The notes: generated by a model not told the origin, from the sequence alone. A DNA stretch of 62,137 nucleotides from Deltaproteobacteria bacterium (GCA_022843175.1 JALHOE010000026.1:1-62137); one strand, 5' to 3'; shown: positions 1 through 62,137, numbered from the stretch's first letter. Program-made: numbers and translations.

Positions 1-261
1 CCCGACGAGGTCGACGACCCGCCGGCGCCCAAGCCGTCGGTCACCGCGGCGCCCCCGCCGAAGAAGCCCCCCGAGCCGCACCCGCCCAAGGCGCCCAAGG
101 AGCCCACCGAGAAGACCGCCGAACGCGCGGCCGTCGACGCGGTGGCCGCCGGGGCGTGGGAGCCCGCGGCCAAAGCCTACGAGGAATTGGCCAAACAGCA
201 CCCCGAGAATCCGGCCTACAAAGAGGCCGCGCGCATCCTCCGCGCAAAGGCCAAGAAGTAA
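1..261 (+). CDS. C-terminal fragment of a proline/lysine-rich protein
   Basis: The reading frame is open from the first base to a TAA at 259-261, so this is the last 86 codons of a gene that begins outside the window. The first half is a Pro/Lys/Glu-rich low-complexity linker. The last 40 residues (for example GAWEPAAKAYEELAKQHPEN) resemble the tail of a TPR-type helical repeat. In myxobacteria such tails often end Ser/Thr kinases or envelope proteins, but nothing here fixes the function. The start and most of the protein are missing. Confidence 0.7.
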   Translation, partial: PDEVDDPPAPKPSVTAAPPPKKPPEPHPPKAPKEPTEKTAERAAVDAVAAGAWEPAAKAYEELAKQHPENPAYKEAARILRAKAKK

Positions 262-300
262 CTGTAAGGCGGGCGAGTGCTGCGTCGTTGGTGCTAGACC

Positions 301-1002
301 ATGACGATGCAGAAGTTGCTGTTGGCCCTCATCGCGCTCGGCTCGTTCTCCTGCGGCAGGCCGCCGGTGAACCCAACGACGCAGGTCGACATCTCGCTCG
401 CCGAGCCCCGCGTTCGCTACAAGTGGAGCTTCGACCCGGCGCCGCACCTCGGCACGCCGTCGTCGCCATCGCCGATTGAGTCGACGGTCTCGCGCACGCG
501 GCTGCTCGCGGTCCTCGGCGCGTGGGAGGTCTCGCGCGACGAGCATGCCCCGTCGGCGCCGTACGTCATGAAGCTCGAGCGCGCCGACGCGCACCCCGCC
601 CGCCTGCTCGTCGAGCGGCTCGGGTTCACCTCGGTGTCGGCGCGCGCGAAGTGCCGCATCGACGGCACGCGCGACGACGCGAGCTGCGGCGTGATCTTCG
701 GCGCGCGCTCCGAGGACGACTACTTCGTCGCGCGGATCGACGGCAGCGAGATCCGACTCCTGCACGTCGTCGGCGCGGTCGAGACCGAGCTCGGGAAGTC
801 CACCGCGCTCGTCGAGCGCGGGACCTTCCACGACGTGATGGTGTGGACGCGCGGCGGCGACGCGTTCGTCTCGCTCGACGGGGCGATGGCGTTCTCGACC
901 AAGATCCCGGACGTCGGCGTCTCGCGCGTGGGCCTGTGGGCGCGCGGCGACGCCTCGTTCGACGATCTCTCGGCGATGCAGCTCGACCGCCCCGAGTCGT
1001 GA
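301..1002 (+). CDS. Lipoprotein with lectin-like (DUF1080/LamG-like) fold
   Basis: Encodes 233 residues. The N-terminus is a lipoprotein signal with a lipobox ending LGSFSC (Cys about residue 18), so the protein should be exported and lipid-anchored. The remainder (about 45-230) has the character of a concanavalin-like beta-sandwich: alternating hydrophobic strands, GVIFGARSEDDYFVARI, then a strand ending VGLWARGDASFDDL, which is typical of DUF1080/laminin-G-like sugar-binding domains. No catalytic residues could be assigned. The stop overlaps the ATG of the Rieske gene (TGATG at 1000-1004), so the two are translationally coupled. ATG 301 is used; an in-frame ATG two codons later would also preserve the signal peptide. 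Family assignment is by overall resemblance only. Confidence 0.8.
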   Translation: MTMQKLLLALIALGSFSCGRPPVNPTTQVDISLAEPRVRYKWSFDPAPHLGTPSSPSPIESTVSRTRLLAVLGAWEVSRDEHAPSAPYVMKLERADAHPARLLVERLGFTSVSARAKCRIDGTRDDASCGVIFGARSEDDYFVARIDGSEIRLLHVVGAVETELGKSTALVERGTFHDVMVWTRGGDAFVSLDGAMAFSTKIPDVGVSRVGLWARGDASFDDLSAMQLDRPES

Positions 1003-1424
1003 TGCACAGGCGCACGTTCCTCGGCGTCGTCTCGGCTTGCTCCCTCGCGGCGTGCAGCGGCCGGGACAGCAACAAGCCCTCGGGGCCGATCGCCGCGGGC
1101 TCGCTCCGCAACGTGGCCGTCGGTCACTTCGCCTTCGTCCCCGGCCAGCCGCTCGTGCTCGCGCGCGACGAACGCGGCCTCTACGCGATGACGACGATCT
1201 GCACGCACGACGACTGCGACATCCAGGGCAGCGGACGGATCGACGGCGCGGGCCTCAGCTGCGACTGCCATGGGTCGCAGTTCGACCGCAACGGCGCGGT
1301 CCGTCGGGGGCCGGCGGGCGCGGCCCTGGAGCACTACCGCGTCGACCTCGCGGCCGACGGGACCCTGACGATCCAAGCGAGCGCCGTCGTTGGGCCCGAC
1401 GCGCGCACATTGGTGCCGACGTAG
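1002..1424 (+). CDS. Rieske [2Fe-2S] lipoprotein, probably Tat-exported
   Basis: A 140-residue protein. The N-terminus MHRRTFLGVVSACSLAAC has a twin-arginine motif (RRTFL) followed by a lipobox, suggesting folded export and lipid anchoring. The Rieske ligands are complete: C67-T-H69 and C87-D-C89-H90-G-S. C72 and C89 are placed as in cytochrome bc1-type Rieske proteins, where they form a disulfide. The protein should therefore carry a high-potential [2Fe-2S] cluster at the periplasmic face. No cytochrome b, cytochrome c or oxygenase partner is nearby; the only linked gene is the upstream lipoprotein, with overlapping stop and start. It could be an electron donor or acceptor for an unlinked enzyme. 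The domain call is strong; the partner is unknown. Confidence 0.9.
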   Translation: MHRRTFLGVVSACSLAACSGRDSNKPSGPIAAGSLRNVAVGHFAFVPGQPLVLARDERGLYAMTTICTHDDCDIQGSGRIDGAGLSCDCHGSQFDRNGAVRRGPAGAALEHYRVDLAADGTLTIQASAVVGPDARTLVPT

Positions 1425-1507
1425 GACAACGCTCGTTACCTTCTCTTTACGTGGCGCTCGGCCCATACTGACGCTGCGCGTCGTCGCGCGCGGAGGGTGA
1501 GTCGGGG

Positions 1508-4500
1508 ATGCGTGCGTCGGGTCTGCTTCTGCCCGCGGTGGTTGCCGCTTCGGTCGTCGCATGTGGCGGCGACTTCGATACGACGCGCAAGGCGCCGCCG
1601 CGCGGCAGCGTCGGTCGCGAGCTCTATTCGCTCGTCTGCGATCGCGTCGCGGCGCAGGCGCTCCGCGAGGACGTCACGGCGTCCTCGTGGCACGGCATCT
1701 GTCACCCCGACGCCGAGGGGAAGTACTGGGAGAAGGTCCGCGTCGAGAACCTCCCCGCGATCGTCGCGCCCGCGCTCAACGTCGACGGCGACGAGGTCTC
1801 GGTCGCGCAGCAGAACAAGTTCCGCAGCTATCGCATCGCGCGCATCGAGACCCTCGGCAAGCGCCGGGACGAGCTGATCGGCGCGTTCGACGTCGCCTTC
1901 CCCGACGAGCAGATCGCCGTGAAGGACCTCGGCAACCCCGATCCCACCAAGTCGTGCGACGCGCCGATCTCCAAGGAGAGCCAGCGCGCGCGCTTCCTCT
2001 CCGAGGTGTCCGACGCGCTGTCGCGCATGACCGCGCTCTACAACGACAACACCTTCCCGCTGCTCACCGGCGCGCTCGGCCGCATGATGCAGGACATCGA
2101 GAAGGACAAGGGCGTGCAGGACGCCCTCGCTCGGATCGACGCGCGCCAGGGCTATCGGCCCGCGGCGGTGGCGATCGGGGTCGCGCGGCCGGTCCTCTCC
2201 TACCCGCGCCTGGTCGACGTCATTCAGTCGCTGCTCAAGGTGATCGCCAGCGACGCCGACCCGCACGGCGACAAGAAGACGCCCGGCGCCGCGGCGGCCG
2301 AGTTCCAAATGCTGCTGAAGGTGCTCCACGAGGAGCTCCGCACCGCCACGTCCGACCCGCCGCTCGCGCCGCTCACCGTCGCGACCGACGCGTTCCTCTC
2401 GCGCGAGGTGCTCTCGCGTCCGCGGAGCAACCTCGAGGTCTCGCGCTCCATCCTCCTGATGGAGGACCCGAAGTTCGGGACCGGCACCACGATCCCCCGG
2501 TTCATCGCCCGACGCGATCCGCGCGGCATGGCGGTGGTGCCGCTCGACGCGGCGGGCAAGCTCCCCAACCTCTTCGTCGACAGCAAGGCCGACGGCCTGC
2601 CCGACCTCGACGCGCTCGGGCAGTTCGTCACCACCACCGGCAAGGCCGCGCCCACCCCGTTCTTCACGATCGACTCCGAGGTCTTCGCCCGCGACTCGTT
2701 CGGGCGCGCGCTCAAGCCGGGGAGCAGCACCGAGCCCCTCTACGGCTACATCAACACCAGCATCACGTTCGCCGCCTCGCTGTTCAAGGATCTGCGGCCG
2801 CTCCTCGAGCCCGATCCGATGAAGGGCAAGGAGACGCTGATGAAGCTCCTCGCCGGCGTGCCGGTGGTGCTCGGCGCACGCGACACCGAGCCGACGTCGT
2901 CGCGCACCTACCCGCCGGACCCGTCGCGCGTCGACGCGTGGCGCGCGTCGCGCAAGGACCCGCCGCCGAAGAACCTCGGGACGCAGACGGTCGAGCTCAA
3001 ATACAAGAAGTTCGACGCGACGCAGTCGCCGATCGTCGACCTCGTGTACGCGCTCGGCCAAATCATGGCGCGGCAGGAGATGGACGACACGCTCGCCGTC
3101 TTCCGCAAGCTGACCGCCGAGCGCCCCGAGCTCGTCGCGCGCCTCGTCGGGATCGGCCTCCAGCTCAAGGCGATCGCCGACAAGCACCCCGAGGCGAAGA
3201 TCCCCGAGGGCTCCACGCTGTGGGACGAGATGCTCGACACCGTGGCCAAGATGGCCGCGGCGCCCAAGCTCCTCGAGGACCTCCTCAAGGCATTCGGCAA
3301 CGACAAGACGCTGCAGCTCGACAAGGTGTTCGCCGCGTACATCAAGTACAAGGACGAGCTCACCTACGACCGCAACGACCTCAACGGCACGCCGTGGAAC
3401 CTCACCACCGGCGGCAAGATGGGGCTGGTCTCGCCGGTCGACCGCGCCTCGCCGGACACCGGCAAGAACCGGAGCGCGCTCCAGCGCTTCATGCAGCTCC
3501 TCCACGACGCCAACGGCCTGTCTGCGTGCACCAAGGACGGCGCCGTCGCCCACGTGTCGCTGGAGTGGCCGTCGGGCTCGGGGATCAAGATCAACGTCGA
3601 CTACCCGACCAACCCGCTCTCCGGGTTGATGTGCGCCTTCGTCGGCCAGTCGGCGCCCAAGCGGCTCAACCAGTGCGGCGTCCTCCGCTTCGAGAACGTG
3701 GCCACGTTGCTCCTCGACGTCGCCCTCGGGCGCGCCAAGTTCGACGTGCGCGACAAGTGCCTCGACGCGCTGATGAAGTCGCCGCTCTCGGCCATCGTCG
3801 GCGGCGTCGACAAGTTCCTCGAGGACGCGAGCGGCATCAAGGGCTTCAACACCAAGCCCACCGTGGCTGGCGTCGCGCGCATGGTGTTCTTCGACACCGC
3901 GCACGACGGGCTCCCCGGCGACACCACCAACGCCAAGACCAACAAGTTCCTCAACGGCGTGCTCGACCCGGTGCCCTCGATGGTGTGTCCCGTCACGCCG
4001 TTCACCGATCCGACGGACGGCAAGGTCCTCAACCTCCGCAAGTGCACGTCGTTCAGCGACACCATCCGTGGCCGCGACAACAACGACCTCTTCCCGCTCG
4101 AGCTGATGAACTTCGTCGAGTCCGTCGGGCCCCTCGCCGCCGCCTTCGCCGACAACAACCAGCCGCTCCTCTTCGTCGAGCTGTTCGACACGATGCACCG
4201 GCACTGGGGCTCGGCCAAGCAGTCGAAGACCGAGTGCGATCCCTCGCTGCCCAAGACCAACGCGCGGTGGTGCTCGCAGGACGGCGCGGTCAGCTACGAG
4301 GCGCTCCTCGCCGAGATGCTCGAGACCGACCTCTTCCCCACCCTCTACGAGGTGGTGCGGGCGCTCCAGACGATCAAGGTGCAGCACTGCGACACCTTCA
4401 CCGGCGCCTCGTGCACCAAGGCGCACGAGATCGACGGCATCACCGCGATGGCCGAGGCGGTGCGGGTGCTCATCGATCCCGCGCGCAGCGCCGGGCTCCT

Positions 4501-5461
4501 CGACCGTCGCGGGAACAAGACCGCCGTTCGCAACGACGGCACCACCAACCCGCAGGTCACGCCGGTGTACCTCTTCGTCGACGCCCTCAAGGCGATCGAC
4601 AAGGCCTTCGCTCCCCAGCCGGAGCGCCTGAAGCCGTGGCGCGAAGCGCGCTCCGAGCTGGTCGATCAGCTGCTCGCGGTCGACGGCGCCAAGGCCGACG
4701 CGCGGTTCCGCAACGCGGCGATCTCGAAGATCCTCCCCCGCCTGCTCGACATCACCCGCGCCCAGATCGCGGCCCACTGCCCCGACCCGAAGAAGGAGTG
4801 CACCTGGGCGAGCAAGGGGCTCGCCGAGCGGCTCACCAACACGCTGTCGGGGCCCACGACGGCGAGCGCGGTCGACCTCCTCGACGCGCTCCGCAAGGAC
4901 GATCCCGCCCGCATCGAGATTCAGAAGCTCGTCGGCTATCTGCTCGACGGCGCCTCGGACAACGACGCGCAGACGACCACGCTGATGGCGGCGGTCGACC
5001 TGCTCCAGGTCCTCGACGACGACGTGAACCTCGAGCCGCTCTACCGCGTCGTGGCCAACGCCTCGTCGAACGCGGTGGTGGACCAGGACCAAAAGGTCGT
5101 CCTCCGGGGCCTCATCGACGCGGGCGTCGAGTCGCTCGCGCGGGTCTTCGCCAAGGCCCACGACCCGGGCGGCAAGCAGATCTGCGCCAAGGAGATCGAT
5201 CCCAACCGCACCATCGATTTCGTGTTGAAGCGGCTGCTCCTGCCGTACGGCAAGGAGGGCAAGGACCTGCGCACGCCCCTCGAGACCATCATGAGCGTCA
5301 CCGGCGACGTCAACCGCGCGGACCCGACGTCGAACGCGAAGCTCGCGGGCCCGGACTACAAGAACATCGCGAAGGAGATCGCCGAGTTCTGCTTGCATCC
5401 GGAGCGCGGTTTGGTGCAGGTGTATGAGGTGATTCGTCAGGCCACCGCGAACAAGCAATGA
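1508..5461 (+). CDS. Very large lipoprotein of unknown function (1317 aa)
   Basis: The ATG at 1508 opens a 1317-residue protein with a lipoprotein signal, MRASGLLLPAVVAASVVACG (lipobox VVAC). The rest looks soluble and helical, with many Leu/Ala/Asp/Lys-rich segments, scattered Cys pairs and no obvious transmembrane segment after the signal. I do not recognise a catalytic motif or named domain. Its TGA overlaps the ATG of the next gene, a FadL-type outer-membrane protein (ATGA at 5458-5461), which strongly suggests a two-gene operon and possibly a shared role at the outer membrane. About 80 bp separate it from the Rieske gene, enough for its own promoter. Confidence 0.85.
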   Translation: MRASGLLLPAVVAASVVACGGDFDTTRKAPPRGSVGRELYSLVCDRVAAQALREDVTASSWHGICHPDAEGKYWEKVRVENLPAIVAPALNVDGDEVSVAQQNKFRSYRIARIETLGKRRDELIGAFDVAFPDEQIAVKDLGNPDPTKSCDAPISKESQRARFLSEVSDALSRMTALYNDNTFPLLTGALGRMMQDIEKDKGVQDALARIDARQGYRPAAVAIGVARPVLSYPRLVDVIQSLLKVIASDADPHGDKKTPGAAAAEFQMLLKVLHEELRTATSDPPLAPLTVATDAFLSREVLSRPRSNLEVSRSILLMEDPKFGTGTTIPRFIARRDPRGMAVVPLDAAGKLPNLFVDSKADGLPDLDALGQFVTTTGKAAPTPFFTIDSEVFARDSFGRALKPGSSTEPLYGYINTSITFAASLFKDLRPLLEPDPMKGKETLMKLLAGVPVVLGARDTEPTSSRTYPPDPSRVDAWRASRKDPPPKNLGTQTVELKYKKFDATQSPIVDLVYALGQIMARQEMDDTLAVFRKLTAERPELVARLVGIGLQLKAIADKHPEAKIPEGSTLWDEMLDTVAKMAAAPKLLEDLLKAFGNDKTLQLDKVFAAYIKYKDELTYDRNDLNGTPWNLTTGGKMGLVSPVDRASPDTGKNRSALQRFMQLLHDANGLSACTKDGAVAHVSLEWPSGSGIKINVDYPTNPLSGLMCAFVGQSAPKRLNQCGVLRFENVATLLLDVALGRAKFDVRDKCLDALMKSPLSAIVGGVDKFLEDASGIKGFNTKPTVAGVARMVFFDTAHDGLPGDTTNAKTNKFLNGVLDPVPSMVCPVTPFTDPTDGKVLNLRKCTSFSDTIRGRDNNDLFPLELMNFVESVGPLAAAFADNNQPLLFVELFDTMHRHWGSAKQSKTECDPSLPKTNARWCSQDGAVSYEALLAEMLETDLFPTLYEVVRALQTIKVQHCDTFTGASCTKAHEIDGITAMAEAVRVLIDPARSAGLLDRRGNKTAVRNDGTTNPQVTPVYLFVDALKAIDKAFAPQPERLKPWREARSELVDQLLAVDGAKADARFRNAAISKILPRLLDITRAQIAAHCPDPKKECTWASKGLAERLTNTLSGPTTASAVDLLDALRKDDPARIEIQKLVGYLLDGASDNDAQTTTLMAAVDLLQVLDDDVNLEPLYRVVANASSNAVVDQDQKVVLRGLIDAGVESLARVFAKAHDPGGKQICAKEIDPNRTIDFVLKRLLLPYGKEGKDLRTPLETIMSVTGDVNRADPTSNAKLAGPDYKNIAKEIAEFCLHPERGLVQVYEVIRQATANKQ

Positions 5462-6915
5462 ACGGCAGGGGGAAGAACCGCGCGCTCGTGCGCGCGGCTG
5501 GCGTTCTGTGCGGTCTGCTCACGGCCTCCGCGGCCGAGGGCGCTGGCCTCTACTTCTCCGATCGCGGCGTGCGGCCGATGGGGCGCGCGGGCGCCTACGT
5601 CGCCGGCGTCGACGATCTGCACGGGATCTGGTTCAACCCGGCGGGCATCGCCGACGCGGGCAACGCGGCGCTCGTCGACTTCGCCTGGCTGCGCTTCTCC
5701 AACACGTACACGCGGCGCCTGCAGGTGGTGGACGCCGACGGCGTCATCCGCAACACCGACTCGCCCGAGGTGCGCGGCAGCTCGTCGTTCCTGCCGCTGC
5801 CCACCTTCGCGGCGTCGATGGTCCTCGACAAGGACAAGCGATGGACGGCGGCGGTCGGGTTCATCGCGCCCTACGTCGCGCTCGCGAGCTACGCCGAGCG
5901 CACCGACAACGGGCAACTCTCGCCGGCGCGCTACACCCTCGGCTCGTTCGACGGCTCGGCGCTCGGCATCCCCGGCGGCTGGCTCGCGTGGAAGCCGCGC
6001 GACAACCTCCGCCTCGGCGTCGGCACCTTCGCCCTCATCGGCTACTTCCAGTCGACCATCACCTTCAGCGTCAGCCCGCAGGACCGCCTCCTCGGCGCGC
6101 CCGAGCAGCCGGAGTGGGACGCGCAGAGCCAGATGCGGGTCGGGCCGATGTTCGCGCCCACCGCCAACGGCGGCGCGATCTGGGACCCCGATCCGCACGT
6201 CCGCTTCGGGATCAGCGGCCAGCTGCCGATGGTCATCTCCTCGCCGGCCACGATCAAGGTGCGCCTGCCCACCAGCGTCGCGCTCGACGGCGCGTCGGTG
6301 CGCGGCGAGAAGGCGCACGTCCGCTTCGTCCTCCCCGGCATTCTCCGCCTCGGCGTCGAGTTTCGACCGCTCGCCAGCGACAAACAGAAGAACGCCGACA
6401 GCGATCTGCGCGTCGAGCTCGCCTGGGTGCACGAGTTCTGGTCGCAGCACCGTTCGATCGACGCCCAGCCCGACGGCATCTTCCTCGAGAACATCACCGG
6501 CGCGCCCAAATCGGTGCCGATGCCGAAGATCGAGATCCCGCGCAACTTCGTCGACTCCGACTCGTTCCGCATCGGCGGCGAGTGGATCTTCCTCGCCGGC
6601 GGCTACCGCATGGCGCTGCGCACCGGCCTCTCCTACGAGACGAGCGCGGTGCCCCGCTCGCACATGTCGCTCTCGTCGCTCGACTTCAACAAGACGACGA
6701 TCTCCCTCGGCGGCGGCCTCTTCATCGGCAAGCGGTGGCGGTTCGACGCGGTGCTCGCCCACACCTTCGCGCAGGACGTCGTCACGTCCCCCGAGGAGGC
6801 GAGGATCGGCCGCATCAACCCGCTCAAGGGCAACGCCCCGCTCGAGCCGGTCAACGGCGGCAAGTACACGGCGACGGCCGACCTCATCGGCGTCGGCCTC
6901 AACTACCTGTATTGA
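5458..6915 (+). CDS. FadL/OmpP1/TodX-family outer-membrane transport protein
   Basis: A 485-residue protein with a signal peptide ending near SAAEGA (about residue 30). The mature start GLYFSDRGVRPMGRAGAYVA and the following GIWFNPAG motif are hallmarks of FadL/OmpP1/TodX proteins, 14-stranded barrels that let long-chain fatty acids and other hydrophobic compounds cross the outer membrane. Later segments alternate aromatic and polar residues as in beta-strands, and the protein ends LIGVGLNYLY with a terminal aromatic typical of barrels. Translation is coupled to the giant lipoprotein upstream. The substrate cannot be read from sequence. The 3' end lies seven bases from the stop of the convergent VIT/VWA gene. 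Confidence 0.85.
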   Translation: MNGRGKNRALVRAAGVLCGLLTASAAEGAGLYFSDRGVRPMGRAGAYVAGVDDLHGIWFNPAGIADAGNAALVDFAWLRFSNTYTRRLQVVDADGVIRNTDSPEVRGSSSFLPLPTFAASMVLDKDKRWTAAVGFIAPYVALASYAERTDNGQLSPARYTLGSFDGSALGIPGGWLAWKPRDNLRLGVGTFALIGYFQSTITFSVSPQDRLLGAPEQPEWDAQSQMRVGPMFAPTANGGAIWDPDPHVRFGISGQLPMVISSPATIKVRLPTSVALDGASVRGEKAHVRFVLPGILRLGVEFRPLASDKQKNADSDLRVELAWVHEFWSQHRSIDAQPDGIFLENITGAPKSVPMPKIEIPRNFVDSDSFRIGGEWIFLAGGYRMALRTGLSYETSAVPRSHMSLSSLDFNKTTISLGGGLFIGKRWRFDAVLAHTFAQDVVTSPEEARIGRINPLKGNAPLEPVNGGKYTATADLIGVGLNYLY

Positions 6916-6922
6916 GGCGCGC

Positions 6923-8845
6923 TCAGATCGTGACGTCCCAGCTCGCCCACGCCTGGTTGAACACCGCGGGGAGCTCGAGGTCGTAGACGCCCTCGGTCAC
7001 GCACGCGTTGTTCACGTCGACCGCCACGATCTCGGTCCACGTCGTCTCCAGGCGCACGCGCACCTCCTTCACGCCGCACGTCTTCGCGACCGCTGCGAGC
7101 TTCTCGCGGAGCACCTTCATGCGGTCGGGCCCGACGCCGCCGAGGCCGATGCCCGTGCCGAAGCCCCCGCCGCCCGAGCCGATGCCGGACATGCCGAGCC
7201 CGCCCGCGCCCCACTCGAGCCCCTCGGTCGACGGGCGGACGCCGGGCTCGATCGCGAGGTAGCTGGTCATCGGCGATACCGCGCCGCCCTTGAACGCGAG
7301 CGTCGCGATCTCCGGGTCCTTGAGCTCGTGCAGCAGCGACGAGCCCATCACCAGCCCCGACCACAGCTTCTCCTCGCCGGCGGAGGTCGCGAGCACGGTG
7401 GAGATCGGCGTCGACCACAGCTCGCCCTTCACCTCGATCGACGGCGTGGGGAACGCGTTGAGCCGCGTCTCCTCGAAGCCCTCGCCCTCGGCGAGCGTGT
7501 CGGGGATCTCGACGCCGGTGAGGCCGACGCCGGAGACCGAGAGGCGATCGATCCGCAGCGGGCGCGCCCACTCCTCGTAGGCCAGCTGGTTCTGCTTCGG
7601 ATCGGTGCCCGCCGACGCGCGCCAGAGCACGCCCCCGGTCGCGCGCGCGACCGCGGCCCACGGATCGTAGTCGTCGCGGCTGACCGCGGGCGCGCCGCCG
7701 TGGATCGTCGCGAGATGCACCACCGCCTTGGTCGCGTCGAGGCCCTTGATGCTCTTCGGCAACAGGGTCGAGCGGGTGGCGAGATCGGTGATGGCGACGA
7801 TTCGTCGCGGCGCGCCGGCGGGCGCGGTGAGGATGCGCTTGCCGGCTTCGGCGAGCGCGACGTCGAGATCGCTGCCGTTGTGCGGGGTGATCGTCTTGAG
7901 ATCGGAGAGCGCGGTCGCGACCGACACGAACGAGGTCTCGAGCGCGCGCACCTTGCGATCGAAGACCAGGATCTGCACCTTCGCGTCGGGGAGGTGCGCG
8001 AGGTACGCGCGCGTCGCGGCGAGCTCCGCCGCGCGCTCGGCGTCACCGAGCGACCGCGAGCCGTCGAGGACCACCACCACGTAGGCGCCCTTCGGCGCCT
8101 GCGAGAGCTTGGGCGCGATCTCGATCGCCGCGTGCACGAGCGCGCGGCCCTTGGCGAAGCCGACCGACGCGTACCGCCCGCCGAGCTTCGGCGGATCGGT
8201 CGGCGCGATGGCCGCGGTGAGCTGCCCGAACAGGCGGCGCGTGTCGCCGGCCGCGACCGCCTTGCCGTCGACGCTCAGCGTGTCGCCGGCGTTCGCGGGA
8301 CGGAACGTGATCGTGGGGGCGAGGGCGTCGGTGCCCATGCGCGGCAGCTCGATCACGTGCTGGCCCTTCTCCCACCGGGTCGGCATGTCGAGCGTGATCT
8401 CCACGGTCTTCTGCGACTTCGGCGCGACGGGGAAGACCTGCAGCGCGAGGTGGCCCTGCGAGCGCCACGAGAGCAGCGCGGGATCCTTCGGGTAGTAGCC
8501 GCCGATGCCGGTCAGCTCGCGGTACTTCTTCGCGGCGACCTCGGCGTCGAGGAGCTCGGCGACGAACCAGATCGGTTTGCTCGCGTCCCCGCCGAGCGAT
8601 CGGAGGCCCGTGGCGACCGCGCCCTCCGGCAGGTTCGTCATGTGCAGCATCGCCTGGTCGTGCTTGCCGAAGCGATTCTCGAACACGCGCGTGACGACCA
8701 GCTTCGCGTGGCCCCGATCGAGACGGACCTCGATGGTGTGGCCGCGGTCGTACATCTCGGTGGCCTTGGTCCCCGAGAGCGTGTCGGCGCGCCCGCGCGT
8801 CGACACGAGCATCAACGCCAACAGCGCGAGGGTTCCGGTTCGCAT
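6923..8845 (-). CDS. Exported VIT and von Willebrand A domain protein
   Basis: Encodes 640 residues from the ATG at 8845; a GTG at 8860 would add five residues, but the ATG gives a cleaner signal peptide (MRTGTLALLALMLVSTRGRA). Residues about 25-170 match a VIT (inter-alpha-trypsin inhibitor) domain, including ENRFGKHDQAMLHMTNLPEG and the AKKYRELTG stretch. A VWA domain follows with the metal-dependent adhesion-site motif DGSRS at D261-S265. The C-terminal part has a Gly-rich loop (about residues 555-580) before a small beta-rich end. VIT/VWA proteins bind ligands or partner proteins through the metal site; the partner here is unknown. The gene appears monocistronic. Confidence 0.85.
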   Translation of the reverse strand: MRTGTLALLALMLVSTRGRADTLSGTKATEMYDRGHTIEVRLDRGHAKLVVTRVFENRFGKHDQAMLHMTNLPEGAVATGLRSLGGDASKPIWFVAELLDAEVAAKKYRELTGIGGYYPKDPALLSWRSQGHLALQVFPVAPKSQKTVEITLDMPTRWEKGQHVIELPRMGTDALAPTITFRPANAGDTLSVDGKAVAAGDTRRLFGQLTAAIAPTDPPKLGGRYASVGFAKGRALVHAAIEIAPKLSQAPKGAYVVVVLDGSRSLGDAERAAELAATRAYLAHLPDAKVQILVFDRKVRALETSFVSVATALSDLKTITPHNGSDLDVALAEAGKRILTAPAGAPRRIVAITDLATRSTLLPKSIKGLDATKAVVHLATIHGGAPAVSRDDYDPWAAVARATGGVLWRASAGTDPKQNQLAYEEWARPLRIDRLSVSGVGLTGVEIPDTLAEGEGFEETRLNAFPTPSIEVKGELWSTPISTVLATSAGEEKLWSGLVMGSSLLHELKDPEIATLAFKGGAVSPMTSYLAIEPGVRPSTEGLEWGAGGLGMSGIGSGGGGFGTGIGLGGVGPDRMKVLREKLAAVAKTCGVKEVRVRLETTWTEIVAVDVNNACVTEGVYDLELPAVFNQAWASWDVTI

Positions 8846-8884
8846 GAGCGCCTCGACCACGGCGCGCCCGACAAGTTCCCGGGC

Positions 8885-9667
8885 TCACGCGCGAAGGAAC
8901 GCAGCGACCGCGGCGGCCGCCTCGCGAGGGCGCTCGAGGGTGAGGTCGTGCCCGCTGTCGAGCGTCGAGATTTGTGCGTGCAACGCGGTCGCGAGCCAGC
9001 GCTGGCTCTCGGGCCTCGCGAGGGTGTCGCGCTCGCCGATCATCACCAGCGTCGGGCACCCAATCCGTTCGAGCGCGACTTTTCCATCGTGCCCCGCAGC
9101 CGCGGCGAGGTGCATCCACAGCGCGCGCTTCGAGGACCGCTCGCGCCGCATGAGGTGCTCCAGCCGTCGCACCGCCGACGGGTGCGCGCGGCGAAACTCC
9201 GGCGAGAGCACGCGGCGGACGAGGCAGGCGCCGCACTCGCGCGCGGGACGCGCGAGGCATCCCGCGAGGGGGAGCACGGTGAAGGCGGCGGCGTGGCGCG
9301 CGGTGAGGCTCCACGGCATGGTCGACGCGAGGACCAGCCGCTCGACCCGCGCGGTGTCGGCGGCGAGCCACGTCGCGACCATGCCGCCGAGCGAGATTCC
9401 GAACACGTCGGCCCGCTCGATCGCGAGGTGATCGAGCACCGCCCGCGCGTCGCGCGCCATCTCGCGGGTGCTCATCGGGACCGCTCTCGACGAGCCGCCA
9501 ACGCCACGCGGGTCGAAGGCGATCACGCGGTGCTCAGCGCTCAAGATCTCGGCGAACGCGCCCCAGAGCGCGATCGAGCCGCCGAGCGGGCGGAGCAGGA
9601 GGAGCGGAGGTCCCTCGCCCCACACGCGCGCGTGCAGGTGCCCTCCGGCGACCGGGATCCGAATCAT
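8885..9667 (-). CDS. Alpha/beta-hydrolase
   Basis: A 260-residue alpha/beta-hydrolase. The nucleophile elbow is GISLGGM with Ser at about residue 92; a likely acid lies in VMIGERDTLARPES and the catalytic His in DSGHDLTLERP near the end. The oxyanion region reads LLLRPLGGS rather than the usual HG. A Cys-rich stretch (LARPARECGACL) sits in the cap region. The ATG at 9667 overlaps the stop of the upstream acyltransferase gene (ATGA), so the pair is probably co-translated and may act on lipids or acyl esters. Longer upstream extensions of this frame run inside the acyltransferase gene and were not used. Confidence 0.85.
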   Translation of the reverse strand: MIRIPVAGGHLHARVWGEGPPLLLLRPLGGSIALWGAFAEILSAEHRVIAFDPRGVGGSSRAVPMSTREMARDARAVLDHLAIERADVFGISLGGMVATWLAADTARVERLVLASTMPWSLTARHAAAFTVLPLAGCLARPARECGACLVRRVLSPEFRRAHPSAVRRLEHLMRRERSSKRALWMHLAAAAGHDGKVALERIGCPTLVMIGERDTLARPESQRWLATALHAQISTLDSGHDLTLERPREAAAAVAAFLRA

Positions 9668-10407
9668 CGGGCGAGCTCGTCGAGCGCGCGTTGCATCGCC
9701 GCGCGCACGCGCTCGCGCGCCTCGTCGTCGGTTTCGTGCTCGAGCACGCGGGTCGCGGGGAGGATCCGCAGCGTGATCGGGAACGGGAGCGGCATGTACG
9801 GAATCCAGGGCCCGACCGCGACGCCCCACGGCATCGCGAAGGCGATCGGAAAACGCTCGAGCCGACCCCACCCACGGAGCCCGATCGCCCGCGCGATCCG
9901 CTCGCCGTCGGTGAGGACCCACGCGCTGCGATGGGCGCCGTGGGCGACGATCGGCACGATCGGCGCGCCGGTCTCTCGGGCGACGCGCACGAACCCGGTG
10001 CGCTGCCCGAACACGATCTCGTTTCGCCGCGAGGACGGCCGGTACGCGTCGAGATCGCCGCCGGGGTAGACGAGCACTCGAGCCCCTTGGTGGAGGAGCG
10101 ACCGCGCGTTGTCGGGCGACGCCCGCACCGCGCCGAACCGCGCGAGCACCGCGCCGAGCGGGGGGAGTTGCTCCATCGCGAAGTCGTGCGCCATCGCATA
10201 GACCGGCGCGGCGGGTCCGAACGTGTTCCACAGCGTGGCGAGCGTGCACGAGAGGTCTGGTCCGGCGATGCCGCCGTTGTGGTTTCCGACGAGCAGGGAC
10301 GCGCCGTCGACGAGGTTCTCCGCCCCGAGCACCCGCAACCGCAGGTAGCGCTCGTTGAACGCGTTGGCGAGCGGCAGCACCCGCGCGATGAGGGCCGGAT
10401 CGCGCAT
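9664..10407 (-). CDS. Lysophospholipid/diacylglycerol-type acyltransferase (LPLAT family)
   Basis: Encodes about 247 residues if the ATG at 10407 is used. The motif GNHNGGIAGPD matches the first acyltransferase block (NH-x-GG...D, as in DAGAT-like LPLATs), and VLVYPGGDLDAYRP matches the block that binds the acyl acceptor phosphate. The family transfers acyl chains onto glycerol or other lipid acceptors at the inner membrane. It shares a four-base overlap with the downstream alpha/beta-hydrolase. An ATG at 10536 is also in frame and would add a His/Pro-rich leader; the start is therefore uncertain. A 15-bp perfect palindrome (10416-10430) lies just upstream of the chosen start. Confidence 0.8.
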   Translation of the reverse strand: MRDPALIARVLPLANAFNERYLRLRVLGAENLVDGASLLVGNHNGGIAGPDLSCTLATLWNTFGPAAPVYAMAHDFAMEQLPPLGAVLARFGAVRASPDNARSLLHQGARVLVYPGGDLDAYRPSSRRNEIVFGQRTGFVRVARETGAPIVPIVAHGAHRSAWVLTDGERIARAIGLRGWGRLERFPIAFAMPWGVAVGPWIPYMPLPFPITLRILPATRVLEHETDDEARERVRAAMQRALDELAR

Positions 10408-10415
10408 CAAAACAG

Positions 10416-10430
10416 CTCTAGAGTCTAGAG
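10416..10430. promoter_or_regulatory. 15-bp palindrome just upstream of the acyltransferase start
   Basis: The sequence CTCTAGAGTCTAGAG is a perfect inverted repeat around a single central base. It ends eight bases before the ATG at 10407. Its A+T content is unusual for this genome. It may be an operator, for example for a TetR-type repressor; this is inferred from symmetry and position only. If the longer start at 10536 is correct it would be coding instead. Confidence 0.35.
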
Positions 10431-10658
10431 TAGTACCGGGCGGCGGAGGTTCCGCCAGAGGTTCCGCACGTGGTCGCGCGCGTGATCCGTGATCGTGGTC
10501 GTGAGCGGGCGCGTGGTCGGGCTCGGGCACGGGCACGATCGGCTCGCGCTTCAGCCGCGCATGCAGCCGTCATGCGGACGTATCGGCGCCCGGACACGCA
10601 TCGTGCCGTGCGCGTGCCCACGAGGCAGAACCTCTGGCCACATTTCCGCCGAGCGGCA

Positions 10659-11816
10659 CTAGACCGCGCGACGCTCCTCGATCGCCTCCACCGCCGCCGC
10701 CCCCTGCTCCGCCCCCTCGTGCTCGTGCTCCTCGGGCCCGAGGAACCGCGCGATCGGGTCGAACAGGTCGACGCCCACGTGCACGCCGAGCGCGAGGTCT
10801 CCGTGGCCGTAGTCCTCCTTGCTCCCGAAGTCGCGGCCGAGGACCACGAAGCGCTTGGGCACGCTCGGGTGATCGCAACCCCATACGTCGAACGCGTGCT
10901 TGACCTCGCGCGGCGGCGCGAGCGCGTCGACCGAGCCCGCGACGAACAGCGCCGGCATGTCCATCGCCGCGAGCCCGGGCAACACCGGCTCGCCGTCGAT
11001 GCGGACGATGCCGTCGCCCGACGACCACTGCGCGAAGTCGTAGAGCACCCCGGCGGGGATGTCCTCGATCACCTCGACCAGCGCGGTGCGCGTGATCCCG
11101 CGCGCGACGTTGCGTGGATTGAGCACCCAGCCGTGCCACGGCGTGGTGAACCACTCCGACGCGAACGCGAACAGGCGCGCGCCGAAGCGGAACGGCACGC
11201 GCGGCATGAGCCAACGAGGAATGAACCGCGCGACGCGCGGCACCGGGAGCAACGGGTGCACCTCGGCCGGCGAGCCCACGATCACGAGCCGCCGGACGTG
11301 CGCGCGCGGCACCGTGCGATCGAGCGCGGCGTAGATCAACATGCCGCCCATGGAGAAGCCGACGTAGTCGACGCGCTCGGCGCCCGTCCTCTCGCGCACC
11401 GCGGCGAGCGCGCGCGGCACGTCCTTCTTGGCCATCGCCTCGAAGCGGATGTCGTAGCCGGGCAGGATGCCGGGGTGCGCGCAGCGCAGGGTGGGGAGCC
11501 ACACGTCGCGCCCGAGCGCGGCCAGATAGCGCGCGAGCGAGTAGTCCGGGTGCGCGTCCTGGTTTCGGTGGTTGGCGGCGACGCCGTGCACCAGCACCAC
11601 GGGCGGCAGCGCGGCGGGGGTGACGCCAGCCGGGATGGGGACGCGGCGCAGCTCGACGTACGCACCGTCGTCGCAGACCAGCTTCTCGTACGACGCATAG
11701 GCGAGCGGCAACCCGAGGCGCTTCTCCCAGAAGCGGACGTGGGCGAACGCCGCGAGCGCCGCGAACGCGACCAACAGCGAGCCGAGCGCCGCGAGCTCCC
11801 ACAGATCGAACCGCAC
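10659..11816 (-). CDS. Membrane-anchored alpha/beta-hydrolase
   Basis: From a GTG at 11816 this encodes 385 residues. An N-terminal transmembrane segment (about residues 6-26, LAALGSLLVAFAALAAFA) is followed by an alpha/beta-hydrolase: oxyanion region VLVHGVAANHRNQD, nucleophile elbow VGFSMGGML, and a C-terminal region with candidate Asp (GSVDALAPP) and His residues. This order resembles membrane-bound lipase/esterases such as the gastric lipase-like group. It is divergent from the M1 peptidase gene, with 55 bp between starts. The reading frame continues upstream to 12005, but that part lies antisense to the peptidase signal peptide and is unlikely to be translated. The substrate is unknown. 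Confidence 0.8.
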   Translation of the reverse strand: MRFDLWELAALGSLLVAFAALAAFAHVRFWEKRLGLPLAYASYEKLVCDDGAYVELRRVPIPAGVTPAALPPVVLVHGVAANHRNQDAHPDYSLARYLAALGRDVWLPTLRCAHPGILPGYDIRFEAMAKKDVPRALAAVRERTGAERVDYVGFSMGGMLIYAALDRTVPRAHVRRLVIVGSPAEVHPLLPVPRVARFIPRWLMPRVPFRFGARLFAFASEWFTTPWHGWVLNPRNVARGITRTALVEVIEDIPAGVLYDFAQWSSGDGIVRIDGEPVLPGLAAMDMPALFVAGSVDALAPPREVKHAFDVWGCDHPSVPKRFVVLGRDFGSKEDYGHGDLALGVHVGVDLFDPIARFLGPEEHEHEGAEQGAAAVEAIEERRAV

Positions 11817-11871
11817 CGAGCGGCTTGTAGCAGCGTTGCGTCCCGCGCGCCGCGGCGCGAACAGGCCACTC

Positions 11872-14532
11872 GTGCGAAGCGCCCTCCTCGCCGTCCTGCT
11901 CGTCGCCTGCGCCGGCTCGCCACCCGAGCCCCCGAAGCCGCCTGTCGTCCCGAGCAGCGCCTCGGGGGGGCCCGCGCTCGCCGCCGTGCCCGATCCGCCC
12001 GGCATGGCGCCGCCGCTCGGTCGCCTGCCGCCCGGTGTGCAGCCGAGCCACTACGCCCTCGAGCTCCGCATCGACCCGAAGAAGGACCGCTTCTCCGGCA
12101 CCGTCGACATCGAGGTCGAGCTCGCGCACCCGAAGCGCGTCATCTGGCTTCACGGCAAGAAGCTGAACGTGACCCGCGCCGTGGCGGGCGCGCTCAACGC
12201 CACCTACCGCGAGGAGGCGAGCGGCGTGGCCGCGCTCACGTTCCCCTCGGCGCTCCCGGCGGGCCATCACACGCTGCACCTCGAGTGGGACGCGGCGTTC
12301 GGTCGTCAGCTCCGCGGGCTCTACCGCGTCGACCGCAACGGCGAGTCGTACGCGTTCACCCAGTTCGAGGCGATCGCGGCCCGCGAGGCGCTCCCCTGCT
12401 TCGACGAGCCGCGGTTCAAGACCACCTTCGACGTCGCGATCGAGGCGCCCACAGTCGCGCTCGCCAACACGAGCGAGCAGGCGAAGAGCGGGACGCGCAC
12501 GGTGTTCCGCAAGACCGAGCCGCTCCCCACCTACCTGCTCGCCTGGGCCGTCGGTCCGCTCGACATCGTCGAGGGTAAGATCCCTCCCAACGCCGTGCGC
12601 ACCACGGCGCTCCCGTTCCGCGCCGTCGCGGCCAAGGGCCGCGGCAAGGATCTCGCGCACGCGCTCAAGCACACCGGCGCCATCCTCGCGACGCTCGAGA
12701 GCTGGTTCGGGATCGCCTACCCCTACGACAAGCTCGATGTGGTCGCCGTGCCCGATCGCGAGGGCGCGATGGAGAACGCCGGCCTGGTTACGTTCGCCGA
12801 GTATCTGCTGCTCATCGACGACAAGACGGCCACGCTGTCGCAGAAGCGGGCCTACACCGCGGTGATGGCGCACGAGCTCGCGCACCAGTGGTTCGGCGAT
12901 CTGGTGACGATGCCGTGGTGGGACGACGTGTGGCTCAACGAGGCGTTCGCCACCTGGATGGGCACGCGCGCGACGCAGCTCTATCAGCCGGACACCAACG
13001 CCGAGGTCTTCCACCTCGACCGCATCCACGACGCGATGGGCGTCGACGCGCTCACCCACGCGCGCGCGATCCGCCAGCCGATCGAGAGCGAGCACGACAT
13101 CACCAACGCGTTCGACTCGATCACCTATCAAAAGGGCTCCGCGGTCCTCTCGATGTTCGAGCAGCACCTCGGCAGGGACGCCTTCCAAAAGGGCATCCGC
13201 AGCTACCTCGCGGCGCACCGCCACGGAAACGCGACGAGCGAGGACCTCCTCGCTGCGCTCGGCCCCTCCGTCGCCGCGCCCTTCCGCACCTTCCTCGAGC
13301 GCCCGGGCGTCCCCTACCTCGACGTGAAGGTCGGGTGCGCGGGCGCGCCGAAGCTCTCGATCGCCCAGTCCCGCTACTTCCCGCTCGGCTCCACGGGCGA
13401 CGCCGCGCAGACCTGGAAGGTCCCGTTCTGCGCGCGCCTTCCGTCGGGCAAGCAGGCGTGCGCGCTCCTCGAGAGCGCGACCACCGAGCTCCCGCTCGAC
13501 AGCTGTCCCGCGTGGGTGATGCCCAACGCCGACGCCGCGGGCTACTACCGCTTCGGGCTGTCGAAGGAGCAGCTCTCGGCGCTCCTCACCAAGGGCTGGC
13601 CCACGCTCTCCTCGCGCGAGCGCCTCGCCACGGCGGACGCAGTAAGGATCGGCTTCTCACGCGGCACCGCCCGAGCGGCAGACGTGTTCGGCGATCTCGC
13701 GGCCATGGCCAACGATCCCTTCCCCTCCGTCGCCGCGGCGCCGATGGGCATGGCGCAGGTCGCGCGCGAGTGGCTGTTCGAGACGCCGCTCCGCGCCCGG
13801 GTCGAGGCGTGGTCACGCAAGCTCTATGGCAAGACCGGCGCCGCGCTCGGGTGGAAGCCCGCGAAGAACGAGACCGCGGAGCGGACGATCCTTCGCCAGA
13901 GCGTGCTCTCGTTCCTCGCGTTCACCGCGCGCGATCCGGCGGTGCGTAAAGAGGCCACCGCCCGCGGGCGCGCGTTCCTCGGCTTCGGTGGCGACGACGC
14001 GCTCCACCTCGACGCGGTCGACAACAACCTCGCAGGCATTGCGCTCGCGGTCGCGGCCGACGAGCTCGGTCCGGCGTTCTTCGATGCGCTGCTCCGTCAC
14101 CTCGACAAGAGCGACGACACGGTGATGCGCGGCCGGCTCCTCGGCGCGCTCGCGTCGGTGCAGGATCCGGCGCTCGGCGCGCGCGCGCTCGCGCTCACGC
14201 TCGACCAACGGCTCCGCACCAACGAGGTGCTCCAACCGCTCGGGAGCCAGCTCTCGATGGTGGAGACGCGGAAGGCCGCGTGGCAGTGGCTGCGCACCCA
14301 CTTCGACGCGGTCGTCGGCCGGGTGTCGCCGAACCGCGCAGGGGCTCTCCCCTACTACGTCCGGTTTTGCGACGACGCGCACGCGGCCGAGCTGGAGGCC
14401 TTCTTTACCCCAAAGATCGCAAACCTCGATGGTGGCCCCCGCAACCTCGCGAACGCACTGGAGTCGATGCGGCTCTGTGTCGCACGCCGCAAGGCACAGG
14501 AAGACAGTCTGCGCGCGTTCTTCGCAAACTGA
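11872..14532 (+). CDS. M1-family zinc aminopeptidase, lipoprotein
   Basis: From a GTG at 11872 this encodes 886 residues beginning with a lipoprotein signal (VRSALLAVLLVACAG). The M1 features are all present: the exopeptidase motif GAMEN at residues 298-302, the zinc site HELAH at 334-338, and the third zinc ligand Glu357 in NEAFATW, exactly 18 residues after HEXXH. A long helical ERAP1-C-like domain fills the C-terminal third. It should remove N-terminal residues from peptides on the periplasmic or outer face, probably in nutrient scavenging. A TTG at 11836 would also be in frame but weakens the signal peptide. The kinase gene begins 17 bp downstream, so they may be co-transcribed. Confidence 0.9.
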   Translation: MRSALLAVLLVACAGSPPEPPKPPVVPSSASGGPALAAVPDPPGMAPPLGRLPPGVQPSHYALELRIDPKKDRFSGTVDIEVELAHPKRVIWLHGKKLNVTRAVAGALNATYREEASGVAALTFPSALPAGHHTLHLEWDAAFGRQLRGLYRVDRNGESYAFTQFEAIAAREALPCFDEPRFKTTFDVAIEAPTVALANTSEQAKSGTRTVFRKTEPLPTYLLAWAVGPLDIVEGKIPPNAVRTTALPFRAVAAKGRGKDLAHALKHTGAILATLESWFGIAYPYDKLDVVAVPDREGAMENAGLVTFAEYLLLIDDKTATLSQKRAYTAVMAHELAHQWFGDLVTMPWWDDVWLNEAFATWMGTRATQLYQPDTNAEVFHLDRIHDAMGVDALTHARAIRQPIESEHDITNAFDSITYQKGSAVLSMFEQHLGRDAFQKGIRSYLAAHRHGNATSEDLLAALGPSVAAPFRTFLERPGVPYLDVKVGCAGAPKLSIAQSRYFPLGSTGDAAQTWKVPFCARLPSGKQACALLESATTELPLDSCPAWVMPNADAAGYYRFGLSKEQLSALLTKGWPTLSSRERLATADAVRIGFSRGTARAADVFGDLAAMANDPFPSVAAAPMGMAQVAREWLFETPLRARVEAWSRKLYGKTGAALGWKPAKNETAERTILRQSVLSFLAFTARDPAVRKEATARGRAFLGFGGDDALHLDAVDNNLAGIALAVAADELGPAFFDALLRHLDKSDDTVMRGRLLGALASVQDPALGARALALTLDQRLRTNEVLQPLGSQLSMVETRKAAWQWLRTHFDAVVGRVSPNRAGALPYYVRFCDDAHAAELEAFFTPKIANLDGGPRNLANALESMRLCVARRKAQEDSLRAFFAN

Positions 14533-14549
14533 GCTACGCTCCCCGCCGG

Positions 14550-15785
14550 ATGCTGGGCGCTGAGCAGCAGGTCGATCCCCTCATCGGTCGGCTCATCGAC
14601 GGCAAGTTCGAGATCGAGTCCCTCATTGGGGCGGGCGGCATGGGCGCGGTCTATCGCGCCAAGCAGCGCAACCTCAAGCGCGCCGTCGCGATCAAGGTGC
14701 TCCGTCGCGAGCTGCTCGACGACCCGACCTACGCAGCCCGCTTCAAGCGCGAGGCCAACGCGGCCTCGCAGCTCGACCACCCCAACCTGATGCGGGTGAT
14801 CGACTTCGGCGAGGACGGCAATCTGCTCTACATCGCCATGGAGCTGATCGACGGCAAGCCGCTCGACCGGATCATCCGCGAGGAGTTTCCGCTCGAGAGC
14901 TCGCGCATCGTCGATCTGGTCGGCCAGCTGCTGGCGGCGCTGGCGGTCATGCACGACGAGCGGATCATCCACCGCGACCTCAAGCCCGAGAACGTGATGG
15001 TCGTGCGCGGCAAGACCGACGACGGCCACGAGGGCGAGGTCGTCAAGCTGTGCGACTTCGGGATCGCCAAGCAGGTCGCGCTCCCCGACAAGGACCCCAC
15101 CCAGACCGGCGTGACCCACACCGCCACGCTCACCGTCGCCGGCTCGCTGATCGGCACGCCCGACTACATGTCGCCCGAGCAGGCCAAGGCCGATCCGCTC
15201 GACGGCCGCAGCGATCTCTATTCGGTCGGCGTCATCCTCTACCAAATGCTCGCCGGGCGGCTCCCCTTCCAGTCGTCCAACAGCGTGAAGCTCCTCCTCG
15301 CGCACATCAACCAGAAGCCGGTGCCGCCGTCGCAGCACGAGCCCACGGTGAACAACGAGCTCGAGGACATCTGCCTCCGCGCGCTCGCCAAGGACAAGAA
15401 GGACCGCTTCGAGAGCGCGCGCGAGATGCGCCTGGCGCTGCGCGCGGTGGTCGGCCTCCGCGACAGCGCGGTGATCGGAGCGCGCTTCGCCGCCGCGCGT
15501 GCGTCGTTGCCCCCGCCGGCCGCCTCGGTCCCGGCCGTCGTCGCCGCCAGGGAGACCGCGGAGGTCCCGACCAAGCGCGTGGTCGATCCCGAGCCCACGA
15601 CGGGCACCGTCGCGAGCGGCGCGGCGATCAGCTCCACCCCGCCCGCCGAGTCGCCGCCCACGCCCACGCCCGCGCCGCCTCCCGCGCCGAGCGCCCCGCC
15701 CGCGAAACCCAGCGCCAACCCGCTCCTCGTCGGGCTCGTGGTGGTGCTGTTGTTGGTGATCGTGTTCCTCGTGGCCCGCAAGTAG
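14550..15785 (+). CDS. Transmembrane Ser/Thr protein kinase (Hanks type)
   Basis: A 411-residue eukaryotic-like kinase. The glycine loop GAGGMGAVYRAK (27-38), Lys49, the catalytic loop HRDLKPEN (H141, D143), DFG at 169-171 and the GTPDYMSPEQA activation-segment end are intact, so it should be active. A Pro/Ala/Thr-rich linker (about 310-385) leads to one C-terminal transmembrane helix (NPLLVGLVVVLLLVIVFLVA), leaving only ARK outside. There is therefore no extracellular sensor domain, unlike PASTA kinases; input probably comes from cytoplasmic partners or the membrane itself. The stop codon abuts the stop of the convergent gene with zero spacing, inside a 16-bp palindrome. Confidence 0.92.
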   Translation: MLGAEQQVDPLIGRLIDGKFEIESLIGAGGMGAVYRAKQRNLKRAVAIKVLRRELLDDPTYAARFKREANAASQLDHPNLMRVIDFGEDGNLLYIAMELIDGKPLDRIIREEFPLESSRIVDLVGQLLAALAVMHDERIIHRDLKPENVMVVRGKTDDGHEGEVVKLCDFGIAKQVALPDKDPTQTGVTHTATLTVAGSLIGTPDYMSPEQAKADPLDGRSDLYSVGVILYQMLAGRLPFQSSNSVKLLLAHINQKPVPPSQHEPTVNNELEDICLRALAKDKKDRFESAREMRLALRAVVGLRDSAVIGARFAAARASLPPPAASVPAVVAARETAEVPTKRVVDPEPTTGTVASGAAISSTPPAESPPTPTPAPPPAPSAPPAKPSANPLLVGLVVVLLLVIVFLVARK

Positions 15786-15793
15786 CTACTTGC
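15778..15793. repeat. 16-bp palindrome containing two abutting stop codons
   Basis: GCAAGTAGCTACTTGC is a perfect palindrome centred between the TAG of the kinase gene (15783-15785) and the TAG of the convergent lipoprotein gene (15786-15788). As a result both proteins end in Lys-stop. It could form a small hairpin in either transcript. No T-tract follows on either side, so it is not a clear terminator. Confidence 0.6.
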
Positions 15794-16802
15794 AGCTCGT
15801 CGCGTAGAGCGGCACCGAGGAGCCCTCCGACGCGGTGAAGTACCCGCGGCCGTCCGCGCGATAGGTCACCGCCTCGCCCTGCCCCTCCTTGCCGACGGGC
15901 ACCTTCACCGGCAGCTTCGCGAGGCCGTCGCCGAGGCCGTCGGCGAGTGTGGTGAGCCGATACTCGAAGAGCGAGGAGTACGTGCGGAGCAGCGCGCGAT
16001 CGCCGCACGGCGACACGTCGCCGCCGGTGACCACGCCGTCGAGGCCGGCCGGGGTCGACACCCGCTTGAGAACCACCGCGGCGCCGGCGGTGAGCGGCGA
16101 CGGAAAGCGATAGACGCCGGGCGAGGCGCCCTTGGTGACGATCACGATCTCCCCGGTGGTCGGGTGGACGAGCAGCGCCTCGGCGTTCCACCTGCCGTCG
16201 GGATAGGTGAACGGGATCTTCTCCGCAGCGACCGAGCGCGCGGCGAACGGCTTCGGCTCGAGCTTCGGCTCGGGGATGCGGTAGAGCGCGTCGTTGGTGC
16301 GCGCCATGCCGTTGTCGCCGAAGTCGCCGACGTAGATGCACGAGCCGGCAGCGCACGGTCCGATGGCGATGTCCTCCCAGTCGACCGCCGTCGCGCCGGT
16401 CACCCGCAGCTCGCCGAGGATCGCGCCGGCGGTGTCGAGCGCGAACAGGCGCGCGCTGTCGCCCGAGTCGTTGTGCGTCCAGATCACGCCGGGGCTCGCC
16501 CTGCCGAGGGCGAGGCCGGAGATCTCGCTGACGCCCCCGCCCGAGATGGTGCCGGCGGAGCTCGGCTCGGTGTAGCTCGCGCAGCCGCAGGCCGCGGGCG
16601 TGTCGACGGAGCTGTCGACGGGGGCCGCGGTGTCGACGGCCGCGCCGGTGTCCCTCGACTCGGTCTCGGCGACCGCGCTGTCGGTGACGGCGCTGTCGGT
16701 GAAGGCGCCATCGGTGACGGCGCCGTCCGCGCTGGGCTCGTCGGGGGTCGTTTCGGTCGCGCCGCCACAGGCGACGAGCAGCACTACCAGCGAAAGCCTC
16801 AT
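15786..16802 (-). CDS. Lipoprotein with beta-propeller-like domain and repeat tether
   Basis: Encodes 338 residues. The signal MRLSLVVLLVACGG has a lipobox (LVAC). Residues 20-65 are an Asp/Thr/Ala/Val-rich tether with a degenerate pentapeptide repeat (VTDGA FTDSA VTDSA). The folded part begins with a Cys cluster and shows strands such as EISGLALGRASPGVIWTHND and VDWEDIAIG, typical of esterase-like or YncE-like beta-propellers that compare expected and observed values along a chain; no catalytic site is evident. Its ATG overlaps the stop of the upstream AlaX-like gene (ATGA at 16799-16802), although functional linkage with tRNA editing is not obvious. Confidence 0.75.
   Translation of the reverse strand: MRLSLVVLLVACGGATETTPDEPSADGAVTDGAFTDSAVTDSAVAETESRDTGAAVDTAAPVDSSVDTPAACGCASYTEPSSAGTISGGGVSEISGLALGRASPGVIWTHNDSGDSARLFALDTAGAILGELRVTGATAVDWEDIAIGPCAAGSCIYVGDFGDNGMARTNDALYRIPEPKLEPKPFAARSVAAEKIPFTYPDGRWNAEALLVHPTTGEIVIVTKGASPGVYRFPSPLTAGAAVVLKRVSTPAGLDGVVTGGDVSPCGDRALLRTYSSLFEYRLTTLADGLGDGLAKLPVKVPVGKEGQGEAVTYRADGRGYFTASEGSSVPLYATSCK
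16675..16728 (-). repeat. 15-bp coding minisatellite in the lipoprotein tether
   Basis: About 3.6 copies of a 15-bp unit (plus-strand form GCGCTGTCGGTGACG, with changes in later copies) lie in frame within the lipoprotein gene. They encode the pentapeptide repeat TDSAV/TDGAF. Such in-frame units can expand or contract without frameshift and change tether length. Confidence 0.65.
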
Positions 16803-17974
16803 CCGATCACCGTGACAAGGTCGACGTGCGCCGGCAAGCGCCCCTCGGCGCGTTCGGGTCTGCCGCCGCCCCGCCCGCCGTGCGCGCTCGCGACTTGCTT
16901 GAACCAGGCGCCGGCGTCGAACGAAGCGCCCGCCCCCCGCTCGATCACGAGCAGCCAGTCGCCGCTCGCATCGCGGGACGCGGCGAAGGCGATCACGTCG
17001 GGGCGCTTGGCCAGCGCACCGGTGAGCGTGCGGAGCGTCTGCAGATCGTCTCCCTCGCGGACGATGACGATCCGCGTGCCGAGCGGGTCGGCCGGGTGGG
17101 CTGCGAGCAGGCGCTCGGCGAGGAGCTGCATCAGCTCCCCGCGGGCGTGGGCGTAGGCCTCGGTCCTGGTCTTGAGGTCGGCGCGGAGCCTGGTCACCGC
17201 GGCCGGCACCTCGCCGATTCCGCAGGTGAACGAGCGCGCGAGCTCACGGAGCACGGAGTCCTTGGCCCTCGCGTCGGCGAGCGCGCGCCGGCCGGCGGCG
17301 AAGCTGACGCGAATCCCGCCCTTGTACTTCTCGACGCCGACGATCTTGATCGGGCCGATTTGGCCGCTGCGCTCGACGTGCGTGCCGCCGCACGGCGTGA
17401 AGTCGAAGCCCTCGACCTCGATCACCCGGACGCCGGTGGCGACCTTCGGCGCGCGGCGGAGCGGCATCTGCGCGAGCTCCTCGGGCCCGGGGAAGTGGGA
17501 GCGGACGGGCACGTCGCGGAGGACCAGGTCGTTGACGAGGTCCTCGGCGCGCGCGAGGGTCGCCTCGTCGAGCGCGCTCTGGTCGGTGTCGATCGTGCAG
17601 CTGCTCTCGCCGAGCCGCGCCGACACGGTCTCGGCCCGCGCGACCTCGATCAGCGCGCGGGAGAGCACGTGCTGGCCGGTGTGCTGGTACATGTGATCGC
17701 GGCGACGCTCGCGCTCGATCGTGCCGGTCACCGAGGTCCCGACCTCGAGCGGCTCCTCGACGAGGTGACGGATGCGGCCGTCGTCGTCGATTTGCACATC
17801 GGTCACGGCGACCACCTGTCGCCCGACGAAGAGCGCGCCGCGGTCGCCGAGCTGCCCCCCACCCTCCGGGTAGAACAGCGTGCGGTCGAGGATGACCGCG
17901 CCGGGCTCCACCGCGACGACGCGCGCCTCGAACGAGGTCCCGAAGGGCTCCTGCCAGTAGAGTTTCTCGGTCAC
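16799..17974 (-). CDS. AlaX-like alanyl-tRNA editing hydrolase with DHHA1-type tail
   Basis: A 391-residue protein related to the editing and C-Ala regions of alanyl-tRNA synthetase. The N-terminal part contains LFYPEGGGQLGDRG (typical of the AlaX/AlaRS second additional domain). The zinc-binding editing site is QHTGQH and later CGGTH. The C-terminal 140 residues end in GGRGGGRPERAEG, the DHHA1-type glycine motif of long AlaX proteins. It should deacylate mis-charged Ser-tRNA(Ala) or Gly-tRNA(Ala) in trans. No aminoacylation domain is present. GTG at 17974 is used because it precedes the conserved VTEKLYW start; upstream codons in this frame run into the neighbouring gene. Confidence 0.9.
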   Translation of the reverse strand: MTEKLYWQEPFGTSFEARVVAVEPGAVILDRTLFYPEGGGQLGDRGALFVGRQVVAVTDVQIDDDGRIRHLVEEPLEVGTSVTGTIERERRRDHMYQHTGQHVLSRALIEVARAETVSARLGESSCTIDTDQSALDEATLARAEDLVNDLVLRDVPVRSHFPGPEELAQMPLRRAPKVATGVRVIEVEGFDFTPCGGTHVERSGQIGPIKIVGVEKYKGGIRVSFAAGRRALADARAKDSVLRELARSFTCGIGEVPAAVTRLRADLKTRTEAYAHARGELMQLLAERLLAAHPADPLGTRIVIVREGDDLQTLRTLTGALAKRPDVIAFAASRDASGDWLLVIERGAGASFDAGAWFKQVASAHGGRGGGRPERAEGRLPAHVDLVTVIG

Positions 17975-17988
17975 GGGACCGAGCTTAG

Positions 17989-19578
17989 TCAGTTCTTGAA
18001 GCCGTCGATCCGGTACTTCGAGAGGACGGCCTTGTCGCCCTTGGCGATCATGAACACCTTCGCCGGAGCTGCGAGCGTGATCGAGCAGCGCTCGTTCGAG
18101 TTGTAGACGTACGACGGGCACTTGTAGGTCGACGTCGCGGTGGGGGACGCGCCGACGCGGAGGAAGAGGTCCGCGTCGCCGCCGGGCGAGGCGCCCTCGG
18201 GGGTCATCGCAAAGGTGTACTTACCCGCGGGGAGGATCTCGCTCTGGTAGGCGATCGCCTCGTTGTCGTTCACCGCGCCGGTGGTCTGGAAGACGGGCGC
18301 CGGGATGACCCGCGCCGGGGTGAAGACGTTGTCCTCTTCGCCGGTGGCGACGACGACCTGCACCGCGGCGATGTCGCGGAAGATGGCGCCGTAGCTCTTG
18401 GGCGCGGCCGGGTTGGCGAACGCCCTGATCAGGGCCATCGAGGCGTCCGACAGGTCGTTGAAGTACGCGGGCATCGCGTTGGTGAGGACGTCCATGTACT
18501 TCGTGCCCGACACGTCGTCGGCGTTGAGCTTCGCGCGCGTCGCGGTGAGCGTCTCGTCGAGGTAGGCAAAGGTGTCGCAGCCGTTCATGAAGAAGAGCTG
18601 CCACTTGCCGGGGAAGAACTTGCCCTTGGCGGACATCGAGCGGACGTTGGCGCCGAGGCCGGCGTGGCCGCTGTAGACGATGACGTCGGCTCCGGGAGCG
18701 AGCTCCGCGTAGCGCGCGTCGAACGCGGCGCCCGCGATGCGCGGGTTGTCGATGAGGAGCGCGACCATCTGCAGCTTGCGACCGCCGCCGAGGTCGGCGT
18801 TGAACGAGATGTCGTTGCCGCTGCCGGACTGCACGGCCTGCGGGAACTGCGCGCGGAACGCGCTGAGATACTCGTTGAAGGCCGCGATCCCCGCGTCGCT
18901 CGGCGAGGTGGCGCCGTCCTCGTATTTTCCGAAGATCGAGACGACGTTGAGCACGCCGTCCTCCCAGACCTTGTGGTACTCGGGGTACTTCGCGACGGTG
19001 TTCTGCGTGCTCACCTTGGCGGTGGCGGTGGCGACCATGATGTCGCCCGCGGCGAGGCTGCAGCCCGCGGCGCGCGGCCGATAGTGGTACCAGAAGTTGT
19101 TGATGTTCGAGTCGCCGCTGCCGTCGTCGCACGCGGTGCCGTAGGCCGAGAGGAAGGCGTTCTGGCCGATCTGGTCGATGCGCTTCGGGAGCTTGATGGT
19201 GTAGCTCGTGGGCAGGTTGGTCTTGCTGCCCCACGCGACCGGCAGCGTGGCGCGGTAGCGGATGCGATAGAGACCGCCCGAGTAGGTGCGGGTGACGTTG
19301 GTGAGGCGCACGCGATCGAGACGCGCGACGCCGGGCTCCTGGTTGAAGTGCCCGACCGTGTACATCAGCTGCGTGCGGATCTGATTCGTGCTGCTCGCGC
19401 TCGACGTGCTCGTGAGCTCGCCGTCGAACGTGAAGTCCATCAGCGTGGCGACGTCGCTCGTGAAGGGCTGCTCGTACTCGACGGCCTCCTCCTGGTCGTC
19501 GTCGTGCTCCGCAGACACAGCGCAACCATTCACGAAGGGGAAGGACGCGAGGGCGAGGGTGGCGAGCAGACGCTTCAT
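17989..19578 (-). CDS. Lipoprotein with caspase/gingipain-like (clan CD) fold and PPC domain
   Basis: Encodes 529 residues from ATG 19578, with a good ribosome site (GGAGC) eight bases upstream. The signal MKRLLATLALASFPFVNGC has a lipobox. The middle of the protein has two segments that look like the clan-CD peptidase dyad: VIVYSGHAGLG (His305) and LFFMNGCDTFAY (Cys334), each at the end of a hydrophobic strand. The 29-residue spacing is close to that of gingipain-type C25 peptidases. Residues about 445-525 (LPAGKYTFAM, GGDADLFLRVG, NERCSITL) match a bacterial pre-peptidase C-terminal domain. The His is followed by Ala rather than the usual Gly, so activity is uncertain. It could also be a non-peptidase relative. 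Confidence 0.65.
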   Translation of the reverse strand: MKRLLATLALASFPFVNGCAVSAEHDDDQEEAVEYEQPFTSDVATLMDFTFDGELTSTSSASSTNQIRTQLMYTVGHFNQEPGVARLDRVRLTNVTRTYSGGLYRIRYRATLPVAWGSKTNLPTSYTIKLPKRIDQIGQNAFLSAYGTACDDGSGDSNINNFWYHYRPRAAGCSLAAGDIMVATATAKVSTQNTVAKYPEYHKVWEDGVLNVVSIFGKYEDGATSPSDAGIAAFNEYLSAFRAQFPQAVQSGSGNDISFNADLGGGRKLQMVALLIDNPRIAGAAFDARYAELAPGADVIVYSGHAGLGANVRSMSAKGKFFPGKWQLFFMNGCDTFAYLDETLTATRAKLNADDVSGTKYMDVLTNAMPAYFNDLSDASMALIRAFANPAAPKSYGAIFRDIAAVQVVVATGEEDNVFTPARVIPAPVFQTTGAVNDNEAIAYQSEILPAGKYTFAMTPEGASPGGDADLFLRVGASPTATSTYKCPSYVYNSNERCSITLAAPAKVFMIAKGDKAVLSKYRIDGFKN

Positions 19579-19755
19579 GGTGGGCTCCTTGAAGAACTTC
19601 AGGAAGAACGGCCGAGGCGGCGGATGTATGACATCGGCCCACAGCGTGTGCAAGCCGAAAATTTTGCGAACACAGAATGCTCGGGAAACTGGCCGCCCCG
19701 AGCCCCGGAATCCCGCGTGGCGGCCGCTGTTCTCGGCCGGGTAAGGTTCCCGGCC

Positions 19756-21288
19756 ATGGCGAAACGCATCGCGCTGTTCTGGCCCGGAGACGCACGCAGC
19801 AAACCCAACGAGCTGGCGATGCCCGCGATCACCGCGGCGACCGAGCAGCTCGAGCGCGCGTTCAAGAAGCTCGGGCGCGCCACGTATCGAGTCGAGGGCG
19901 TGCTCGCGAAGCCGCACGAGGCGATCGAGAAGCTCGGGCCGATCGACGATCCGATGGTCGGGGTATGCACCCACTGGCTCTACGCGCCGCACACCTGCGA
20001 CGGCGTCGTGGGCAAGGACAACCCGCTGCTCCTCGCGAGCAACTTCTCCGGTCAGTGGCCGGGGCTCGTCGGTCTGCTCAACACCGGTGCGTCGCTCGAG
20101 TCGCTCAACCGCCGGTTCTCACGCGCGTGGACCGACGCGCCCGACATGAGCAGCGACGCGCAGTTCATGGAGCGCCTCGACGAGTGGTGCACGACCGGCC
20201 GCATCCAATACGGCGAGGAGCAGGTGCACTACCACGCGCCCGTCGACGAAGAGGCGTCGAACCTGGCGCGCGAGGTGGCCGAGGAGATCCGCAGGAAGCG
20301 GATCCTGCTCCTCATGTTCGGCGACACCTCGATGGGCATGATCAACGGCTACTTCGGCCCGCGCCTGCTCAATCGCCACGGCTTCACCGAGCACAAGATC
20401 GACCAGGCGTGGATCCTCGATCGCGGCAAGCGCATCGAGCAGAAGCGGATCGACGACGCGTTCAAGTTCGTGATCGATCGCGGCCTGCAGTTCCACTGGG
20501 GCGAGGGCCCGTCGAGCGCGGGCGCGGGCGGCGCGGGCGACTTCGACGAGAACGCGAGCAAGGAGCAGCTCCGCGACTACCTCGTGGCGCTGGACCTCAT
20601 CGCCGAGTTCAAGGCCGACTGCCTCGGCTGGCAGTACCAGCTCGGCCTCATCCCGCTGCGCCCGCCGAGCGATCTCGCCGAGGGCCTGCTCAACTCCAAG
20701 TGCCGCCCCGAATCGAACGGCCAGCCGTTCATCTGCTCGACCGAGGCCGACCAGGGCAACGCGGTGCCGATGGAGATGCTCAAGCGGCTCTTCCAGAAGA
20801 AGGGCCTGCACGAGGCGGTGATGTTCCACGACGTGCGCTGGGGCGCCGAGCACGAGGGGCGCTTCCTGTGGGTGCTCCTCAACTCCGGCTCGTGCGGGGC
20901 GTACGCCTTCAACCACGATCCGGACTCGCTGAGGGGCGCGCACTCGTGGCGCCAGCCGCGCCTCTACTTCCCGACGCCCGGCGGCTCGTTCGCCGGCGAG
21001 TCGCTCCCCGGCAAGATGACCTGGGCGCGCGCGTACATTCGAAACGACGAGCTGTGGATGGACATCGGCCGCGGCGAGGTCGTGAAGCTCCCGCCCGCGG
21101 TGCGCGATCAGTGGTGGAACGGCACGACGCCCGAGTGGCCGTTCATGGCGGCGGACATGGGCATCACCCGCGACACGCTGATGGCGCACTACCTGTCGAA
21201 CCACGTGGCCGTGGCCTACGGCGACGTGTTCGGCGAGATGGTCGCGCTGTCACGCGAGCTCGGGTTCAAGGTGCGCGTGCTCGGGTAG
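19756..21288 (+). CDS. L-fucose/D-arabinose-isomerase-like protein
   Basis: A 510-residue protein. The N-terminus MAKRIALFWPGDARSKPNEL and segments such as CTHWLYAP, NFSGQWPGLVGLLNT, LLLMFGDTSMGM and CSTEADQGNAVPMEML follow the overall pattern of the L-fucose isomerase family, whose members convert aldoses to ketoses with a divalent metal; FucI-type enzymes also turn D-arabinose into D-ribulose. STEADQGNA is a plausible metal-site segment. Nearby lie a pentulose kinase and a ribose-type ABC transporter, which fits an aldopentose-to-pentulose role. It is slightly shorter than E. coli FucI. The start at 19756 follows a promoter-sized gap of 177 bp from the divergent lipoprotein gene. Confidence 0.75.
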   Translation: MAKRIALFWPGDARSKPNELAMPAITAATEQLERAFKKLGRATYRVEGVLAKPHEAIEKLGPIDDPMVGVCTHWLYAPHTCDGVVGKDNPLLLASNFSGQWPGLVGLLNTGASLESLNRRFSRAWTDAPDMSSDAQFMERLDEWCTTGRIQYGEEQVHYHAPVDEEASNLAREVAEEIRRKRILLLMFGDTSMGMINGYFGPRLLNRHGFTEHKIDQAWILDRGKRIEQKRIDDAFKFVIDRGLQFHWGEGPSSAGAGGAGDFDENASKEQLRDYLVALDLIAEFKADCLGWQYQLGLIPLRPPSDLAEGLLNSKCRPESNGQPFICSTEADQGNAVPMEMLKRLFQKKGLHEAVMFHDVRWGAEHEGRFLWVLLNSGSCGAYAFNHDPDSLRGAHSWRQPRLYFPTPGGSFAGESLPGKMTWARAYIRNDELWMDIGRGEVVKLPPAVRDQWWNGTTPEWPFMAADMGITRDTLMAHYLSNHVAVAYGDVFGEMVALSRELGFKVRVLG

Positions 21289-21303
21289 GCCCCCCCGAGG
21301 TGT

Positions 21304-22866
21304 TCAGCTCGGTGCCTCGGGGAGGAGCGGCGGCTCGCGCGGCGGCGGCAGCGCGGCGTTGAGCCGCTCGAGCAGCTCGCGTCGTACGCGCGCGTGCGCC
21401 GGATCGCTCCACAGGTTGCGGTGCATGTGCGGATCGTTGCGTCGGTCGTAGAGCTCGCCCTCGGTGCCGTCGTACTGCGGGATGACGCCCTTGGACCCCA
21501 TCAGCCACTCGAGGAACGGCCAGCGGCCGCCCCTGCTGCCGTCGGTGCGACGGTACGCGGTCGCGATCCAGCGGTCGTCGACGAGCGTGTCGAGGTGCAT
21601 GCCGATCTCCCGGAACTGGCTGTCCCAGGTGACCACCACCGGATCGCGCGATTCGCTGGGTTCGGTCGGCAGCGCACGGCCCTGCGCCCACGGCGGCACC
21701 TCGACGTCGGCGATCGCGCAGAACGTCGGCACCAGGTCGACCATGCTCACCGGCGCGTCGATCTCGAGCGCGGGGGTCGGCGCGGCCGGGCGCCAGATCA
21801 GCGGGATGCGCATCAACGAGTCGACGTGGTACGGCCCCTTGAAGAGCAGCCCGAAGTCGCCCTGCAGCTCGCCGTGATCGGTGGTGAAGATCACGTCGGT
21901 CCGCGCGAGGAGCCCGCGCCGCTCGAGGTGGCCGAGGATGTCGCCGAGCGCCTCGTCGACGAGCTCGTTCTCGGCGTGAATCTTGGCGATGATCTCGCGC
22001 AGTTGATCGTCCCCGAGCGCGGAGGGCACGAAGCCCGCGGGGCCGCCCTCGGCGTTGGCGAAGCGACCGAGGTACCAGTCGAGCCAATGCCGCGGCTTGC
22101 CCTCGAGGATCTCGATCGCCCGCGCGCGCGAGCCCGGGTGACCCGGCGGCAGCGGGATGTCGGCGCGCGCGTGCCGAATCGCCTCGAGCGGCGGATCCCA
22201 CGGGTGGTGCGGATCGGGGAAGCTGACCCAGAGGAAGAAGTCGTCGTCGTCCGCCACGGTCTCGAGCCACGCCCGGGTGCGCTCCGCGACCCACGCCGAG
22301 TGATACAGCTCCTTCGGGATCGGGTTGTTCGCGGTCTCCGGGGCGCCGGTGTCGCCGCCCGGAACGCCGATGAGGATCGGCGCGAAGCCGAGGACGTGCT
22401 CGGGGTGCTTCTCCTGGAGCCATCGCGCGTAGTGCGACGCGCCGGCCGGTCCGTGGAAGGAGAGCTCGACGTGGTCGAACCCGAACCACGGCCCGTACGA
22501 GCCCTCGCTCGACATGCGGTTCTGGGTGAACCGCTGGCGGAGATCGACCGCGGGCTCGAAGTGCGCCTTGCCGATCAGCGCGGTGCGATAGCCCGCCTTT
22601 CGCTTCAGCCAGTGGGTGATGCCGGTGCCGTCGTCCGGGAGCGCGATGCCGTTGGCGACGACGCCGTGGGTCCGCGGGTGGAGCCCGGTGAACATGGTGG
22701 ACCGCGACGGCATGCACACGACGTTGTTGGTGAACGCGTGCCGATAGCGGATGCCCTCGCGCGCCAGGCGGTCGCCATGGGGCGTGCGCGCGAACGCGTT
22801 GCCGGCGCAGCCGAGCGCGTCGAAGCGCTGCTGGTCGGTGGTGACGAACAGGATGTTGCGTCCCAT
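21304..22866 (-). CDS. Sulfatase (S1 type, formylglycine-dependent)
   Basis: Encodes 520 residues. It begins MGRNILFVTTDQQRFDALGC, with the N-terminal metal-binding DQ, and contains the formylglycine signature C-M-P-S-R followed by STMFTGLHPRTHG. The Cys form is converted to formylglycine by an FGE-type enzyme. Other type I sulfatase blocks are present: GYRTALIGKAH, TTDHGE (metal-binding) and HPWDPP-like loops. There is no signal peptide, so it should act in the cytoplasm. It is translationally coupled to the 74-codon gene upstream: the ribosome site GGAGG overlaps that gene's stop, seven bases before the ATG. The location between an isomerase and a pentulose kinase suggests a sulfated sugar or alcohol as substrate; this is inference. 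Confidence 0.88.
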   Translation of the reverse strand: MGRNILFVTTDQQRFDALGCAGNAFARTPHGDRLAREGIRYRHAFTNNVVCMPSRSTMFTGLHPRTHGVVANGIALPDDGTGITHWLKRKAGYRTALIGKAHFEPAVDLRQRFTQNRMSSEGSYGPWFGFDHVELSFHGPAGASHYARWLQEKHPEHVLGFAPILIGVPGGDTGAPETANNPIPKELYHSAWVAERTRAWLETVADDDDFFLWVSFPDPHHPWDPPLEAIRHARADIPLPPGHPGSRARAIEILEGKPRHWLDWYLGRFANAEGGPAGFVPSALGDDQLREIIAKIHAENELVDEALGDILGHLERRGLLARTDVIFTTDHGELQGDFGLLFKGPYHVDSLMRIPLIWRPAAPTPALEIDAPVSMVDLVPTFCAIADVEVPPWAQGRALPTEPSESRDPVVVTWDSQFREIGMHLDTLVDDRWIATAYRRTDGSRGGRWPFLEWLMGSKGVIPQYDGTEGELYDRRNDPHMHRNLWSDPAHARVRRELLERLNAALPPPREPPLLPEAPS

Positions 22867-22870
22867 CGCG

Positions 22871-23095
22871 CTACCTCCGCGTCATCCGCGCGAGCCGCCC
22901 CTCGATCCGGGCGGCGCGCGCCGCGAGGTCGTCGATCGCCTGACGATCCGCGAGCCCGAGCGCCGCGATGACGGCGTGCCGCGCGCGGGCGAGCGACGCG
23001 CGCATGCGGGTGCCGCCGCGGAAGAACGGCAGCATGACCGTCCAATAGCGCTTCTGATCGACGCGGAACGGAAGGCCTCGGCGGCGAGTCGTCAT
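22871..23095 (-). CDS. Small basic protein upstream of the sulfatase
   Basis: A 74-residue, Arg-rich protein (MTTRRRGLPFRVDQKRYWTV...) with a hydrophobic patch (residues about 18-26) and a helical C-terminal half (AIDDLAARAARIEGRLARM) that could form a short coiled coil. I do not recognise a family. Its stop lies four bases before the sulfatase ATG and its last codons carry the sulfatase ribosome site, so it is probably a genuine first gene of that operon or a translational-coupling leader. Longer upstream extensions overlap the kinase gene on the other strand. Confidence 0.6.
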   Translation of the reverse strand: MTTRRRGLPFRVDQKRYWTVMLPFFRGGTRMRASLARARHAVIAALGLADRQAIDDLAARAARIEGRLARMTRR

Positions 23096-23171
23096 CCGGC
23101 GTGTGAGTGTACCCTGCTCCGCTCGGGGCTCGCTCCTCGGTGAACGAAGGCGAGAAACCGTCCTTTCCGCG

Positions 23172-23187
23172 ATATCCTCTCGGATAT
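23172..23187 (+). promoter_or_regulatory. Inverted repeat overlapping the pentulose kinase start codon
   Basis: ATATCC, a four-base spacer (TCTC), then GGATAT forms a perfect 6-bp inverted repeat, and the second arm includes the first two bases of the kinase ATG (23186). There is no strong Shine-Dalgarno sequence just upstream. It may be a repressor operator covering the start or an mRNA hairpin that masks initiation; both are inferences from position. Confidence 0.4.
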
Positions 23188-24778
23188 GTACCTCGGCATC
23201 GACGTCGGCACCGGGAGCGCGCGCGCGGGGATCTTCGACGCTCGGGGCGAGATGCGGGGGATGGGCGTGTCGCCAGTCCAGCTCGGCCGGCCGCAGCACG
23301 ACTTCGTCGAGCAGTCGTCCGACGACATCTGGCGCGCGTGCTGCGAGGCCACGCGCGGGGCGCTGCAGCAGGCCGGCGTCGACGAGATCGAGGGTATCGG
23401 CTTCGACGCGACGTGCTCGCTCGTCGCGCTCGACGCGGACGACAAACCGGTCACCGTCAGCCCCACCGGCGACGACACCTGGAACGTCATCGTGTGGATG
23501 GACCACCGGGCCATCGCGCAGGCCGAGCGGATCAACGCCGGTAAGCACGAGGTCTTGAAGTACGTCGGCGGCGCGATCTCGCCCGAGATGGAGACGCCCA
23601 AGCTCCTGTGGCTCAAGGAGCACGCGCCCCGAACCTGGAAGCGCACGGCGCGGTTCTTCGATCTACCCGACTTCCTCGTCTATCGCGCTACGGGCAACGA
23701 CGTGCGCTCGCTCTGCACCACCGTCTGCAAGTGGACCTATCTCGGCCACGAGGGGCGGTGGGACGAGGCGTACTTCCGCGCGGTCGGCCTCGGAGATCTG
23801 GCCGACGAGGGCTTCGCGCGCATCGGCACCCGGGTGCGCCCGATGGGCGAGCGTGCTGGCACGCTCGGTGAGCACGCCGCCCGCGAGCTGGGCCTGCGCG
23901 CGGGCATCCCCGTGGGCGTGTCGATCATCGACGCCCACGCCGGCGGGATCGGCATTCTCGGCGCCGCGCCCGATACCCCGCTCGATCGGCGCGTCGCGCT
24001 GATCGGCGGCACCTCGACCTGCCACATGGCGGTCTCCAGTGAGCCGCGCTTCGTCCCCGGCGTGTGGGGCCCCTACGCCTCGGCGATGGTGCCGGGGTTC
24101 TGGCTCACCGAGGGCGGGCAATCGGCGACCGGCGCGCTCATCGATCACGTCATCTTCAGCCACGCGCGGGGCGCAGAGCTCCGCGACGAGGCCCGACGCC
24201 GCGGCACCACCGTGTACGCGATCCTCAACGAGCACCTCGACAAGATGAAGGCGCCCTTCCCGGCCGCGCTCGCGCGAGACGTGCACGTGCTCCCCGACCA
24301 CCACGGCAACCGCTCGCCGCGCGCCGACGCCACGCTGCGCGGGATGATCTCCGGCCTCACGCTGGCCGACGACATCGACACGCTCGCGGTGCACTACCTG
24401 GCGACGATTCAGGCGATCGCCCACGGCACCCGGCACGTGCTCGAGGCGATGAACGCGAATGGTTACTCGATCGAGACGCTGATCGCGTCCGGCGGCGACA
24501 CCAAGAACCCGGTGTTCCTCCGCGAGCACGCCGACATCACCGGCTGCAAAATCGTGCTCCCTCACGCGAGCGAGGGCGTGCTCCTCGGCTCGGCGATCCT
24601 CGGCGCCGTCGCGGCGGGAGCGCACCCGTCCATCGAACAGGCGATGGGCGCGATGACCAGCGCCGCGCGCACGCTCGAGCCGGCGGGCGGGGAGATCGCT
24701 GCCTTCCACGACAAGAAGCACCGCGTCTTCCTCCGCATGTACGAGGACCAGATGGCCTATCGGCAGCTGATGGCATGA
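23186..24778 (+). CDS. FGGY-family pentulose kinase (D-ribulokinase type)
   Basis: A 530-residue FGGY carbohydrate kinase. The N-terminus [18 protein letters not shown] is the phosphate-1 loop. The stretches [47 protein letters not shown] and [15 protein letters not shown] are characteristic of the FGGY pentulose kinase subgroup that includes D-ribulokinases. The C-terminal ATP-binding part includes [22 protein letters not shown]. It should phosphorylate D-ribulose (or a similar ketopentose) to the 5-phosphate. It leads an operon whose next gene overlaps its stop (ATGA at 24775-24778). The isomerase upstream could supply the ketose. Substrate specificity is inferred from subgroup resemblance. 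Confidence 0.88.
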
Positions 24779-26877
24779 GGCTCGCGGTCCTCCTGCTGCT
24801 CGCATGCAGCGGCGTGCGCGAGCCCGAACCGCGGGCCGACGGGGGACCACCCGACCTCGGGACGACGTGCTCACCGCAGCACGACGCAGTCGGACCTGCG
24901 TGCGTCCCGCGCTTCGACGCCTGCGAGCGCGACGCGCTCCCGAAGCTCGGGGGAGGCTGCGAGGTCGTCGGCGATCCCGGTGCCGTGACGGTGAGCGAGC
25001 CGACCGAGACCTGCGGCACGCCGCCGAGCGACGCGGTCTTCGTCGACGGGAGCTATGGCGGACCGAGCGACGGAAGCAGCGCCCGCCCCTTTCAAACCGT
25101 GGCCGCAGCGCTCGCGGTCGCATCCACGACGGTGTGGATCGGGGCCGGCGTGTACCGCGAGGATCTGCTCCCCGACAAACCCATCGCGCTCGCGGCCGCG
25201 TGTCCGTCGAAGGTCACGATCCAGGGCGTGGCCGCGCCCGCCGCGATCACGGTGCGCGCCGGCGCCGTTCGCGGGCTGTCGGTCACCGGTCCGCGCCGCG
25301 GCATCACCGTCGACGGCGCGAAGGGCGCGCTCGTCGAGGACGTGCGGGTGCACGACACCGGTGAGCTCGCGATCGCGGCGCGCAACGGCAGCGTCGTGAC
25401 GATTCGGCGCGCGGTGATCGAGCGGGCCACCGAGGCCGGGATCGCCGCCGCGGGTGGGACAACGACCCTCGCCGACGTCGTCGTCCGCGACATCCGCGCC
25501 GCTGCGACGCTCCCCGGCGACGGGATCCTGGCGACCGGCGACAACGCGACCCGTGCGGCGGGTGCTCTGACGGTGACGCGCGCGCTGATCGAACGCGTCG
25601 CCGGCGGGGGCGTCTCGGTGCAGGGCTCCGCGGTCGACGTCAGCGGCTCGATCGTTCGCCGCGCGGCGTTCGGTGTCGGCCACGAGCGGTTCGTCATCGG
25701 CACCCCGTCACGGATCAAGGTCTCTTCGAGCCTGATCGAGGACACCACCGGCCAGGGCATCGTCGCCAACCAGACCGCGCTCGAGCTCGACGGCGTTACC
25801 GTCCGGCGCGCGACCCTCGGCGTCGCGATCTTCGGCCCCCATGCGGGGTTTCTCCCCAGCCTGCGCCGCGTGACGGTGGAGCACGCGCGCCGCCGCGGGA
25901 TCAGCGTCGTCGACGGTGGGGCGACGCTCGAGTCGGTGCTCGTACGCGGCACGCAGATCGACAACGGCGAGGGCTGCGGCGTGTGCGCGTCGCCGAGCGA
26001 CAAGGGCCTCGCTCCCCGGCTGCGCGCCACGCGCGTGGTCCTCGTCGACAACGCCATCGGCGGGCTCTCCCTCCTCGACGCCGACGCCGAGGTGCTCCGC
26101 GCCCTCATCGCGCGCAACGGCACTCTCGGCGTGAGCGTCGCGAACGGCGCGGCCAAGCTCGGAGAGCTGATCGTGCGCGACACCCGCTCGCGCGCGGACG
26201 GCACCCGCGGCGACGGCATCCTCGCCGCCTATCTGCCGGGCAAGAAGGTCACCCTCACGCTCGAGGACGCGCTCATCGACGGGAACCGCAACATCGGCGT
26301 CGCGATCTTCGGCGACGCCCGCGTCTCGCGCGCGATCGTGCGGGGCACCACGCCGCGGCCGGGCGGCCTCTACGGCTTCGGCCTGACCGCGATCCCCCCG
26401 CTCCGCGACCCGCGCCCCGGAAACCTCGAGCTCGACAACCTGCTCGTCGAGCGGAACGTCTCGGCGGGGATTGTCCTCGGGCAGAGCGATCTGGTCCTCG
26501 AGCGCGCCGTGGTGCGCGACACGGCGACAGACGCGGAGGGCTCGTTCGGCGACGGCATCGCCCTCACCGCGGGCTATCGCAACGCCATGGGCACCGTGGT
26601 CGTGCCGTCGCGCGCCACGATCGCGTCGGCGATCGTCGAGCGCAACGCACGCGCGGGAATCTCGGTCCTCGGTAGCGCGCTCGTCCTCACCAACTCCCGG
26701 CTCCGCTGCAACGCCGTCGATCTCGACGTCGAGGAGCTCTTCGACACCGCCACCGGCGCGCGCAACGCGGTCTCGATCGCGGATCGCGGCGGCAACGACT
26801 GCTCCTGCGGTCCCGGCGCCGCGCAGGAATGCCGCGCGCAAACAACGGGTCTCCTCCCGGTCCCGCCGGCCGAGTAG
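24775..26877 (+). CDS. Lipoprotein with right-handed parallel beta-helix
   Basis: Encodes 700 residues from the ATG overlapping the kinase stop. The signal [13 protein letters not shown] has a lipobox (LLAC). A Cys-rich N-terminal region (residues 30-85) precedes [20 protein letters not shown], the usual entry into DUF1565-like parallel beta-helices. About 500 residues then repeat hydrophobic turns such as [19 protein letters not shown] and GVAIFG, typical of pectate-lyase-like folds. No lyase catalytic residues can be assigned. Embedded in a sugar kinase/transporter operon, it may bind or process an extracellular polysaccharide. Such beta-helix lipoproteins are also common elsewhere in myxobacterial genomes, so the link may be positional only. 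Confidence 0.8.
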
Positions 26878-26887
26878 TATCCCGCGC

Positions 26888-27853
26888 ATGCTCAACCGAC
26901 GTGCGCTCCTCGCCAGCGTCGCCGTGGTGGCGGCGTTCGGCTGCAAGAAGGGCGGAGGCAGCGGCGCCCTCAAGATCGCAGTCATCCCCAAGGGCACGAC
27001 CCACGAGTTCTGGAAGGCCGTCCACGCCGGCGCCGAGAAGGCGGGCAAGGAGGCCAACGTCGAGATCATCTGGAAGGGGCCCCTCAAGGAGGACGACCTC
27101 AAGGCGCAGATCGACGTCGTGCAGAGCTTCACCGCGCAGGGGGTGAGCGGCATCGTCCTCGCGCCGCTGTCGGACAAGGCGCTCGTCGGCTCGGTCAAGG
27201 CGGCCGTCGACCAGAAGATCCCCGTCGTGATCTTCGACTCCGACCTCGCCGGCCAGGACCACGCAAGCTTCGTCGCGACCGACAACCGCGCCGCCGGCCG
27301 CGTCGCCGGCGACGAGATGGTTCGGCTCCTCGGCGGCAAGGGCAAGGTCGCGGTGCTCCGCTACCAAGAGGGCTCGGCGAGCACCAACCACCGCGAAGAG
27401 GGCTTCCTCGAGGCTGCGCGCAAGGGCGGCCTCGAGATCGTCAGCGACAACCAGTACGGCGGCGCCACCACCGAGTCCGCGCTGAGCAAGAGCGAGAGCC
27501 TCCTGTCCGCGCAGAACGCGGCGAGCGGCGGCGTGAACGGCGTCTTCGCGCCCAACGAGTCCACCACGTTCGGAATGCTGCTCGCGCTGCAGAAGAGCGG
27601 GCTCGCCGGCAAGCTGAAGTTCCTCGGCTTCGACGCGTCCGACAAGCTCCTCGACGGCCTGAAGAAGGGCGAGCTCGACGGCTTGGTCGTGCAGGATCCG
27701 TTCAAGATCGGCTACCTCGCCGTCAAGACGATGGCCGCCCACCTCCGCAAGGAGCCGGTGGAGAAGCGCGTCGACACCGGCGCCAAGCTGGTCACCAAGC
27801 AGAACCTCGACACGCCCGAGATCCAAACGCTCCTTCACCCGCCGATCCAATGA
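26888..27853 (+). CDS. Sugar ABC transporter substrate-binding lipoprotein (RbsB-like)
   Basis: A 321-residue periplasmic binding protein of the ribose/galactose type. The signal MLNRRALLASVAVVAAFGC ends in a lipobox (Cys19). Typical blocks are IAVIPKGTTHEFWKAVHAGAEKA, QGVSGIVLAPLSD, VVIFDSDLAG, SFVATDNRAAGRVAGDEM and GVFAPNESTTFGMLLAL. It would capture a pentose or related sugar in the periplasm and deliver it to the permease encoded downstream. The start follows the beta-helix gene by ten bases and the stop overlaps the next ATG. Confidence 0.9.
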   Translation: MLNRRALLASVAVVAAFGCKKGGGSGALKIAVIPKGTTHEFWKAVHAGAEKAGKEANVEIIWKGPLKEDDLKAQIDVVQSFTAQGVSGIVLAPLSDKALVGSVKAAVDQKIPVVIFDSDLAGQDHASFVATDNRAAGRVAGDEMVRLLGGKGKVAVLRYQEGSASTNHREEGFLEAARKGGLEIVSDNQYGGATTESALSKSESLLSAQNAASGGVNGVFAPNESTTFGMLLALQKSGLAGKLKFLGFDASDKLLDGLKKGELDGLVVQDPFKIGYLAVKTMAAHLRKEPVEKRVDTGAKLVTKQNLDTPEIQTLLHPPIQ

Positions 27854-28527
27854 AGCGACTCGCCGCGCTCGCCTCGGTCCTGCTCCTCGCCTCCACCGCC
27901 CACGCCGAGGAGGACGGGCAGGTGTGGTTCGCGCCGATCGTGCAGACCCCGATCGTCGGCAAGCTGCGGAGCTGGCTCGAGCTCCAGGCGCGCTTCAAGG
28001 ACGAGGGCAACCAGCTCGACCGCCTGATCGTGCGGCCCGCGCTCAACTACCCACTCGGAGCCGGGTTCACGGCGTGGGTGGGCTACGGCTACATGCCGTT
28101 CACGCGACTCGTCAACGGCGAGAGCAAGCTCTACCCCGAGCACCGTGGGTGGCAGCAGCTCACGCACGTCGGCGGCGCGCCCGAGCGCGGCCAGCTGCAG
28201 AACCGCCTCCGCTTCGAGCAGCGGTTCATCGACAACGTCGACACCGCGGCCCTTCGTCTCCGCTACATGGCGCGCCTCGTCCACCGCCCGAGGTCGTGGG
28301 GCGGCTTCGGCTACGCGCTGTGGGACGAGATCTTCGTCAACCTCAACTCGCCGAGCGGCACCCTCAAGTCGGGCTTCGACCAGAACCGCTTCGCGTTCGG
28401 GCTGCAGTACGCGGTGTCGAAGGCGCTCGTCTTCGAGCCGTCCTACGTGGCGATCACCCAGTTCCGCCCCAACCGCGAGGTCTTGATCGGTCACACTGCG
28501 CTCCTGTTCGTGTGGATCACGCTGTGA
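27850..28527 (+). CDS. DUF2490-like outer-membrane protein within the ABC operon
   Basis: A 225-residue protein with a cleavable signal (MKRLAALASVLLLASTAHA). The mature part alternates aromatic/hydrophobic and polar residues (SWLELQARFKDEGNQLDRL, RYMARLVHRPRSWGGFGY, LLFVWITL) in the manner of a small beta-barrel; the order and WxxP-like strands fit DUF2490. Both ends overlap neighbouring ABC transporter genes (ATGA at 27850, GTGA at 28524), so it is co-translated with the binding protein and the ATPase. It may be a pore or outer-membrane component serving the same substrate. The family call is by resemblance. Confidence 0.7.
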   Translation: MKRLAALASVLLLASTAHAEEDGQVWFAPIVQTPIVGKLRSWLELQARFKDEGNQLDRLIVRPALNYPLGAGFTAWVGYGYMPFTRLVNGESKLYPEHRGWQQLTHVGGAPERGQLQNRLRFEQRFIDNVDTAALRLRYMARLVHRPRSWGGFGYALWDEIFVNLNSPSGTLKSGFDQNRFAFGLQYAVSKALVFEPSYVAITQFRPNREVLIGHTALLFVWITL

Positions 28528-29984
28528 GGCTGGCGATCGCCGGCCTGCGCAAGGCGTTCGACGCGACCCTCGCGCTCGCCGGCGTCGATCTGTCGGTCGC
28601 GCCCGGCGAGGTGCACGCGGTCCTCGGCGAGAACGGCGCGGGCAAGTCCACCCTGATGGGCGTGCTCGCCGGCGCGGTCGCCCGCGACGCGGGCGAGATC
28701 ACGCTCGACGACAAACCCTACGCGCCGCGCTCCCCGCGGGAGGCTCGCGAGCTCGGGGTCGCGATCGTCCACCAGGAGCTGTCGCTCTGCCTCCACCTCA
28801 CGGTCGCGGAGAACATCCTCCTCGGCGTCGAGCCCGCGCGCGGCGGCGTGATCGATCGCCGCCGATCGCTCGAGCTGGTGACCGCCGCGCTCGCCCGCAT
28901 CGACGCCGGCGTCGCCCCCGACGACCGCGTCGGGGAGCTGCCGCCGGCCAAACAGCAGCTGGTCGAGATCGCGCGGACGGTCGCCACCGGTCTGCCGCGC
29001 GTGCTCATCCTCGACGAGCCGACGTCGAGCCTCGGCGCTGCCGACGCCGCGAAGCTCTTCGCGCTCGTCCGCGAGCTCCGCGCCGCGGGTGTATCGATTC
29101 TTTATGTTTCGCACTTCCTCGAGGAGGTGATGGCGCTCTGCGACCGCTACACCGTCCTCCGCGACGGGGCCTCGGTCGGTGCGGGCGCCATCGCCGAGGT
29201 GAAGCTCGACGCGCTGATCACGCAGATGGCCGGTCGCAACGTCGAGCGTCTGTTCAGCCGGTCTCGGCGCGCTCCCGGCGACGTCGTCCTCGAGGTGCGC
29301 TCGCTCTCCGGGCGGCGCGCGCCGATCGACGCCTCGCTGAAGCTGCACCGCGGCGAGGTCCTCGGCGTCTCCGGGCTCGTCGGCTCCGGCCGCACCGAGC
29401 TGCTCCGCGCGATCTTCGGCCTCGACCCCGTGGTGCGCGGCGAGGTGCGGGTCGCCGCGTGGACCGGCCCGCGCGCGCCCCGCGACGCGCTCGATCGCGG
29501 CGTTGGGCTCCTCAGCGAGGACCGCAAGCGCGAGGGCCTCGCGCTCAACCGCTCGGTCGCCGAGAACATCACGCTCTCTGCCCTCCCGCGCCTGGTCTCG
29601 GCGCGCGCGCAGCACGCCGCGGCCGAGGCGCGCGTGAAGCAGCTCGGCATCCGCGTCGCCGACGTCGATGCGCCGGTGGCGCGCCTCTCGGGCGGCAACC
29701 AGCAGAAGGTCGCGCTCGCGCGCCTGCTCCACCACGACGTCGACGTGCTCCTCCTCGACGAGCCGACCCGCGGGATCGACGTGCGGAGCAAGAGCGAGAT
29801 CTACGCAACGATCGACGCCCTCGCGGCCAGGGGCAAGTCGGTGCTCGTGGTGTCGAGCTGGCTCCCCGAGCTGCTCGGCCTCTGCGATCGGATCGCGGTG
29901 ATGCGCCGGGGTAGCCTCGGCGTGGCGCGCCCCACCGAGGACTGGACCGAGGAGTCGCTCCTTCGCGAAGCGCTCGGCGCTTGA
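28524..29984 (+). CDS. Sugar ABC transporter ATP-binding protein (RbsA-like, two ABC domains)
   Basis: Encodes 486 residues from a GTG overlapping the previous stop. The first ABC domain has Walker A GENGAGKST (35-43), a divergent signature region (ELPPAKQQLVEIAR) and Walker B VLILDEPTSSL. The second has the degenerate P-loop region SGLVGSGRTELLRAIFG, as in RbsA/MglA proteins, then LSGGNQQKVALAR and VLLLDEPTRGIDV. This duplication is characteristic of carbohydrate uptake transporter-2 ATPases. It powers import by the permease encoded 33 bp downstream. Confidence 0.93.
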   Translation: MRLAIAGLRKAFDATLALAGVDLSVAPGEVHAVLGENGAGKSTLMGVLAGAVARDAGEITLDDKPYAPRSPREARELGVAIVHQELSLCLHLTVAENILLGVEPARGGVIDRRRSLELVTAALARIDAGVAPDDRVGELPPAKQQLVEIARTVATGLPRVLILDEPTSSLGAADAAKLFALVRELRAAGVSILYVSHFLEEVMALCDRYTVLRDGASVGAGAIAEVKLDALITQMAGRNVERLFSRSRRAPGDVVLEVRSLSGRRAPIDASLKLHRGEVLGVSGLVGSGRTELLRAIFGLDPVVRGEVRVAAWTGPRAPRDALDRGVGLLSEDRKREGLALNRSVAENITLSALPRLVSARAQHAAAEARVKQLGIRVADVDAPVARLSGGNQQKVALARLLHHDVDVLLLDEPTRGIDVRSKSEIYATIDALAARGKSVLVVSSWLPELLGLCDRIAVMRRGSLGVARPTEDWTEESLLREALGA

Positions 29985-30017
29985 TATGGATGACAACGTG
30001 CTTCCCATGATCGGCCC

Positions 30018-30980
30018 ATGAAGCTCCGCCGCGCCCTCAACGTGCCGTGGGTCGGGCCGCTCCTGGCGCTGATCGCGGTCTACGTCCTGTTCGTCGTCCT
30101 GCGGCCGGACACCTTCGCCCGCACCGCGAACCTGGTGACGATGGCGCGGCAGACGGTCGTGGTCGGCGTCGCCACCGTCGGGATGACGCTCGTGATCGTG
30201 CACGGCGGGATCGACCTCTCGGTCGGCTCCTCGGTCGCGCTCACCAGCGTCGTGGTCGCGAAGCTGCTGCAGGGCGGGCACTCGCCGCTGACGGCGTGCC
30301 TCGCGGGGGTGCTCGCGGCGGGGGTCTGCGGCGCGCTCAACGGCGCGCTCATCGCGCGCGCGAAGATGCTGCCGTTCATCGTCACCCTCGGCACGATGAG
30401 CGCGCTCCGCGGGGCGGCGAAGGGGCTCGCCAACGAGCAGAAGATCGACGCGCCGGCCGGCGGCCTCGACGCGCTGCTCTCGCCGCTCCCGCCGTCGCGC
30501 GCGTGGATGCTCGTGCCGCCCGGCGTGTGGATCGCGATCGCGATCGCCATCCTGTTCGCGTGGATCCTCCGCGCCACGCGGTTTGGCCGGCATATCTACG
30601 CGATCGGCTCCAACGAGCAGACCGCTCGGTTGTGCGGCGTGCGGGTCGAGCGGGTGAAGGTCTCCGTCTACGCGCTCGCCGGTCTGCTCGCCGGTGTCTC
30701 CGGCGTGATGTCGTTCAGCAACCTGACGGTGGGCGATCCGACGACCGCGATGGGTCTCGAGCTCGACGTCATCGCCGCGGTCGTGATCGGCGGCGGCTCG
30801 CTGTCGGGCGGCGAGGGTTCGCTCCTCGGGGCCATCTTCGGAGCCTGCCTGATGACGGTGGTGAAGACCGGCTCGACCTACGTGGGGCTGCCGAACTGGG
30901 TCCAGGAAATCCTCACCGGCGCGATCATCATCGTCGCCGTCGGCCTCGACCGCCTGCGCCAGAAGCGCACCGCCCGCTGA
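30018..30980 (+). CDS. Sugar ABC transporter permease (RbsC-like)
   Basis: A 320-residue polytopic membrane protein of the ribose/xylose/arabinose permease type. Conserved segments include VGVATVGMTLVIVHGGIDLSVGS, ALNGALIARAKMLPFIVTLGTM, GRHIYAIGSNEQTARLCGV and a GGGSLSGGEGSLLGAIFGA motif near the end. About 8-10 membrane spans are visible. It is the last gene of the operon and is followed directly by a GC-rich hairpin at 30989-31008. Together with the binding protein and ATPase it forms a complete CUT2 importer. Confidence 0.93.
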   Translation: MKLRRALNVPWVGPLLALIAVYVLFVVLRPDTFARTANLVTMARQTVVVGVATVGMTLVIVHGGIDLSVGSSVALTSVVVAKLLQGGHSPLTACLAGVLAAGVCGALNGALIARAKMLPFIVTLGTMSALRGAAKGLANEQKIDAPAGGLDALLSPLPPSRAWMLVPPGVWIAIAIAILFAWILRATRFGRHIYAIGSNEQTARLCGVRVERVKVSVYALAGLLAGVSGVMSFSNLTVGDPTTAMGLELDVIAAVVIGGGSLSGGEGSLLGAIFGACLMTVVKTGSTYVGLPNWVQEILTGAIIIVAVGLDRLRQKRTAR

Positions 30981-30988
30981 CGAAGGGC

Positions 30989-31008
30989 CCGCGGGCGTCA
31001 GCCCGCGG
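30989..31008 (+). terminator. GC-rich hairpin after the sugar transporter operon
   Basis: A perfect 8-bp stem (CCGCGGGC / GCCCGCGG) with a GTCA loop lies eight bases after the permease stop. Only two T residues follow, so it may act as a weak or Rho-assisted terminator, or protect the mRNA 3' end. Confidence 0.5.
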
Positions 31009-31090
31009 TTGCCCCTCGAGCCTCATTTCTACCGAAATCCACCGGCACCGCTTGCCACCGGCCCGCGGCCGAGTAGGTTGCCCGGCCATC

Positions 31091-31291
31091 ATGGCTGCAC
31101 CGCAGGACCCCCCCGTTCGTTTGTGGCAGAAGAAGCGCCGCACCAAGAAGCTCGCCCTGTGGCGCGCGAAGAAGGCTGCTGAGCTCGCTGCCGCTGGCAC
31201 CGACAAGAAGGCCGAGCCGGCCGCCGAGAAGAAGGCCGCCGCCAAGCCGGCCGCCGCCGCCGCCGCCAAGAAGCCGGCCGCCGCGAAGTAG
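31091..31291 (+). CDS. Small Lys/Ala-rich basic protein (histone H1-like tail)
   Basis: A 66-residue protein. The N-terminal half is strongly basic and aromatic (VRLWQKKRRTKKLALWRAKK). The C-terminal half is made of AAKKPAA-type repeats typical of bacterial histone H1-like tails, such as those of AlgP or HupS. It probably binds nucleic acid non-specifically, as a nucleoid or RNA-associated factor. Though short, it has its own spacing from the permease and is followed within six bases by a strong intrinsic terminator, which supports a real, well-expressed single gene. The family is not named with certainty. Confidence 0.7.
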   Translation: MAAPQDPPVRLWQKKRRTKKLALWRAKKAAELAAAGTDKKAEPAAEKKAAAKPAAAAAAKKPAAAK

Positions 31292-31297
31292 TCGAGA

Positions 31298-31330
31298 ACC
31301 GGGTGGCTCCCCCCGAGCCCCCGGTTTTTT
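31298..31330 (+). terminator. Rho-independent terminator
   Basis: A stem ACCGGG(T)GGCTC paired with GAGCCCCCGGT, with one bulged base and a C-rich loop, is followed directly by six T residues. It sits six bases after the stop of the small basic protein gene and is the clearest intrinsic terminator in the window. Confidence 0.85.
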
Positions 31331-31394
31331 CTCTCGGCTTTTCCCTGCGTTCCCGACTGTTTGTTTGCTTCGGCTACGCTCGGGGCCTCTCGTT

Positions 31395-32006
31395 ATGACG
31401 ACCGCGCCCAAACGCGTCCGCCGCACGCAAGAGGAGCGGAGCGCCACGACCCGCGCGCTCCTGCTCGATGCGACGATCGATTGCCTCCACGAGCTCGGCT
31501 ACGCGGGCACGACGACGACCGAGATCGCCGACCGCGCCGGCGTCTCGCGCGGCGCGCAGCTGCACCACTTCCCGACCAAGCAGGAGCTGGTCGGCACCGC
31601 GGTGAGCTGGGTCCTCGACCGCCGACTCGACGAGTTCAAGAAGGCCTGGGCCACGCTCCCGCGCGACACCGACCGCGCGTCGGCCGCGATCGATCTCTTG
31701 TGGAAGGCGACCTCGGGCCCCGCGTTCTACGCGTGGCTCGAGCTCCTGGTCGCCGCGCGCACCGACCCGTCGCTGCGCAAGACGATCCAGGAGATCTCCA
31801 CGCGCTTCTCGCAGGGCGTGATCGACGCGTTCCACGAGGTGTTCCCCGCGACGGCCAACGTGCGGGCGCTCGACATGGGCCCGTGGTTCGCGCTCGCGGT
31901 GCTGCAGGGCATCGCGCTCGAGAAGATCGTCCTCGAGGACGATCCGCGCATCCCGATGGGCCTCGCGATCCTGAAGGGGGTCACTTCGCGCGCGCTGCCG
32001 AAGTGA
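31395..32006 (+). CDS. TetR/AcrR-family transcriptional regulator
   Basis: A 203-residue regulator. Residues about 13-58 form the TetR helix-turn-helix (RALLLDATIDCLHELGYAGT, then TTEIADRAGVSRGAQLHHFP) with the usual KQELVGTAV continuation. The C-terminal ligand/dimer domain (60-200) is all-helical. The region upstream is AT-richer than average and could hold its operator. Its 3' end is six bases from the stop of the convergent glycosyltransferase. Its targets cannot be deduced; the nearby basic protein and membrane-lipid genes are possible. Confidence 0.92.
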   Translation: MTTAPKRVRRTQEERSATTRALLLDATIDCLHELGYAGTTTTEIADRAGVSRGAQLHHFPTKQELVGTAVSWVLDRRLDEFKKAWATLPRDTDRASAAIDLLWKATSGPAFYAWLELLVAARTDPSLRKTIQEISTRFSQGVIDAFHEVFPATANVRALDMGPWFALAVLQGIALEKIVLEDDPRIPMGLAILKGVTSRALPK

Positions 32007-32012
32007 ACGCGC

Positions 32013-33146
32013 TCACAGGACCTCGCGATAGATCGCGAGCGTCTTCTCGGCCGTCTTGTCCCAGCGAAACTGCTTCACCTTCTCCAAGCCGTCGGCGCGC
32101 ATCTTGTTGGCGAGCGCGTCGTCGAGGGCGACGAGGCGGAGCGCAGCTGCGATCGCGTCGTCGTCCTCGGGATCGACGAGGATGCCGGCGCCGCCGGAGA
32201 CCTCGGGCATCGAGGAGCGGTTCGACGTGACCACCGGACATCCGGCGCCGAGCGCCTCGCTCGGCGGGTTGCCGAAGCCCTCGGCGAGCGACGGGTGACA
32301 GAGGCAGATCGCGCCCCAGAACAGCGCGCGGAGCTCGTTGAACGGCACGTCCTTGAGGAAGTGCACGCGGCCATCGAGGCCCTTCTCGTGGATCAGCGGG
32401 ATCATGCGCGAGCCCTTACCGAGCCGCTGCACCAGCGCGAGGTGCACCGAGGGATCGTCCCCGAACGCCGCGGCGAACGCGCGCACGACCGCGAGGTGGT
32501 TCTTGTAGCCGGCGAACTGCCCGACGGTCAGCACGTAGCGTCGCGCGCCGGGCACCCACTTCTTGCGCATGTCCTCGGCGAAGCTGCGCTCGGCCGCGTC
32601 GCGCGGCGGGCGCCACTCGTCGGAGACGCCGTAGTGCGTGACGCGCGTGCGCTGCTCGGCAGCCGGATCGATGTTGCCGATCTCGCGCTTGGTCGCGTCG
32701 CTGATCGCGGCGATGCGCGCGGACTTGGCGAGCGCGCGGCGGATGCCGTGCTGGTAGTAGAACGTCTCGACGTATCCCCACGCGCCGGGCACGCGGCACC
32801 ACGGCGCGTGCTGCATCCACATCACGTCGTGGACCGTGGTGACCGTCGGCACGTTCAGCCACGCCGGCATGATGTTGAAGGTGGCGTGGAACAGCCGCAC
32901 CCCCGTGAGGTCGATGAGCTGCGGCATCGCCCACATGGTCACGGGCCCGGTCGCTTCGTACGGGAAGACGACCTCGTGCACGTTCGGCGCGTACGAGAGG
33001 CGCGCGGGCGCCTTGGGGTGCTTGATGAAGAGAAAGTGCAGATCGGGCGCGAGGCGCGGGAGGTGGTCGACGAGCGACTGCACGTACGGCCCGATGCCGC
33101 TCGGCTTCTCACGGATGTAGCGACAGTCGATCGCGATCACGGCCAA
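32013..33146 (-). CDS. GT4-family glycosyltransferase
   Basis: Encodes 377 residues from a TTG at 33146, chosen because GGAG lies seven bases upstream; a GTG two codons later is an alternative. The fold is GT-B: the N-terminal part starts AVIAIDCRYIREKPSGIGPY and includes TTVHDVMW, and the C-terminal nucleotide-sugar domain has VGQFAGYKNHLAVVRAF and the EX7E-type motif EGFGNPPSEALGAGCPVVTS. It should transfer a sugar from an NDP- or GDP-sugar to a glycan or lipid. It is divergent from the phosphatidyltransferase gene with a 295-bp intergenic region, and may share a cell-surface lipid/glycan role with it. Confidence 0.9.
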   Translation of the reverse strand: MAVIAIDCRYIREKPSGIGPYVQSLVDHLPRLAPDLHFLFIKHPKAPARLSYAPNVHEVVFPYEATGPVTMWAMPQLIDLTGVRLFHATFNIMPAWLNVPTVTTVHDVMWMQHAPWCRVPGAWGYVETFYYQHGIRRALAKSARIAAISDATKREIGNIDPAAEQRTRVTHYGVSDEWRPPRDAAERSFAEDMRKKWVPGARRYVLTVGQFAGYKNHLAVVRAFAAAFGDDPSVHLALVQRLGKGSRMIPLIHEKGLDGRVHFLKDVPFNELRALFWGAICLCHPSLAEGFGNPPSEALGAGCPVVTSNRSSMPEVSGGAGILVDPEDDDAIAAALRLVALDDALANKMRADGLEKVKQFRWDKTAEKTLAIYREVL

Positions 33147-33381
33147 TGGGACTCTCCGCTTTTTGGGGGCGGACTGTCTACCGCTTCGCGCCCCTGGCCC
33201 TGACATTCTGGTCGCGCCCCGTGCGAAGAGTTCGACGCACCGCGCCTTTGCTCCCGTGCCGTTGCGTCACGGAGTGTGGTGCTGACGGCACACCCCCGAC
33301 CTACATGCCGGTCTTGACGCGGGACCGGTCAAAAAGGAGCAAAAAATGGGGCTAAATACTTGGCCCTGCCGCGTTGCGGCG

Positions 33382-33397
33382 TGGCACGCCGGTTGAT
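33382..33397 (+). promoter_or_regulatory. Sigma-54-like promoter upstream of phosphatidyltransferase
   Basis: TGGCAC, five bases, then TTGAT matches the -24/-12 sigma-54 consensus (TGGCAC-N5-TTGCA/T) with one change in the -12 element. It lies 45 bases before the ATG at 33442, a typical leader length. Other matches in GC-rich DNA could be chance. No enhancer-binding regulator gene is nearby. Confidence 0.45.
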
Positions 33398-33441
33398 ATG
33401 CGCCCCTGCCGGTAGGGGAGCATCTCCCGCGAGCAGGACTC

Positions 33442-34344
33442 ATGCGTATCGAGCTTAAAGACGTCATCAAGAGCCCCGATGTGGAGGATCCGGTCAACCT
33501 CCACGTCCATCGTCCGCTCCAGCTCGCCCTGGTCCGTCCGCTCGTCCGCACCCCGATCACGCCCAATCAGGTCACCTTCCTCTCGCTCTGCGCCGGCCTC
33601 GCGTCCGCCGCGCTGATCGTGAAGGGCACCCCGGTGGCGTTGGTGCTCGGCGCCGGCCTCCTGTTCTCCTCGGCGATCCTCGACGGAGTCGACGGGATGA
33701 TCGCCCGCCTCAAGAAGACCTCGAGCGAGACGGGCCACGCGATCGATGGCGCCGCCGACTACGCGGTCAACATCGCCACCACGGCGGCCGCGGTCTTCTA
33801 CCTCACGCAGCACGGCTACAGCCTGCCGGTCGCCGTCGGCCTCGGGCTCGGCGCGCACCTCGCGTGGGCGCAGCACCTGATGCTCTACGACTTCCACTGC
33901 GCCACGTATCTCCGCTTCCTCACCGGCGGAAAGCACCAGGGCGGCGACTGGGACCGCGGCAAGGCGCTCCTCCAGAAGCTCCGCGATCAGAACGCGTCGC
34001 TGTTCTCGCGCGCGGTGGTCACGGTCTACGTCTGGCAGCTCGGCAACCGCCAGCGCTTCCTCGAGCGCGTGAACCCGGTGGCCGCCGGCTACCGCGAGCT
34101 CGAGGCCGATCGCGAGACCGGCGCCGCCTACGTCGCGCGCCACCGCGCGACGATGCGCGCCTGGGCCTTCCTCGGCAACGCGCCGCACATGGACCTCATG
34201 TCCCTCGCCGCGGCGACGGGGCGCTTCGACCTCTACTTCGTTTTCCGCATCGTCGCGTTCACGGCCCTCGCCGTGATCCTGGCGGTGTGGGAGCGTCGCG
34301 TCAGCGCCACCCCGCTGCTCGCCGACGAGGCGGCGGCGGCGTGA
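33442..34344 (+). CDS. CDP-alcohol phosphatidyltransferase family membrane enzyme
   Basis: A 300-residue integral membrane protein. The family signature DG-x2-AR-x8-G-x3-D-x3-D is perfect: DGMIARLKKTSSETGHAIDG followed by AAD (about residues 80-102). These enzymes move an alcohol phosphate or diacylglycerol phosphate from a CDP-activated donor to an alcohol, making phospholipids or inositol-phosphate lipids. Five or more hydrophobic segments are visible. The extended C-terminal portion (about 160-260) between membrane spans is less usual for the family. The stop overlaps the GTG of the next gene (GTGA at 34341-34344), so both are one operon. Confidence 0.9.
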   Translation: MRIELKDVIKSPDVEDPVNLHVHRPLQLALVRPLVRTPITPNQVTFLSLCAGLASAALIVKGTPVALVLGAGLLFSSAILDGVDGMIARLKKTSSETGHAIDGAADYAVNIATTAAAVFYLTQHGYSLPVAVGLGLGAHLAWAQHLMLYDFHCATYLRFLTGGKHQGGDWDRGKALLQKLRDQNASLFSRAVVTVYVWQLGNRQRFLERVNPVAAGYRELEADRETGAAYVARHRATMRAWAFLGNAPHMDLMSLAAATGRFDLYFVFRIVAFTALAVILAVWERRVSATPLLADEAAAA

Positions 34345-36251
34345 GTCGTTGGGTCCGCCAACAGTTCGGCGTGCTGCACGCCCTCGGCTGGACGTTCCTG
34401 CCGTCGTTCATCGGCGGCCGCCCGTTCACCGGCGTCCACGTCGACAAGAAGGACGCGGTGCGCGCCGCGGTGTGGGCCACGATCCTGTTGAGCGCGCTGT
34501 TCTACGCGCCCGCGCTGCTCGGCGGCTACATGGCCGACGACCACTTCCACCTGTTCGTCCTCGGCGAGCTGCCCGAGCTGTTCACCCGCCAGCTCAACCT
34601 CTTCTCGTTCGGCACCCAGCCCGAGGAGATGCAGCTGTTCAAGAAGTGGGGCGTGCTGCCCTGGTGGACGAGCGACGCGCTGCGCATCGACTTCTTCAGG
34701 CCGATCCCCTCGCTCACGCACTGGCTCGACTTCGTGCTCTTCGGCCGGAACCCCGCCGCGGCGCACCTCGTCTCGATCGGCTGGTACGTGCTGTCGCTCG
34801 CCCTCGTCTATCGGGTGATGACCCGCTTCATCGAGGACGGGTCGCGCACGCTGCTCCTCGCGATCGCCATCTTCGCGCTCGACGACACGCACGCGCTCAA
34901 CGTGCAGTGGCTCGCCAACCGCAACGACATCGTCGCGGCGGTGTTCCTCCTCACGGCCTTCCTCGGCTACCTCCGCCTCCGCGAGGGCCGCGGCTCGGCG
35001 CGCGTCAACGTGGCGATGACCCTCGTCGGCTTCGTCGCCGCGCTCCTCTCCAAGGAGTCGAGCGTGGTGTTCCCGGCGCTCGTGGTCGCCCACGCGGTGA
35101 TCCTCCCCGACTCGAACGGCAAGCTCATCGAGCGCATCAAGCCGCACTTCAAGCTCTACGCGGTGCTCGCCGCGATCGGCCTCGTCTACGTCGTCGTCTA
35201 CTTCAAGAGCGGTCACGGACCGAACAGCGTCTACTACCTCAACCCCGGCAAGAACCCGGGCATGTGGGCGGCGCAGTTCTTCCGCTCGGGCTTCTTCCAC
35301 CTGGTCATCCTCGCGACGGGCGTGCCGCTGCACGTGCTCTCGAGCTCGCCGGTGCGCGACTACCCGCTCCCGGCCGCCTTCGTCGTGGCGCTCACGATCG
35401 GCTTCTGGGCCGTCGCGTGGAAGCTCCTCCGCAACGACCGCCAGACCCGCTTCTTCGTGGCCTGGATGGCGATCGCGCAGCTGATCCTCACCACCTCGTT
35501 CCCCGATCCGCGCATCCTCTACCTCCCGTCGATCGGCTTCGCGTACGTCGTCGCGCGGGTGATGCAGGAGTCGTGGCGCCGCCGCGACGAGTGGAAGCTG
35601 GCGCGCCCCGTCGTCGTCACGCTGGTCGCGCTGCACCTGGTCTTCGCCCCCATCCTCGACCACGTGTGCTTGCACGTCGTCAACAGCTTCCAGGACGGGT
35701 ACTCCCACCTCCGCAAGGGGATGCAGGAGAACATCGACTACGAGCGCCTCCCCGCCGAGGGCACCGAGGTCTTCTTCCTCAACTGGCACCAGCGTGAGGG
35801 CTCGGCGCTCGCCAACCTCTACCTCACCCGCAACCTGCCGACGGGCGTCGACGTGACCCCCTACCTCGCGCAGAAGGGCGTGCCCTACACCGAGAAGGTC
35901 GACCAGGGCTTCGCCGCCATCCGCATCCACTACTACGCCCTCTCGTTCCTCATCGGCGAGGTCGACGCCCGCGCGATCAACGACCACGAGCTCACGCTCA
36001 CCCCGAAGGAGGGGCAGTTCTTCCCCTCGCTCTTCGAGCAGCTCTACATGACGAGCACGCAGTTCAAGGTCGGCCAGACCTTCGAGCTGCCCGCGTTCAA
36101 GGCCACGATCGAGGCGCTCAACGAGATGGGAGAGGTGACCCGCGTCCGGTTCACCTTCCCCAAGCCGCTCTCGTCGTCGGGCTACAAGTTCATGGCGTAC
36201 GACGGCGCCAAGTGGCACACGGTCAGCCTCTCGAGCGGCGCCCGCCTCGCG

Positions 36252-36281
<30 letters not shown>
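34341..36281 (+). CDS. Polytopic membrane protein resembling PMT/TMTC-type glycosyltransferases
   Basis: Encodes 646 residues from a GTG overlapping the phosphatidyltransferase stop. About ten to eleven hydrophobic helices occupy residues 30-440; LLGGYMADDHFHLFVLGELP supplies an acidic pair in the first external loop, a position where GT-C enzymes carry catalytic acids, and LANRNDIVAAVFLLTAFLGY and ALLSKESSVVFPALV resemble the TMTC/PMT scaffold. The C-terminal 200 residues are soluble and beta-rich. It may glycosylate a lipid or protein using a lipid-linked sugar. The 3' end overlaps the convergent ABC-F gene by 30 bases. Confidence 0.75.
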
Positions 36282-37655
<1,374 letters not shown>

Positions 37656-37705
37656 GAGGACACTCCTTCGCCTTGCCGATGCAGGGCGGGTGGAAGGGGT
37701 CGGAC

Positions 37706-37723
37706 TCAGGCTTCGGCGGTCAT
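37706..37723 (-). CDS. Putative 5-codon leader peptide upstream of ABC-F
   Basis: On the minus strand an ATG at 37723 opens a five-codon ORF (MTAEA, stop TGA) 50 bases before the ABC-F start. GGAG precedes it closely. It sits between a perfect 21-bp hairpin and a third arm that could compete for the same strand, the pattern of ribosome-stalling attenuators known for some ABC-F resistance genes. Such short ORFs are common by chance, so this is tentative. Confidence 0.3.
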   Translation of the reverse strand: MTAEA

Positions 37724-37726
37724 GGG

Positions 37727-37747
37727 CTCCACCGGCGGCCGGTGGAG
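37727..37747. promoter_or_regulatory. 21-bp inverted repeat in the ABC-F leader
   Basis: CTCCACCGG, three bases, then CCGGTGGAG forms a perfect 9-bp stem. Reading toward ABC-F, a later TTCCACC (37689-37695) could pair with the same GGTGGA strand, giving an alternative fold. It also lies 38 bases upstream of the divergent gene at 37785, so an operator role there is possible. Confidence 0.45.
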
Positions 37748-37784
37748 ACCACAATCTAGCGTCGGTCGCACTAAGATCAACCCC

Positions 37785-38660
37785 GTGAAGCTCGACCTCG
37801 ACGTGCTCGCCCCGGAGGAGCGCCGGCTCATCCTCGTCGCGACCGACGAGACCTACCGCCGGCTCACCGAGCGCATCGACTGGGCCGCGGTCTCGAAGCA
37901 GGCGGCGTTTCGGCTGCTCTCGGCCGCGGCGCCGGTGGTGTCGCTCTTGCCGCTCGTGTCGTCGACCTTCGGGGACAAGCTCGCGCGCAGCGGCTACCTC
38001 TCGCCGACGTGGGTGCGCGCGCTCGCGGGTCTGCGGTCGAGCCCGATGCGCACCGGCGAGATCCCCCTGCCCCACCTCGCGCCCGGCGAAGCCGCGCGTC
38101 GCTTCCACTTCGACCACGGCATGCCCGAGGACGGCTCGGCCTATGTGCTCAACCCGGTCCGCGCCGATCACTACGTGCGCCCCGCGCTGATCAACGAGCG
38201 GCTCGCGCAGGAGAAGCTCCGCGCCTTCCTTCGCCTCTGCGCCTCGCTCGGCGCGGAGGAGGTCGTGGTCACCTCCGGCGAGACCCTCGAGCGCGATGGT
38301 CGTCTCGGCGCGACCCTGCCCGACGCGGCGGGACAGCTCGGGCTCCACGCCGCGTTCAAGAGCGCGCGCGAGGTCGAGCGGGGCGTGGTCGCGCGGTTCG
38401 ATCGCGGCGTCGCCCCTCCGTCGATCCCCGACGACGTGCGCGGCTTCCTCGCGCTCGACCCGATCGTCGAGGGCATGGCCCAGAACCGCATCGAGCACGG
38501 GCTCCGCGAGCAGGCTTGCACCCTCACCTTCGGAGAGAGCGTCGACCTCGGCGCCGACGCGTTGCTCGCGCTCGAGGGCAAGGGCATCGAGGTCGGAGGC
38601 CGCTATCGCTCGCTCGCGACGTCGCGGTGGACCTTCGTCGTGCGCTTCTATGGCACGTAG
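37785..38660 (+). CDS. Unknown protein with central hydrophobic segment
   Basis: Encodes 291 residues from a GTG at 37785. I do not recognise a family. The N-terminal 35 residues are charged; a short hydrophobic stretch (about 45-60, LLSAAAPVVSLLPLV) could insert in or peripherally contact the membrane. The rest is mixed alpha/beta, with motifs such as YVLNPVRADHYVRPALI and LRLCASLGAEEVVVTSGETL that might form a small-molecule-binding fold. It is divergent from ABC-F with about 130 bp between starts. Its 3' end overlaps the kelch lipoprotein gene by 13 bases. Confidence 0.65.
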   Translation: MKLDLDVLAPEERRLILVATDETYRRLTERIDWAAVSKQAAFRLLSAAAPVVSLLPLVSSTFGDKLARSGYLSPTWVRALAGLRSSPMRTGEIPLPHLAPGEAARRFHFDHGMPEDGSAYVLNPVRADHYVRPALINERLAQEKLRAFLRLCASLGAEEVVVTSGETLERDGRLGATLPDAAGQLGLHAAFKSAREVERGVVARFDRGVAPPSIPDDVRGFLALDPIVEGMAQNRIEHGLREQACTLTFGESVDLGADALLALEGKGIEVGGRYRSLATSRWTFVVRFYGT

Positions 38661-39589
38661 AGCTCGACGTCGGCGATCGCGCCGAAGCCCGGCTTGACCC
38701 CGCCGCCGGGGATGACGATCGCCGTGCCGACGCTCCCGATGCCGAGGCCGTGGCGCGGCTTGGTCGTGCGTCCGGCGACCGTCCAGACCATCGTCCTCGG
38801 ATCGAGCACGTCGAGCTGGTCGCTCACGGTGTCGGGCGCCTCGCCGCCGAGCAGGTAGAGCTTCCCCCCGTGCACCACGGCAGCGGCGCCGCCCGCCGCG
38901 CGCGGCAGCGAGGGGCCGTCGCTCCAGCGGTCGCTCGCCGGGTCGTAGATCTCGACGGTCGCGAGGTTGGTCGAGAGGCTCCCCTGGCGACCGCCGAGGG
39001 CGAACAGCTTTCCCTCGAGAGCGACGACCGCGAGGTGCTCGCGCGGGGTGCGCAGCGGCGCGACCGTGCGCCACGCGCCCTTGTCGAGCGCGAAGACCTC
39101 GGTGCGCGTCTTCCCCGCGAGCATGCCCCCGACGACGTAGACGACGCCGTCCATGGCCGCGGCCCCGCCCGCGCCGCGCGCCTCGGGGAGATCGGGCAGC
39201 GACGACCACGCGCCGCCGCGGAGCACCCATGCGCTCTTCTGCGAGGTGAAGTCGAGGCCGGTCATGCCGCCGAGCACGTACACGTCGTCGCCGATCGCCG
39301 TCGCCATCACGTGGTGGCGCTCCGCGGGCATGGGCGGCGCCGAGCCCCACGCGCCGTCGCGCAGCAGCGGCACCTCGCTCGCGACCTTCAGCGGGGAGAA
39401 CCCGCCGAGCACGTACAGGCCGGCGGACGTCGTGACGACCGCGTGCTCCTGCCAGGCGCTCGGGAGCGGCGGCCCCGCGCTGAAGCCCTTGGTCGGCGGC
39501 GTGGTCTCGGTGGCGGCGTCCGCGCCCGGAGCGCTCGCGGCCTCGCCGCCGCCGCACCCGAGGAGCAACGCGAGGAGCAGCGGGCGCAT
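38648..39589 (-). CDS. Kelch-repeat lipoprotein
   Basis: A 313-residue lipoprotein; the signal MRPLLLALLLGCGG ends in a lipobox. After a short Ala/Thr-rich tether come about six kelch repeats, each with a GG pair and Tyr/Trp spacing: GLYVLGGFSP, DVYVLGGMTG, VVYVVGGMLA, KLFALGGRQG, KLYLLGGEAP and a final AIVIPGGG. These fold as a beta-propeller, usually for binding. No enzymatic residues are seen. It is encoded 14 bp downstream of the HpnN-like transporter on the same strand and is probably in the same operon, so it could be a surface partner of that system. Confidence 0.85.
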   Translation of the reverse strand: MRPLLLALLLGCGGGEAASAPGADAATETTPPTKGFSAGPPLPSAWQEHAVVTTSAGLYVLGGFSPLKVASEVPLLRDGAWGSAPPMPAERHHVMATAIGDDVYVLGGMTGLDFTSQKSAWVLRGGAWSSLPDLPEARGAGGAAAMDGVVYVVGGMLAGKTRTEVFALDKGAWRTVAPLRTPREHLAVVALEGKLFALGGRQGSLSTNLATVEIYDPASDRWSDGPSLPRAAGGAAAVVHGGKLYLLGGEAPDTVSDQLDVLDPRTMVWTVAGRTTKPRHGLGIGSVGTAIVIPGGGVKPGFGAIADVELYVP

Positions 39590-39603
39590 GGGTCTCGAGC
39601 GTA

Positions 39604-42147
39604 TCAGCGTTGAACGGTCACGCCCTGTCGGCGATCGATGAGGATGAGCACCGCCGGGAGCACCACCAGCGCGGCGAGAATGCAGGTCACCTCGCCGATC
39701 ACCGCCGCCTTGCCGAACGAGCGCACCGCCGCGTTGATGGAACGCATCAGCGCGATGTAGCCGAGCATCGTGGTGAGGCTGCACAGCACGACCGCTCCGC
39801 CCGTCTCGCGCACGGTGTGGACGACGCTGCCCGGTCCGTCGAGCCGCCAACGGTTGACGACGTTGATCGCGTAGTCCACGCCGATGCCGAACGTGATCGG
39901 CACGGCGATGAAGTTGAGGAAGTTGATCTTCATGCTGAGGAGCGCGAACGTGGCGCCCATCCAGAGGATCCCCATGATGAGCGCCCCGAGCACCAGCCCC
40001 GACGCGCGCCCACCCTGCCGGCCCTTCCAGAAGGCGATGAGCACGACGAGCGTGGTGCCGAGGAACGAGAGCACGATCGCCTTCGGTGACTCCTCGATCA
40101 CGCCCTCGATCATGTCGGCGAAGATGACCGCTCGCCCGCTCCCAACGATCACCTCGCCGTTCGGCAGCTTGGTCTCGCGATAGGCGTCGGCCCAGCGGCG
40201 CAGGTAGCGCACGTCGCGCACGCTCGCGCCCTCGGTCGGCGCGATGTAGACGACACGCCCGCGGGTGCCGTCCTTCTCGGTGAACGGACGCGCGACGCGC
40301 TCGGGCAGCTCCGCCACACCGAACGGCGCGAGGTCCTTCGGCGGGAGCCACTTCTCGAGATCCTTCCAGTCGGCGTCGGAGATCTTCCCGAGCTCGCGGA
40401 TGCGGTCGATCTTCTTGCGCGTCTCGAGTAGCAGCTTGACCTTCTCGTCCTGCCGGTCGGGGATGAGGTCGAAGATCGAGACCACCTTCGAGAACGGCTT
40501 CTTGTCCGCGGGCGCGGTCTCCCAGCGACGGCGCAGCTCGGTGACCAGGGGCAGCACCTGATCGACCCGCTCGGTCATGATCGCCATGCCGTCCTGGCCG
40601 GTGCGACCGGTGAGCTCGGTGACCTGCTCGCCGAGCTTCGATGCCGCGCTCGGGGCGCCCTCGTCGTTCTCGAGCTTCCACAGCTCGTACTCGAGCGGGT
40701 CCTGCTTGACGTAGCGGTAGGTGAGGACGACCGCGTACACCGCCGACGCGATGCCGAGCACGGCCAGGAGCTTGGGGGCGCGACGCGCAAACCATGCGAA
40801 GGGCGCCCCGAACGGCAGGCCGTGATCGATGAAGTCCTGCACCTTCCGGAGGGTCGTGCGCGGCCCCTCACGGTGGACGTGGGTCGGCATGACGCGCTCG
40901 AAGAGCACCAGGATCGGCACCATGAACAGGTAGTTCGCGAGCCAGCACAGGAGCATGCCGTACCCGCCGATCACGCCGAAATCGCGGAACCCGCGGAAGT
41001 CGGTGGTGGCGAGCGAGACGTAGCCAACGCCGGCGGCCGCCGCGACGGTGAGGGTCGGCCGCCACGTGTCGCGGTAGGCCGCGGTGACAGAGTCGTGGAA
41101 CGACAACCCCTCTCGCCGGGCCTCGTTGAAGCGCGCCCGCAAGAGGATGCCGAAGTTGATCCCGTTGCCGAACACGATCGACACGAGGAACCCGCTCGCC
41201 GTGTTGAGGTGGCCGATCACCAAGCGGGTGAGCGCGAAGCACCAGAGGACGCCGATCCCGATCGCGAGCCCCATCGCCACCACCGCGCGGACGCGGAGGA
41301 AGAACAGGAAGTCGACGAGGAGGATCATGATGATGCCGGCCGCGCCGACGGTCGCCAGGTCGTCCTTCACGACGCCGTACTGCTCGGCGCCCACGACCAC
41401 GTCGCCGGTGAAGTTGATCTTGATGGTCTTGTCGAACGCGCTCGGGTTGGTCGCGTCGATCGCGGTCTGCACCTTGGCGATCAGCTGGTCGGTGAGCTTC
41501 AGGTCGCCGGTGGCGACCGGCGTGCGAACGAGCGTGACGAGCCGCGTTCCCGCGGTGTTCATGTAGTAGCCGTCCGGGTACGGCGGTCCGCCCTTGCCCG
41601 GATCGTGCGCCCCCATCTCCTTCTCGATGGTCTCGCGCGTGATCTTCTCGGGCTCGTCGCCGGTCAGCGAGCCGTGAACCTCGTAGTCGTAGCGGTCCTC
41701 GACCTTGTCGTGGAGCTCCTTGACCTTGTCGTAGGTGAGGAAGAGCGACTGGCGCTTGCGGAGGAACTCCTGCTCGGCCTGCACCCCGTTCTCGGCGGTG
41801 CCGACCCACTCGGGACCGAGCGCGCGCAGCTTGGGCAAGAGCGCGTCGCCGAACTGCTGGAGCGTCTTCTTGTGGCTGCCGTCGGCGCGCGCCTCGATGT
41901 CGGCGACCACGATGAAGGTGGAGACGCCGGCGGTGCGCGAGCCGACCCGCTTGAGCTCCTTGACGCTCGCTTTGTTCTCCGGGAGCAGCGACTCGAACCC
42001 GGTGCGCAGCTCGAGGCGCCGCGCGAGGAACACGGCCGGGATGGTGATGAGCAGCGCGAGGAGCAGGACGGCGAACGGCTTCTCGACCTGAAACCGAACG
42101 AGGCGCGCGAAGAACGAGGACAGCGCGCCCCTGTGGCCGTTCTCCAT
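39604..42147 (-). CDS. RND/MMPL-family lipid transporter, HpnN-like
   Basis: An 847-residue RND-superfamily protein. One helix near residue 25 is followed by a large periplasmic loop (45-265), then a group of five helices (270-430), a second loop and a second group near the C-terminus: the twofold RND/MMPL layout. LRTGFESLLPENKASVKEL and ITFGIGVDYAINVVNRWR are typical of HpnN-type exporters that move hopanoids or other lipids to the outer membrane. DYAINVV carries the conserved Asp of the proton path. No hopanoid biosynthesis gene is in the window, so the cargo is unknown; the kelch lipoprotein gene follows directly. Confidence 0.85.
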   Translation of the reverse strand: MENGHRGALSSFFARLVRFQVEKPFAVLLLALLITIPAVFLARRLELRTGFESLLPENKASVKELKRVGSRTAGVSTFIVVADIEARADGSHKKTLQQFGDALLPKLRALGPEWVGTAENGVQAEQEFLRKRQSLFLTYDKVKELHDKVEDRYDYEVHGSLTGDEPEKITRETIEKEMGAHDPGKGGPPYPDGYYMNTAGTRLVTLVRTPVATGDLKLTDQLIAKVQTAIDATNPSAFDKTIKINFTGDVVVGAEQYGVVKDDLATVGAAGIIMILLVDFLFFLRVRAVVAMGLAIGIGVLWCFALTRLVIGHLNTASGFLVSIVFGNGINFGILLRARFNEARREGLSFHDSVTAAYRDTWRPTLTVAAAAGVGYVSLATTDFRGFRDFGVIGGYGMLLCWLANYLFMVPILVLFERVMPTHVHREGPRTTLRKVQDFIDHGLPFGAPFAWFARRAPKLLAVLGIASAVYAVVLTYRYVKQDPLEYELWKLENDEGAPSAASKLGEQVTELTGRTGQDGMAIMTERVDQVLPLVTELRRRWETAPADKKPFSKVVSIFDLIPDRQDEKVKLLLETRKKIDRIRELGKISDADWKDLEKWLPPKDLAPFGVAELPERVARPFTEKDGTRGRVVYIAPTEGASVRDVRYLRRWADAYRETKLPNGEVIVGSGRAVIFADMIEGVIEESPKAIVLSFLGTTLVVLIAFWKGRQGGRASGLVLGALIMGILWMGATFALLSMKINFLNFIAVPITFGIGVDYAINVVNRWRLDGPGSVVHTVRETGGAVVLCSLTTMLGYIALMRSINAAVRSFGKAAVIGEVTCILAALVVLPAVLILIDRRQGVTVQR

Positions 42148-42269
42148 GGGCGCGACCTATCACACATCGGGCCAGCGTCGCTGGGGCCATTTTGTCCCGT
42201 ATCGGGCTGGGCCCCCCGGGCGTTCCTTGCGACACCCCTGACGGGTCTGCCTGTGAACGGCCGGCTCCA

Positions 42270-42285
42270 TGGCACAATCGTTGGC
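42270..42285 (+). promoter_or_regulatory. Weak sigma-54-like site upstream of SRPBCC gene
   Basis: TGGCAC, five bases, then TTGGC: the -24 element is perfect and the -12 element differs by one base from TTGC. It is 115 bases before the ATG at 42400. The longer leader and mismatch make it less convincing than the one at 33382. Confidence 0.25.
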
Positions 42286-42399
42286 CCCTCCCGACCGAAA
42301 AAGTCATCGAATTCCCGAGCGAGCTGGCCGTCGATCCCCATGTGGGTAAGCGGTATGCCGCTTGCTCGACGTCGCGCACCGACTCGGAGGTCTCTTCCC

Positions 42400-43038
42400 A
42401 TGCGTCTCCTTCCCACCCTGGCCCTCGCCGCGTTCCTCGGAGCCCTCACGCTCGGAGCCTCGGCCGGTCCGGGATACGTCCCGCCCGCGGGCGACGCTCA
42501 GGCCGTCGAGCTCTTCAAGCTCAATCGCGACAAGAAGACCCACTACGTCGACCCGTCGACGAAGCAGGTCTGGGGTCGCGCGCAGATCTTCGTCGACGCG
42601 CCCATGAAGGACGTCCGCACCGCGATCATGGACTACGGCAACTGGTCGCAGTTCATCACGCGCTTCCAGAAGTCGAAGCTGCTCAAGAAGGAGGGCACCG
42701 GCGCCGCGGAGGTCTACCTCCAGATGCCGATCCTCAAGGGCGCCGCCACGCTGTGGGCCGTCGAGAAGTTCGACGCGCCGATCGCCGACGGCAAGGGCGA
42801 GAAGATCGTCGGCCACTTCCAGAAGGGCAACGTCGAGGATCTGCAGGCCATCTGGCGCTACCGCCCGGTCGACGACAAGCACACCGTCGTGCAGCTCGAT
42901 CTCTTCGTCCTGCCCAAGCTCGCGGTGCCCGACGGCCTGATGGTCTCGCAGCGCGAGGACGCGGCCGGCGAGGGCTGCCTCGGCGTGAAGGACAAGGCGC
43001 AGCAGATGGCGAGCCTCGTCGCTGTGAAGAAGCCGTAA
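42400..43038 (+). CDS. Exported SRPBCC/START-like protein
   Basis: A 212-residue protein with a Sec signal (MRLLPTLALAAFLGALTLGA). The mature region shows the START/polyketide-cyclase-like pattern: GRAQIFVDAPMKDVRTAIMD (first strand and helix), YGNWSQFITRFQKSKLLKK, a strand-rich middle ending HTVVQLDLFVLPKLAVP, and a C-terminal helix (KDKAQQMASLVAVKK). Such folds hold hydrophobic ligands in a cavity, so a periplasmic lipid-carrier role is plausible, especially beside the divergent HpnN-like transporter; this link is inference. GGAGG lies eleven bases upstream of the start. A large inverted repeat follows the stop. Confidence 0.75.
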   Translation: MRLLPTLALAAFLGALTLGASAGPGYVPPAGDAQAVELFKLNRDKKTHYVDPSTKQVWGRAQIFVDAPMKDVRTAIMDYGNWSQFITRFQKSKLLKKEGTGAAEVYLQMPILKGAATLWAVEKFDAPIADGKGEKIVGHFQKGNVEDLQAIWRYRPVDDKHTVVQLDLFVLPKLAVPDGLMVSQREDAAGEGCLGVKDKAQQMASLVAVKKP

Positions 43039-43061
43039 GCGGCGCGCGCAGACGCGCGCAA

Positions 43062-43134
43062 ACAGGCGCGCGCGTGAGCGAGCGCCTTTCGTCGACGAGC
43101 CATTTCTTAGGCGCTCGCTGACGCGCGCGCCTGT
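43062..43134. repeat. 26-bp near-perfect inverted repeat between convergent genes
   Basis: Left arm 43062-43087 and right arm 43109-43134 are complementary at 25 of 26 positions, with a 21-base spacer. The stem is rich in GCGC. It lies between the stop of the SRPBCC gene and the stop of the convergent small lipoprotein gene, so it probably acts as a bidirectional terminator or mRNA-end stabiliser. There is no T-tract. It could also be a relic of a repeated intergenic element. Confidence 0.8.
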
Positions 43135-43165
43135 CTGACGCGCGCGCCTGTCTGACGCGCGCGCC
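43120..43165. repeat. 17-bp tandem repeat array (2.7 copies)
   Basis: GACGCGCGCGCCTGTCT is present at 43120-43136 and 43137-43153 exactly, followed by the first twelve bases of a third copy. The first copy forms part of the right arm of the 26-bp inverted repeat, so the arm has been duplicated in tandem. Confidence 0.8.
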
Positions 43166-43185
43166 CGGGCGGAGTCAGCCCCGCA

Positions 43186-43725
43186 TCAGCCGGGGTGCAG
43201 GTTGACGGTCGGATCGTCTTGCCAGTTGCCGGGCAGGACGACGGTGACCGTCGGCGCGATGCCGACGCGCGCGCCCTTGGTGCCCTCGAGCTCCACGACA
43301 CCGCCGAGGAACAGCCGGTCGCCCACGCCGGCGACGACGTTGAAGTGGATGCAGCCGCCGCCCGGGCCGATCTGTTTGCCGGCGAGCACGCGCAGCACGT
43401 CGCGCTTCCCGTCGGCGCGATCGATGTAGACCATCACGACCTTGAACGCGTCGTCGGTGTGCGGATCGTTCGACGGCGGCGCGCCGACGGGAACGAGCGG
43501 CGTCGTCGCCACGTCGACCATCACGGTGCCGAGCACCGGATCGAGCGTCGCGCGCGCGTAGAGCGGCACCGCGCCCTTCGGCGTCGACGCGCTCGAGAGC
43601 GCAGCGTGGGACTGGCCGACGAGATCGGGTTCGCTGGAGGTGTCGTCGGACGTGTCCGCCGCGCAGCCCGACACCCCAACAACCATCGCGAGCGCAATCG
43701 AGAACTTCGCGAGCGACTTGATCAT
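43186..43725 (-). CDS. Small lipoprotein of unknown function
   Basis: Encodes 179 residues from ATG 43725, preceded by a strong AGGAGG ribosome site. The signal MIKSLAKFSIALAMVVGVSGC has a lipobox (GVSGC). The mature domain is beta-rich (VDVATTPLVPVG, AFKVVMVYIDRADG, RLFLGGVVELEGTKGARVG) with a single Cys in GPGGGCIHFNVV and ends in DDPTVNLHPG. I do not recognise the family; an immunoglobulin-like or jelly-roll fold would fit. It is monocistronic, divergent from the large kinase gene about 190 bp away. Confidence 0.75.
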   Translation of the reverse strand: MIKSLAKFSIALAMVVGVSGCAADTSDDTSSEPDLVGQSHAALSSASTPKGAVPLYARATLDPVLGTVMVDVATTPLVPVGAPPSNDPHTDDAFKVVMVYIDRADGKRDVLRVLAGKQIGPGGGCIHFNVVAGVGDRLFLGGVVELEGTKGARVGIAPTVTVVLPGNWQDDPTVNLHPG

Positions 43726-43919
43726 GACGTTCCTCCTGCCGGTGGCCAGCACCGACGGTCCCGACGCCCTGTCCGCGGGCGTCGTCGCACGTTTTGGGAT
43801 CCTAGCAATCGCGTCTGCGCATGCACCAAAATTGCGCGAGATCGGTGGCACTTTGGACCACACGGAGGCGCAGCGCCAACGGCCCGGTGAAGGTGCTATC
43901 AGGGAACTCGGAGAAAGCG

Positions 43920-46900
43920 ATGCTCCCGGGGTCGGTGCTCGCGGATCGTTTCGAGGTCCAGGATCTCGTCGGTCGCGGCGGGATGAGCTCCGTCTATCGA
44001 GCGATCGACCGCACGAGCCGAGCACCGGTCGCCCTCAAGCTGCTCGGGGAGCGCTACACCCACGAGAGCGAGCGGTTCAACCGCGAGGCCGTCGCGCTCC
44101 AGGGGCTCCGCCACCCGAACATCGTCCGCTACGTCGCTCACGGAAAGACCGTCGAGGGCACCCACTACCTCGCGATGGAGTGGATGGACGGCGAGGATCT
44201 CTCCTCGCGCCTGAAGAACGGCCCGCTGACGATGACCGAGAGCATCCACCTCGCGGCGCGCGTCGCCGGTGCCCTCGCCGCCGCGCACGAGCGCGGGATC
44301 GTCCACCGCGACATCAAGCCGTCGAACATCTTCCTCATCGACGGACGCCCGGACCGGGTGAAGCTCCTCGACTTCGGCATCGCGCGCTTCGGCGATCGGG
44401 ACGGCCTCACCGCGCCCGGCGTGGTGTTCGGGACCCTCGGCTACATGGCCCCCGAGCAGGCGCGCGGCGAGCGCTTCATCGACGCCCGCGCCGACATCTT
44501 CGCGCTCGGGTGCGTGCTCTACGAGTGCATCACCGGCAAGCCGCTCTTCATGGGCGCGCAGCCGACGGCGGTGCTCGCGAAGGTCGTCTTCGAGGACGCG
44601 CCGCGCCTCAAGTCGGTCCACCGGAGCACGCCCGACGCGCTCGACCGCGTGCTCGCGCGCATGCTGGCGAAGGTCCCCGCGAGCCGTCCCGGCGATGCGC
44701 GCGCGCTCGCCGCCGAGATCGAGGGCCTGTCGCGCACCGTCGCCGAGGCCGAGAACCTGCCCGAGGCGCCGGCCCGCCCCGAGGCGATCACCGAGGCCGA
44801 GCAGCGCATCGTCTCGGTCATTCTCACCTCGGTGATCCAGAACCGCCCGCCGTCGGTGATGCCGCTCACGACCGCCGAGCACGACGCCACCGCCTCGCGT
44901 CTCCTGAAGATCCGCGCCGCCGTCGCGCCCTTCGACGCGCAGATCGAGCTTCTCCGAAACGGCTCGCTCGTCGCGACGCTGGTTGGCAAGGGCGACGCCG
45001 GCGAGCTCGTCGCGCGCGCCGCGCGCTGCGCGTTCGCGATCCAGCGGCAGGCACCGGACGTCCCGATGGTCGTGGCCACGGGCCGCGGCGTGCTCGGCGG
45101 CCGCTTGCCGGTCGGCGAGGTGATCGATCGCGCCGCGGATTTGCTCCGCGCCTCCACGGGTGGCGGACGGATGCCGTCGACGCCCCCCGGGCTGACAGGG
45201 GTGCGCATCGAGGTCGACGCGATGACCGCCGCGTTGCTCGACGCGCGGTTCGAGGTCGCGAGGGGCGGCAACACCTTCGTGCTCCGCGGCGAGCGCGAAC
45301 AGATCGAGGCCACCCGCACGCTCCTCGGCCGCGAGACGCCGTGCGTCGGTCGCGATCGCGAGCTGTCGCTGCTCCGGATGTACCTCGACGAGAGTGTGCA
45401 CGAGCCCGTCGCGCGCACCGTGCTCGTCACCGCCCCAGCCGGCTTCGGCAAGTCGCGCGTGCGCTACGAGTTCCTCCGCGGCGTCCGCGCGAGCCACCCG
45501 GAGATCGAGGTGTGGGCGGCGCGCGGCGATCCGATCGGCGTCGGTTCGCCTTTCGCGCTCGTGGCCCAGCTGCTGCGGAACGCCTGCGGTCTCCGCGACG
45601 GTGAGCCGCTCGACCTCCGCCGCCAGAAGCTCCGCGATCGGGTCGAGCGGAGCGTCGCGCCCGGGCACGCGCTCCGCGTCGCGCAGTTCCTCGGCGAGAT
45701 CGTCGGCGCGCGCTTCCCCGACGACGAGAGCCTGCAGCTGCGCGCCGCGCGGCAGGACCCGATGCTGATGGGCGACCAGATGCAGGCCGCGTGGGAGGCG
45801 TTTCTCGACGCCGAGACCGCGCACAAGCCGCTCCTGCTGTTGCTCGAGGATCTGCACTGGGGCGACCTCCCGTCGGTGCAGCTCATCGACGCGGCGCTGC
45901 GCGCGCTCCGCGAGCGACCGCTGATGGTGCTCTCGCTCGCGCGTCCCGAGGTCCACGAGCTGTTCCCGCGTCTCTGGGCCGGTCGCGGGGTGCAGGAGAT
46001 CCGCCTCGGCGAGCTCACCCGGAAGGCGTCCGAGAAGCTCGTGCGCGAGGTGCTCGGCGAGACGCTCTCCGCCGATGCGGTCACCAAGCTCGTCGAGCGC
46101 GCGGCCGGCAACGCGTTCTACCTCGAGGAGCTGATTCGCGCCGCCGCAGAGGGGCCCGCGGATCAACCGCCGCTCACGGTGGTGGCGATGGTGCAGGCCC
46201 GCCTCGAGCGCCTCGAGCCGGACGCGCGGCGGGTGCTCCGCGCCGCGAGCGTCTTCGGTCAGGTGTTCTGGCGGTCGGGGGTCATGACGCTCCTCGGCGG
46301 CGAGGCGCACGCCGCCGCGCTCGACGAGTGGCTGTCGGAGCTCGTCGAACGCGAGACCATCTCTCGCCGCGCCGAGAGCAAGTTCCCGGGCGAGGAGGAG
46401 TTCATCTTCCGCCACGCGCTCGTGCGCGACGGGGCGTACGCGATGCTGACCGAGGCCGACGCGCGCCTCGGCCACCAGCTCGCCGCGCAGTGGCTCACCG
46501 CAGCCGGCGAGAGCGACGCCATGATGATGGCCGAGCACTTCGAGCGAGGCGGCGAGCCCGCGCGCGCGATTGACTGGTTCAAGCGGGCGGCCGAGCACGC
46601 GCTCGAGGGCAACGACTACGACGCCGTCGTCGTCCGCGCCGAGCGCGCGATCGCGTGCGGCGCGCAGGGCGCGACGTTCGGCACGTTGCGCGTGATGCAG
46701 GCCGAGTCCCATCGCTGGCGCGGCGACCTCGCCGGCGCCGAGGCGTGCGCGCTCGACGCCATGCGCCTGCTGCCCCGCAGCACGCCGCTGTGGTTCAACG
46801 CAGTCGGCGATCTCGCGCTCGCGAGCGGTCGGCGCGGCAAGCCCGGGCAGCTCAACGTGGTCGGCCAGATGCTGCTCGATCTCGGTCGCCAGCGCGCGAT

Positions 46901-47840
46901 CACCGGCCCGCACGCGGTCGCCGCGGCGCGCGCCGCGACGCAGCTGCTCCTCGGCGGCAAGCAGGAGCTCGCGCTCTCGCTGCTCGAGCTGCTCGAGCAC
47001 GTGCCGGACGAGGTCCTCGCGAACAACCCGGCGGTCGCCGCGCGAATCAACGTCGCGCGCTACTACCGCGCCATCTGCGGCGGCGATCCGGCGTCGGGCG
47101 TCGAGATCGCGTCCACCGCCGCGCAGCTGTTCGAGAGCGCTGGCGATCTCCGCAACGCGTGCGTCCAGCGGGGCGATCTGGCCTACGCGCAGGTGGAGCT
47201 CGGCGCCTACGAGCAAGCGCAGTCGACGCTGCGCGAGGTGCTCTCGCTCTCCGAGCGGCTCGGTCGCCTGCACCACGCGAGCGCGACCGCGAAGCACAAC
47301 CTGGGGATGGTCCTGGCCCGGCTCGGCTCGTTCGCCGAGGCCCAGTCGATGGAGCACGAAGCGCTCGAGTCGTTTCGCACCAAGGGCGAGCGTCGGATGG
47401 AGGGCAAGTCGCGGGTGTTCCTCGCGGAGATCTTCCTCCTCGCCGGCGATCTCGACGCGGCCGACCGCGAAGCCCGGACCGCGGTCAAAGCGCTGTCGGT
47501 CGCGCCGCCCGCGAAGGCCCACGCGCTCGCCGTCGCCGCGCAGATCGATCTCGCGCGCGGCGACACCGAGGGCGCGCTCCGCGATGCGACCGAGGCAGAT
47601 CGGCTGCTCCAGCAGGTCGGGGTGCTCGACGAGGGCGAGGCCACCGTGCGCCTGGTGCTGGCCGAGGCGCTGCGCTCGGCCGGAAAGCACGACGAGGCGC
47701 GCGAGGCGATCACCGCCGCGCGGGATCGTCTGCTCGAGCGAGCGTCGCGAATCCGCGACGAGAGCCTGCGCCGCTCGTTCCTCGAGCAGGTGCCGGAGAA
47801 CGCGCGAACGCTGGCGCTGGCGCTGGCGTGGACGGCGTGA
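43920..47840 (+). CDS. Ser/Thr kinase fused to cyclase-like, AAA-ATPase and TPR regions
   Basis: A 1306-residue multidomain signalling protein. Residues 10-280 are a Hanks kinase: GRGGMSSVYRA loop, Lys40, HRDIKPSN (H129, D131), DFG at 151-153, GTLGYMAPEQA. Residues about 295-480 resemble a class III nucleotide cyclase domain without clear catalytic acids. A STAND-type ATPase follows, with Walker A APAGFGKSR (Lys511) and Walker B LLLLLEDLHW (E643, D644). From about 880 to 1290 TPR-like helices dominate. This order is seen in myxobacterial and PknK-like proteins and suggests ligand or protein sensing by the TPR/ATPase part with kinase output. ATG 43920 is used because GGAGA lies six bases upstream; a GTG at 43887 is possible. 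Confidence 0.9.
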   Translation: MLPGSVLADRFEVQDLVGRGGMSSVYRAIDRTSRAPVALKLLGERYTHESERFNREAVALQGLRHPNIVRYVAHGKTVEGTHYLAMEWMDGEDLSSRLKNGPLTMTESIHLAARVAGALAAAHERGIVHRDIKPSNIFLIDGRPDRVKLLDFGIARFGDRDGLTAPGVVFGTLGYMAPEQARGERFIDARADIFALGCVLYECITGKPLFMGAQPTAVLAKVVFEDAPRLKSVHRSTPDALDRVLARMLAKVPASRPGDARALAAEIEGLSRTVAEAENLPEAPARPEAITEAEQRIVSVILTSVIQNRPPSVMPLTTAEHDATASRLLKIRAAVAPFDAQIELLRNGSLVATLVGKGDAGELVARAARCAFAIQRQAPDVPMVVATGRGVLGGRLPVGEVIDRAADLLRASTGGGRMPSTPPGLTGVRIEVDAMTAALLDARFEVARGGNTFVLRGEREQIEATRTLLGRETPCVGRDRELSLLRMYLDESVHEPVARTVLVTAPAGFGKSRVRYEFLRGVRASHPEIEVWAARGDPIGVGSPFALVAQLLRNACGLRDGEPLDLRRQKLRDRVERSVAPGHALRVAQFLGEIVGARFPDDESLQLRAARQDPMLMGDQMQAAWEAFLDAETAHKPLLLLLEDLHWGDLPSVQLIDAALRALRERPLMVLSLARPEVHELFPRLWAGRGVQEIRLGELTRKASEKLVREVLGETLSADAVTKLVERAAGNAFYLEELIRAAAEGPADQPPLTVVAMVQARLERLEPDARRVLRAASVFGQVFWRSGVMTLLGGEAHAAALDEWLSELVERETISRRAESKFPGEEEFIFRHALVRDGAYAMLTEADARLGHQLAAQWLTAAGESDAMMMAEHFERGGEPARAIDWFKRAAEHALEGNDYDAVVVRAERAIACGAQGATFGTLRVMQAESHRWRGDLAGAEACALDAMRLLPRSTPLWFNAVGDLALASGRRGKPGQLNVVGQMLLDLGRQRAITGPHAVAAARAATQLLLGGKQELALSLLELLEHVPDEVLANNPAVAARINVARYYRAICGGDPASGVEIASTAAQLFESAGDLRNACVQRGDLAYAQVELGAYEQAQSTLREVLSLSERLGRLHHASATAKHNLGMVLARLGSFAEAQSMEHEALESFRTKGERRMEGKSRVFLAEIFLLAGDLDAADREARTAVKALSVAPPAKAHALAVAAQIDLARGDTEGALRDATEADRLLQQVGVLDEGEATVRLVLAEALRSAGKHDEAREAITAARDRLLERASRIRDESLRRSFLEQVPENARTLALALAWTA

Positions 47841-47896
47841 GTGCCGGACGCCGAGCGCCGAGCCGAGCGGCAGGCGCAGCCAGCCGAAATTCGCAT

Positions 47897-48017
47897 CTAC
47901 TCGCTATACGCGTTAGTTGCGCACCCGGGCGGGGCGGCCCGAGGTTCTGAGCGGCCGCGCTCTCGCGACGCCATCAACGCCCGCGCTGCGATCGCAACTA
48001 ACGCGTATAGCGAGTAG
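47897..48017. repeat. Perfect 25-bp inverted repeat with 71-bp spacer
   Basis: Arms at 47897-47921 and 47993-48017 are exact reverse complements (CTACTCGCTATACGCGTTAG... and its mirror). Their sequence is much less GC-rich than surrounding DNA. After each AGTTGCG the next bases are also similar on both sides (CACCCGGG and AACTCGGG). The structure lies between the kinase stop and a small reverse gene and may be a non-autonomous element, a transcript hairpin or a protein-binding site. Confidence 0.85.
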
Positions 48018-48039
48018 TTGCGAACTCGGGAGGAGGTCT

Positions 48040-48119
48040 CGGCTTCTCGGCTTGTCGGCTTGTCGGCTTGTCGGCTTGTCGGCTTGTCGGCTTGTCGGCT
48101 TGTCGGCTTGTCGGCTTCT
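48040..48119. repeat. 8-bp tandem repeat, ten units
   Basis: Eight exact copies of CGGCTTGT (48048-48111) are flanked on each side by one CGGCTTCT variant. The array is uninterrupted and intergenic, ending 16 bases from the stop of the small reverse gene. The unit is not a multiple of three, so expansion would shift any frame crossing it. It is a likely length-variable locus. Confidence 0.9.
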
Positions 48120-48135
48120 GGGCGCTCGCCGCCTC

Positions 48136-48342
48136 TTACGCCCGTAGCGTGTCGCGGCGGTCGAACTCGAGGTCGTCCCAATCGAGCTCCAGGGGGACCA
48201 TCGTCGGACGGTCGTCCTCGGTGCCCCACGCCATCTCGAGCTCGCGTCGCAGCGCCTCGCCCTCGGCGTGAACGGCCGCGAGCTCGCGCAGCAGATCGCG
48301 CGTCGAATCCGCGAGCGCCTCGATGGCGTCCAGTTCCCCCAT
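48136..48342 (-). CDS. Small acidic helical protein, hypothetical
   Basis: From ATG 48342 this encodes 68 residues: MGELDAIEALADSTRDLLRE and a continuing charged helix to about residue 38, then an acidic tail (VPLELDWDDLEFDRRDTL). The first half could form a coiled coil; the end might be a docking peptide. No family is recognised. The frame continues upstream to 48411 but that part is less protein-like. The gene ends beside the 8-bp repeat array. It is plausible as a gene because it has codon usage like its neighbours and fills the gap between divergent elements. Confidence 0.5.
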   Translation of the reverse strand: MGELDAIEALADSTRDLLRELAAVHAEGEALRRELEMAWGTEDDRPTMVPLELDWDDLEFDRRDTLRA

Positions 48343-48427
48343 ACCCGGGCACCCGTCCCCCGTTCGGCAGCGCGGGGCCAACATTTGGGAATTTAGCGAT
48401 TGCACAAACACCTACATAAGGGTACAC

Positions 48428-49444
48428 ATGCGCCCCATGTACGCACGGCTTGTCGCGCTGCTCCTCGTGGTCTGCGGGATTTCGCTGGGAACCGGCTGCG
48501 CCGCCGAAGCCGCGCGGGAGGAAGAGGAGTCGGAGCAGGGCGGAACCGACGACCTCAACCTCGGTGAGGTCGAGGGCGCCGCCAGCACCTGGGGCGACGC
48601 GCTCAAGTGCAAGCCCATCCCGGTGGTCGAGGTGCTCAAGTCGCCGGAGATCATCATCTCGCTCGACGGGCTCACCCTCCACCTGCGCGATCGCGCCGGC
48701 ACCTACGACCGCGTGTTCCCGATCGGCCCCGGCGCGATCGAGAACGGCAAGTCGCTCACGCCGACCGGCACCTTCTACACGGGCAGCAACGCGAGCGAGG
48801 TGACCGACGCGCAGTGGGGTTACAACTACCCGTGCCGCATCTGGTGGACGGACAGCGAGACCAAGAAGAAGTCCCCCGTGTTCGCCGGCCTTCCGTTCAT
48901 CCGCCTCGCGGGTCCGCCCACCGCCGGCTACGGCATCCACGGCCCGATCGACAGCTTCACCGCGCCGAACGGCGGCTCGCTCCGCCGCGGCTACGTCTCG
49001 CACGGCTGCATTCGCATGGCTGCCAACGACATCGTCGAGGTCTACGCCCGCATCCGCGGCAAGAGCCGCACGCCGGTCCGCATCCAGCAGGCGGTGGAGC
49101 GCTCGGCCGATAGCAAGGCGGTCGACGTGCCCAACCGTTGGATCGGCAGCGAGTGCCTGTCGAACCCCGACTGCAACTTCGACGGCGGCGTCTGCCGCAT
49201 CCCCGACGGCGCGACCGTCGGCACCTGCACCCGCGCCTGCACCCGCGGCTGCCCGGACCGCGCCGGCGAGGCCACCACGTTCTGCGTGAGGGATCCCGAG
49301 AGCGGCGCCGGCATGTGCGTGCCGCAGGCCAACACCGTGTTCAACGACCGCTGCGATCGCTACGCCGGTCGCATCGCGCTCGCCGCGTCGATCGCGCGCC
49401 CGGACAACTCTGCCCGCACCGACGTGTGCATGCCGCTTCGCTGA
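48428..49444 (+). CDS. L,D-transpeptidase (YkuD) lipoprotein with Cys-rich tail
   Basis: A 338-residue lipoprotein (signal ending LGTGC). The YkuD domain has GIHGPI (His171) and SHGCIRMAANDI with catalytic Cys194, so it should form or exchange 3-3 peptide cross-links in peptidoglycan or attach proteins to it. After the catalytic domain, residues about 235-310 form a Cys-rich region (SECLSNPDCNFDGGVC, CTRACTRGCPDRAG, TFCV) like the Cys-rich modules seen on myxobacterial secreted proteins. The final 85 bases overlap, antisense, the end of the diiron protein gene. Confidence 0.9.
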   Translation: MRPMYARLVALLLVVCGISLGTGCAAEAAREEEESEQGGTDDLNLGEVEGAASTWGDALKCKPIPVVEVLKSPEIIISLDGLTLHLRDRAGTYDRVFPIGPGAIENGKSLTPTGTFYTGSNASEVTDAQWGYNYPCRIWWTDSETKKKSPVFAGLPFIRLAGPPTAGYGIHGPIDSFTAPNGGSLRRGYVSHGCIRMAANDIVEVYARIRGKSRTPVRIQQAVERSADSKAVDVPNRWIGSECLSNPDCNFDGGVCRIPDGATVGTCTRACTRGCPDRAGEATTFCVRDPESGAGMCVPQANTVFNDRCDRYAGRIALAASIARPDNSARTDVCMPLR

Positions 49445-50109
49445 AGCACCTCGTCCACGCAACGCCCGACGTACATCGACGGCGTGATCGCGAGCGCTCG
49501 AAACAGCGCACGATGATCCCAATACGACAAAGCGATCGCCGAGGTCGCCGCAGAGAAGAGCGTCGCGAGCGCCGCAGGCTCGCGCGGGAGCCAGTCGGCG
49601 AGGAAGTCGAGGTGCCCGGCCTCGTCGGCCGCGAGCGTGGCGCAGAAGCGACCGACCGGCTGCGGGAGACGCTCGGCGAGCAGCGCGTAGGTCGACGCGC
49701 CCACGAGCTCGGCCGCCGCGATGACGAGCATCTTGGTGCGAAAGCCGAAGAGCCGTCGCGCGCGGCGAAACAGGGCCTCGGTCCAGTGGCGGCGGAGCGT
49801 GGGCGCACCGAGGGCTGCGAGCAGATGGGCGAGCTCGCGCGCGTGACGCCCCTCCTCGCGGACGAAGAGACCGATCGCGACGCGCGCGTCGGGGTCGAGC
49901 TCGGAGACCGTGAGCGCCTGCCGCGCGAGGCTCCCCTCGCTCGATTCGCCGAGCTGAAACCGCTGCATCGAGCGAACGAGCAGGGTGTGCAACGTGGGCT
50001 CGAACCCAGCCGAGCGGAGCAGCCGCTCGAGCTCGAGTTGCGGGGGGAGCGGGATGTCGGGGCGCGTACGGTTCTGCTCGAACCGCCGCCGCCAATAGGC
50101 GCCGTCCAT
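49360..50109 (-). CDS. Ferritin-like diiron protein, possibly tRNA hydroxylase-like
   Basis: Encodes 249 residues. Helical segments carry the carboxylate/His ligands of a ferritin-like four-helix bundle: REEGRHARELAHLL and DEAGHLDFLADWL, with further Glu residues (AAAELVGA). This arrangement resembles MiaE/DUF455-like diiron proteins. The N-terminal 60 residues are Arg/Leu-rich. The ATG at 50109 is divergent from the deaminase gene start by 60 bases. The last 85 bases run antisense to the L,D-transpeptidase gene; both reading frames look real, so this is a true 3' overlap or one end is mis-set. Confidence 0.75.
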   Translation of the reverse strand: MDGAYWRRRFEQNRTRPDIPLPPQLELERLLRSAGFEPTLHTLLVRSMQRFQLGESSEGSLARQALTVSELDPDARVAIGLFVREEGRHARELAHLLAALGAPTLRRHWTEALFRRARRLFGFRTKMLVIAAAELVGASTYALLAERLPQPVGRFCATLAADEAGHLDFLADWLPREPAALATLFSAATSAIALSYWDHRALFRALAITPSMYVGRCVDEVLQRSGMHTSVRAELSGRAIDAASAMRPA

Positions 50110-50169
50110 GCCTCTCGAACGATTCGTTCATTGCGCTCGATTCCCGAACGAGGCATCCAAAGCCGCAGC

Positions 50170-51489
50170 GTGTCCCTCGCCGAGCTCCACCTCCACCTCT
50201 ACGGCTGCCTCCGCGGCGAGCACGTGCTCCGCATGCTCGCTCGATCGCCGCGGCCGTCGTGGGAGCGCTACGAGCCGAAGTTCGAGAAGGTGTTCGGGCG
50301 CCCCTCCCCCGCGCGCGCGCTCGTCGCGCGTTACGTCGCCGGCGACGAGACCGCGGTCGCCGAGTTCGAGGAGCTGTTCGTCTTCGGCGACGAGGACGCG
50401 GGTTCGTTCGAGCGCTTTCAGACCAAGTTCGACCTGATCGCCGCGGCGAGCGTGGTGGGCATCGCCGCCCGCGCGCCAGAGATGATCCCCGCCGCGCTCG
50501 ACGAGATCCGCGACGCCGCGCGGATGATCCTCGACGACCAGCGCCGGAGCGGCGTCAGCTACGCCGAGCAGCGCTTCTTCTTCGGTCGGGGCACGCCGCC
50601 CGAGCTCATCGAGGGGGGCCTCCGCGCGCTCCTCGAGGTCTTTCAGGAGAGCAGCGCGCCCATCGCGCGGCTCGCGCCCTCGCTGCCCCGGAGCGATCCG
50701 TGGCCGCACTGGGAGATCGTGCAGCGGCTCGCGCTCTCGCCGGTCGGCGCCGCGCTCACCGGGGTCGACTTCTGCTTCATCGAGGAGGGCCATCCGCCCA
50801 AGGAGCAGCGGGCGCTGTTCGACGCCGTGCTCGATCACAACCGGCAGAACCCCGAGCGCGCGCTCGCGATCCTCTACCACGTGGGCGAGAGCTTCGAGGA
50901 CAAGTCGCTCGAGAGCGCGGTCCGTTGGGTGCACGAGGCCGCCGAAATGGGGGCTCATCGGCTCGGCCACGCGATCGCGCTCGGCGTCGACCCGGACGCG
51001 TACGGCGCCCACGTCCGCAAGGAGTCGGTCGCCGAGCGCCGCGATCAAGTCGCCTACGATCTGCGCCACGCAAGCGCGCTGGCGCAGTACGGCGTGCACG
51101 TCGATCGCCACGCCCTCGCGCGCGAAGCGGAGCTGCTCGCGAGCCGCGAGGGCGAGCTGCAGATCGTCTACGACCATCGCCGCCTGCACGAGGTGCGCGC
51201 GCGGCAGCGGTTCGCGATGCACGCGGTGCGCGGCCACGGCGCGGTCGTCGAGGTCTGCCCCACGTCGAACCTGCGGATCGGCGGCCTGCGCGATCCGGCG
51301 CATCACCCGGTGCGCCGGTTCCTCGAGGAGGGCGTGGCCATCGTCGTCGCTTCGGACGATCCGGGCATCTTCGGTACCACGCTGCAACGCGAGCTCGCTT
51401 GGGTCGCCGCGCATGCCGGCGTTGACGTGCACGAGCTCGGCGCTCGAAGCTGGAGCGCGCGGAGCGAGGTGCTCACCGGTCGGCGGTAG
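50170..51489 (+). CDS. Adenosine-deaminase-family metal-dependent hydrolase
   Basis: A 439-residue TIM-barrel amidohydrolase. The zinc site blocks are present: HLH at residues 7-9 (ELHLHLYG), YHVGES (third His and catalytic Glu region), GAHRLGHAIAL, and SDDPGIFG with Asp396. These are the signatures of the adenosine/AMP deaminase superfamily. Length exceeds typical bacterial adenosine deaminases (about 330-350), with an extra helical stretch around residues 30-110. Substrate could be adenosine, adenine or another purine-like base. GTG 50170 is chosen because it places the HLH motif right at the N-terminus. Confidence 0.88.
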   Translation: MSLAELHLHLYGCLRGEHVLRMLARSPRPSWERYEPKFEKVFGRPSPARALVARYVAGDETAVAEFEELFVFGDEDAGSFERFQTKFDLIAAASVVGIAARAPEMIPAALDEIRDAARMILDDQRRSGVSYAEQRFFFGRGTPPELIEGGLRALLEVFQESSAPIARLAPSLPRSDPWPHWEIVQRLALSPVGAALTGVDFCFIEEGHPPKEQRALFDAVLDHNRQNPERALAILYHVGESFEDKSLESAVRWVHEAAEMGAHRLGHAIALGVDPDAYGAHVRKESVAERRDQVAYDLRHASALAQYGVHVDRHALAREAELLASREGELQIVYDHRRLHEVRARQRFAMHAVRGHGAVVEVCPTSNLRIGGLRDPAHHPVRRFLEEGVAIVVASDDPGIFGTTLQRELAWVAAHAGVDVHELGARSWSARSEVLTGRR

Positions 51490-51600
51490 CGCCGTTCGCG
51501 CCAGTCCGAGCCCGCGCGTCAAGCCGCCGGATCGCGCCTGCGTCTCCACGCCGAGGTCAGTGGCGCTGATCGAAGCGCGCGGCTGACGTACGCTGCGCGG

Positions 51601-52437
51601 GTGGTAGGGCGATCATGCAGTCAGGGCGCCCTTCGCGCGCTCGGGTGCGTTGCGCTCCTTTCGGGGGGTTGCAGCACGAGCCCGATCGAGGGGCCGCTCA
51701 CGACCGCGGATGCGGCTGTCTCCGACTCGCTGGTCGCCGACACCGAGATCGAGGACGCACCCGCGAGCGGCATCCCGCGCTGTGGGCCCGGGCCGTGGAT
51801 GGTGCAGGAGCTTCGTTTGGCGTACGCGTACGGTATGGGTGGCGCCATCGCCGGCGTCCCGGTGACCAGCGATCTGTGCCCGGACCAGAGCGCGACGAGC
51901 GACGCGAAGGGCGTAATCCGACTCGCGTTCACCCGGAGCGTTCCGTACTCGCTCTTGTTCGGCCACCCCGGAGCGCCTCCGTCGTACGCGCCGCAGTTCG
52001 CGGCGCTCCTCTCCAATACCACTACGTTCCTGCTCGGCGCGCCCGGCAGCGGCCCACCGATCGATGAGGACAAGGTCACCGTCGCGATCGCGGTTCATTT
52101 CGACTCGGCGCGCCCCGCGCCCTGCAACTCGCCATCCGGCTTGCGGGCCACGGTCCCCTCCGTGCCCACCGCGAAGACCCACTACTTTGCTTCGGAGGTT
52201 GAGGTCACGGATCCCGACGACCCGCGCATCGACGGAATCACCATCGATGGTCTGGAGGCGGACGTCGACGTCGCGGTCGCGGCCGAGAAGCCCGGTTGCC
52301 GCATCGAAATCAATCCGGGGTCGGCGTTCACCAAGAAGGTGCGCCCGCACCGCAAGTACTGGAGCTTCGTCTTCGTCGACATCTTCGAGCCCGTGGGCGA
52401 TGGTGGCGCTGCCGATGCCGGGGACGGTGGCGGATGA
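51601..52437 (+). CDS. Lipoprotein of unknown function
   Basis: Encodes 278 residues from a GTG at 51601. The signal contains LRALGCVALLSGGC with a lipobox (LSGGC). A short Thr/Asp/Ala tether (to about residue 55) leads into a beta-rich domain with segments LAYAYGMGGAIAGVPVTSDL and GVIRLAFTRSVPYSLLFGHP that resemble carboxypeptidase-regulatory-like (Ig-type) folds. The tail is Gly/Asp/Ala-rich (DGGAADAGDGGG). The stop overlaps the next ATG (ATGA at 52434-52437), forming an operon with the degenerate EEP lipoprotein. No function can be assigned. Confidence 0.7.
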   Translation: MVGRSCSQGALRALGCVALLSGGCSTSPIEGPLTTADAAVSDSLVADTEIEDAPASGIPRCGPGPWMVQELRLAYAYGMGGAIAGVPVTSDLCPDQSATSDAKGVIRLAFTRSVPYSLLFGHPGAPPSYAPQFAALLSNTTTFLLGAPGSGPPIDEDKVTVAIAVHFDSARPAPCNSPSGLRATVPSVPTAKTHYFASEVEVTDPDDPRIDGITIDGLEADVDVAVAAEKPGCRIEINPGSAFTKKVRPHRKYWSFVFVDIFEPVGDGGAADAGDGGG

Positions 52438-53672
52438 GGGCCACGCTCCTGCTCGCGCTGCTCCTCGGGTGCTCGGCGCCGACCATCACCACGGCGCCCG
52501 ACGTCGACGCAGGGGGAGACGAGACCGGTCTCGCGTCGCTCACGCTCGACAGCTGGGACGTCTTGATGCGCCTGCATGGGTTCGATCCAACCGCCAATAC
52601 GCGCCTTGCGAACGTGATCGATTCGCTCGTCACCGACGAGGAGGTCGACGTCGAGTGTCTACAGAACCTCCCCCGCGACGAGGACCGTGCGCGCGTGCTC
52701 GCGGCGACAAAGACTCGGTTTCCCTACTCCGCTCACGTGTCGATCGACGCGACGACGCCGATCGACGACCCCCGCGACCTCACCGGCGTCACACGCAAGG
52801 TGGAGCTCACGCCGGCGTGCAGCGAGCCATCGGACATCGCGCGGCTCGATGCGCGTGTCGCGTGTCTTCGGGACCGCTGCCGCGACGTCGCGGGTTACGT
52901 CGACCGCGCGTGCATGGCGCGCGACTGCGTGACCTTCTCCTATCCAACCGGCAAGCGTTGCGCGCAGTGCCTCGACAACGGGGTCGCGAACTTGGCGCTC
53001 GAGGCGATCCACGACACCTGCGTGACGAAGCCACGCGGCGAGATGACCGGCCAACTCGGGGCGCTCTTGCTCTCGCGCTTCCCGCTCACCAACCCGAAGG
53101 TGCACGTCTTCCCCTCGTCGGCGCAACAGCGGGCGGCCGTCTCGGCGACCCTCGAAGCGAAGGGGCGAACGCTCCAGGTCGTGTGCGCCGACCTCGGCTA
53201 CGGCGGCGGGGGGCCGCCGGGCTCGTACGCGGGAGTCTTCGGAGCACCGGACGAGAATGCGGCGATGTTCCACGAATCGGAGCTGGTCTACATCCGGCTG
53301 ATCGAGCTCGGACGGGCGCTCGGTGCCACGCGACCGACGTTGCTCCTCGGCAGCCAGTGCGGTCAATGGACCGTGTCACCGAGCGGCGAGGCGATCTCCG
53401 ATCGATGGCTCATGTGGGCGACCAACTTCTCTCCGATCGCCATCCCGACCAAGAACGTCTGCACGATCTGCCGGAAGAACCCGCTCGGCGCGCTCATCGG
53501 CTTCGCCTACGGCGGTCCGAACTTCTTCGATCAGATCATGTTCGCGAGCGGCCGTGCTTTTCCCGTCGAGATGTTCGGGAACGCGCGTACCGAAGCGAGC
53601 TACACGATCGCTGGCAAGGCGGTCCCGGCGTCCCCCTGGTACTCGGCGCGCGCGCGCATCACGCTCCCTTGA
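52434..53672 (+). CDS. Lipoprotein resembling a catalytically dead endonuclease/exonuclease/phosphatase domain
   Basis: A 412-residue lipoprotein (signal MRATLLLALLLGCSA). Several segments follow the order of the EEP superfamily: DVECLQN at 72-78 (usually DVxxLQE), LGALLLSRFPLTNPKVHVFP (usually G.AxLSRxPL), LQVVCADLG (usually xxxxxTHLD), LLLGSQCGQW at about 303-312 (usually GDFN) and SPWYSARARITLP (usually SDHxPV). In each the metal or catalytic residue is replaced: E to N, the TH pair, the GDFN Asp/Asn and the SDH triad. A Cys-rich insertion (128-190) is unusual. It is probably a binding pseudoenzyme. The stop abuts the convergent lipoprotein stop. Confidence 0.6.
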   Translation: MRATLLLALLLGCSAPTITTAPDVDAGGDETGLASLTLDSWDVLMRLHGFDPTANTRLANVIDSLVTDEEVDVECLQNLPRDEDRARVLAATKTRFPYSAHVSIDATTPIDDPRDLTGVTRKVELTPACSEPSDIARLDARVACLRDRCRDVAGYVDRACMARDCVTFSYPTGKRCAQCLDNGVANLALEAIHDTCVTKPRGEMTGQLGALLLSRFPLTNPKVHVFPSSAQQRAAVSATLEAKGRTLQVVCADLGYGGGGPPGSYAGVFGAPDENAAMFHESELVYIRLIELGRALGATRPTLLLGSQCGQWTVSPSGEAISDRWLMWATNFSPIAIPTKNVCTICRKNPLGALIGFAYGGPNFFDQIMFASGRAFPVEMFGNARTEASYTIAGKAVPASPWYSARARITLP

Positions 53673-54632
53673 TCACGGAACGAGGACGTCGAGCGAATCG
53701 ACGACCATCGGCCAGCCCGCGGCGTAGAGCCCGACGTCGCCCGAGGGGTAGATCGGGGCGGTCACGTCGAACGCGAGGGTGTGGTCCGCGGTGTCGAGCG
53801 CGCGCAACGTCAGCTTCACGTCCGCGGGCCCGCGAGGGGTGAGGAAGATCTGACACTCGAGATGGACTCCCGCCGGTGTCGTCTTCGCTCCGAACCTGAC
53901 CACCACCGGGTGGATGAGATCGAGCTCCATCGGGAAGAGCAGCGACACCTCGGCGCCGCTCGGCTGCAGGAACGTCTTCATCGAACAGGTGCCGCCGGCA
54001 TCGCACTTCAGGTACGTGAGCTTGATCGAGCCCCCCTGCACCACGCAGAAGTACCCTGTCGACGGCGGGCCCTTCTGTAGACGCAGCGCCAAGCCGGCGT
54101 GCGCGAACGCTGTCGGGAAGCGCATCCACGCGAGCGCGACCGCGTCTCTGCTACCCGCGTCGGCCTGCAGCGCGGCGAACCGGTCACCCGACCCGAGAGC
54201 ACCGAGGTGCGCAGCGCCGTCGTGGATCGCCAGGGCTTCGCCCGGGATCGCTGGCCCGCCCCACTCGGTCCACGAGCTGGCCTCGGTCTCGAACGAGTCG
54301 TAGACGAGACGTCTCGTCGCGTGGTTGAACGCGGTTGGATGCGTGCAGAAGTCACCGGCCGTCGCGGTACCGGCCGAGACCTTCTTGAACTCCTGGGGGA
54401 CGCTCGGACAGTCGTCGCACTCGTCGGGGACGCAGTCGAAGTCTTCGTCGTGGCGCCCCTCGCAGACGCCCCCGTCGGGCGCTTTGACCTTCTCGCACGT
54501 GCGGGTCTCGACGGCGACGTCGCCGGCGTCGTTCGCTGCCGTGTCGATCGAGGCGTCGCCGTGGTCGGCGACGCTGATCGCGGGCGCGCGACATCCGGCG
54601 GCGAGCAGCGTTGTTAGGAGAACGACGCGCAT
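53673..54632 (-). CDS. Lipoprotein with TSP3-like calcium motif and lectin-like domain
   Basis: From ATG 54632 this encodes 319 residues; an ATG at 54644 would add four. The signal MRVVLLTTLLAAGC ends in a lipobox. After an acidic tether comes EDFDCVPDECDDCPSVPQ, matching a thrombospondin type-3 calcium-binding motif with its Cys pairs. Residues about 105-315 are beta-rich (DSFETEASSWTEWGG, AGLALRLQKGPPSTGYFCVV, GDVGLYAAGWPMVVDSLDVL), which resembles a laminin-G/DUF1080-like sandwich. It probably binds ligands at the cell surface. The stop sits directly beside the stop of the EEP-like lipoprotein gene. Confidence 0.75.
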   Translation of the reverse strand: MRVVLLTTLLAAGCRAPAISVADHGDASIDTAANDAGDVAVETRTCEKVKAPDGGVCEGRHDEDFDCVPDECDDCPSVPQEFKKVSAGTATAGDFCTHPTAFNHATRRLVYDSFETEASSWTEWGGPAIPGEALAIHDGAAHLGALGSGDRFAALQADAGSRDAVALAWMRFPTAFAHAGLALRLQKGPPSTGYFCVVQGGSIKLTYLKCDAGGTCSMKTFLQPSGAEVSLLFPMELDLIHPVVVRFGAKTTPAGVHLECQIFLTPRGPADVKLTLRALDTADHTLAFDVTAPIYPSGDVGLYAAGWPMVVDSLDVLVP

Positions 54633-54769
54633 CGGGGCGACCATGCCGTGCTCATGAACCACCGTCGAAGCACGAGGGTCGACCTGCGGGATGTCACCGG
54701 CCCGACCACGAAATGGAGCCGCGCCATGTCCCGACTGTCGTCGCTCGGCGGCGTCCCGGTCAACCCTCG

Positions 54770-55732
54770 TCACGGTGACGCGGCCGCTCGCACGTCGAAC
54801 GCGACGGCGCACTGGTCCATCTCGACCGAGTGCTTCTTGCGTTGCGGAGCCGAGAGGAAGGCCGGGTCGACGTGCTTGCGGAGGCGGAGCATCACCTTCG
54901 ACAGCGTAACGTCGAAGAGTAGGACGCGGGTCTCGTGGGCGCGGTCGCCCACGAAAGCGGTGGGCCCGATGCCCTCGTCGAGCGCGGCCAGGAGGTAACG
55001 CGCGCCGGCGGCTCGTTTGGCCTTCTCGATGGGGCTCTTCGCGAAGGCGCTCTCGAGCTGCGCGAGCTCGATGCCGGAGTTGGTCTTCTTGACGCGGTCA
55101 ATCCAGCTCGGGAGCAGGAGAGGGATCCCGCCCTCGGCATCGCGCAACAGGCTCACGTTCGGGGTTCGCTGCTCGATGGCCGCGAGGCTCTGCGCGGCGA
55201 GGACCTTGGGCAGCAGGGAGGTCTCGTCGCGCGAACGAGGCGGGTCGAACAGGCAGTAGAGAAATGCGTCTTTGGTCGACTCCTGGGTGCCGATCGCAAC
55301 GGGGCGAGCGCCGCCGAAGTCCGTGACCAGGCCGCTGACGTAGACGATGGGTGTCGTGAGCAGCGCGTCGAGGGCGCCGGGAGCGCGGACCTCGGGCGAG
55401 AGGAGGTCTCCGTCGTACGAGGCAGCGAGCTGCTTCAGCGCGGACTCGGCGCGGGGGAGCAGCTCTCGCTCGGAGGGCGAGAGTTGGCGTTTGTAGGCCG
55501 CGTCGAGGAGCGCGCTGCGTCTCGCCTCGAAGCGATCGCGCGAGGCCTTCTGCGTCCGATAGACCTGAACGATGGTTGCGAGCACGGCGATCGCGCCGAG
55601 CACGCGCGCGACCGCGACCCACCTCGGGCGGTAGAGGTCGCGACCGGAGTGGCCGGCGCGCCGGTGCAGCGACGCCTCGATCCGCGCAACAAGCGCGGGA
55701 TCCATCTTCGGGTTGGTGAGGAGGGTCGGCAC
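54770..55732 (-). CDS. Single-pass membrane protein coupled to MutS-like ATPase
   Basis: Encodes 320 residues from a GTG at 55732 placed immediately after the TGA of the MutS-like gene, with no intervening base. A transmembrane helix lies at about residues 42-60 (VARVLGAIAVLATIVQVY). The N-terminal cytoplasmic part is short; the large C-terminal part (100-320) would be outside if the N-terminus is inside. It contains ALLTTPIVYVSGLVTDFGGA and a helical region. No family is recognised. The tight coupling implies a shared function with the ATPase. Confidence 0.75.
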   Translation of the reverse strand: MPTLLTNPKMDPALVARIEASLHRRAGHSGRDLYRPRWVAVARVLGAIAVLATIVQVYRTQKASRDRFEARRSALLDAAYKRQLSPSERELLPRAESALKQLAASYDGDLLSPEVRAPGALDALLTTPIVYVSGLVTDFGGARPVAIGTQESTKDAFLYCLFDPPRSRDETSLLPKVLAAQSLAAIEQRTPNVSLLRDAEGGIPLLLPSWIDRVKKTNSGIELAQLESAFAKSPIEKAKRAAGARYLLAALDEGIGPTAFVGDRAHETRVLLFDVTLSKVMLRLRKHVDPAFLSAPQRKKHSVEMDQCAVAFDVRAAASP

Positions 55733-57385
55733 TCAACCCCCCTCTGCGACGTTGCGTTCGACGAGCTGCAACAGCGCTTCGCCCGTGACGCCGAGGCGGG
55801 CGGCGGTTTGGCCGGCGAGGCTCGTCTTCGCGACGCCGGGGACGAAGTGATACGTCGGCTCGCGGTCCCGACCGAGCTCCACCTGGAGGAAGTGGAGACC
55901 TTCAATGCGACGTTCGCGCTCGAGGGTGGCGGCAAACGATAGGAAGTGCGTCGTGAGAAACGCGTGTGGCTTCAGCTTGCGGAGCATGCGCACCACCAGC
56001 TCGAAGATCTCCTCGCCCTCGGAGGGGTTCGTTCCGGAGCAGAGCTCGTCGAGGATGACGACGGTGCCGGGCCGTAGCCGCTCGAACAGCGTGCGGATCC
56101 GCACCAGCTCCATTCCGAGGCGGCCCTCCGATTGATCGGCCTGCGTCTCCTGCACGATCGACACGACCATCCCGCGGGCGAGCGCGAGCGATGCGGAGCG
56201 CGCGGGCACGAACAGGCCGGCCTGGGCGAGGAGCTGCGCGAGCCCGATCGATTGGAGCAGACGCGTCTTGCCGCCCGAGTTGGGGCCGGTGATCAGCGCG
56301 GTGGTCTCGTTGCCCTCGAGCGTGAGGTCGCAGGGCACGAGCTTCTTGCCGAGCACGGGGAGCAAGAGGGGGTTGAACAGGCCGAGCAGCACGCGCGGCG
56401 CGTCGGACGCGACGAGGGTGGGGAGCGTGACCTCCAGACCCGCCTCCATCGCGCGATCACGGAAGCCGAGGGCGCCGAGATAGAGCTCGACTCCGGTGAT
56501 GAGGCGCGCGAACGCGACGAAGTCGTCTTGGACGCCGTCGAAGACTGCGTCGATGAGGCGCGCCATCACCTCGCCGTCGTCGAACCGAAAGCCCCGCACG
56601 AGGAGCTCGAGCTTCACGAGCCAGCGACGCAGGGTGGAGGTGACGAACGGGTTGTCTCTGGCCGCTTCGACCGAGACGATCTCGAAGCCGTGGATTCGGC
56701 CGTCCGCCCCCACCCCGACCTTGAGGCTCAGGGTCGCCATGTTCTTCTCGTAGCGCAGCAGATCCGCGAGCGAGCGATAGGGCTCGCCGTCGCGCACCCG
56801 GCGACCGAACGCGCGCAACCGCGAGAGCCCCGAGCGCGCGTCGCTGAAACCATCGGCGAGCATGTCGACCAGGTCCTTGAAGAGCTGCAGCAGATCGATC
56901 TGCCGCGCGTTGGCATCCCATCGACCGACCCCGGTCGCACCCTCGAGCGTCGCGCGGAAGCGAGAGAGCAGGAGGTAGAGCTTCTCGAGCTCGCGACGCA
57001 GCGCCGGCGTCGCGATGAGATCTTGGATGATCTCGCGCCGAAACTCGACCACACCCGCGTCGCTCGGCGGGCTCCCGAGGATTCGCGCGAGGCGCTTGCT
57101 CGCGACGGGCACGTCCTGCCCCTCGATGCGCGGGACGAAGCACTGGGTGACGAACGTCGACAAGAAGAGGTCGTTCTCGAAGAGCCCGCGCTCGAACGTG
57201 GAGGCCGCGAGCGGCGCCCGATCGAGCACCTCGTCGAACAGCCCACCAGCGCCTCCGCCCACGAACGCGAGCCCGATGGCGAGCCGGACCTGATCGGCGT
57301 CACGCGGTGGAATCGGCTGGAGGTGAAGTAGATCCGGGACAATCCCCGCGGACGCGGCGGGGGGCGCGCTTTGCATCATGCCCAT
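55733..57385 (-). CDS. MutS-family ATPase lacking mismatch-recognition domain
   Basis: A 550-residue protein with only the core/lever helices (about 50-330) and the C-terminal ATPase of the MutS superfamily. Walker A is GPNSGGKT at 367-374, Walker B is TVVILDELCSGTNPSEGE, and TTHF follows; these are canonical for MutS domain V. The mismatch-binding N-terminal domain is absent, as in MutS2-like and other MutS-related proteins, but there is also no Smr nuclease domain. It is probably a DNA-structure-binding or recombination-modulating ATPase. Its stop is directly followed by the GTG of the membrane-protein gene. Confidence 0.85.
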   Translation of the reverse strand: MGMMQSAPPAASAGIVPDLLHLQPIPPRDADQVRLAIGLAFVGGGAGGLFDEVLDRAPLAASTFERGLFENDLFLSTFVTQCFVPRIEGQDVPVASKRLARILGSPPSDAGVVEFRREIIQDLIATPALRRELEKLYLLLSRFRATLEGATGVGRWDANARQIDLLQLFKDLVDMLADGFSDARSGLSRLRAFGRRVRDGEPYRSLADLLRYEKNMATLSLKVGVGADGRIHGFEIVSVEAARDNPFVTSTLRRWLVKLELLVRGFRFDDGEVMARLIDAVFDGVQDDFVAFARLITGVELYLGALGFRDRAMEAGLEVTLPTLVASDAPRVLLGLFNPLLLPVLGKKLVPCDLTLEGNETTALITGPNSGGKTRLLQSIGLAQLLAQAGLFVPARSASLALARGMVVSIVQETQADQSEGRLGMELVRIRTLFERLRPGTVVILDELCSGTNPSEGEEIFELVVRMLRKLKPHAFLTTHFLSFAATLERERRIEGLHFLQVELGRDREPTYHFVPGVAKTSLAGQTAARLGVTGEALLQLVERNVAEGG

Positions 57386-57575
57386 GTGACCACCGCCGAC
57401 GACGGAAGTTCAAACCCGACGCGTCAACGGCCGCCCTTTGCAGGAACGTCCTGCCGGGGGGCGCCCTTCTCGACGCGGCCGGGCAGCCCATCGGCACCAC
57501 GGGCGTCGCGCGGGGTGCTCACCCGCCGACGGTAGCGCCGCGTCCGATCCCGGCCCGTCGCATCAGTCATAGGTC

Positions 57576-59390
57576 ATGCGAAGACGGTATCCGATCGGCG
57601 CGGAGCCGACCTCCGACGGTGTGCACTTCCGCGTCTGGGCGCCGCGGCGGAAACGCGTCGCGGTCGTGAGCGACCGGCTGTGCGAGCTCGCCCCGGAAGC
57701 GGACGGCTACTTCTCCGGGCTGTTCCCCGCCCTCCGTGCCGGGGCGCGCTACAAGCTCCGGCTCGACGACGAGGGCGACTTCCCCGATCCGGCGTCGCGG
57801 TTCCAGCCCGAGGGGCCACACGGCCCGTCGGAGGTGATCGATCCGAGCCGGTTCCGCTGGACCGATCAGGCGTTCCCCGGGCCCGACCCGAAGCGGCAGG
57901 TGATCTACGAGCTGCACGTCGGCCTCTACACGCCCGAGGGCACCTACCGCGCGCTCGAGGGTGAGCTCGACGAGCTGGCGCGCCTCGGGATCACCTGTCT
58001 CGAGCTGATGCCCCTCGCGGAGTTCCCCGGTCGCTTCGGCTGGGGCTACGACGGCGTCGACCTCTTCGCGCCCTCGCACCTGTACGGGCGGCCCGACGAG
58101 CTGCGCGCGTTGATCGACGCCGCGCACGCGCGGGGCCTCTCGGTGATCCACGACGTCGTCTACAACCACCTCGGGCCCGATGGGAACTACCTCGGGTCCT
58201 ACTCGCACGACTACGTCACCAAGGACCACCCCAACGAGTGGGGCGACGCGCTCAACTTCGAGGGTCCAAAGCCGGTGCGCGAGCTGTTTGTCGAGAACGC
58301 GCGGTACTGGATCGACGAGCTGCACTTCGACGGTCTCAGGCTCGACGCCACGCAGTCGATCCACGACGCCTCGGAGCCCCACGTGCTCGCCGAGATCGCG
58401 CGCGCGGTGCGCATCGCCGGCGGCGCGCGGCGCACGCTGCTGGTCGGCGAGAACGAGCCGCAGCACGCACGCCTGATCGACGAGTACGGCCTCGACATGC
58501 TGTGGAACGACGACTTCCACCACGCGGCGCGCGTCGCCGTCGTGGGGTGCGACGAGGCGTACTTCGAGGACTACGGCGGAACACCGCAGGAGCTGCTCTC
58601 GGCGGTGAAGCGGGGGTTCCTCTTCCAGGGGCAGTGGTACGGCTGGCAGAAGCAGCGACGGGGAATGCCGGCGCGCGGCCTGTCGCGCACCGCGTGCGTG
58701 AGCTACGTGCAGAACCACGATCAGGTCGCGAACTCGATCGACGGCGCACGGCTCCATGGCCAGACGAGCCCCGGCCGCCTCCGCGCGATCACCGCGTTGC
58801 TGCTGCTGTCGCCCGCCACCCCGATGCTGTTCATGGGGCAGGAGTTCGGAGCCTCGGCGCCGTTCCTCTATTTCGCCGATCACCAGCCCGAGCTCGCCGA
58901 CGCCGTGCGCAAGGGGCGAAGGCAGTTCCTCGAGCAGTTCGCGAGCATCGCCGCGCACCAGCGATCGCTCGACGACCCCGGCGACGAGGCGACCTACCGG
59001 CGCTGCAAGCTCGACCTCGCCGAACGCGGCGCGCACCACCAGCTCTACGCGCTCCACCGCGATCTGCTCCGACTGCGCCGCGAGGATCCGGTCCTCGCGA
59101 GCGAGCACGTGGACGGAGCGGTCCTCGGCGACGAGGCGTTCTGCGTGCGCTACTTCGCCGGCGCCGAGGATCGACTGCTGCTCTGCAACCTCGGCCGCCA
59201 GCTCCACCTCCGCCGGGTTCCCGAGCCGCTCCTCGCCCCGCTCGACGGCGAGCCCTTCCGGCTCGTGTGGTCGAGCGAGTCGCCGGCGTACGGCGGACGG
59301 GGCACTCCGCCCGTCGAGCTCGAGGCCGGCGGCTTCGATCTCCCCGCGCACTCCGCCGTCCTTCTGGCGACCGGGAGCGCTCCCCCATGA
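57576..59390 (+). CDS. treZ: Malto-oligosyltrehalose trehalohydrolase
   Basis: A 604-residue GH13 enzyme. The N-terminal CBM48-like domain begins EPTSDGVHFRVWAPRRKRVA. Catalytic-domain regions are intact: DVVYNHLGPDGNYL, GLRLDATQSI (nucleophile Asp257), LLVGENE (acid/base Glu292) and NHDQVAN (Asp382). The GRFGWGYDGVDLFAP block and the overall order match TreZ, which releases trehalose from maltooligosyl-trehalose made by TreY. No TreY gene is visible here. The stop overlaps the start of the debranching enzyme gene (ATGA at 59387-59390), consistent with a pathway that converts glycogen branches to trehalose. Confidence 0.9.
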   Translation: MRRRYPIGAEPTSDGVHFRVWAPRRKRVAVVSDRLCELAPEADGYFSGLFPALRAGARYKLRLDDEGDFPDPASRFQPEGPHGPSEVIDPSRFRWTDQAFPGPDPKRQVIYELHVGLYTPEGTYRALEGELDELARLGITCLELMPLAEFPGRFGWGYDGVDLFAPSHLYGRPDELRALIDAAHARGLSVIHDVVYNHLGPDGNYLGSYSHDYVTKDHPNEWGDALNFEGPKPVRELFVENARYWIDELHFDGLRLDATQSIHDASEPHVLAEIARAVRIAGGARRTLLVGENEPQHARLIDEYGLDMLWNDDFHHAARVAVVGCDEAYFEDYGGTPQELLSAVKRGFLFQGQWYGWQKQRRGMPARGLSRTACVSYVQNHDQVANSIDGARLHGQTSPGRLRAITALLLLSPATPMLFMGQEFGASAPFLYFADHQPELADAVRKGRRQFLEQFASIAAHQRSLDDPGDEATYRRCKLDLAERGAHHQLYALHRDLLRLRREDPVLASEHVDGAVLGDEAFCVRYFAGAEDRLLLCNLGRQLHLRRVPEPLLAPLDGEPFRLVWSSESPAYGGRGTPPVELEAGGFDLPAHSAVLLATGSAPP

Positions 59391-61441
59391 CCGAGCTGGT
59401 GCGCCGGATCGCGTGCGATCACCCCTCGGGCGCCGAGGACGATCCGCTGCTGACGCGCGAGTGGCTGGTGACCAACGGCCTCGGCGGCTACGCGTCGGGG
59501 ACGATCGTCGGCGTCCCCACGCGCCGGTATCACGGCCTCCTGATCGCGGCGCTTCCCAACCCGTTCGGTCGGATGGTCATGCTCCACCACCTCACCGAGA
59601 TGGTGCGACTCACCGATCGGATCACGGTGATCGGGCTGGGCGGCGAGGAGCGCGGAGAGAGTCGCACGCTCACCGCCGCGGGGCACCTCGTCGAGTTCCG
59701 GGTCGAGGACGGGCTTCCGGTGTGGCGCTACGAGGTCGGTTCGATCGTCCTCGAGAAGCGGCTGTGGCTCATCCACCGGCAGAACACCGCCCATGTGCAG
59801 TATCGGCTGATCGACGGCGACGGCCCGGTGCGGCTCAAGCTGCGGCCGGCGGTGAACTTCCGGCCGCACGAGGCCCCGGTGAGCACGCCCCTCGAGCGCC
59901 CGTACACGGTCACGGCGCGCGAGGATCGCTACGAGCTCAGCGCACCCTCGCCGAAGGACGCGCCGTCGGCGCCCACGCTCAAAATGCAGATCCTCGGCGC
60001 CCGGGCGTCGTTCACGCTCGAGCCGCAGACGATCCCCGAGATGCTCTATCGCATCGAGGAGAGCCGCGGGTACCAGTCGCGCGGCGAGGTGTTCAGCCCC
60101 GGCCACTTTCGAGTCGACCTCGATGCAGACAGCCCCGCGGTCCTCGTGGCCTCGACCGAGCCGTGGGAGACGATCGGCGCGCTCACGCCCGACGCGGCGC
60201 TCGCGGCGGAGCTCGATCGCCGGCGAGGTCTGCTCGCGAGAGCGCCCGCGTGCGCTCAGCGCGGACCGGCCGCCGAGCTGGTGCTCGCCGCCGATCAGTT
60301 CATCATCACCCCCGCCGGACGCACGGAGGAGGCGGCGCGCGCGCACGCCAGCGGCGACGAGGCGCGGACGATCATCGCCGGCTATCACTGGTTCACCGAC
60401 TGGGGTCGCGACACGATGATCAGCCTCGAGGGCCTCACCCTCTCGACCGGTCGTCACCTCGAAGCCGGGTACATCCTCCGCACCTTCGCGCACTACTTAC
60501 GAGACGGGCTCATCCCCATCATGTTCCCCGAGGGCAACAGCGCGGGGCTCTATCACACCGCCGACGCGACGATGTGGTTCTTCCACGCGATCGACCGCTA
60601 CCTGCAGGTGACCGGCGATCGCGAGACGCTGCGGCGGATCCTCCCCACGCTGCGCTCGATCGTCGATCACCACGTGCGCGGCACCCACTTCGGCATCGGC
60701 GTCGACGCAGACGATGGCCTGCTCCGTCAGGGCAAGGAGGGCTACCAGCTCACGTGGATGGACGCGAAGGTCGACGGGTGGGTCGTCACGCCGCGACGGG
60801 GCAAGGCGGTCGAGATCAACGCGCTCTGGTACAACGCCCTACGCCTCCTGTCGGGGTGGCTCGACGAAGAGGGCCACGCCCTCGAGGCCCGCGGCGTCGC
60901 GTCCCTCGCGGACCGCGTCGAGGAGTCGTTCCAGCACCGGTTCTGGAACGACGAGACCGGTCACCTGTTCGACGTCGTCGACGGCGAGGACGGCAGGGAC
61001 GATCCCGCCTGCCGCCCCAACCAGATCCTCGCCATCTCGCTGCGTCACCCGGTGCTCGACCGCGCGCGATGGCCGGCGGTGATGCAGGTGGTGCACGATC
61101 AGCTGCTCACGCCGGTGGGCCTGCGCTCGCTCGCCCGCGCGCACCCCGCCTTCAAGCCGCGGTATTACGGCGATCTTCGCAGCCGCGATGCGGCCTATCA
61201 CCAGGGCACGGTGTGGAGCTGGCTCATCGGACCGTTCATCGACGCGTGGCTCAAGGTCCACCCGGAGGACCGCGCCGGCGCACGGCGCGCGCTGCAGGGT
61301 TTGCTCCACCACCTCGGCGAGGCGTGCATCGGGTCCATCAGCGAGATCTTCGACGCCGAGGAGCCCTACACCGCGCGCGGCTGCATCGCGCAGGCGTGGG
61401 GCGTGGCGGAGGCTCTGCGCTGCATCTGCGCGACCGAGTGA
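59387..61441 (+). CDS. Glycogen debranching enzyme (amylo-alpha-1,6-glucosidase type)
   Basis: A 684-residue protein of the GDE family (GH133 type). The N-terminal domain starts EWLVTNGLGGYASGTIVGVP and includes TRRYHGLLIAA, typical of the bacterial archaeal-type GDE N domain. The C-terminal (alpha/alpha)6 catalytic domain has AGYHWFTDWGRDTMISLEGL with catalytic acids, IPIMFPEGNSAGLYHTADAT, YHQGTVWSWLIGPFIDAW and GSISEIFDAEEP. It should cleave alpha-1,6 branches of glycogen, giving linear dextrins for the trehalose pathway. It is co-translated with treZ. The tRNA gene lies directly after its stop on the other strand. Confidence 0.92.
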   Translation: MTELVRRIACDHPSGAEDDPLLTREWLVTNGLGGYASGTIVGVPTRRYHGLLIAALPNPFGRMVMLHHLTEMVRLTDRITVIGLGGEERGESRTLTAAGHLVEFRVEDGLPVWRYEVGSIVLEKRLWLIHRQNTAHVQYRLIDGDGPVRLKLRPAVNFRPHEAPVSTPLERPYTVTAREDRYELSAPSPKDAPSAPTLKMQILGARASFTLEPQTIPEMLYRIEESRGYQSRGEVFSPGHFRVDLDADSPAVLVASTEPWETIGALTPDAALAAELDRRRGLLARAPACAQRGPAAELVLAADQFIITPAGRTEEAARAHASGDEARTIIAGYHWFTDWGRDTMISLEGLTLSTGRHLEAGYILRTFAHYLRDGLIPIMFPEGNSAGLYHTADATMWFFHAIDRYLQVTGDRETLRRILPTLRSIVDHHVRGTHFGIGVDADDGLLRQGKEGYQLTWMDAKVDGWVVTPRRGKAVEINALWYNALRLLSGWLDEEGHALEARGVASLADRVEESFQHRFWNDETGHLFDVVDGEDGRDDPACRPNQILAISLRHPVLDRARWPAVMQVVHDQLLTPVGLRSLARAHPAFKPRYYGDLRSRDAAYHQGTVWSWLIGPFIDAWLKVHPEDRAGARRALQGLLHHLGEACIGSISEIFDAEEPYTARGCIAQAWGVAEALRCICATE

Positions 61442-61442
61442 G

Positions 61443-61519
61443 TGGCGCCCCGGATACGATTCGAACGTACGACCTCCGCTTTAGGAAAGCGTTGCTCTAT
61501 CCAGCTGAGCTACCAGGGC
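61443..61519 (-). tRNA. tRNA-Arg (anticodon CCT)
   Basis: Reading the minus strand, the acceptor arm GCCCTGG pairs with CCGGGGC (one T-G wobble), then TA, D-stem GCTC/GAGC, the anticodon loop TTCCTAA with anticodon CCT (complement at 61483-61485), and the T-arm with loop TTCGAAT. Discriminator G and an encoded CCA end follow at 61446-61443. The 3' end of the tRNA gene is one base from the stop of the convergent debranching enzyme gene. Confidence 0.95.
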
Positions 61520-61793
61520 GTGGTGCTGCCGAGGCTCTTTCGCACATCGCCCCGGTCGCAGCAAATGGCCGTATTTTTCCGGTCGCGCCACGCCTTGCGC
61601 ATCGCTTACGGCACGGTACGCTGGGAATCGCCCTACGGTTAAGTCACTGGCTCGGACTCACGGCGCTTCTCTCACGGGAACGGACGCAGTCACGAACGAG
61701 GCGACACTGAGTGGCAGTCCCTTCCGCCCGAAACAACGGCTCAGTCGGTCGGTCGGGTCTCATGCGTGAGAGCCGTGGAGAAGCAGCAGGACA

Positions 61794-62137
61794 ATGGGTA
61801 ATCGCCTTTACGTGGGCAATCTCTCGTACCGCACGACCAAGGATTCACTGCGCGAAGCATTCGCCGCCGAGGGCCGCGAGGTTGTCGACGCGCACGTGGT
61901 GATGGACCGCGAGACCGGGCAATCGCGCGGCTTCGGGTTCGTCACGCTCGCCAGCGCCGACCAGGCCCGCGAGGCGATCTCGGCGATGAACGGCGCCCTC
62001 GTCGACGGTCGTCCGCTCCGTGTCAACGAGGCCGAGGACCGCCCGCAGCGTTCGGGCGGCGGCGGTGGCGGCGGCTACAGCGCGGGCGGCGGCGGCGGCG
62101 GCTACTCCAGCGGCGGCGGCGGCGGCGGCTACTCCAG
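61794..62137 (+). CDS. Gly-rich RRM RNA-binding protein (3' truncated)
   Basis: The ATG at 61794 opens a frame that runs past the end of the window, giving 114 residues. Residues 4-80 form a single RNA recognition motif: RNP2 LYVGNL (5-10) and RNP1 RGFGFVTL (45-52). A Gly-rich tail with YSAGGGG / YSSGGGG repeats begins at about residue 85 and is cut. Such short RRM-Gly proteins are often cold-inducible RNA chaperones. AGCAGGA precedes the start. The 274-bp region upstream, between the tRNA and this ATG, holds a 5-bp stem (TCTCA/TGAGA at about 61769-61782) and GTCG repeats that may lie in its leader. Confidence 0.92.
   Translation, partial: MGNRLYVGNLSYRTTKDSLREAFAAEGREVVDAHVVMDRETGQSRGFGFVTLASADQAREAISAMNGALVDGRPLRVNEAEDRPQRSGGGGGGGYSAGGGGGGYSSGGGGGGYS

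Follow-up and report, generated by a model that had tools for sequence, protein, structure and literature searches.

A putative D-arabinose utilisation locus with a FucI-superfamily isomerase in a myxobacterial genome

Introduction

In mycobacteria, D-arabinose is the sugar that typifies arabinogalactan and lipoarabinomannan. The D-arabinan-cleaving enzymes have been known since 2023, with a downstream isomerase and kinase that were putative. Members of glycoside hydrolase families GH183, GH172 and GH116 liberate D-arabinose from mycobacterial arabinan, and the D-arabinan loci described in the same studies include a putative isomerase and kinase (PMC10509167, PMC10115798). A route from D-arabinose to D-ribulose-5-phosphate has been proposed for these loci, which belong to Microbacterium arabinogalactanolyticum and Dysgonomonas gadei (PMC10509167, PMC10115798). 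In Escherichia coli, the kinase DarK, inserted in the fuc locus, is needed for D-arabinose metabolism (PMC12307932). The fuc locus of E. coli BL21 has a kinase, a LacI regulator and a CUT2 importer inserted beside fucI, and from its position there we infer that this kinase is DarK.

Here we describe a locus on contig 26 (JALHOE010000026.1) of a 9.75 Mb draft genome of a Deltaproteobacteria bacterium whose isomerase groups with those of Polyangia, Myxococcota. The contig was analysed over its whole length of 62,137 nt, and this stretch is referred to below as the window. We put the probability that it forms an operon for the use of D-arabinose at about 0.72; its conserved cassette would yield D-ribulose-5-phosphate, and D-arabinan is the presumed source of the sugar.

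Results and Discussion

Gene content of the locus

Nine open reading frames make up the locus, with a third-position GC of 0.91-0.97, as in real genes, in a contig stretch of 70% GC. A sulfatase gene and a 74-aa ORF lie on the minus strand between the isomerase and kinase genes, and in this genome they set the isomerase apart from the transcription unit of the kinase; the other seven genes are on the plus strand. Four-base overlaps link the kinase and lipoprotein genes, the binding-protein and DUF2490 genes, and the DUF2490 and ATPase genes. A sequence-only reading of this DNA had named or implied the same nine genes, and each was found in its place with its family as guessed, although the minus strand of the sulfatase and the 74-aa ORF had been left unstated. 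The cassette is flanked by genes for an alanyl-tRNA synthetase-like editing protein (16799-18121, minus strand) and a CDP-alcohol phosphatidyltransferase (33442-34344, plus strand), both unrelated to it.

Isomerase

The isomerase gene (19756-21288, plus strand) encodes 510 aa with a sole Pfam match from sequence, PF02952 (Fucose_iso_C, 54 bits), which is found in 46/46 members of the family; a profile search of the isomerase of this locus detected neither N1 nor N2 domains. Scores against the FucI equivalogs NF008220 and TIGR01089 were 27.2 and 19.3 bits, against cut-offs of 775 and 850 bits, respectively. An AlphaFold model built from 46 natural relatives (mean pLDDT 86) has L-fucose isomerase FucI as its nearest fold (Z 36.6, rmsd 2.4 over 335 residues), with a Z of 35.6 to the D-arabinose isomerase of Bacillus pallidus and of about 26-30 to L-arabinose isomerases, the structurally aligned part being residues 164-510. 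The metal ligands of FucI, E337, D361 and H528, correspond here to E330, D359 and H483, which are invariant in 80 sequences. The protein is a member of the FucI-AraA superfamily and belongs to a distinct 510-aa clade.

FucI-type isomerases take several aldoses, including L-fucose, D-arabinose and D-altrose, and for this reason the fold leaves the substrate unfixed. We propose that the enzyme is a D-arabinose isomerase that converts D-arabinose to D-ribulose. The family is uncharacterised; that a clade of the FucI superfamily is assignable to D-arabinose isomerase is new here. In a quick tree of the clade, the plasmid-borne 'fucose isomerases' of Deinococcus, Rhizobiaceae, Klebsiella and Proteus, full-length homologues with 30-34% identity, form an outside group, a separate clade on a very long branch.

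Kinase and CUT2 importer

The FGGY pentulose kinase (23186-24778, plus strand) matches TIGR01315 with 650.7 bits (cut-off 408.7) and shares 46% identity along its whole length with the FGGY kinase from the E. coli BL21 fuc/dar cluster, compared with 27% to AraB and 23% to FucK. It carries the segment TCSLV at residue 76, common to BL21 DarK and two plasmid kinases and replaced in AraB; this segment has reportedly been noted for D-ribulokinases. On the strength of these sequence relationships we propose that it is a DarK-type D-ribulokinase, phosphorylating D-ribulose to D-ribulose-5-phosphate. The genome encodes one other FGGY kinase.

The three importer genes encode a sugar-binding lipoprotein (26888-27853, plus strand; PF13407, lipobox AFGC), an ATPase with two ABC domains (28524-29984, plus strand; PF00005 twice) and a permease (30018-30980, plus strand; PF02653), the components by which a CUT2 importer is recognised. 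Their identities to the counterparts in the BL21 dar cluster are 37% (binding protein), 41% (ATPase) and 42% (permease), and all subunits score below every one of the CUT2 equivalog cut-offs listed (ribose, arabinose, xylose, allose and others). PF13407 has no second match in the genome; its one match, the binding protein, is proposed to bind D-arabinose (or D-ribulose).

Another possible substrate of the same enzymes is L-fucose, or else a different 6-deoxy or rare aldose; the isomerase would then form the ketose, to be phosphorylated by a promiscuous pentulose/deoxyketose kinase. L-fucose and D-arabinose have the same configuration at C2-C4, the isomerase fold is closest to L-fucose isomerase (Z 36.6), and elsewhere the genome encodes a single class II aldolase domain, which is of the rhamnulose-phosphate aldolase/dehydrogenase type. 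We nevertheless consider this very unlikely, as the kinase is DarK-like with only 23% identity to FucK, the FucI equivalog score is 27 against a 775-bit cut-off, no aldolase or mutarotase gene recurs among the clusters of isomerase neighbours, and the hydrolases that do recur there belong to D-arabinofuranosidase families (see below).

Conservation of the cassette

The isomerase, the DarK-type D-ribulokinase and the three CUT2 importer genes form a conserved five-gene cassette. With the isomerase as query, GTDB genomes yielded 166 confirmed relatives, of which 80, with 68-87% identity over the full length, were kept for locus counts; they come from about ten phyla, including Myxococcota, Planctomycetota, Acidobacteriota and Gemmatimonadota. 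About one third of the positions in the alignment of the 80 sequences are invariant, and no gene of the cassette is better conserved than the isomerase. A kinase homologue is present in 46/80 loci (59-76% identity, with a single outlier at 28%), and in 34/80 it begins no more than 200 nt downstream of the isomerase, on the same strand. All parts of a CUT2 importer are present in 26 loci, and 21 have a close binding protein (at least 48% identity). In one myxococcotal locus (L073) the five genes follow one another directly and in the same order as here, from isomerase through kinase, binding protein and ATPase to permease. Since the cassette stands elsewhere without the extra genes, as in L073, the locus described here is best seen as the cassette with genes added. 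The earlier proposal that the isomerase, D-ribulokinase and complete ribose-type importer belong together is thus borne out by recurrence across phyla, and comparison of gene order upheld this unit but not the sulfatase, lipoprotein and DUF2490 genes.

An alternative is that D-ribulose, ribitol-derived ribulose or another pentulose is imported directly, with the kinase as the main enzyme and the isomerase serving a side substrate. Citrobacter rodentium offers a precedent, a CUT2 importer with a D-ribulose-specific D-ribulokinase, but the isomerase of that system is a dispensable enzyme of another, KpsF-like type (PMC12307932). The kinase family and the CUT2 set fit direct import equally well; it is the isomerase that tells against it, being the most conserved gene, occurring without a detected kinase homologue in 34/80 loci (some of these cut short) and having neighbours from D-arabinofuranosidase families. 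Direct import therefore seems unlikely, and import of the aldose D-arabinose is preferred.

The isomerase is patchily distributed, being found in 14 of 56 relatives from the same order and in 16 of 377 genomes of the phylum, every one from that order. Minicystis rosea (L026) and Polyangium are among the cultured bacteria that carry it. A relative from the same genus (L025:13335-16487) retains the isomerase, the adjacent kinase and the binding protein, and homologues of the ATPase and permease are absent from the 7 kb after its binding protein; its importer may be broken or split.

Several loci depart from this arrangement. A second, distant CUT2 lineage lies directly upstream of the isomerase in six loci (L067, L059, L065, L088, L095 and L097), with binding proteins 28-31% identical to the one here, and L067 carries both lineages. 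In three Rhodospirillales loci (L077, L080 and L084) a divergent gene of the dihydrodipicolinate-synthase family adjoins the isomerase on its upstream side, hinting at other uses of the isomerase. A D-apiose route, which would also employ an isomerase and a pentulose kinase, was considered and set aside; no transketolase-like neighbour was found among the annotated neighbour clusters.

Additional genes at the locus

The sulfatase (21304-22866, minus strand; 520 aa, PF00884) is of the formylglycine type, with the motif C51-M-P-S-R, and has no visible signal peptide. The 74-aa ORF upstream of it (22871-23095, minus strand) has no family match in Pfam or NCBIfam and is plausibly a gene by its composition (third-position GC 0.91). 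A similar sulfatase, with 29% identity, occurs in 1/80 isomerase loci. Within the order, relatives were found in two other genomes of about 56, on contigs other than that of the isomerase and with no homologue of the 74-aa ORF beside them, and the same-genus relative L025 is without a sulfatase. The sulfatase is outside the conserved cassette, and together with the 74-aa ORF it appears to be a separate opposite-strand insertion between the isomerase and kinase genes.

The right-handed beta-helix lipoprotein (24775-26877, plus strand; PF13229, lipobox LLAC) and the DUF2490 protein (27850-28527, plus strand; PF10677, 146.7 bits), which has a signal peptide and is probably an outer-membrane barrel, have a detectable homologue in 0/80 isomerase loci. 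L025 encodes a DUF2490 homologue with 53% identity on a different contig. The lipoprotein is a lineage-specific addition, as is the position of the DUF2490 gene between the binding-protein and ATPase genes. The 4-base overlaps make co-expression of both with their neighbours likely in this strain, and a private outer-membrane role is therefore possible, in which the two proteins may serve binding or passage at the outer membrane.

The sequence-only reading had cast these genes as functional partners that take a pentose, either sulfated or released from a polysaccharide, from the cell surface to D-ribulose-5-phosphate. The coupling it noted is real: the lipoprotein and DUF2490 genes overlap the kinase, binding-protein and ATPase genes, and the exported nature of both products would suit uptake. 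That coupling is not conserved with the cassette, and nor is any of the three genes. The sulfatase and its 74-residue partner are not supported as pathway members, lying on the minus strand, with no signal peptide visible in the sulfatase and with its relatives elsewhere in other genomes; and the lipoprotein and DUF2490 protein, with no homologue detected at the 80 loci, do not belong to a conserved route. That reading had expected the extra genes to accompany the transporter in relatives, and the sulfatase and lipoprotein do not. We regard the full route as highly improbable. Nothing points to a sulfated substrate, and the sulfated-pentose model was rejected as a conserved feature, given the single 29% sulfatase among 80 loci and the unlinked relatives in the order. 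A sulfoquinovose-type pathway was set aside, with no supporting neighbour.

D-arabinan hydrolases near the isomerase and in the genome

ORFs near the isomerase were clustered over the 80 loci, and two recurring hydrolase families emerged in other phyla, assigned by Pfam to DUF2961/GH172 (PF11175) and GH116 (PF04685). One or both are present in 13/80 loci, from Acidobacteriota, Gemmatimonadota, Planctomycetota and Raymondbacteria, all outside Myxococcota. The nearest named solved structures of these hydrolases include an exo-alpha-D-arabinofuranosidase (8ic8) and an exo-beta-D-arabinofuranosidase (8ic6). GH172 was found at 11 loci, whereas its copy number in the genomes would predict 0.33 genes there, a more than 30-fold enrichment (Poisson P 1e-13). 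This expectation is based on 49 genomes with 99 GH172 matches, which include all GH172-bearing loci; the 31 genomes outside this set have no GH172 near the isomerase, and the expectation over all 80 would be somewhat higher, still below 1-2. The estimate is conservative because split matches slightly inflate the 99. Two Planctomycetota loci (L069:7202-9800 and L094) combine isomerase and GH172 with an importer of the CUT1 type (SBP_bac_1), as would suit the uptake of oligosaccharides.

The genome described here encodes a GH183 (DUF4185) protein that is the best match among 56 relatives (E 1e-76). It is just under 400 aa long with a lipoprotein-like start, and is related to the endo-alpha-D-arabinanase 8hhv. 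Its gene (G000:C44:37436-38341, in L127) lies among genes of a housekeeping type, for an AIR synthase family protein, a signal peptidase and arginyl-tRNA synthetase, and is not in a sugar locus. There are also three divergent GH172 genes that keep the GTG-x-E motif; identity to an isomerase-linked GH172 is about 26%, and another has a difructose dianhydride hydrolase as its best PDB match. A profile search found no GH116 in the genome. The locus itself does not qualify as a D-arabinan utilisation locus, as no GH183, GH172 or GH116 gene lies in the 62,137-nt window and the GH183 and GH172 genes are unlinked to the cassette.

Across the order, GH172 accompanies the isomerase in 11/14 genomes compared with 12/42 genomes without it (P 0.0015), but P is about 0.16 when only genomes of at least 6 or at least 8 Mb are counted, and since significance is lost without the small genomes this co-occurrence is given little weight and was set aside as evidence. 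GH183 matches over the cut-off occur in 4/14 isomerase-bearing genomes and 6/42 others (P 0.25), and strong full-length matches in 3/14 and 1/42 (P 0.04). Because only the strong full-length matches differ, GH183 is used as evidence for this genome alone.

The linked GH172 and GH116 genes elsewhere, together with the GH183 and GH172 genes of this genome, make D-arabinose a well supported substrate and a polysaccharide source plausible, in agreement with the D-arabinose use and polysaccharide-derived pentose suggested earlier from the sequence.

Proposed pathway

The probable source of the sugar is D-arabinofuranose polymers of other bacteria, such as the arabinogalactan and lipoarabinomannan of mycolic-acid actinobacteria. 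These would be cut outside the cell by the GH183 and GH172 enzymes encoded elsewhere in the genome, if they have the predicted activities and act together with the cassette. The binding lipoprotein, ATPase and permease would bring in the free pentose, most likely D-arabinose, which the isomerase, using a metal bound by E330, D359 and H483, is predicted to convert to D-ribulose. The DarK-type FGGY kinase would then form D-ribulose-5-phosphate, which could enter the pentose phosphate pathway with no further dedicated enzymes.

A broader scheme combines three proposals: that the 510-aa clade is a widespread, dedicated D-arabinose isomerase family not assigned before, that the large-genome Polyangiales which carry it feed on the D-arabinan of actinobacterial prey by way of GH183 and GH172, and that the DUF2490 protein and lipoprotein give this strain a private uptake step at the outer membrane. 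Taken whole, we offer it tentatively and think it somewhat doubtful. A literature search on myxobacteria and arabinogalactan found nothing relevant. The likely D-arabinan route in myxobacteria is new here. The findings suggest that some myxobacteria are able to consume actinobacterial cell walls. As a sequence-defined marker, the isomerase clade would serve to detect the breakdown of D-arabinose in Myxococcota, Planctomycetota, Acidobacteriota and Gemmatimonadota. The 'fucose isomerase' labels on such proteins would also be corrected.

Comparison with known systems

The plasmid-borne 'fucose isomerase' loci resemble the locus described here in that a DarK-like FGGY kinase adjoins the isomerase in two of the three inspected, but they differ in their transporter types and in having a protein of the dihydrodipicolinate-synthase family, also in two of the three. 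A gene set close to IS elements on the conjugative IncFIB plasmid pRHBSTW-00867_2 of Klebsiella pneumoniae (L148:6340-14241) is possibly a mobile pentose-type pathway. Its kinase has 61% identity to that of the BL21 fuc locus, and its FucI-like isomerase is distant (30%); the set also encodes a LacI regulator, an MFS transporter, a sialidase-like protein and a protein of the dihydrodipicolinate-synthase family.

The Rbl system of Citrobacter rodentium likewise pairs a CUT2 importer with a dedicated FGGY D-ribulokinase, but it is without a FucI-type isomerase and the ketose itself is imported (PMC12307932). The fuc-dar cluster of E. coli B has, as here, a FucI-type isomerase beside a DarK-type D-ribulokinase and the binding protein, permease and ATPase of a CUT2 importer. 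Unlike the locus described here, it has a LacI regulator and borrows the canonical 591-aa FucI, which is 25% identical to the present isomerase in the C-terminal half only. Arabinan hydrolases are not linked to the E. coli B cluster. The loci of M. arabinogalactanolyticum (PMC10509167) and D. gadei (PMC10115798) combine an isomerase, a kinase and a sugar importer with GH183, GH172 and GH116. Compared with these, the hydrolases here are unlinked and GH116 is missing, and the importer is of the CUT2 type for a monosaccharide, whereas theirs is presumed to carry oligosaccharides.
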